Positions 1 to 25,915 of a DNA stretch of 25,915 nt are shown here, piece by piece. Position numbers and translations under genes: made by a program. Location of the stretch: positions 1-25,915 of the IMG/VR virus record IMGVR_UViG_3300033145_001773. One strand, given 5' to 3'. Under the pieces are notes generated by a model. It saw only the letters and a program-made list of their open reading frames with translations, searched no databases and was not told where the DNA came from. Position 1 is the first letter of the stretch. Each line of letters begins with the position of its first letter. This DNA is from a virus.

Positions 1-535
1 TTTCAACACCTAGTTTCTCTTGTGTCTTTTGCGTCGTCCTCATTTCAGGTTCATATTTGAAAAATATATGATACCCAAGTGCGCTAGGTGTTTTTTGGAC
101 AAGACCCGAGTCCAGCCATTTCCTCCCAAACTTTTCAATATCATCGACATCGATTACTGTTATACCGCTCACCTTCCCTGTTCGCACGCCCAGCGCAATA
201 TCTTTTACGATTTGTTTTGACTTGTTGACATAATATCCCTTGGCAAGCCATTTCGTATATTCCTTTGAGTCATAATGAGTATTACTTGTCCAGGCCTCTT
301 CTAATGCTACCTTATTCTTTTCGGGGACAATACTCCACTTTAGTTGCTTATATGCACTGAACAGCGTCTTCATTAATAAATCGTGCATCGATATTCTTAT
401 ACTACACTCTGAACAAATAAAATATTCGATATTTTCAATGACTGCGATGCTTGCAGTTTTATTTTTGCATCGAAGACAAATCTTATCCGATTTTACCTTT
501 TCAATCTTTGAATTAAATTCGTGAATTATATCCAT
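1..535 (-). CDS. Prim-pol type DNA primase/polymerase, N-terminal part (cut by left edge)
   Basis: The gene starts at 535 and is still open at base 1, giving the first 178 residues. An N-terminal zinc ribbon is visible (C20-x2-C23 and C41-x2-C44). It is followed by the hallmarks of the bifunctional primase-polymerase (AEP superfamily) fold: RTGKVSGITVIDVDD at 118-132, with the likely metal-binding D129 and D131, and H156 in TPSALGYHIFF, where the family usually has a G-G-x-H motif. Such proteins prime and sometimes extend DNA in phage and plasmid replication. A helicase domain often follows, but it would lie outside the window. No good ribosome binding site precedes the ATG; the 18-bp leader is pure AT. 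It is the last visible gene of the early operon, after the sigma-like gene. The fold call is confident; the exact role is inferred. Confidence 0.8.
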   Translation of the reverse strand, partial: MDIIHEFNSKIEKVKSDKICLRCKNKTASIAVIENIEYFICSECSIRISMHDLLMKTLFSAYKQLKWSIVPEKNKVALEEAWTSNTHYDSKEYTKWLAKGYYVNKSKQIVKDIALGVRTGKVSGITVIDVDDIEKFGRKWLDSGLVQKTPSALGYHIFFKYEPEMRTTQKTQEKLGVE

Positions 536-553
536 AATTAATTATATTATATA

Positions 554-1000
554 TCAAAAGTTAAAAATATGTGCCATTTTAGTACTTAATTTTTGTTTTA
601 ACAATAAGTCGAAGTTGTGCATGAAATCTGCCAATGTCATATTCTCTGCTCCCGGTATTTTTTCATCAATTGAGCGGTGTTCCAGTAATTTCTTCCTTCT
701 TAAAAAATATTTTTGTTTGCATTTTATAAAACTTTTTAATTTCCACGTATAATAGGTTGAAAACCTTCCCTTCTTTGCATCAAATCCCTTAATCGCCTTT
801 AATAATATTATCGATTTACATGCGTCTATAACTTCTTCCTGTATTAATCCCGGAAAATAATCCATTCGATAATATTTCATGACCGTGTAAATTAATCCTG
901 ATGATTCTTTTATCAATTGAGCAATTAAATTATCATCATGCGTCACGTCATATTCTAACACAAGAGGTGTTAGTTTATCTACACTCTTTTTTCTACCCAT
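554..1000 (-). CDS. Sigma-70 region 2-like protein without region 4
   Basis: This is a 148-residue basic helical protein if it starts at 1000, where an AGGCAGG sits about 9 bases upstream; an ATG at 1027 would add nine residues. The middle of the protein resembles sigma-70 family region 2. A helical stretch with LIxEEVIDACKSIILLKAIK is followed by GFDAKKGRFSTYYTWKLKSF, which matches the FDPxKGxxFSTYAxWWI pattern of regions 2.3-2.4 (core binding and -10 recognition). Ordinary phage sigma-like proteins also carry a helix-turn-helix region 4. Here only about 45 residues follow, and they do not look like one. It overlaps the upstream gene by 8 bases. It may be an alternative or appropriated sigma, or a region-2-only regulator. 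Family assignment rests on motif reading only. Confidence 0.6.
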   Translation of the reverse strand: MGRKKSVDKLTPLVLEYDVTHDDNLIAQLIKESSGLIYTVMKYYRMDYFPGLIQEEVIDACKSIILLKAIKGFDAKKGRFSTYYTWKLKSFIKCKQKYFLRRKKLLEHRSIDEKIPGAENMTLADFMHNFDLLLKQKLSTKMAHIFNF

Positions 1001-1418
1001 TATGCTGAACCTGCCTTTCCTTTTCATTTCCTCCGATATGTTTTTTGCATGTATTGATATCGGTTTCCGTGACCTTCACATATCCCTCGATTATATTTCT
1101 AGCCATACGTAAATCCCTTACCGCATAAGATGCTTCCTTATCTGCCACAGTACTTACAAATTTTTTCTCTATATCATTAGGCACAAATTTAAGTTTCAAA
1201 TCCATATATTTACTTACTTCTGTGTTTTTTTTGATTGCTTCGATTTTTAAATAAATTGGCACAAGGTAAGTATAGCAACCTGATAACCTATCGAGTGTTT
1301 TGTGATAATATTCTAAATTAAGAGTATCGAACTCACGCAACTCCCTACCTATTATATCTATCATCTCAAATGTTGGTTTCGCTTTTACTAAAATCTCTTT
1401 TAATTTTTCATTATCCAT
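993..1418 (-). CDS. Small helical protein of unknown function
   Basis: I place the start at 1418 because AGGGGG lies about 7 bases upstream; an upstream in-frame start at 1466 would overlap the preceding gene by more than 50 bases. The 141-residue product is predicted to be almost entirely helical and charged, with two long helices around LEYYHKTLDRLSGCYTYL and RMARNIIEGYVKVTETDI, and a C-terminal CKKHIGG. Size, helicity and position in a replication operon recall phage recombination mediator proteins of the UvsY type, but I see no diagnostic motif, so this is only a guess. It overlaps the upstream QueE-like gene by 8 bases and the downstream sigma-like gene by 8 bases, so the three are probably translated in a coupled way. 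Confidence 0.55.
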   Translation of the reverse strand: MDNEKLKEILVKAKPTFEMIDIIGRELREFDTLNLEYYHKTLDRLSGCYTYLVPIYLKIEAIKKNTEVSKYMDLKLKFVPNDIEKKFVSTVADKEASYAVRDLRMARNIIEGYVKVTETDINTCKKHIGGNEKERQVQHNG

Positions 1419-2031
1419 CTTGTGCCCCCTTTTTAGTTCCGAATACTTCAACATGCAAACATGCACTATAAAATTTATTTGCAGTTACACAATAATTCCA
1501 AACACTCTTTCTCACTATCTTATCTATTTCTTTATGCGTTATTAGCGACATCACGACTGTTGAATATTTTAACATTTTTTTCCCGATACCTATTAGGTCG
1601 GTTATTACCTTAATGTCCCAATTAAATGTCCAGCCTCCTCGCTCCAAGATATTATATACCCTCTTTGCGGTTTCCTTATCTTCAGGTGTAATACATACAT
1701 AATCAAATGTACCATCTATGTTTTGAGCAACCCAGTCCCAATCAGTCATCAATTCCCCGCTTGTCTCTAAATGAAACATGATGCCACTAGGTAATTCATA
1801 TTTTAGTTCACGTATAGCTTCTAATTGCAATAACGGTTCATCTCCCATAAACACGATTGTGTTACCCACAGGGTTGAGTCCCTTAGCAAATGATTTTAAA
1901 TTTATATCTGTATTAATTTCAGTGTTACACTTATTATTACGACTAGCCAATTTTATAAACGTTACCGGACATCCTTGATATCTTCCCTCTCCTTGTATAC
2001 TATTAAATACTTCATTAATTTTGAGTTTCAT
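1411..2031 (-). CDS. QueE-like protein lacking the radical SAM cysteine motif
   Basis: The 206-residue product follows the layout of 7-carboxy-7-deazaguanine synthase (QueE). It has NEVFNSIQGEG at 6-16, then GCPVTFIKLAS, then MGDEPLLQ at 62-69 (normally GGEPLLQ), HLETSG at 87-92 and a CITPE segment near 113 (normally SPK). In true QueE the segment after FIRL is a CxxxCxxC motif holding the [4Fe-4S] cluster. Here it reads SRNNKCNTE: the first cysteine is Arg31, the second is Cys35 and the third position is Glu38. Without the cluster it should not perform radical SAM chemistry, so it may be a pseudoenzyme that binds SAM, substrate or partner. The frame is intact for its full length, so it appears maintained. 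Its start overlaps the -1 frame extension of the upstream gene by ATGA. Confidence 0.72.
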   Translation of the reverse strand: MKLKINEVFNSIQGEGRYQGCPVTFIKLASRNNKCNTEINTDINLKSFAKGLNPVGNTIVFMGDEPLLQLEAIRELKYELPSGIMFHLETSGELMTDWDWVAQNIDGTFDYVCITPEDKETAKRVYNILERGGWTFNWDIKVITDLIGIGKKMLKYSTVVMSLITHKEIDKIVRKSVWNYCVTANKFYSACLHVEVFGTKKGAQDG

Positions 2032-2096
2032 CTTGGGTCAACCTTTCTTGGTAATATAGAATAGTCTGGTTCATCAAGTTCAATTAAGATTTTTTT
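2028..2096 (-). other. Candidate -1 frameshift site and extension frame
   Basis: The slippery heptamer A AAA AAA occupies 2096-2090 in phase with the 111-residue gene. The -1 frame continues without a stop from the ATC codon at 2090 to a TGA at 2030-2028. It encodes an acidic then basic tail (starting ILIELDEPDYS). The extension closes the otherwise unused 52-bp gap exactly and ends by overlapping the next ATG by ATGA, the junction style used elsewhere in this operon. I see no strong downstream hairpin. A one-base homopolymer error (true A8) would produce the same picture. Confidence 0.5.
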
Positions 2097-2419
2097 CCGT
2101 CTTTAACCGTTAATAATTTCAGCATACTTAAATATTTCTTTATTACATTTTTTCTTCTTGTTACCTGGGAATAGCCGAATCTCCCATCTTGAAACCTAAA
2201 AATCTCTGCCATTAAATCTGTAAATGTATAACTGCCTTCATTTTTTATACACAAATCAAAGACTAACGAGGTTAGCATTGAATAAATATCTTCATCAGAT
2301 ATATGCTGTAATATCATAAGATTTCTTACAGCATATATTTTTCTTAAATCTTCCATCATATCTGTTTTCTCAAACCAATTCTTAGCGTACAATATTACTT
2401 GACTGTCTGCATTTTTCAT
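2084..2419 (-). CDS. Hypothetical early protein with possible -1 frameshift extension
   Basis: This 111-residue protein of unknown function starts at 2419 behind AGGAG at good spacing. It looks helical, with YAKNWFEKTD near the N-terminus and a basic segment VTRRKNVIKKYLSMLKLL near the C-terminus, resembling a small winged-helix or helical DNA-associated phage protein; I do not recognise a family. The 0-frame ends GGA AAA AAA TCT TAA. The A7 run (2090-2096) makes a canonical A AAA AAA slippery heptamer in the correct phase. Slippage by -1 would replace the C-terminal Ser and stop with a further 21 residues, ending at 2028 in an ATGA overlap with the QueE-like gene. Two products are therefore possible. 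Confidence 0.6.
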   Translation of the reverse strand: MKNADSQVILYAKNWFEKTDMMEDLRKIYAVRNLMILQHISDEDIYSMLTSLVFDLCIKNEGSYTFTDLMAEIFRFQDGRFGYSQVTRRKNVIKKYLSMLKLLTVKDGKKS

Positions 2420-2422
2420 AAT

Positions 2423-2668
2423 TTATCTCCTATTTAATTTCCATTTACGTGTTATATGAAATTCTAAATTCCCCCAAATGTGCATCACACAAAACTGAAT
2501 TAACATTTTTTGTTTTTTAGGATAATGCACCCCATGATATAATGAAGCTTCATACATAGCTTTACGGTCAATAAATCTTTTAAGGTGCATTAAAAACGTA
2601 ACCTTAATTCCTTTTACAAAATCTTCTCTTGCAAATTTCCATAACATAAAATTATTTACTTTATTCAT
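2423..2668 (-). CDS. Hypothetical small basic protein
   Basis: The 81-residue product is rich in Lys, His and aromatic residues. It starts at 2668 behind a perfect AAGGAGG seven bases upstream, so it is likely translated well. No domain is recognised. The sequence alternates hydrophobic and basic stretches (KGIKVTFLMHLKRF, FCVMHIWGNLEFHITRKWK) and has no clear membrane segment. It follows the damaged small membrane protein gene: the reconstructed ancestral stop of that gene (2672-2670) lies one base before this ATG, which suggests the two were once translationally coupled. Function unknown. Confidence 0.55.
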   Translation of the reverse strand: MNKVNNFMLWKFAREDFVKGIKVTFLMHLKRFIDRKAMYEASLYHGVHYPKKQKMLIQFCVMHIWGNLEFHITRKWKLNRR

Positions 2669-2669
2669 T

Positions 2670-2890
2670 TCAATTCCTCCTTAAATATGTTGTAATAGCC
2701 ACTAATCCTATTATTACACCAATCCGTGATAGTGCTGAAATTAGTATACTTCCAAATAATAAATTAAAAACGTACTTCCAAATAATAAATTAAAAACGCC
2801 TTGTACATCTCTTGAACTGCAACAAATAAAATCTATAGTGAATAAAACATAAGCCACTATACACCCCAAAATATAAATTATTAATTTCAT
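2670..2890 (-). pseudogene. Small two-helix membrane protein truncated by a 26-bp duplication
   Basis: The ATG at 2890 (AGGAG upstream) opens a frame that now stops at 2741 after 49 residues. It begins with one hydrophobic helix (LIIYILGCIVAYVLF) followed by a Cys-rich turn. A perfect 26-bp tandem duplication (2747-2772 and 2773-2798) lies inside it and shifts the frame. Removing one copy gives a continuous 64-residue protein that continues with a second hydrophobic helix (ISALSRIGVIIGLVAIT) and a basic tail LRRN. That frame ends at 2670, one base before the next ATG. I read this as a recently broken two-helix membrane protein; the duplication could also be an assembly error. A functional short form cannot be excluded. 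Confidence 0.65.
2747..2798. repeat. Perfect 26-bp tandem duplication
   Basis: Two adjacent identical 26-base units (2747-2772 and 2773-2798). Because 26 is not a multiple of three, the second copy shifts the reading frame of the small membrane protein gene that contains it. Confidence 0.95.
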
Positions 2891-2900
2891 TTAATCTCCT

Positions 2901-3056
2901 TTATTCGCTATTTCCGTAAATTATTGAATTTATAATTATCAATAATATACATATTGCTATCACACAACATTCTGGTGATTTGTGAGAAACACTTGATAAT
3001 TCTAAAATAATAAAAGCTAATGAACCATTTATTATAGCCGGAATCAGATTTTTCAT
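2901..3056 (-). CDS. Small membrane protein (51 residues)
   Basis: The start at 3056 has GAGGAGGAG seven bases upstream and overlaps the preceding stop by ATGA. The 51-residue product has two hydrophobic stretches (residues 4-20 and 30-47) separated by a short polar turn with Ser, His, Lys and a CC pair. It is therefore a predicted two-helix inner membrane hairpin with little exposed mass. Small membrane peptides of this kind in early phage operons can act in lysis control, superinfection exclusion or host takeover; nothing in the sequence decides between these. It sits directly upstream of the truncated membrane protein gene, which has a similar two-helix plan. Confidence 0.6.
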   Translation of the reverse strand: MKNLIPAIINGSLAFIILELSSVSHKSPECCVIAICILLIIINSIIYGNSE

Positions 3057-3193
3057 TTTAACTCCTCCTCTAAATAGTCATCTACAAAATCATTGTAGGC
3101 CAGCATACATTCATTAACATCGCTTTTAGTTACACATTCTCTATGACAACTTGGGCACATCTTTTCCATAAATTCTTTATACATATCTTTCAT
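3053..3193 (-). CDS. Small zinc-binding type protein (46 residues)
   Basis: The frame of 46 codons starts at 3193 with AAGGA about nine bases upstream and ends in an ATGA overlap with the next gene. Four cysteines (C13, C16, C20, C29) sit in a compact MCPSCHREC...C arrangement that could hold one zinc ion, followed by a strongly acidic tail (DDYLEEELK). Function unknown. The tight couplings on both sides and the good ribosome binding site argue that it is a real gene despite its size. Confidence 0.6.
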   Translation of the reverse strand: MKDMYKEFMEKMCPSCHRECVTKSDVNECMLAYNDFVDDYLEEELK

Positions 3194-3197
3194 CCTA

Positions 3198-3368
3198 TCA
3201 ATCCTTATCTCTATATTGCTTATACTTATCATCGTGTTTAATACTAACTATTTTTTCGCCATTTTTTTCTAATCTTCTGAGTACTTGAGTTTCGTTCCAC
3301 ACCTCAGGGTCTAATTTAACCACTTTACCACTTTCACAGATGATTGTAACCTTTGACCATTCTGACAT
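3198..3368 (-). CDS. Hypothetical 56-residue protein
   Basis: Starts at 3368 behind AGGAG and ends 4 bases before the next ATG. The product is charged, with an N-terminal beta-like stretch (WSKVTIICESGKVVKL) and a helical middle (NETQVLRRLEKNGEKI). No family recognised. It belongs to the run of very small early genes. Confidence 0.55.
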   Translation of the reverse strand: MSEWSKVTIICESGKVVKLDPEVWNETQVLRRLEKNGEKIVSIKHDDKYKQYRDKD

Positions 3369-3377
3369 ATTGTACTC

Positions 3378-3575
3378 CTATTGTTTATTTTCAAACATTT
3401 CCCTTGTGTCAGTTACCTGCCACAAATTAAATAACATATTGGATTTAACGTTATCCTGACTATACATATAATCACCGTAAAGTCTAACACGTTGATGAAA
3501 CCGATGATTTCTATGTCGTTCCCCATAATACCAGTTATTCAAAACTTCTTTAAATTCTTTTTTAGTTTTTTTCAT
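3378..3575 (-). CDS. Hypothetical basic 65-residue protein
   Basis: Starts at 3575, sharing one base with the upstream stop (TAATG), with AAGGG as the ribosome binding site. The product is rich in Arg, His, Tyr and Asn (YYGERHRNHRFHQRVRLYG) and strongly basic in its first half, compatible with nucleic acid binding. No domain is recognised. Confidence 0.5.
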   Translation of the reverse strand: MKKTKKEFKEVLNNWYYGERHRNHRFHQRVRLYGDYMYSQDNVKSNMLFNLWQVTDTREMFENKQ

Positions 3576-3739
3576 TATCTATCCCTTCTTATTAGCCCAT
3601 TATAGTAGTAAAGTAATGAACTTAATGCTTTTTTATTATTTTTATAAGTGCGCTTAATTAATTCCCCTGTATATTCTATACCGTATAATTTAAAGTGTTC
3701 TTTTAATTTTTGTTTTATATGTTCAGTAACATCTTTCAT
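3575..3739 (-). CDS. Hypothetical 54-residue protein
   Basis: I choose the ATG at 3739, not the in-frame codon at 3781. The former overlaps the upstream stop by ATGA and has AGGA at suitable distance, while the latter lies well inside the upstream gene. The product is a basic helical peptide (KDVTEHIKQKLKEHFKLYG, then KRTYKNNKKALSSLLYYY). No function can be assigned. Confidence 0.5.
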   Translation of the reverse strand: MKDVTEHIKQKLKEHFKLYGIEYTGELIKRTYKNNKKALSSLLYYYNGLIRRDR

Positions 3740-4143
3740 AATCCTAATCCTGATTTTATACGTTGAATTCTTAAATACCATTTGTTATCATCTGCATTTT
3801 TTATAAATTCGGTTATATTTTCATTCCAAGCATATTTATAAATCCATTCTATTGCGTGTAATGTTCTTTCTAATTCTTTAGCTATATTGAAAAGTATTTC
3901 TATTTCTTCTTTTTCTACATTTACGGTATTAACTATAACATATTTTATATCTTCATCTGTTATATCCTCTCGATGTCTCCTTGCAAAAAATTTACTATCT
4001 TCTTGTAGTTTAATACGTTGTTTTATATATTCTTGTTTTCTTAATTTTTCATCACGGTATTCTTTTTGTATACATTCTTTTTTTAATATTGTACCGTTAC
4101 ATATTGCACAACTTTCCTTAGTAATACCGTGCTTGCAATACAT
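3736..4143 (-). CDS. Hypothetical protein with N-terminal zinc-finger-like motif
   Basis: The 135-residue product starts at 4143 behind GGGAGG. It opens with a short cysteine/histidine cluster, CKHGITKESCAICNG (C3, H5, C12, C15), like the small treble-clef heads of many phage proteins. A Lys/Glu-rich, probably coiled helical region (about 20-55) follows, then an acidic helical C-terminal half (EKEEIEILFNIAKELERTL). The architecture suggests a nucleic acid or protein-binding early protein; no family is recognised. It is coupled to the downstream gene by ATGA. Confidence 0.58.
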   Translation of the reverse strand: MYCKHGITKESCAICNGTILKKECIQKEYRDEKLRKQEYIKQRIKLQEDSKFFARRHREDITDEDIKYVIVNTVNVEKEEIEILFNIAKELERTLHAIEWIYKYAWNENITEFIKNADDNKWYLRIQRIKSGLGL

Positions 4144-4155
4144 CTTGAACCTCCC

Positions 4156-4326
4156 TTAAATGAGTTTATTCATTTTAATTAAGTTTTTTTGTGTATTAAT
4201 TAATTCTTGCTTGTATGCTTTTATTGTACTATCAGCAAGAGTATTGCTTCGCTCTGCTCTCCTCAGTAATTCAAAAAGCTTATTCATTTGACTTAATCTT
4301 TTTGTTTTTCTTACTTGTTCACTCAC
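4156..4326 (-). CDS. Small helical protein with GTG start
   Basis: A GTG codon at 4326 with GAGGAG eight bases upstream opens a 56-residue frame ending 12 bases before the next ATG. The product is basic and probably one long amphipathic helix or a helical hairpin (RLSQMNKLFELLRRAERS, then STIKAYKQELINTQKN). It is short but sits neatly between two genes with its own ribosome binding site. Function unknown. Confidence 0.5.
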   Translation of the reverse strand: MSEQVRKTKRLSQMNKLFELLRRAERSNTLADSTIKAYKQELINTQKNLIKMNKLI

Positions 4327-4341
4327 TGTCTTGCTCCTCTT

Positions 4342-4527
4342 TTATTTAATAGGTTTTATCAATACTCTATAGTGTAAACATTGAATATTATAACCGCCTG
4401 CTGATATGGTAAATACATAAACATTAGTAATACTGCCTTTAATAACTCCGTTTAATTCTCCTTGATTATCTATGCTTAAACCAGAAGCGTCAATTATTAT
4501 TTTTTTCGTTCCGCTTACTGATTGCAC
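4342..4527 (-). CDS. C-terminal half of a split small protein, beta-rich domain
   Basis: The frame is formally openable from a GTG at 4527, but the more likely history is that it is the second half of the gene starting at 4612. From about 4506 it reads IIIDASGLSID, then a beta-rich sequence ending SAGGYNIQCLHYRVLIKPIK. The first 11 codons lie inside the upstream frame and look accidental. Deleting one A from the A7 run at 4500-4506 joins the two into a single protein of about 88 residues. A second copy of this domain, 114 bp of it identical, lies at 5534-5698. Between the copies the differences outside the identical block are almost all synonymous, so the domain has been under selection as protein. 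Confidence 0.55.
   Translation of the reverse strand: MQSVSGTKKIIIDASGLSIDNQGELNGVIKGSITNVYVFTISAGGYNIQCLHYRVLIKPIK
4385..4498. repeat. 114-bp direct repeat, copy 1
   Basis: Identical over 114 bases to 5577-5690 and in the same orientation, 1192 bases apart. Homology continues on the low-coordinate side (about 4355-4384) at lower identity and ends sharply at 4498. Confidence 0.95.
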
Positions 4528-4612
4528 CTTCTCCGGCTTTTGTTAAACTAGAGGCAATCATACCATAAACAACTGCCAAAATAATAACAATAATTATAAT
4601 GGTCTTATACAT
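4490..4612 (-). CDS. N-terminal half of a split small protein, membrane anchor
   Basis: Starts at 4612 behind AAAGGAG and overlaps the upstream stop by 8 bases. The 40-residue frame is an N-terminal hydrophobic segment (IIIIVIILAVVYGMIAS), then a Lys/Glu-rich linker, ending in NNN just past an A7 run. As it stands it is a single-helix membrane peptide. With one A fewer it would continue into the beta-rich domain encoded at 4342-4500, giving a membrane-anchored or exported protein of about 88 residues. Whether this is a mutation, phase variation, transcriptional slippage or a sequencing error cannot be told from the sequence. Confidence 0.55.
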   Translation of the reverse strand: MYKTIIIIVIILAVVYGMIASSLTKAGEGAISKRNEKNNN

Positions 4613-4985
4613 AGTTTTCAGTCTCCTTTATTAGTTTGTCGATCCTTTTAACTTGTGATTTTTTTAGTTTTGTTTCCCAATTATCAAACATTGCAATTTG
4701 GCAACCTGAAACGTGTCTTAAAACATCATGTTCAACCCATTTTAAAGCAATATCTTCATTGTCGATATGCGGAGGTATAACCCATCCTTTGAATAAATGC
4801 AATCGGTTCCGCCTCTGGAACGTATAATCAATACCAAAAAGATCCTTATATACTTGCTTTGTCTCTTCTTGATCAAGCAAGGTTCTCCAGGCACTCCATT
4901 TATTCATTTTATGATTATATTTATGATTATATTTATAATTATTAAAAGACTGCTCTTTTTTTGCCTTCAAGTTTTCTATATTCAT
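4605..4985 (-). CDS. Hypothetical 126-residue protein
   Basis: Starts at 4985 behind GGAAGGA. After a Lys/Asn-rich N-terminus with a short in-frame repeat (NYKY NHKY NHKM, from a 12-base unit repeated about 2.8 times at 4911-4944) comes a globular region. It contains WSAWRTLLDQEETKQVYKDL, GWVIPPHIDNEDIALKWVEHD and a basic helical end. No family recognised. It ends with an 8-base overlap into the membrane anchor gene. The 12-base repeat may vary in copy number between relatives. Confidence 0.55.
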   Translation of the reverse strand: MNIENLKAKKEQSFNNYKYNHKYNHKMNKWSAWRTLLDQEETKQVYKDLFGIDYTFQRRNRLHLFKGWVIPPHIDNEDIALKWVEHDVLRHVSGCQIAMFDNWETKLKKSQVKRIDKLIKETENYV

Positions 4986-5010
4986 TATATGTTCCTTCCT
5001 ATTTTTCCGT

Positions 5011-5229
5011 TCATATTATAATAGCTGAATTGTAAACACCGCCGTGATCGTAATTATATTCGTGTATCATCCCATTATATTTATTTTTTAACTTATTTAT
5101 TTTATTGCATAATATTTGCCATTCTTTAAAATTATCACTATATTTATTTTTTATAGATTGCTCTTGATCTTTTAGCTTGTCAAGCCGTCTTTTTAAATTG
5201 TCTATATCTTTTTTTGAGTGTCTATTCAT
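5011..5229 (-). CDS. Hypothetical coiled-coil protein
   Basis: I prefer the ATG at 5229, which has GGGA about seven bases upstream, over the ATG at 5241, which lacks one at useful distance. The 72-residue product is mostly charged helix with heptad-like spacing (IDNLKRRLDKLKDQEQSIK, later LCNKINKLKNKYN), so a short coiled coil is likely. The end is Tyr/Gly-rich. Function unknown. Confidence 0.5.
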   Translation of the reverse strand: MNRHSKKDIDNLKRRLDKLKDQEQSIKNKYSDNFKEWQILCNKINKLKNKYNGMIHEYNYDHGGVYNSAIII

Positions 5230-5242
5230 TATATATCCCATT

Positions 5243-5362
5243 CTATTTTATACAATACCTTAACAAAAATAGTTTAATACGCTCTGCAAATTTATAAGAG
5301 ATCAACCGCTTTCCCTTCTCCCCGTCAATCTTCTCTAATAGTCTGTATAGTTTGTCCGCCAT
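5243..5362 (-). CDS. Hypothetical 39-residue protein
   Basis: Starts at 5362 with AGGAG about ten bases upstream and stops one base before the next possible ATG. A basic peptide with a short helix (KLYRLLEKIDGEKGKR) and an aliphatic C-terminus (RIKLFLLRYCIK). It is supported only by its ribosome binding site and its neat fit between neighbours. Confidence 0.4.
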   Translation of the reverse strand: MADKLYRLLEKIDGEKGKRLISYKFAERIKLFLLRYCIK

Positions 5363-5375
5363 GATCTTTTGACTC

Positions 5376-5534
5376 CTATTTTAACAATGGTTTGATCAAG
5401 CAATCAGTGACATTATGTTGCATTCTTAAACTTACAAGGTATTTTAATGCTTCAAAATATGTTCCTATACAATAAACTCTAAAACCTGCTATCCTCCAGT
5501 GTTTCCGCTCTGTTAATCTATTATCTTTTTTCAT
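5376..5534 (-). CDS. Hypothetical 52-residue protein
   Basis: Starts at 5534 and shares one base with the stop of the remnant domain frame upstream (TAATG). Its AAGGAG ribosome binding site lies inside the coding sequence of that remnant. The product is basic at the start (DNRLTERKHWRIAGFRVYC), then has a helical segment. No family recognised. The dependence on a ribosome binding site inside the duplicated segment may explain why that segment is retained. Confidence 0.5.
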   Translation of the reverse strand: MKKDNRLTERKHWRIAGFRVYCIGTYFEALKYLVSLRMQHNVTDCLIKPLLK

Positions 5535-5698
5535 TATCTTATCTCCTTAATTAATACCCTGTAATGAAGACATTGTATATTATAACCGCCTGCTGATATG
5601 GTAAATACATAAACATTAGTAATACTGCCTTTAATAACTCCGTTTAATTCTCCTTGATTATCTATGCTTAAACCAGAAGCGTCAATTATTCTGCTTCC
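5534..5698 (-). pseudogene. Second, start-less copy of the small beta-rich domain
   Basis: From 5698 an open frame reads into the same domain found at 4342-4500: IIDASGLSIDNQGELNGVIK and onward to LHYRVLIKEIR, stopping at 5534. The frame contains no ATG, GTG or TTG before the domain, and an in-frame TAA sits just upstream, so it is probably a remnant or is translated only by an unusual route. Over its last 11 codons eight differ from copy 1 only synonymously, apart from the C-terminal Pro to Glu and Lys to Arg, while the 114 bases before are identical. Confidence 0.6.
5577..5690. repeat. 114-bp direct repeat, copy 2
   Basis: Identical partner of 4385-4498. Its high-coordinate boundary (5690) falls inside the stop codon region of the 109-residue gene. 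Recombination between the copies would delete about 1.2 kb carrying four or five small genes. Confidence 0.95.
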
Positions 5699-6015
5699 TT
5701 ATGCACTGCTTTTTTAACTACTTCTTTCCAGTCTAACGGACTTTTACCCCAAATAATCATAAATAATTTATTATGAATCATTTTAAAACGCTCAATACAC
5801 CTATATGTTTTTTCGTGGTCTTCATTAATAATATCTTGTTCTGCTTTCGCGTGTTGAAATCTATCATTCCATTCGTTGATACTTGAACTATGCACTCTAT
5901 CAATAACCTCATAAAATTTTAAAACAGAATTATAGTAATTATTCGCTTTAACTTCCCAGCGGTCTAAAAACTCATTAATAATTTTAACTTCATTTAATAC
6001 TATTTTAATCTTCAT
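5686..6015 (-). CDS. Hypothetical 109-residue helical protein, first gene of early operon
   Basis: Starts at 6015 behind GAGGAGG and is the first full gene after the strong promoter at about 6062-6097. The product is charged and mostly helical with many Trp, His and Asn residues (LDRWEVKANNYYNSVLKFYE, WNDRFQHAKAEQD, MIIWGKSPLDWKEVVKKAV). Function unknown. Its last codons (EAE stop) run into the 114-bp repeat, so its C-terminus may have been set by the duplication. Confidence 0.6.
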   Translation of the reverse strand: MKIKIVLNEVKIINEFLDRWEVKANNYYNSVLKFYEVIDRVHSSSINEWNDRFQHAKAEQDIINEDHEKTYRCIERFKMIHNKLFMIIWGKSPLDWKEVVKKAVHKEAE

Positions 6016-6016
6016 C

Positions 6017-6049
6017 TTACTGCCTCCTCTTATTGTTGACCTGAACCAT
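6017..6049 (-). other. Possible leader peptide ORF
   Basis: In the predicted 5' leader of the early operon an ATG at 6049 opens a 10-codon frame (MVQVNNKRRQ) ending one base before the ATG of the first gene. Its Arg-Arg codons overlap the AGGAGG ribosome binding site of that gene. An AAAGG precedes it at short spacing. Confidence 0.3.
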
Positions 6050-6059
6050 ATCCTTTGCC

Positions 6060-6095
6060 GTCAATTCTATTATACCATATATACAGAGAATTGAC
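6060..6095. promoter_or_regulatory. Palindromic operator overlapping the promoter
   Basis: Perfect 9-base inverted arms GTCAATTCT (6060-6068) and AGAATTGAC (6087-6095) are separated by 18 bases. The arms bracket the -10 box, one over the -35/spacer border and one at the start site. A dimeric or tetrameric repressor bound here would block RNA polymerase. Confidence 0.65.
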
Positions 6096-6097
6096 AA
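6062..6097 (-). promoter_or_regulatory. Strong sigma-70/sigma-A type promoter of the early operon
   Basis: On the minus strand TTGTCA (6097-6092) and TATAAT (6074-6069) are 17 bases apart, with an extended -10 TGG directly before the -10 box. This is near consensus for the host housekeeping sigma factor. The predicted start is near 6062, giving a leader of about 47 bases before the ATG at 6015. It is the only clear promoter in the window. Confidence 0.85.
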
Positions 6098-6121
6098 CTT
6101 TTTGTTAAAAAGATTGGGGTT

Positions 6122-6148
6122 CTAAGTTGTTGAAACTAAACAACTTAG
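6122..6148. repeat. 10-bp-arm inverted repeat upstream of the promoter
   Basis: CTAAGTTGTT (6122-6131) and AACAACTTAG (6139-6148) form a perfect inverted repeat around 7 bases. It lacks an adjacent T-run on either strand, so it is a poor terminator. It is centred about 40 bases upstream of the -35 box, a position suited to a regulator binding site, or it may be an RNA hairpin at the end of the tail transcript. Confidence 0.6.
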
Positions 6149-6193
6149 GACAATGAGGAATATTTATTTTTGGTGGGGGTTGACTTGGCGCAC

Positions 6194-6220
6194 AAAAAGG
6201 ACGATATCTCGTTGTCCCTT
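6194..6220 (-). terminator. Candidate intrinsic terminator of the tail operon
   Basis: Shortly after the stop of the last tail gene (6234) the minus strand reads AAGGGAC, an 11-base loop, then GTCCTTTTT. This gives a 7-bp stem (one G-U pair) running into a T-tract. It separates the tail operon from the early promoter. Confidence 0.55.
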
Positions 6221-6233
6221 CCTTTATATACTG

Positions 6234-7007
6234 TTAATAGGCACTCTTGATGAACGTTAGTTCAAAATCTGTAAAGTTCTTATTACTAATACTGGGGGAA
6301 CCACTTCTCCAATAACAATTGGTTATAGTATATGAGGTTGCACCGTATTCCACGGTTAAAGTACCTGAACCTGTTGACAGTGCATTATATAAATTTATAA
6401 GATATTGTTCTAACTCCAATCTTGTAGTTTTTTTCACGTAACCACTGATTTTAATTTCTAATTGTCCCCCTCCCAAATCCGAAGTGGATTGTATTAATAT
6501 TCCTAGCGCGGTGGGCACAACAATGGGTTGTACATTCCCCACATAATTAATATTAGCATAAGCAGAATCTCCAATATAATCACTTCCAAATTTAACCCTT
6601 TGTTTTGTAATAGAATCTCCTGGAACTGCATCAATGGGTCCTGTTTTAGAAAAGGTTAATGCAGTGATTGAAAAACCACTTTGACTTTGAGATACAATAT
6701 ATTTTATTAATCTACAACCGGCAAAGGTTACCTCTATACCTCCACCATTTGCGCCTGTAGTAAAATATAAATCGTATATAGAACCCTCTGCTAATGAAGT
6801 ATCGAAGTCTTCAGTAGCATAAGATACGCTAATTGTCAGGGTCTCCGTATCTTTAAATTCATCTATGACTACCCCATCTTCATTATATTTCTTCTCAGTA
6901 GTAATACCATAATCCATACCTATTTCGGTTGTAGGAATTATTTCTTTTACGGTCACTGCACTTTGCTTTAATACTAGTTTACCTACACTAAATTTAAAAT
7001 TCTGCAT
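6234..7007 (-). CDS. Tail tube-fold structural protein, distal tail candidate
   Basis: The 257-residue protein starts at 7007 behind AGGAGG. Its N-terminal half repeats the plan of the tail tube protein encoded at 16263-16664. Both begin FKFS-x-GK, and both have a central GANGGG (here TTGANGGGIEVTFAGCRLIKY, split in the tube protein as GANGGGLAGVIKNCKVTNY), followed by a closing strand. The C-terminal half is an extra beta-rich domain ending YWRSGSPSISNKNFTDFEL. In siphoviruses tube-fold proteins with added domains form distal tail or hub rings, so this is probably a tail-tip ring component. It is the last gene of the tail operon. The paralogy is seen directly; the exact ring is inferred. Confidence 0.65.
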   Translation of the reverse strand: MQNFKFSVGKLVLKQSAVTVKEIIPTTEIGMDYGITTEKKYNEDGVVIDEFKDTETLTISVSYATEDFDTSLAEGSIYDLYFTTGANGGGIEVTFAGCRLIKYIVSQSQSGFSITALTFSKTGPIDAVPGDSITKQRVKFGSDYIGDSAYANINYVGNVQPIVVPTALGILIQSTSDLGGGQLEIKISGYVKKTTRLELEQYLINLYNALSTGSGTLTVEYGATSYTITNCYWRSGSPSISNKNFTDFELTFIKSAY

Positions 7008-7016
7008 TTTTCCTCC

Positions 7017-9476
7017 TTATATTACTGTTAAATTTTTAGATATAAGTAGCGTAGGAACATATGCTCCTATATCTGCCGGGACTGAAGTATAGACACTCCC
7101 CTCATTTACTGAAGGACTAGTCCAAGTAATACCATCTACTGTCTCATATAGGTGGATTTTATCGTCAGCTGTTTTAGTATGTCCATCCCAGCTTACATCA
7201 CTATTATTGATTAGATATAGTTTAAATCCACTGTCTCCATCCTTAAAAGCAGAAAATAGTCCTGATTCTCCTTGACAATCATCTGAAAATGAGAGTAGTG
7301 TTAAATCATCTATAGAGTTATATTTGTATAATTTATCGTTCCACCACATGTTTACTACTAACCAGGTAAAGGTTACAGGTAGACATGCTCTAGATGAAGT
7401 TGAGTAATATCCTGAGTTTAAATCCCAACTTTCCCCGGCCTGAAAGGGGGTATTTATAGAAACCATTTGGTCTAAACCGTGATAAGTTATAGTATCACCT
7501 GTTAGGGTTTCTATAGTTTCAGTAACCCCAGGTAAAAAGTTTCCCCAAATATGTATGTACCTATAAGTCCTTCTAGAAAATGCTAAAGTTATACCTCCCG
7601 CACCCCCTCCGCCACCCTTCTCATAATAAACATTATAATAATCCTCACTAGCGTAAGCATAATTAGCTAACCAATCTGCCTGAGTGATTCCGAAAAAGGT
7701 AGTATAGGGAAAAGTTACTGTAGTACCACTTATACTATAAGGTAAGTGGGTGATTGTAATATTACTATGTTCTTCTGTGGGAGTTCCTACTATTCGTCTA
7801 CAGTTAAATGATTTAATGACAGGATTCATAGTGGCAGTAGGTGATGTACGAGGGGATTCCTCAAATGGCGAATTATAAATATCAAACCAGTATTGTCGCC
7901 TATAAGAATGACCGTTAGTAATAGTTTTATCTCCCCAAGCACTGTCGAAATCATTAGGGCTACCGTATTCCCTAGCATATATATTTGGATTGGTGAATGT
8001 ACCTGTTTTAACTTGGTCTCTAAGTGTTATCTCCATACGGTCATGGTATATATCTAAATCAGTATTTGCTGTTATATTCATATAGTAAGGGTCATTTAGA
8101 TTTACGAATAAAGAATTTCTAACACCATCTACTGAAAACATTTTTGTATATTGACTATTAGTTATGGTATCTAATACCTTAGCTTCATGTTCCCAAAGTA
8201 TTGAAACACCTATACCAAATTCTATTACTATACTTGCTTCATCAGTTGGAATCGCCCCTTCTGAACCATCTCCGAAAATAACTGTAGCTGTACCTGTTCT
8301 ACCTACTAAGTTAGCCGTTACGGTACATACTTTAGCATCCGCGGTTTGACCTGAAAGGCTATCTACCCGCTCCCACAGTTCTCCGCCTACATAAACAAAC
8401 ATAGATGTATTTGGAAAAGATATTGGCCAACTAACATTAGGTAATAAATTAGGATATATTCTTTCAGTTGCAAATGATTGGGAAGCCGTACCATCACTAG
8501 CCCCTATATTCTTCTTCCAAGGACAAATAAATTTATCTACATAATTTCCACCGTTATCCCTAGATGCCCCATAATATACATAATCGTGTTCTTCTTCATC
8601 TACATCAGTACTTATAGGTTCAGTGGATATCCAATAATTATTATGGGAATAATTATAGTAATGTATTCCCTCGAATTCATAATAATAATCTATAGTCATA
8701 AAGTTTAAAGTTTGGGTCATGTGTTCACTATAAGCATTTGATAGTGTTAAATCATCCTTTGCTAACCAAGAATCAAACGGCCCGTAAAATAAACCTACCT
8801 TATCATGTTGAAGTTTATGGACTTCAATATATCTCATATCTTTTAAACGCCAAGCATTAGTTAAATCAGCATTTACGAAAAAGGGTGTAGGCGTTGTAGA
8901 ATAGTTAGCATATACATTTTGACCCAAGTTGTTATCGAACGCCATTAAAAGAGCATTTAATACTATCGATAGCACACCTCTTCTAAGTTCTTCTATATGA
9001 ATTGCTCTTAACGGTGCACTTGTGGGAATCAAGGGTTTATCCACATTAGCCCCTGAAGTCGGTCTGTCAACGTCTGTCCAATCTTCCTGCGTTGTGATTA
9101 CTGGGTTCCCCAACCTATCAAATTCAAAATAATTAGCTATTGTTTTTCCCACGCTTGTTAGAATAGCTTCAACTACTATTCTAAGTTGTTCTATATGAAC
9201 ATGTCTACAAGGTTCTGTTTTAGAAACTGTTAACCATTCTGTAATATCTAATCCTAAATCACTCTCCAACTCCCCGTAATAATTTTGCAACTCTTTAATA
9301 TGTACCCATCTCATAGGATTTTTACCCTTATAATCATTTCCGGCTAACCCTTGCTGTGTTAATATAGGGTCATCGGTCCAAAAGGGTATTGGGTCTCCTC
9401 TCTCATCTACTCCATCCTCGCCTCTTAAACCTCTTGTATTATTTATTGTATTTTTACATAGTGGACATTCTGACAT
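7017..9476 (-). CDS. Large tail fibre/adhesin-like protein with HIxELR repeats
   Basis: The 819-residue protein begins with a CPLC pair and carries four copies of a short helical motif: WVHIKELQ (57-64), HVHIEQLR (92-99), AIHIEELR (158-165) and YIEVHKLQ (216-223). This motif is common in bacterial and phage surface proteins as a repeated structural unit. Residues about 366-420 share a domain with the 313-residue structural protein (W-x-RV..., then VIFGDGSEGAIP). The remainder is Thr/Tyr/Asn-rich beta sequence with a Gly-rich linker (EKGGGGGAGG). Length, position after the hub-like gene and composition fit a host-binding fibre or tip protein. No endolysin or depolymerase motif is recognised. 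Confidence 0.65.
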   Translation of the reverse strand: MSECPLCKNTINNTRGLRGEDGVDERGDPIPFWTDDPILTQQGLAGNDYKGKNPMRWVHIKELQNYYGELESDLGLDITEWLTVSKTEPCRHVHIEQLRIVVEAILTSVGKTIANYFEFDRLGNPVITTQEDWTDVDRPTSGANVDKPLIPTSAPLRAIHIEELRRGVLSIVLNALLMAFDNNLGQNVYANYSTTPTPFFVNADLTNAWRLKDMRYIEVHKLQHDKVGLFYGPFDSWLAKDDLTLSNAYSEHMTQTLNFMTIDYYYEFEGIHYYNYSHNNYWISTEPISTDVDEEEHDYVYYGASRDNGGNYVDKFICPWKKNIGASDGTASQSFATERIYPNLLPNVSWPISFPNTSMFVYVGGELWERVDSLSGQTADAKVCTVTANLVGRTGTATVIFGDGSEGAIPTDEASIVIEFGIGVSILWEHEAKVLDTITNSQYTKMFSVDGVRNSLFVNLNDPYYMNITANTDLDIYHDRMEITLRDQVKTGTFTNPNIYAREYGSPNDFDSAWGDKTITNGHSYRRQYWFDIYNSPFEESPRTSPTATMNPVIKSFNCRRIVGTPTEEHSNITITHLPYSISGTTVTFPYTTFFGITQADWLANYAYASEDYYNVYYEKGGGGGAGGITLAFSRRTYRYIHIWGNFLPGVTETIETLTGDTITYHGLDQMVSINTPFQAGESWDLNSGYYSTSSRACLPVTFTWLVVNMWWNDKLYKYNSIDDLTLLSFSDDCQGESGLFSAFKDGDSGFKLYLINNSDVSWDGHTKTADDKIHLYETVDGITWTSPSVNEGSVYTSVPADIGAYVPTLLISKNLTVI

Positions 9477-9484
9477 ATTTTTCC

Positions 9485-11599
9485 TTAATCTGCATAATGA
9501 GCTATACCTGCTTTAGGGTCTTCACCTTGGTCACTCGATTGTTCACCTACTATTGCTTCTATTTTCTTTTGATTATAGTGATAAGTTGTTATAAAACTGT
9601 TATTTGCGACTTCATTATTTTTTTGTATATCAAATTCGTCTCCAATATATGCAATCACACCCGGATAAAATGATTCGTCTGTCAAATCTAAATGGCATAC
9701 GTACCCTAATCCGCTTGAAAAATCATGTATAACTTTTATCACTTCTAATCCATTTACTTGCATTCTTAAATTTAAAGTTTCATCTCCTAAAACAGTCATG
9801 GTTCCCTTAGTTACACCTGAAGATGATTTAGCGGCTTCTATATCTGCCCTATTTTGTAAATAATCATCAACCGCACTATAATTATCATCTGACTCATATC
9901 GATACGGAATATCAGCTGGAACATTTATAGAGATTGGTATTATATTTTCATGAATTGTTTTTGTAGCTATTCCACTCCCCGATTGTTTTGACCTACGACT
10001 TGTTTGATACGTGTATACTACTTTCTTAATAGCTGTTGACCAATAAGGAGTATTCCAAATATTTACATATAATGTACTTTCTTCAGGAGTATCTCCGCTC
10101 ATTGTAATAAATTTAGCAGTACCACTTACTATGTTCTTATGCCATTTTTTTGGTGTGGGCGAAACTACAATGCTACAACCATCCTCATCCTCATCATATT
10201 CTATTTTAGCACTCACAGGTTGCCAGGAACTAAAGTAAGAAGAATAACTCGATACGGGATGTCTACCTTCAGAACCGCCATCACCCCACTTAGATGTTGC
10301 ATCAGCACCAGCACTTATTCTAGTTTCATATTCTGACTGTGTTTCACCTGCTTCTCTAAAAGTAATTGAAGGTACTGTAAATTTAAAGGACCCAAAGATG
10401 TCTTCCATATGACCTGGTAATACTTCTACACTGTCTAAATAACTAACTACTTGAGGTTTATTATTTATTTTTGCAAATACTTGTACATTTGAAATACCTT
10501 TTGCATTTATTCTTTTAGTATTACCTGTTTGCGACCAAGATTTACACACTGTTTTTTGGGTTTCCGCACTATATATAGTAACTTGTTTTGGAGGGTTAGA
10601 CCAGTCTGTTTTAATATTAGATTTTAAAATATGCTTACCCACTTCAAAAGTACGTACGGTTATTGGTTTACCTATTTCATAATAACCTATATTACCATTT
10701 TCATCGCAGTATATTTTATAATTTCCTCTGTATTTTAATCCAAATGACCTATACTCCAAACCTGTTAAATCTGCTGCCTGAACAGGTTCCCACAAATCCT
10801 CAGGATAACCTTCCGGCATAGCTACATCTATTCCCATAGAATATAACGTTTCTTCATATCTTGTATCTACTGCAGTATAGTTAACTCTTAAAACAGTTGA
10901 ATCATAATTATCATCTCTTGAAATTAATAATCCTGTGAATACCTTCCTGTCTCTAATATAAACTATGACTTCCTGTCTAGTAGCCTCCGGTAATCCTGGA
11001 GTAGTTGGATTTTTAGGTATATGAAAACTTGCAGTTGATAGTGAGGTACCATATACTAACTCTACCCTTTCTAATACTGCATCTGTTTGCTCTACACCAC
11101 CAATGACTATTGTAAAGTCAGCATCAGTATAGTGTGATATACTAAATGAAGGTTTAGTATCATTTGGATAAACAGTACCTGTAATAGTTATACCGGCACT
11201 TTCGACTCCTGCACCGTTTACACCTCTTACCTGAAAAGTATATTGTACACCTGTAGTCAAACTACCTATAATACAACTATTTGTCGTCAATACAGTATCA
11301 TTTTGCTTCACCCAGCCTGCAACATCCTTATACACATTATACCCATAATTAGAATCTTCATCCCAATCTAAGATTATTGAATCACCTATTTCAGGGTCCG
11401 TAGCTGTTAAACCTGATATATCTGCAGGAATAGGTTGGTTTACTCTTAATTGATTATAAAAATCTTTTTGACTATTATTTTCTACTTCTACTCGTGAGTA
11501 GAAATCCTTTTTATACCTTATAAAAGTGTTAGAATTTATTGTTTTTTGCTCTTGTACATAAATTCTACTATCTGAGTTTATAGTTTTTTGTTCACTCAT
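9485..11599 (-). CDS. Baseplate hub/tail-associated protein with FN3 domain
   Basis: The 704-residue protein starts at 11599 behind GGAG. Residues 1-54 hold four short related repeats (EQKTINS, EQKTINS, KKDFYSR, QKDFYNQ). Residues about 58-145 are a fibronectin type III domain (GLTATDPEIGDSIILDWD ... YTFQVRGVNGAGVES). Next comes a region like the late control D/gp27 hub fold (DFTIVIGGVEQTDAVLERVE, VIVYIRDRKVFTGLLISRD), followed by a long beta-rich body. A hub at the tail tip carries fibres and forms the DNA exit channel. Its neighbours, the fibre-like gene downstream and structural genes upstream, support this. The hub call is by pattern and moderately sure. Confidence 0.65.
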   Translation of the reverse strand: MSEQKTINSDSRIYVQEQKTINSNTFIRYKKDFYSRVEVENNSQKDFYNQLRVNQPIPADISGLTATDPEIGDSIILDWDEDSNYGYNVYKDVAGWVKQNDTVLTTNSCIIGSLTTGVQYTFQVRGVNGAGVESAGITITGTVYPNDTKPSFSISHYTDADFTIVIGGVEQTDAVLERVELVYGTSLSTASFHIPKNPTTPGLPEATRQEVIVYIRDRKVFTGLLISRDDNYDSTVLRVNYTAVDTRYEETLYSMGIDVAMPEGYPEDLWEPVQAADLTGLEYRSFGLKYRGNYKIYCDENGNIGYYEIGKPITVRTFEVGKHILKSNIKTDWSNPPKQVTIYSAETQKTVCKSWSQTGNTKRINAKGISNVQVFAKINNKPQVVSYLDSVEVLPGHMEDIFGSFKFTVPSITFREAGETQSEYETRISAGADATSKWGDGGSEGRHPVSSYSSYFSSWQPVSAKIEYDEDEDGCSIVVSPTPKKWHKNIVSGTAKFITMSGDTPEESTLYVNIWNTPYWSTAIKKVVYTYQTSRRSKQSGSGIATKTIHENIIPISINVPADIPYRYESDDNYSAVDDYLQNRADIEAAKSSSGVTKGTMTVLGDETLNLRMQVNGLEVIKVIHDFSSGLGYVCHLDLTDESFYPGVIAYIGDEFDIQKNNEVANNSFITTYHYNQKKIEAIVGEQSSDQGEDPKAGIAHYAD

Positions 11600-11648
11600 T
11601 TATTATACTCCATAATATACTGTATTAATAGCAATTTTGTTTAACAAT

Positions 11649-12083
11649 CTATCCACCTATTGCAATCTTTCCATCTTGGGTTATTTGTAAGATTACTTTC
11701 TTATTTCTTCCGTTCGAATCTAAATATTGATATCCTAAAAAATATATAATTTCATGATTAATTATTTCACTATTTGTTAATTTAACTCTATTTCTTCTAA
11801 AATATATAAGTCTAATATTCTTCTTACCAATAACTAAAACATCTTCTAACTGAGTAGCCTGGTTTAAAGATATAATACCCTGCTTAAGGTCTACGGTAAT
11901 TTTGACAGGTTTAGATTTATGAATTAAAGAAAAATAGAGAAGACTATCATATTTATTTTGTACTTCTTTAAATAGATTTTCTTCTCCGTTTTTAAATTGG
12001 GATATGGAAGAGCCATCTGTAAAAATAGCTTCCCAATATATTTGTAATTCAGGTTTCTTACTATCAATGTTTAAAAGACTCAT
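11649..12083 (-). CDS. Hypothetical phage structural or tail-associated protein
   Basis: The 144-residue product starts at 12083 behind AGGAG. It opens with WEAIFTDGSSISQFKNG, followed by ENLFKEVQNKYDSLLYFSL, a sequence pattern that recurs in small proteins of tail operons. The second half is beta-rich (VLVIGKKNIRLIYFRRNRVKL). The length and the position between structural genes suggest a tail accessory protein. The function is not known to me. Confidence 0.5.
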   Translation of the reverse strand: MSLLNIDSKKPELQIYWEAIFTDGSSISQFKNGEENLFKEVQNKYDSLLYFSLIHKSKPVKITVDLKQGIISLNQATQLEDVLVIGKKNIRLIYFRRNRVKLTNSEIINHEIIYFLGYQYLDSNGRNKKVILQITQDGKIAIGG

Positions 12084-12129
12084 TGTATTAAATCTCCTAT
12101 ATTTTTATTTTATTGAATTAAAATAACTT

Positions 12130-12609
12130 TTATACTTCATCATATTGAAAAGTAAATACTTTTTGATTCAAATCGCCTGAGGGTGTGCTTACTGTTGTTT
12201 GTAACTGTAAACATATATACTTAGTATAACCCGCCGCTACTATGGTAGCTGTACCTGCTGCAGATTGAATACTTAAAGCTGAACCTTCAATTATGGGAAT
12301 ATCTACTGTAGCTACTGAAGAAGTAGTTTTTACCGGCTGTACATAGGCTACATTTGCCGCTGCCTTAATTAATTCACCCGTTAAATATGCACCACTAGAT
12401 TTCCAAAATAACATGTTAGATATTTCAGTAAAAGTATCGCTAAACTTAGCCCTAATATATTTCTCATAGGCATTTTCACTTGCTAATACTGGATGAGTTG
12501 CCACTACTATATTCACGGAGTCATCATCACCCATGTTTAAATTGGTAATACTGTCTGTTACATCTTCACCTACTCCATTACTCTCTGAAAATTCATGTAC
12601 TGCTGCCAC
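12130..12609 (-). CDS. Phage tail-region structural protein, unknown role
   Basis: The 159-residue acidic protein begins VHEFSESNGVGEDVTDSI and then NLNMGDDDSVNIV, followed by an alternating Ala/Thr/Val-rich beta region (SALSIQSAAGTATIVAAG) typical of virion proteins. It has no membrane segments or catalytic motifs. It lies between the 313-residue structural gene and a hypothetical gene in the tip part of the tail operon. A minor tail or decoration role is inferred from context only. Confidence 0.55.
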   Translation of the reverse strand: MAAVHEFSESNGVGEDVTDSITNLNMGDDDSVNIVVATHPVLASENAYEKYIRAKFSDTFTEISNMLFWKSSGAYLTGELIKAAANVAYVQPVKTTSSVATVDIPIIEGSALSIQSAAGTATIVAAGYTKYICLQLQTTVSTPSGDLNQKVFTFQYDEV

Positions 12610-12633
12610 TTTTCTCCCCTCTTCCTTTAATAT

Positions 12634-13575
12634 TTAAAATGCATATGCTACCCTAAATATGGCTTTGATATATGCTCCGCCTTCCGTACTTGCGGCTGCT
12701 GGAACATCTACTTTAAAAGATAATCTTTTAGCATTCTCACTGGGTATTCTATTATCAAAACTATGACTATCTCCATTACCTATAACAGAATAAACTCCTT
12801 CGTTATCATCTTTTATTTCATATTTATATTCTGTATAGGCATCTGCTCCTGCTAAAGAAGAACCTAGGGTTATAATTCCAGTATCTGAATCATATGAACC
12901 GCTTGTATAATAGTTAGTACCTGTTTTACTAGCATTATCCCAAACACCCACCACATCTGTTAATCCCGGATAATGTAAAACTTGTACATTATCATTATCT
13001 ATTTTAGTTGAATGTTCTGGAGTAACTGACCCAATGTGTAATTCAACCTGTACTACACCATCTGACTTTACTGAAACCCACTTATCAGTATAGATTGTTT
13101 TTCCATAAGTATTCAAATCAGGCGTGTAATTAATTACTATTGCCTTTCCTACACCCGGTTTCTCACCCTCTACACCATTTCCAAATAATATCACACCTGT
13201 AGTATAATTAAGTGTATACACTTTATCACTCGCACCAAGACCTGCAAAACTTGTTACTCTTCTCCACTCAGTACCGTCTACTGTTACCTCATCTGTACCA
13301 CTAATCACTGGAATATATACTAATGTATGTGTTTGACTTGCAGTACCGTCACCAGTTTCATCTTGTTCTATAATCATTCTTAGTAATTCTATTTCAATAC
13401 TTTTAGCATCTTCTGAACCTAATGCACCTGTCTTATCATTATATAATAAAACATCGTATGTCAACAACGTTTCTTCGCCTGCATCACATAATCCAAAATC
13501 AATTGGTACTAATGCAGTACCTACTTCTGCTAGAGTATCACTGCGCCACATTTCTAAATTCGGATTTGCCATCAT
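12634..13575 (-). CDS. Tail structural protein with FGxGxxGxxP domain
   Basis: The 313-residue protein starts at 13575 (ATGATG), sharing one base with the tape measure stop (TAATG). Residues about 101-150 read TEWRRVTSFAGLG, then VILFGNGVEGEKPGVG. This motif is also present in the 819-residue fibre-like protein and resembles the FGDGxxGxxP signature of baseplate and tail-tip proteins. The rest is beta-rich, with a C-terminal segment on sharing cohesion-like strands (RLSFKVDVPAAASTEGGAYI). It directly follows the tape measure gene, where distal tail proteins are usually encoded, so a tip-complex role is likely. Confidence 0.6.
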   Translation of the reverse strand: MMANPNLEMWRSDTLAEVGTALVPIDFGLCDAGEETLLTYDVLLYNDKTGALGSEDAKSIEIELLRMIIEQDETGDGTASQTHTLVYIPVISGTDEVTVDGTEWRRVTSFAGLGASDKVYTLNYTTGVILFGNGVEGEKPGVGKAIVINYTPDLNTYGKTIYTDKWVSVKSDGVVQVELHIGSVTPEHSTKIDNDNVQVLHYPGLTDVVGVWDNASKTGTNYYTSGSYDSDTGIITLGSSLAGADAYTEYKYEIKDDNEGVYSVIGNGDSHSFDNRIPSENAKRLSFKVDVPAAASTEGGAYIKAIFRVAYAF

Positions 13576-15476
13576 TAACCACCTATTTTGAGATTTCTTA
13601 AATAATTACTATTTTTTGCTTTGTCTTCTACTTTTGCATTACCTATTTGTTGAGTATTTGCTGCAATAGCTTCATTCATTTCTTTTAATTCATTTATTAT
13701 TTTTTGATTTATTTCTAAAAACTGGTCTTTAGTGATTGTTATAGTACCTAATAATTCTTCTAAACTTTTTCCCTGTTCTTCTTTTTCTGCAGCTAGTTTA
13801 AGAATCCGTTCCCTCATAATACCTGACATTCCCATACCAAAGCCAGGTGCATACTCCTTTTCTCTAGGAGGCAGATTTTCTCTGGTAGGTACTGTTGCAG
13901 ATGGTATTCGGGGTTTTATTATATTTTTAAACATATCCATCAGCATACCCATGGGTGAATATTTTCCCCCTGCTCCTAAAGTAGCTGCTTCCATCACTCC
14001 TGGTTTTTTAGCTGTTTTAACCGTATCTTCTGCAGCATACTTATAACCCCATTTCACAGCTTCAATTTGATTCATTAAACTTATTATTCCCTCTAAAACC
14101 CTCACAAGTCCTTTAAATAAGCCTTCCCAATTAATACCTCTAATTAACTCTATAAATTGATTCATACCTGTACTTGCCTTGGTTACAAATTCTTCTATAC
14201 CTTCTGTTATTGTATCAAAATTTGCATCTTTAATACCATCTATAATACCCTGTCCTAATTCTTTAAATTTTTCCGTTAATGGACTTAACCCTGCCTTAAC
14301 TGCATCAATAATTAATTTTAATCTACCATTCGCTTGTATGGCGTCATTGACTACATTTAACCAATTTCTCATACCAAATAATACATCTGCTATAGATGTA
14401 CCAAAAGCCTTTGTGAATGTGATAGCTAACTCATTTACCGTAGCTATTAAATCTTTAAATCTTCCAACAATTGTTTCTCTAAATTTTTGACTCATCTTAT
14501 CTGCAGTACCTGCTGAGTCTTCTAATTTTTTCTGTAACTTTGTTAAGCTACCTACTCCCATAGATACTACTGCCGTCATTGCGGGTGCTGCTCTCAACCC
14601 AAATAATTTAAACATATCTGCTGCACCAATACCTGCTATTTCCAGGGCGGTTATTATCTCTACAAATGGTTTTAGTTTACCTGTAGAATCTGTAAAAGTT
14701 AATCCCAACTTGTTCATTATTTTTTGTGCCTGAGAAGTCGGACTTAACATCATTGAGATAGCTCTTCTTAATGATGAACCTGCCATGGAACCTTGAAAAC
14801 CTGCATTACCCATTTGACCTATAGCCGCTGTTAATTCTTCTATTGACCATCCTGCTGCATTTGCCACTGCTGCTGAATATTTCAATGACTCTCCTAAGGA
14901 GCCTATAGTTATATTAGCCGACACAGCTGCTTTTGCCAGAATATCAGATACTCTCACTGTTTTACTTGCATCCATTTGGAATGACCTTAAGGCAGTGATG
15001 GCTATTGAAGATGCTTCTGCTAATTCAATATTACCCACTATAGCCATATTTAAAACGGGTCCTATAGTTTTTAAAATTTCTCTCGTATTAAAACCTGCTA
15101 ATGCTAAAACCTGCATACCCTTTGCTGCTTGTGTACTCGAATATAATGTCTCGCGACCTAATCTTCTTGCTTCCTCTGTCAAAGCAGACATACCTGCAGC
15201 TGCCATTTCAGAACCACCTGATATAATGGCAAAGGTTCTATTCATAGCATCTTCAAATCTTGCACCTGCTATAATCATTGCACCGAAAGCTATACCTGCC
15301 ACTATACCTACATTACGTATAACCCTAAATAAGCTACTAAATATACGGCTGATACCTCTTCCTAAAGAAGTTATAGAATTTTTAAAAGAGGTGATTTGAC
15401 CTCTAATTCCTCTTAAGGCAGATTGAAAACCTCTGTATGCTAATTTTAAAACTACCTGGATTTCTCCTACGCGCAC
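13575..15476 (-). CDS. Tail tape measure protein (TP901 core type)
   Basis: The 633-residue protein starts with GTG at 15476. A basic, helix-rich N-terminus and a hydrophobic segment (IVAGIAFGAMIIAGA, about 57-71) precede the conserved tape measure core with ARFEDAMNRTFAIISGG, LGRETLYSSTQAAKGM, NAAGWSIEELTAAIGQMGNAG and GSSLRRAISMMLSP. The C-terminal part is helical with basic and Pro-rich linkers. Tape measure proteins set tail length and help DNA entry. At about 0.15 nm per residue it predicts a tail near 95 nm. It follows the two chaperone-like genes and is coupled by TAATG to the next structural gene. This is the best-supported family call in the tail module. Confidence 0.9.
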   Translation of the reverse strand: MRVGEIQVVLKLAYRGFQSALRGIRGQITSFKNSITSLGRGISRIFSSLFRVIRNVGIVAGIAFGAMIIAGARFEDAMNRTFAIISGGSEMAAAGMSALTEEARRLGRETLYSSTQAAKGMQVLALAGFNTREILKTIGPVLNMAIVGNIELAEASSIAITALRSFQMDASKTVRVSDILAKAAVSANITIGSLGESLKYSAAVANAAGWSIEELTAAIGQMGNAGFQGSMAGSSLRRAISMMLSPTSQAQKIMNKLGLTFTDSTGKLKPFVEIITALEIAGIGAADMFKLFGLRAAPAMTAVVSMGVGSLTKLQKKLEDSAGTADKMSQKFRETIVGRFKDLIATVNELAITFTKAFGTSIADVLFGMRNWLNVVNDAIQANGRLKLIIDAVKAGLSPLTEKFKELGQGIIDGIKDANFDTITEGIEEFVTKASTGMNQFIELIRGINWEGLFKGLVRVLEGIISLMNQIEAVKWGYKYAAEDTVKTAKKPGVMEAATLGAGGKYSPMGMLMDMFKNIIKPRIPSATVPTRENLPPREKEYAPGFGMGMSGIMRERILKLAAEKEEQGKSLEELLGTITITKDQFLEINQKIINELKEMNEAIAANTQQIGNAKVEDKAKNSNYLRNLKIGG

Positions 15477-15491
15477 GGCCTTTTCACTCCC

Positions 15492-15866
15492 TTATATTTC
15501 CAACTTACCTTTATCTAAACTTTCTTTAAGTTTTTGGGGCTTCATCCCTAAAGATGTAAATAACTTAATCATCATTTGTTCCTGTTGTTTTTCACGTTGA
15601 CTATCTATTTTTTCTTTATCTTCTTTACTTTCTACTACCTCTTTATTTATTACGGGTTGAACATTTAAAATACTATCTATTGTTTTCCCTGAAAATGCTA
15701 AAACAGAAATATAAGATAACATTTTATAATGCTCTACGTTCCTTGTATTAATTTCTTGAATCAAACCTTGAATTTCATTGATATCTAATTCTTGAATATA
15801 GTCTATACTCCAACCATACTCGCTTGCTAAAATATCAATTACTTCAAAATCATGTGAAAATTCCAT
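15492..15866 (-). CDS. Putative second tail assembly chaperone
   Basis: The 124-residue protein starts at 15866, sharing one base with the preceding stop (TAATG). It is acidic and helical (FEVIDILASEYGWSIDYIQELD) with a charged Lys/Glu/Gln C-terminus. Size, order (tube, chaperone 1, chaperone 2, tape measure) and coupling fit the second frame of a G/GT-type tail assembly chaperone pair that loads the tape measure. In many phages this frame is reached by ribosomal frameshifting. Here the -1 frame has a TGA immediately before, and no slippery heptamer is seen, so re-initiation is more likely. Confidence 0.6.
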   Translation of the reverse strand: MEFSHDFEVIDILASEYGWSIDYIQELDINEIQGLIQEINTRNVEHYKMLSYISVLAFSGKTIDSILNVQPVINKEVVESKEDKEKIDSQREKQQEQMMIKLFTSLGMKPQKLKESLDKGKLEI

Positions 15867-16198
15867 TATATTTCAGCATCTTCCTCGGTTTCAACACTTC
15901 CCCCGAGTCCAACAGCCAAAATACTTTTAATATCTGCAACTGCAACTAATTTACCCACTACTTCCTCTGTTAACTGCTTATTAGATTTCACTAAAATAGT
16001 AGAACAGACCTTGATTAGTTTATCCATCAATCCTGGAATTTCCTCAAGGTCTGTATCTGCAGATAGTTTATCTAATCCCTTTAACTGTGAAGTAAATTGT
16101 TTAACTTCTACTAAACTCAAAGGTTTTATGATATAATCTTTTCCGTCTTCTAGTGTAATCGTGTAATCCACTTGAGTAATTCTTTTAGTTTTACCCAT
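15866..16198 (-). CDS. Putative first tail assembly chaperone
   Basis: The 110-residue protein starts at 16198 behind AGGAGG. Its pattern is a short beta start (YTITLEDGKDYIIKPLSLVEV) then helices (KQFTSQLKGLDKL, LMDKLIKVCSTILVK), and a small acidic C-terminus. It lies between the tail tube and the tape measure, the standard place for tail assembly chaperones. It is joined to the next gene by a one-base stop/start overlap. Assignment rests on position, size and fold pattern rather than a diagnostic motif. Confidence 0.62.
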   Translation of the reverse strand: MGKTKRITQVDYTITLEDGKDYIIKPLSLVEVKQFTSQLKGLDKLSADTDLEEIPGLMDKLIKVCSTILVKSNKQLTEEVVGKLVAVADIKSILAVGLGGSVETEEDAEI

Positions 16199-16224
16199 GA
16201 TATATACCTCCTTTTATTAACTCA

Positions 16225-16261
16225 ATTACTATGAGTAATCTTGGAATATGTTCAAATATTC
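16225..16261. repeat. Two small hairpins between tail tube and chaperone genes
   Basis: ATTACT-ATG-AGTAAT (16225-16239) and GAATAT-N6-ATATTC (16244-16261) are two adjacent perfect 6-bp inverted repeats in the 64-bp gap after the tube gene. Neither is followed by a T-run on the minus strand. They could dampen transcription or protect the abundant tube message. Confidence 0.4.
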
Positions 16262-16262
16262 A

Positions 16263-16664
16263 TTACGTTAAATATTGAACTTTCTTTAAAGTAAGTGTAG
16301 CCTTTACAAAATCATCCTGCACTGAAATAACTTCATAATTAGTTACCTTACAATTCTTAATAACACCCGCTAAACCACCACCGTTAGCCCCTGCTTCCAA
16401 TGTTAAGTCAATCATGGTATTTTTTAAAAACGTTGCAGCATCCCCGCCGTCGTCTCCTGGAAAATTTTCCAATCCGAATTCGGCACTCTCTATTGTGATT
16501 TCACAACTTTGATTTCCTAGCTCCATAGCTAAAGGATATCTATAATCCCCGCCAAAAAGTTCAGAAGGATTTCCGTCAAATGCTACTGTAATTCCCTGAC
16601 ACGGTGCTACATAATCATCACCAATCTTAGCCTTACCTGTACTAAATTTAAAAGTGTAACTCAT
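16263..16664 (-). CDS. Major tail tube protein
   Basis: The 133-residue protein begins SYTFKFSTGKAKIGDD and contains LEAGANGGGLAGVIKNC and a closing strand KATLTLKKVQYL. This compact beta-sandwich pattern is the one expected of siphovirus tail tube subunits, which stack as hexameric rings. It precedes the chaperone and tape measure genes. No sheath-like gene is adjacent, which supports a non-contractile tail. The gene at 6234 is a longer paralog. The 64-bp gap after it contains two small hairpins. Confidence 0.72.
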   Translation of the reverse strand: MSYTFKFSTGKAKIGDDYVAPCQGITVAFDGNPSELFGGDYRYPLAMELGNQSCEITIESAEFGLENFPGDDGGDAATFLKNTMIDLTLEAGANGGGLAGVIKNCKVTNYEVISVQDDFVKATLTLKKVQYLT

Positions 16665-16679
16665 ATTAATCCCCCCTTC

Positions 16680-17162
16680 TTATATTATTCTCTTAATAGT
16701 TCTATTAAACCAAATTATATAATCATCGATTCCCTTTTTACCATATTTTTCATAAAGATAATGATACGCAAAACGATGTAATTTTGTATGTATTCCCGCC
16801 TCCATTTTCATTATCTTATCGTCATTCTCTTCTAAATAAACATGATGCTTTACCGATGTCGTTGATAAATGTTTACCTTTATTTGATTTACTAATCTTTT
16901 CTTTTACCTCCTCTGTGTGATGTTTATCTTCCATACCATTCTTATTTGTTTTTAAATATTCTTTTCGTGCAATACTCATTTGTCGTTTCGTTTCTTTAGA
17001 GTGTCGTTTATTCAACATACCGTAACTGGTGCATGTCCACGGTTTTTTTGTCCTTGCGTCCCTTAATCTCTGTCTCGTTTCCTCGCTTATCGTTCTTCCC
17101 GTAAGGGTTACACTCAGCTTTCTTTTATGTTCTTCTGTTTGTTTATATCCCTTAAATGGCAT
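16680..17162 (-). CDS. NUMOD3/HNH-type homing endonuclease
   Basis: I choose the ATG at 17162, one base after the upstream stop, giving 160 residues; an in-frame start at 17240 would lie inside the tail terminator gene. Three NUMOD3-like DNA-binding repeats are visible (about 6-38, 49-70, 78-100; for example QTEEHKRKLSVTLTGRTISE). A His-rich HNH-like nuclease end (KHHVYLEENDDK ... GIHTKLHRFAYHYL, with H106, H107, H125, H129) and GIDDYIIWF follow. Free-standing homing endonucleases spread by cutting intronless or HEG-less relatives. It is a selfish insertion between tail terminator and tube genes. The catalytic Asn of a classical HNH is not obvious, so activity is uncertain. Confidence 0.72.
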   Translation of the reverse strand: MPFKGYKQTEEHKRKLSVTLTGRTISEETRQRLRDARTKKPWTCTSYGMLNKRHSKETKRQMSIARKEYLKTNKNGMEDKHHTEEVKEKISKSNKGKHLSTTSVKHHVYLEENDDKIMKMEAGIHTKLHRFAYHYLYEKYGKKGIDDYIIWFNRTIKRII

Positions 17163-17163
17163 C

Positions 17164-17565
17164 TCACAACCCCACAACTGTATCGAATACAATTGGGCAC
17201 ATCCAAAATTCTTCACTATCATTGTGTACTGGTTCACCATCTGTTTTTCTAAATTCTCTTATATATGCATTACTATCTGCTAATGTCTCATTTTTCTTAT
17301 CTAATGTATCTAAAACTACTGCTATTATTTGTTTTAAAATACTATATGCCTCTATTACAGTATCTTTTACATAAATTATTATTGTAAAGGTACCGCTTTC
17401 TGCCTCTAGTGTAGAATGAGAATCTCCCAATGTCTCGCTCAAAATTATTTGCTTATTAGTTCGACTAAGTGGCATATCCCGTACACGTATATCTGAAGCA
17501 GATACTAGAGTAGTCACTGCCGCTGTACTTATTAATTTGTCTCTTATCGTTTTTAATAATTCCAT
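17164..17565 (-). CDS. Tail terminator/completion protein
   Basis: The start at 17565 shares one base with the upstream stop (TAATG); the in-frame codon at 17592 lies inside the preceding gene. The 133-residue product has the alpha/beta pattern of tail terminator proteins of the DUF3168 type: an N-terminal helix (LLKTIRDKLISTAAV), a short DMP segment, a strand ESGTFTIIIYVKD, a long helix (VIEAYSILKQIIAVVLDTLD) and a final strand. It caps the tail tube at the head-proximal end. The order head closure, HK97 gp10-like, terminator, tube supports this. Confidence 0.68.
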   Translation of the reverse strand: MELLKTIRDKLISTAAVTTLVSASDIRVRDMPLSRTNKQIILSETLGDSHSTLEAESGTFTIIIYVKDTVIEAYSILKQIIAVVLDTLDKKNETLADSNAYIREFRKTDGEPVHNDSEEFWMCPIVFDTVVGL

Positions 17566-17936
17566 TATTCTAGTATCTTTCCAAATGCCCACTTATGTCG
17601 TATTGGGTCTCTTAATACATTCATTGCGATATTCATAAAGGGTCTTGCTCTCATTTTAAAAGTACCGAAGTGTACATAAATACCATAGTCAACCATTGTA
17701 AAAACATAACCTTCTATTTGACCTCTATACCATTTAACTGTATTATCAACACTTCCTGCTAGTCTACCCGTGTCCCAAATCCACCCCGGAAAAGATTGCC
17801 TTGTCATTTCTGCTGCCAGAGAGGTTAGACGATACATTCCGTTTTCTACCTTTTTAGGTGTTTTTACACTTATGACTGCTAACCTTTTTAAAAGCTGTTC
17901 TACCCCTCTAACTTTTACTTCTGTAGCTTGAGACAC
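17565..17936 (-). CDS. HK97 gp10-like tail component
   Basis: The 123-residue basic protein begins with VKVRGVEQLLKRLAVIS and has a helical middle. Its C-terminal half carries the family signature: DTGRLAGSV, then YGIYVHFGTFKMRARPFM and a final helix. HK97 gp10-family proteins act at the head-tail interface during tail completion. It follows the head closure gene by zero bases and is coupled to the terminator by TAATG. Confidence 0.8.
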   Translation of the reverse strand: MSQATEVKVRGVEQLLKRLAVISVKTPKKVENGMYRLTSLAAEMTRQSFPGWIWDTGRLAGSVDNTVKWYRGQIEGYVFTMVDYGIYVHFGTFKMRARPFMNIAMNVLRDPIRHKWAFGKILE

Positions 17937-18257
17937 TTAGCTCACTATCCTTAACATTATTTTCAGATGATTTCCTCGTCCAGCATCATCCATTACAGCT
18001 AATACTTTATAATTTTCACTACTTATTGTAATTATATCACCCTGAGTTACATCTACTGTAATTGCACAATAAAGTCTATGTGTACTTGTTATTACCTTAC
18101 CCGATTCCTCTACCGTATAATCACCATTATCAGGTTGTAAAGCACAATCAAAACTTGTAGATGTACTATCACTAAAAGTTGGTTCTCCAAAATCATTTGT
18201 ACTTACTACTGACTTTCTAGTACGTGTTGCACTTTTATTAAAATAAGTACTTATCAT
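17937..18257 (-). CDS. Head closure/head-tail joining protein
   Basis: The 106-residue beta-rich protein has an N-terminal TRTRKSVVSTNDFGEPTFSD, typical of head-tail joining proteins (SPP1 gp16/HK97 gp7 type). Further strands follow: LYCAITVDVTQGDIITISSENYKV. It lies between the connector adaptor and the HK97 gp10-like gene, as in standard siphovirus maps. Identification rests on the pattern and on the strict synteny. Confidence 0.68.
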   Translation of the reverse strand: MISTYFNKSATRTRKSVVSTNDFGEPTFSDSTSTSFDCALQPDNGDYTVEESGKVITSTHRLYCAITVDVTQGDIITISSENYKVLAVMDDAGRGNHLKIMLRIVS

Positions 18258-18258
18258 C

Positions 18259-18852
18259 TTACATCATCCCATACGAGAAACCGTCTCCGGCCCCCATTAC
18301 TCTCTTCAATTCTGCTATATCTTTATTAATTAATTCTGGTTTCGATACTGCAGATTGTACATTATACGTAATTGAATAATCCCCAATTTTTTCTTGTTTT
18401 GTTTCAGTATCCCCTGTAAATAAATCGGGTTTATAATTTAATAAGTATTTGAATACTAGTAGAAGTTGTAATTTTTTTTCTAAAGGGTCTACTGCACAAC
18501 TACCATATTTATAAGTAACTTTATATAAATATAACTCAGTTAATAAAAAATCAAATACTACTATACCCTCATCCTCAAAATACCAGTATTCACCTACTAT
18601 TTCGTTCCAAGTATCTCCGTTATCAGTTGAATATTCTATCTTTGTAACCTCTGTAATATACATATCTGGTAAATCTAAATATGCCTGTTTGTCCATACGC
18701 AGGCAAAATGTCTTACTTGTAGAAACTTCAGTATATGATTTACCTGTTAGTTTCTTGACTTCTTCTTCTGCCCAGGTAACTACATCCCAAGGAATACTCG
18801 TATCACTTATTCCCAGTATGTCTGCGACCTCTTCCCTTGTTAGAAGTACCAT
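18259..18852 (-). CDS. Head-tail connector/adaptor protein (gp6/gp15-like)
   Basis: I place the start at the ATG 18852 (MVLLTREEVADILG), which begins the recognisable fold; a TTG at 18930 would add 26 residues out of the upstream gene. The 197-residue product opens with an adaptor-type helix (EEVADILGISD ... VVTWAEEEVKKLTGKSY), then beta strands (TKIEYSTDNGDTWNEIVGEY) and a C-terminal helical part. Adaptors bind under the portal ring. The upstream cassette gene overlaps its start by 50 bases, and the ribosome binding site is weak (AGAGAAAG), so expression may depend on translation of the gene before it. Confidence 0.65.
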   Translation of the reverse strand: MVLLTREEVADILGISDTSIPWDVVTWAEEEVKKLTGKSYTEVSTSKTFCLRMDKQAYLDLPDMYITEVTKIEYSTDNGDTWNEIVGEYWYFEDEGIVVFDFLLTELYLYKVTYKYGSCAVDPLEKKLQLLLVFKYLLNYKPDLFTGDTETKQEKIGDYSITYNVQSAVSKPELINKDIAELKRVMGAGDGFSYGMM

Positions 18853-19405
18853 GGTTTTTCTTTCTCTTTGCGTTATGAGATGTCCAAAAATATCCCTTAT
18901 GTATAAATCCCTTAATTTCTTTTTTATCAATCATATCTAGAATAATTGTGAAAATATTTTTATATTTTTTAAAATCGATTCCTTTTTTAAATAAATAAAT
19001 TCCACAATCTGCAAATCTCTTTCTAGTTACTGCTGTTATATTTTTCTTATCATCTAATTTATAAATAGGTATTGATTTATTAACTACAAAATTTTTAGCA
19101 ACTACTGTTACCTTTTTAGTGTGGTTCCTATGATATGTTATTAAACCTCCAAAATTTATATTGGTCAAAGATAGCCTAGATATAATAATAAATTCTTCTT
19201 TTCCTTCTGCAAACTTACTAATAGCTTCCATCTTATTGGTCACTTTAATGCACTTCTCTTCTACATATTTAGGTATTATTTTCTCATCTGTATAGATTTT
19301 AACCCTATAGACGGGTTCTAATCTAGCTAATGTAAATTCTAATAAATCCTTATTAAACATCTTACACTCTAAATCGAGTTTATTCAAAATAAGTAGAATA
19401 TCCAT
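18803..19405 (-). CDS. Sugar nucleotidyltransferase-like protein without catalytic residues
   Basis: The 200-residue product aligns by pattern to sugar-phosphate nucleotidyltransferases. NKDLLEFTLARLEP matches the GKPLLEYxLERL segment, GGLITYHRNHTKKVTVVAKN matches the SxLIxFHRxHxxxxTVV segment, and RKRFADCGIYLF matches the xxxAGIYxF strand. The N-terminal nucleotide-binding loop (GxGxRL...KP) is missing, and the metal-binding NGDxLTDxD segment reads SRLSLTNIN. Catalysis is therefore unlikely. About the last 16 residues are out-of-frame translation of the connector gene, which suggests the original stop was lost at an insertion junction. It ends the glycan cassette. It could be a degenerate scaffold or regulatory protein. 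Confidence 0.62.
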   Translation of the reverse strand: MDILLILNKLDLECKMFNKDLLEFTLARLEPVYRVKIYTDEKIIPKYVEEKCIKVTNKMEAISKFAEGKEEFIIISRLSLTNINFGGLITYHRNHTKKVTVVAKNFVVNKSIPIYKLDDKKNITAVTRKRFADCGIYLFKKGIDFKKYKNIFTIILDMIDKKEIKGFIHKGYFWTSHNAKRKKNHGTSNKGRGRRHTGNK

Positions 19406-19454
19406 GTTTATACCTCTTATATAAAGAAAATGTTTAGCACAACCTATTTTACAC

Positions 19455-20645
19455 CTAATAAACTATAATATCGTTTTTTTGGAACAATTTAACCATATCT
19501 TCTCTAGCCCATTGTAACTCTATAGAAGTTAAATGAGATGTTTTAATAATACACGGTGAAAAACTCTTTTTCCCTGCATAATAATTAACTTGTTTATTTA
19601 CTATCTGAATATCATATCTTTGAATATTTTCATAAATATCACACCCTGGGAAAGGGTGGAAAATATAAAGACTTACCTTATCAGGTTGAGTTTCTAATAC
19701 CCATTTTTTAGTAGCCCTTAATGTATCTACTGTTTCACCTGGTAACCCAATCATCAAGAAAACTTTAGTTTTTAAACCTAATTTCTTGCAAATACTTATA
19801 GCCTTTGTGTTTGTATTCACACTATTTGACTTATTTATAGTATTTAAAATTTTCTGACTACCACTTTCTATTCCAAAACTTAAATATTGACAGCCTGAAT
19901 CTAAAGCATATTTTATAACTGTATCATCTACATAATCACTACGTGCTTGTGACCTCCAAGCAATTTTTACTTTTTGTAATTCCTTACATAATTGTATAAA
20001 ACGTGATTTATTCATTAAAATATTATCATCATAAAATATAAACATTTTTGGATTATATTTTTCTTTTAACACTTCAATTTCTTTTCTTAAATTAACTGTA
20101 TTTCTCAATCTTATCTTATCTATAATTTTGGCACAAAAGGCACACTTATACGGACAACCTCTCGAAGTCATAATGGGTATACGTTCATGAAAATTAAATT
20201 TATTTTCCACTAATGAAAAATCTATTGTTGAAATATCATCTAAATTAAAATTAGAATGCCCCTGTATGATTCCCTTTTCCCGTTTTAAAATCTTTTCCAT
20301 TACCAAGTCCACTATACCCTCTATTTCCCTCATAACTACTAAGTCAAACCCGTAATTTTGAATCTTCTCGGGCCGTATGGATGGTAAGGGTCCACCAGCT
20401 ATTTTAAATATTCCTGGAAACCTTTTACCTAATTCTTGAAACTGTTCTTCATGAATACTACTACCTCCGAAGCCAAGTACATCCTCTTTTTCAAAAGAAT
20501 ATCTTAAGCCTTCTTCCCAACTTAAAATTTTTATTAGCTTAAAAAATGGCTTTAGCGCAGCGGCAACATATAATAATCCCAATGGGGGAACGAAATTATC
20601 TTCATCTAAAAAACTATTTTTGGGAAGTATTAAAATTAATTGCAT
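19455..20645 (-). CDS. B12-binding-type radical SAM protein
   Basis: The 396-residue protein shows the class layout. An N-terminal cobalamin-domain-like region (PPLGLLYVAAAL, GGSSIHEEQFQEL, KIAGGPLPSIRPEKI) precedes a radical SAM barrel with SRGCPYKCAFC (C164, C168, C171, all present). FIFYDDNILMNKSRF, YLSFGIESGSQKILN and FLMIGLPGETVDTL are also characteristic. A DxHxxG cobalamin-binding histidine motif is not visible, so the N-terminal domain may not bind B12 in the usual way. Relatives methylate or rearrange unactivated carbons, often in sugar or lipid pathways. Within this cassette a glycan or lipid-precursor substrate is an inference. Confidence 0.82.
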   Translation of the reverse strand: MQLILILPKNSFLDEDNFVPPLGLLYVAAALKPFFKLIKILSWEEGLRYSFEKEDVLGFGGSSIHEEQFQELGKRFPGIFKIAGGPLPSIRPEKIQNYGFDLVVMREIEGIVDLVMEKILKREKGIIQGHSNFNLDDISTIDFSLVENKFNFHERIPIMTSRGCPYKCAFCAKIIDKIRLRNTVNLRKEIEVLKEKYNPKMFIFYDDNILMNKSRFIQLCKELQKVKIAWRSQARSDYVDDTVIKYALDSGCQYLSFGIESGSQKILNTINKSNSVNTNTKAISICKKLGLKTKVFLMIGLPGETVDTLRATKKWVLETQPDKVSLYIFHPFPGCDIYENIQRYDIQIVNKQVNYYAGKKSFSPCIIKTSHLTSIELQWAREDMVKLFQKNDIIVY

Positions 20646-20646
20646 A

Positions 20647-21234
20647 TTATACCTTTAACTTTTTTGCTAAATAGTGTGCCCTTGCCACACCTGTGTATGC
20701 ACCGTCTTCTTTTATGGTCTCATTCCAACTTCCACCCACTAATTCAAAGTTTGACCTGAGTAACATATCTCTTATCTGTATTGGAAAGAGAATATTCTTG
20801 TGGTACCAATAAATCTTATTAATGACCATCATACAATTAATACCACACATGTCTAAAAATAAATAACCCGAATCCTTGAGTACCCTATTGAATTCACTCA
20901 ATGCTATAAAAGGAGAGTGCGTATGTTCTAATGTACCCAAGCAAAATACACAATCAAATGTATTATCTGCATACGGAATTTCTAGCATACTACCTAACCC
21001 AACATTAGCATGAATCCGTTTTTCAATCTCCTTTGGGTTTATAGTAATACCCTTAGCAATTATACCTTGTTCATTAAACCATTTTGTATGTATACCTACC
21101 CCACAACCTACATCTAAAAGATTTTTGGGTTTAGTAGGTATATTTTCTAAAAGCCACTTTCCCATAGGTACTTCCGGATTCTCGCAAGCTGCAAAAGGTT
21201 CTTTATTATATTGTTCATATTTATTTATATCCAT
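20647..21234 (-). CDS. Class I SAM-dependent methyltransferase
   Basis: The start at 21234 shares one base with the upstream stop (TAATG). The 195-residue product has motif I LLDVGCGVGIHT, motif II AKGITINP, a post-II segment GSMLEIPYADNTFDCVFCLG and TLEHTHSP, which is the Methyltransf_11 pattern, and a lid of hydrophobic helices (INCMMVINKIYWYH). It probably methylates a sugar or small-molecule intermediate; many glycan loci carry such enzymes. It lies one base before the radical SAM gene. Substrate unknown. Confidence 0.82.
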   Translation of the reverse strand: MDINKYEQYNKEPFAACENPEVPMGKWLLENIPTKPKNLLDVGCGVGIHTKWFNEQGIIAKGITINPKEIEKRIHANVGLGSMLEIPYADNTFDCVFCLGTLEHTHSPFIALSEFNRVLKDSGYLFLDMCGINCMMVINKIYWYHKNILFPIQIRDMLLRSNFELVGGSWNETIKEDGAYTGVARAHYLAKKLKV

Positions 21235-22055
21235 TATACTACACCCCACTTTTTCCATCTTTCAAATATAAAAGATAATTCACCCCAATTAAAATTGACC
21301 TTTTTAGCATTATTTATAAGACTTTTAAATAATTCCGGGTTTAGTTTCTCCGGCTTATATAAAACATTCTCCACTTTCTTTGCTTCCCAATAGGCTTCAC
21401 ACTTTGGACCAAATGTTCTATGTAGGTGCACATGTACGATACCATCCATCCAAACCTTACCGTCAACAAATTTACTCATATCAGGTGCCACGTGCCCACA
21501 AGTCTTACTAGTTTTTTTCCATTTAATATCTAGGTTTGGATTCCAGGACCTATAGTGTGGGTCAAAACAATCTTGGTTTGGCCGCCTCATGATATGATTT
21601 CGGGTAATAAAATTGTCTGTCGAGTGTCTAATAGCCACTATTTTACTTAAATCATACTGCTTTAACTGTTCAAAAAATAGGGGTGTATAAACCTCGTCTG
21701 CATCTAATTGTATCAACCAATCAGGTTTAAATTTATTGATACATTTATTCATGCACCGGTTCCTTGTTTGCGCTTCCATACTATTACCATCCTTAGTTTC
21801 ATCCCACATCCAATAAGGATGATTCCAGGTATGGTACCCCTTATCAAAATCAGCCCTATCAAAATCATATTTTATTTTTTCTAAAAATATTTTATCACTT
21901 TTAAATGATTCTATTAACCCTATTGTACCATCAGTTGAACCGTTGTCAAGTATATAAATATTATCTACAAAGGGTAATACACTTTTAATAGCCATATCTA
22001 TATAATAAACATCATCTCTTACAACCATCCAGACAGCTAATTTTGCCTTATTCAT
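21234..22055 (-). CDS. Family 2 glycosyltransferase
   Basis: The 273-residue protein starts at 22055 behind AGAGG. It has a GT-A N-terminus (AVWMVVRDDVYYIDMAIKSV), the nucleotide-sugar motif ILDNGSTDGT (35-44), and the DxD metal site QLDADE (D118, D120). The C-terminal half is rich in Trp, His and Asn (DCFDPHYRSWNPNL, VWMDGIVHVHLHRTFG). It would transfer a sugar from a nucleotide-activated donor to an acceptor such as a lipid-linked or virion glycan. It overlaps the upstream fusion gene by 8 bases and is coupled downstream. Confidence 0.88.
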   Translation of the reverse strand: MNKAKLAVWMVVRDDVYYIDMAIKSVLPFVDNIYILDNGSTDGTIGLIESFKSDKIFLEKIKYDFDRADFDKGYHTWNHPYWMWDETKDGNSMEAQTRNRCMNKCINKFKPDWLIQLDADEVYTPLFFEQLKQYDLSKIVAIRHSTDNFITRNHIMRRPNQDCFDPHYRSWNPNLDIKWKKTSKTCGHVAPDMSKFVDGKVWMDGIVHVHLHRTFGPKCEAYWEAKKVENVLYKPEKLNPELFKSLINNAKKVNFNWGELSFIFERWKKWGVV

Positions 22056-23403
22056 CTTGATACCTCTCTATAACCTTAATTAAATCTAAATAAAAATTTT
22101 CAGATATTAGAGATTTACTTGCCATCTGTTGAAAACATCCTTCTATCCCTGATTTAGTATAACCTTTAAGGTTTAGCAACCTTACGATTATTCTTTCAAG
22201 TTTAACAATTATTAAAGCAATGTCATAAACCCTGTCTTTGTCTATTAAATATTGTATATAATCAATAGATGTCCAATCTTCAGCGTCTATAATATAAAAT
22301 TTATCCTTATTACCTATTGTATTGGCAATAGTTATATCCGTCATAACTAAGTTATTATGTAATAAAGTAACCTGAGAATTTAGTACTTTAATTACAATTT
22401 GCTTTCTCTCTTCAAGTGGTTTCTCCTTAAGGAATTTAATCCACCTACCCAAATTAAAATCTTCAATAAGCTCCATCGAATATCCTATTATTTCTTTGTC
22501 TTGATTTAAAATAATTGTATATATCCCCGGAGATAGTCCTCTTTTACTTAATATGCACAGGCCTCTCAAATGTTCCTCGTAGAATAAAAACTGATTTATT
22601 GGTATCTCCTTAGTCCCTAGAAATTTAACACACACTTTTCTATTAGTAATATTATCAATAGCAGAATAAATTTCTACTTTAGATAATTTATTAAGTAACT
22701 TAAAATCTTCCCTTTTTCTGAGTCCTGGTCCTTTCCTCGTCAATAAATAAAGATTTCTTGTACTAGAAGTAGCTGAGACTCCTAAATCCTGTATGTTGAA
22801 ATACTGGCTAACTACTTGTAGGAATTTCTCTTTAGTGTATTCTTTTTGGACATCAGGACACCATAAATTTTTTGGTCTATCAGGATTAAAAAAGTTTCCC
22901 TGGACTACTGTATCTGCACTATCTAAAGGATTCTCAAATATAATATATTTATTCGTTATCTTATATAATAGTTCCCAAATATATTGATGATTATGAAATT
23001 GATTAAAGATGTAGTGATACATATTACCTATGTAAACTAAATCATAGCTATCTAACTGTGCTAGTACTTCTTTATTGAATTCTGACCTAATAAAGCTAAT
23101 ATTCTCTAATTTAAAGTGTTTTACTATATCATTACATAAATCAACTTGGCTTTTACTCGGTTCCACCCCTACTGTTCTTAATCCTAATTTATTCATTTTA
23201 AAACAGAAATATCCCTTATTGCTCCCGAGGCTTAAAAATGATTTAGAATCTTTTATTATGTTAGCAAATTTATTATCCCATAATTTGTCTCGCCTTACTA
23301 CCTGACCAATAGGAGTTATGTTAAACTGGTCATCAAATTCATACCTATGATTATGAGGGTAGGTCTCGTCTATTAGTCTTTGCTGTAGTTCATTTAAAGC
23401 CAT
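22048..23403 (-). CDS. Methyltransferase-kinase fusion, WbdD-like layout
   Basis: The 451-residue protein joins two domains. Residues about 50-220 are a class I methyltransferase: motif I FLSLGSNKGYFCF (57-69), VGVEPSK (78-84), DLVYIGNMYHY (121-131). Residues about 238-400 resemble protein/small-molecule kinases: KVCVKFL (candidate Lys260), LHNNLVMTDITIANT (D356 and N361 spaced as in DxxxxN), and YIIDAEDW (D373) in the place of DFG. Bifunctional methyltransferase-kinase proteins in this order cap bacterial O-antigen chains (WbdD of E. coli O9), where kinase then methyltransferase act on the terminal sugar. The HxD histidine is absent. A capping role here is inference by analogy. Confidence 0.78.
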   Translation of the reverse strand: MALNELQQRLIDETYPHNHRYEFDDQFNITPIGQVVRRDKLWDNKFANIIKDSKSFLSLGSNKGYFCFKMNKLGLRTVGVEPSKSQVDLCNDIVKHFKLENISFIRSEFNKEVLAQLDSYDLVYIGNMYHYIFNQFHNHQYIWELLYKITNKYIIFENPLDSADTVVQGNFFNPDRPKNLWCPDVQKEYTKEKFLQVVSQYFNIQDLGVSATSSTRNLYLLTRKGPGLRKREDFKLLNKLSKVEIYSAIDNITNRKVCVKFLGTKEIPINQFLFYEEHLRGLCILSKRGLSPGIYTIILNQDKEIIGYSMELIEDFNLGRWIKFLKEKPLEERKQIVIKVLNSQVTLLHNNLVMTDITIANTIGNKDKFYIIDAEDWTSIDYIQYLIDKDRVYDIALIIVKLERIIVRLLNLKGYTKSGIEGCFQQMASKSLISENFYLDLIKVIERYQDE

Positions 23404-23426
23404 CTCTAATCGCCTTCTTTTCCCTG

Positions 23427-24533
23427 TTATTTATCAAATCCTAAATATCTAGCAAACTCATCACAATTTTTCAAATATTTTTTCTTCTCTGCTAATAATA
23501 CTTCTGGACTAATAAGTTCATTCGTTACTGTATCAGGTAATCCTAGAGGTTTTTTGTCCAATTTTAATTTATCACAATAATAAGCAATTCGATTACATTT
23601 TAAGCATTTGCCTTCCCACCTATCTTTGCCGCAACAATAACAACTATAAATATACTTATAAAACTTTGGAAATAAGTGATATAAATCATATATTAAACTG
23701 CATTTACTCGCATATCCCCCAAAGCCCTTCATCATCGGTCCACTACCTATATATAGTTGATTAATAAGATGTGAACTAAAGGAATAATCCCAAATAGTAG
23801 TAGAGCGAAAGGGAGATAAATCTTCTTGCTCTTGACCTGAAAATATTATTGAAATATTATGTCTTTTTACAATAGGTAGAGAAAGAAAGTAAAATAATGG
23901 ACCCATTAAGAAATTATTAAAATCTACTTCGGTCATTATCGATACATTTTCCTCTCGAAATGGTACATAGACTCTCTCATATTCTATATTATTTTCCTTG
24001 CAAACTCCATCTAAAAGCTGTTGTTTTATTTGGTTTTGCCCAGTACGATTATTCATATAGTTCTTACCTTCAAAAACAATTAATATTGGTTTTAATGAAA
24101 TAAAACTTGCTAAAGTATAATTACTTTCAACTCCTCCACCGTAAAGAACAGCAATTTTAGATGGTTTTTGAGAGTCGTACAATATCTCATGATTCGTGAT
24201 TATATCAGCATCTAATTTTAAATTAAAAACACCCAAATGTTTATTATATTTTTGAACCTTATTTATATACTTCTCCCAAAATAATTTTGTATCGTTATGA
24301 AGTTTTAATTTTGTTTTTAATATAATATTATTAGACACTATTCTTGCAAGCACGGGTAATGTAAATGATAAGAACATATTAGCCAATACATCACTAGATA
24401 GAAAATCTACGTTATCATCATATTTTATTACAATTTCCGTAACATTAAACAGCTTTTCTAAGCCTGAAAATTTAAAGAATATCTCCTTGCCATTAATTCC
24501 AGCATCTATTAGACAAATTTCCTTAGCTTCCAC
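23427..24533 (-). CDS. PP-loop ATPase-like protein with QueC-like zinc cluster
   Basis: The 368-residue protein has a central PP-loop IAVLYGGGVESNYTLA (127-142), where the usual motif is SGGxDS. A C-terminal cysteine cluster, CYCCGKDRWEGKCLKCNRIA (C298, C300, C301, C310, C313) plus C320, closely resembles the zinc site and CxxCxxR of QueC-type enzymes. QueC uses ATP to form a nitrile on 7-deazaguanine. The N-terminal 120 residues are extra and unrecognised. Given the glycan neighbours, ATP-dependent amide or amine transfer to a sugar is at least as likely as deazaguanine chemistry. The start at 24533 lies three bases after the preceding stop. Confidence 0.65.
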   Translation of the reverse strand: MEAKEICLIDAGINGKEIFFKFSGLEKLFNVTEIVIKYDDNVDFLSSDVLANMFLSFTLPVLARIVSNNIILKTKLKLHNDTKLFWEKYINKVQKYNKHLGVFNLKLDADIITNHEILYDSQKPSKIAVLYGGGVESNYTLASFISLKPILIVFEGKNYMNNRTGQNQIKQQLLDGVCKENNIEYERVYVPFREENVSIMTEVDFNNFLMGPLFYFLSLPIVKRHNISIIFSGQEQEDLSPFRSTTIWDYSFSSHLINQLYIGSGPMMKGFGGYASKCSLIYDLYHLFPKFYKYIYSCYCCGKDRWEGKCLKCNRIAYYCDKLKLDKKPLGLPDTVTNELISPEVLLAEKKKYLKNCDEFARYLGFDK

Positions 24534-24536
24534 GTT

Positions 24537-25115
24537 TTACTCCTTATCGTCACACATTTGATGTCCTGGCCAATACTTATAATTTAATTTAGCAAATTTT
24601 TTCTGTATAATAACTTCAAAGGAATCTGTGCCCAATGTATTTACGCTCAGCGTCCTATAGTTCGATTTTTGTTTAACAAGCGTCCTCCACAACATATATT
24701 CAACATCATGCGGGTCAAAGTCAAATTTATGACCTCCATTTGCGTTTTGGGTACCTATACGAGGGTATTTATTGCGATACGGGCAAATAATAATTAATAT
24801 ACCGTCTTTAGCTATAAGTTTGATTAATCTTCTTAAACATTCGTATGGGTTTTCTAAATCTTCTAACGTATGTACAAATGTGACTAATTTGAGAGAACTA
24901 GGGTCGATGTGTTTATTTATATCTAAAATGTCGCAACATAAGTCGGGCTCGAATAATCTATTTTTATCTACCCCCAATAATTTTCCTTGAAATTCTTGAC
25001 CATCACAATTTTGACCCTTCTTTATACGAGGGCCACATCCTATATCTATACCGTTCTCAGGTGTTATATCCTTTGTTAAATATTTCAAAATTAAAGTTTT
25101 TTCATGTAATCGCAT
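24537..25115 (-). CDS. Small class I SAM methyltransferase
   Basis: The 192-residue product has motif I NGIDIGCGP (near 22-30), GVDKNRLFEP with acidic residue at the end of strand 2, and LVTFVHTLEDLENPYECL in place of motif post-II. The C-terminus is basic. The length is at the lower end for the family, so it probably lacks a large substrate lid. It overlaps the pyruvyl-transferase-like gene by 14 bases, so it is likely translated in a coupled way. The substrate is unknown; the context suggests a sugar or glycan precursor. Confidence 0.75.
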   Translation of the reverse strand: MRLHEKTLILKYLTKDITPENGIDIGCGPRIKKGQNCDGQEFQGKLLGVDKNRLFEPDLCCDILDINKHIDPSSLKLVTFVHTLEDLENPYECLRRLIKLIAKDGILIIICPYRNKYPRIGTQNANGGHKFDFDPHDVEYMLWRTLVKQKSNYRTLSVNTLGTDSFEVIIQKKFAKLNYKYWPGHQMCDDKE

Positions 25116-25915
25116 TTCTAATCCCTCTAATAATTTTTCCCTCTTCCCTATTAATGTCTTTCCAAATAGCTGGAGCTACTTTAACAGGTGAGTAATTAAA
25201 AGAATGTCCCACAAACTTTAGAGCAATACCAAACTTCAATACTGTCATAAATCTAGTATCTATAGGTAACAGGGTGATATTGGGTATACCCGCCATAAAA
25301 CCTAATATTGCCATGTGAACTCTACCAGATAATAAATCATTATATTCTGTAAATTTACTAGATAAAAAATCTAAATCTACTGAAAAAGATGCCTCAATCC
25401 CTTTACCTTCTAAAAAAATCTTTTCCCCCACACCGTTACAATAGATATCTGCATTATATTTCTTAGCCCAATCTAATTGAAACTGAATATACTTATCGGC
25501 TTCAAAATTTAAACAGTTTTTAGATATACCATCATCAGGTTTATAGAAAAATAAAGCCCTTTTCCGTACTATGCTCTTCTCAGTCCCGAACCTGTGATGC
25601 GCAAAAATACTTGTGTCGTAAGAATAAATTGACTTTGTATCGCACCTCTCTAAAATATATTTAGCAAAATTATCTCTTACCAGTATGTAATCAAACCTTT
25701 TATAAATATCATGTAGCCGCTGCTTTCTAGTGGGGTCATTGAAAAAGTATCTATCCACCTCATCCTGTCTCATATTTCTATAAACTTCATTGCTAAAACA
25801 ACTACCTATTCCTAAACCTATAACTTTAGCTTTGGGCCATCTCTTAAGAGCATCTGTTAACAATTTATATTTTTTACTTTTATCACATGTGTTCCATATC
25901 CAAGGAGAACCTGCC
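25102..25915 (-). CDS. Polysaccharide pyruvyl transferase-like protein (cut by right edge)
   Basis: The frame is open to the right edge, so the true start lies outside; an internal TTG at 25863 is not a convincing start, because the 17 codons before it (AGSPWIWNTCDKSKKYK) fit the family. Family features are FDYILVRDNFAKYIL, the typical DxIxVRDxxS segment, and SGRVHMAILGFMAGIPNITLLPI, corresponding to the R-x-H loop of CsaB/pyruvyl transferase proteins. These enzymes transfer pyruvate from phosphoenolpyruvate to a sugar, creating a ketal used in surface-layer anchoring or polysaccharide decoration. At least 271 residues are visible. The family call is good; the substrate is unknown. Confidence 0.75.
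   Translation of the reverse strand, partial: AGSPWIWNTCDKSKKYKLLTDALKRWPKAKVIGLGIGSCFSNEVYRNMRQDEVDRYFFNDPTRKQRLHDIYKRFDYILVRDNFAKYILERCDTKSIYSYDTSIFAHHRFGTEKSIVRKRALFFYKPDDGISKNCLNFEADKYIQFQLDWAKKYNADIYCNGVGEKIFLEGKGIEASFSVDLDFLSSKFTEYNDLLSGRVHMAILGFMAGIPNITLLPIDTRFMTVLKFGIALKFVGHSFNYSPVKVAPAIWKDINREEGKIIRGIRNAIT

Follow-up and report, generated by a model that had tools for sequence, protein, structure and literature searches.

The 7-deazaguanine gene sets of phages yield DNA bases that shield them from restriction, and hosts have been proposed to provide intermediates for phages with partial pathways (PMC6884629). The residues that contact the substrate in QueE are known from work on the E. 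coli enzyme, which assigned such roles to Q13, E15, and R27 (PMC11142719). In that study, C38A and R27A abolished queuosine (Q) synthesis, and Q was still made by the single mutants C31A, C35A, T40A, and G94A (PMC11142719). The catalytically dead R27A protein still blocked septation, and filamentation was lost in all three of C31A, C35A, and C38A (PMC11142719). The pathway intermediate 7-carboxy-7-deazaguanine (CDG) is also conjugated to protein by Cap9 of type IV CBASS (PMC13279940).

We analyzed a 25.9-kb IMG/VR viral contig, here called the window over its whole length, and found a gene for a QueE-derived pseudoenzyme at 1411..2031 on the minus strand. The original prediction had given the same coordinates without a strand and had called the product QueE-like, and both hold. 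The ORF is intact, begins with ATG, and encodes 206 amino acids. Profile searches matched the protein to phrog_2076 (E 6.5e-10) and to the NCBIfam QueE model TIGR04349 (E 1.9e-8), the latter at 34 bits against a curated cut-off of 300; all NCBIfam QueE matches (E 1.9e-8 and weaker) fell far under the curated cut-offs. The Pfam Radical_SAM match scored below the gathering threshold and begins at residue 56, beyond the cysteine region. The SIQGEG, EPLLQ, and ETSG segments are present as predicted, as is GDEP where relatives have GGEP. The protein has cysteines at C21, C35, C181, and C191. No second, intact queE was found within the 25.9-kb window.

An AlphaFold2 model built from a 48-row alignment had a mean pLDDT of 91.5, a value driven by the alignment. 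Low pLDDT was confined to residues 31–40 (block mean 56) and to the C-terminal end. Low confidence in the loop is not diagnostic, since a model of the canonical sister protein described below, made by the same procedure, is low there too. The six best PDB matches of the model were all QueE crystal structure chains (E 4e-7 to 1e-4; among them 6nhl, 4njg, 5th5, and 5tgs). The protein is thus predicted to retain the QueE partial-barrel fold.

The closest relative is a canonical QueE encoded on contig L002 (IMGVR_UViG_3300033147_000359), with 62% identity over the full length. Searches of viral and genome contigs for close relatives of the gene, of its neighbour, and of the window primase matched this sister contig only, and a DNA-level search of the phage collection found no match. 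The two contigs share gene order, with two downstream genes (a 139-aa and a sigma-like gene) and upstream tail and small genes, and the window gene is a syntenic orthologue of the canonical queE of the sister. The sister protein has the motifs CTRKCDFCDTKYH, GGEP, ETNG, SPK, MPLT, and RLHVEVFG.

The codon alignment of the two genes resolved how the cluster cysteines were lost. The first, TGT in the sister, is CGT (Arg) in the window gene; in the former Fe-S loop (residues 31–35, 1927..1941, minus strand), R31 thus replaces the first Cys and the middle Cys, C35, is kept. Between codons 36 and 37 (1921..1926, minus strand), 21 nt were cleanly deleted in frame, which removed FCDTKYH, the third Cys included. 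The predicted loss of Fe-S cysteines is therefore confirmed, with only C35 left of three. The R-x3-C-x2-E spelling is a correct reading of the present sequence, but Glu at C+3 did not arise by substitution of a Cys; replacement of the third Cys by Glu was rejected in view of the deletion. GDEP (residues 63–66, 1834..1845, minus strand) replaces the SAM-binding GGEP, and the position of its altered residue, G64, is Gly in 47/47 other rows of the alignment. SPK became TPE, and further conserved positions were altered (R27K, T62M, N91S, K117E, P162S, and R191C). On the substrate side, Q13 and E15 (E. coli numbering) are retained and R27 is Lys. The N-terminal segment, residues 1–26 with SIQGEGRYQG (1954..2031, minus strand), is conserved and differs from the sister by one amino acid and six synonymous changes.

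These losses stand out among viral QueEs. In an alignment of the window protein with 47 other viral QueEs, R27, C31, C38, D39, T62, G64, N91, and K117 were invariant in the 47, and 8/8 were changed or deleted in the window protein. It deviated at 9 of 28 conserved columns of the 48 rows, where the next worst protein deviated at 4 and the mean of the others was 0.5. Two collection scans yielded at least about 130 distinct QueE contigs among the matches listed, some contigs appearing in both; in the second, some search patterns required cysteines. None of the roughly 130 contigs among the matches listed had the same loss, an absence that is not proof, and tblastn in the phage collection found no second cysteine-less relative. 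C31 and C35 are kept in the aligned surveyed QueEs, and a displaced third cysteine is present wherever C38 has no match. About 15 loci with apparent third-Cys gaps were accordingly rejected as other losses, as they carry a spaced variant (CNLMC...WRCDT and similar). The spaced motif together with an Fe-S loop insertion marks a group of viral QueEs (L067, L072–L075, L077, L079, and L091–L093).

Radical-SAM catalysis, the conversion of CPH4 to CDG, is very unlikely for the window protein alone, judging from its sequence, because the equivalents of C31, C38, and T40 are jointly absent, R27 is Lys, and the GGEP glycine, N91, and K117 are gone. The proposed repurposing as a SAM or substrate binder, regulation of host QueE, and an anti-defence activity are hypotheses. 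SAM-site motifs are among the losses (GGEP to GDEP, SPK to TPE). SAM binding appears less likely than pterin binding, because these motifs are lost and the substrate-side Q13 and E15 are kept.

The end of queE overlaps the ATG of the next gene (ATGGATAA, 1411..1418, minus strand) and carries a GGGGG ribosome-binding-like run; the sister junction at the same place is TAATG. Translational coupling of the two genes is likely from the junction sequence. The start context of the window queE itself appears weaker than the AGGAG of the sister. The next gene is function-unassigned (993..1418, minus strand) and orthologous to 6566–6985 of L002, with about 77% identity. It is followed by a sigma-factor-like gene (554..1000, minus strand; phrog_351, E 2.1e-6), orthologous to 6985–7431 of L002 and the last before synteny ends. 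Synteny breaks at about position 560, about 0.9 kb past queE, at a non-homologous primase: the start of a PrimPol-type primase lies at the contig end (2..538, minus strand; PF09250, E 3.3e-6) and has no match in the sister. With a PrimPol-type primase in the window and a DnaG-like one in the sister, the replication modules differ, and the exchange lies about 0.9 kb from queE.

Beyond the break, the sister side carries genes for FolE2 (PF02649, E 1e-84), a QueC-like protein (PF06508, score just above the cut-off), and a candidate DpdA-like protein, the last with weak resemblance and matching only PHROGs of unknown function; the sister also has QueD (PF01242, E 1e-33). In other relatives, queE lies near genes for QueD, FolE, QueC, and a TGT-domain protein. 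The suggested link to DNA modification is supported for the ancestor, by the FolE2, QueD, QueC-like, and candidate DpdA-like genes that the sister has besides queE. QueC and TGT profiles found nothing in the 25.9 kb, and no other cassette gene was found there; the contig stops 0.5 kb past the sigma-like gene, before the corresponding region.

Several observations concern other genes of these phages. Candidate DpdA-like transglycosylases that Pfam misses are encoded at L013 4233–4979 (+) and L005 8913–9671 (+); the two proteins are related, match only phrog_19058 and phrog_20335 (unknown function), and occur in sets without a TGT-domain protein. A phosphoribosyltransferase gene recurs near phage queE and folE (L004 6883, L005 6801, and L013 175). 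In the window, 23427–24533 (minus strand) encodes a 368-aa protein that looks QueC-like by eye, with a PP-loop-like GGGVES and a cysteine-rich C-terminal segment; it had no profile match, the QueC profile included, and its neighbours are methyltransferases, a glycosyltransferase, and a pyruvyl transferase in one cluster. To the same phage sugar/methyl modification cluster belongs a B12-binding-type radical SAM protein (19455–20645, minus strand) with a complete CxxxCxxC and a resemblance to the PhpK, HpnJ, and BchE groups.

The most economical reading is that this is an orphaned queE whose radical-SAM activity was lost in the window lineage under relaxed selection, and we give it slightly better than an even chance. 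The ancestor would have had its own queE within a 7-deazaguanine DNA-modification set. We infer that CDG made by the phage itself has become dispensable, with the partner genes lost in a module exchange beside queE or the intermediate coming from the host. A premature stop would harm downstream expression, since the end of queE holds the ribosome-binding site of the next gene and overlaps its start, and this is probably what has held the frame open. Translation and folding of the protein probably continue, without QueE chemistry.

The loss goes well past what chance would give. Six outgroups share 52 invariant columns; 16 of these changed in the window gene only and 1 in the sister only (binomial p 0.0003). 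The N-terminal part was largely spared: 1 of its 13 outgroup-invariant positions was altered, whereas elsewhere 16 of 39 were (Fisher p 0.04). In a codon model, dN/dS was 0.146 on the window branch against a background of 0.034 (2 x delta lnL about 6.0, nominal p about 0.014), a rise that speaks for relaxed selection; the estimates are rough because synonymous sites are near saturation; for the same reason pairwise dN/dS was uninformative for timing. The sister branch was also raised (0.115) once left free, and dN/dS = 1 across the whole window branch was rejected (2 x delta lnL about 7). Neutral drift reaching these conserved-site changes would be expected to bring about 4 to 6 stop codons, and none was observed; such changes together with zero stops have a joint probability no higher than 0.002 (0.018 when conservative changes are left out). 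There is no frameshift, and the indels are multiples of three.

Fully neutral decay is therefore disfavoured by the sequence comparisons, as there are no stops, dN/dS is below 1, and the N-terminal SIQGEG region is intact, which makes a pseudoenzyme retained for a new, non-catalytic role a real rival. QueE is a homodimer. Such a protein might pair with host QueE or bind pterin via the SIQGEG strand, lowering or redirecting CDG. We hold this to be possible but doubtful. The full-length open frame despite many conserved-site changes, a window-branch dN/dS below 1, the kept substrate-side residues Q13 and E15 in the largely spared N-terminal part, and the confidently predicted QueE-like fold all speak for it, and the QueC scaffold in Qat and type IV CBASS is a precedent for repurposing in this pathway (PMC13329287). 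Against it, the derived form is not conserved, with no second cysteine-less relative among the roughly 130 contigs listed or by tblastn, R191C and P162S changed too, and the mean AlphaFold confidence reflects the alignment. The absent stops are also explicable by translational coupling, since the queE end overlaps the start of the next gene and holds the ribosome-binding-like run, so that a premature stop may be counter-selected for the downstream genes. Coupling could weaken the case for retained function without removing it: it may account for the missing stops but not for the N-terminal amino-acid conservation.

More specifically, and as speculation, the protein could act as a dominant-negative phage QueE that pairs with host QueE or holds the substrate, starving the host of CDG and blunting a CDG-dependent defence such as the Cap9 of type IV CBASS. 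This assumes that the phage no longer modifies its own DNA, and we consider it very improbable. A moonlighting role in cell division or host takeover, like the catalysis-independent action of E. coli QueE, finds encouragement in the septation block by R27A, but filamentation was lost in C31A, C35A, and C38A (PMC11142719) and the window protein has no counterpart of C31 or C38, which leaves this role a long shot. Equally hard to credit is a still-active QueE whose cluster is ligated otherwise or with a partner protein. C21, C35, C181, and C191 are available, and C31A, C35A, T40A, and G94A singly make Q, but C38A alone is dead in E. coli (PMC11142719), and here the third Cys, CDT, R27, the GGEP glycine, N91, and K117 were lost together. 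An assembly or sequencing artefact is highly unlikely: this is one metagenome contig with an allele found in no second copy, and the homologues all retain the cysteines, which the original prediction took as the sign of a local sequence error, but such an error is argued against and was rejected on about 16 dispersed, in-frame changes at conserved sites, the many synonymous differences, the unbroken ORF, and the orthology of the neighbouring genes, too, to those of the sister.

If the orphaned gene is merely decaying, it gives a clear view of how a phage DNA-modification gene loses its chemistry one residue at a time and keeps its fold and reading frame. If it is retained, it would be a QueE pseudoenzyme and a candidate for phage interference with the CDG supply for queuosine synthesis and type IV CBASS. 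No QueE pseudoenzyme was found in the literature searched.

The nearest known system is phage QueE (phrog_2076, e.g., of phage 9g), with which the window gene shares homology, length, fold, and the SIQGEG, EP, and ETxG segments, as well as synteny with a canonical phage queE. It differs in lacking two of the three cluster cysteines, in having GDEP for GGEP, and in the replacement of R27, N91, and K117; the queE of phage 9g complements an E. coli mutant (PMC6884629), whereas the window gene is predicted not to. E. coli QueE, as a moonlighting cell-division regulator (PMC11142719), is a precedent for a function separable from catalysis, but by alanine scan that function needs C31, C35, and C38, and the window protein is without two of them. 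QatC and Cap9, repurposed members of the QueC family (PMC13329287, PMC13279940), are a precedent for a preQ0-pathway scaffold changing its role. Unlike the window protein, they belong to another enzyme family, keep their ATP-dependent chemistry, and act in host defence.
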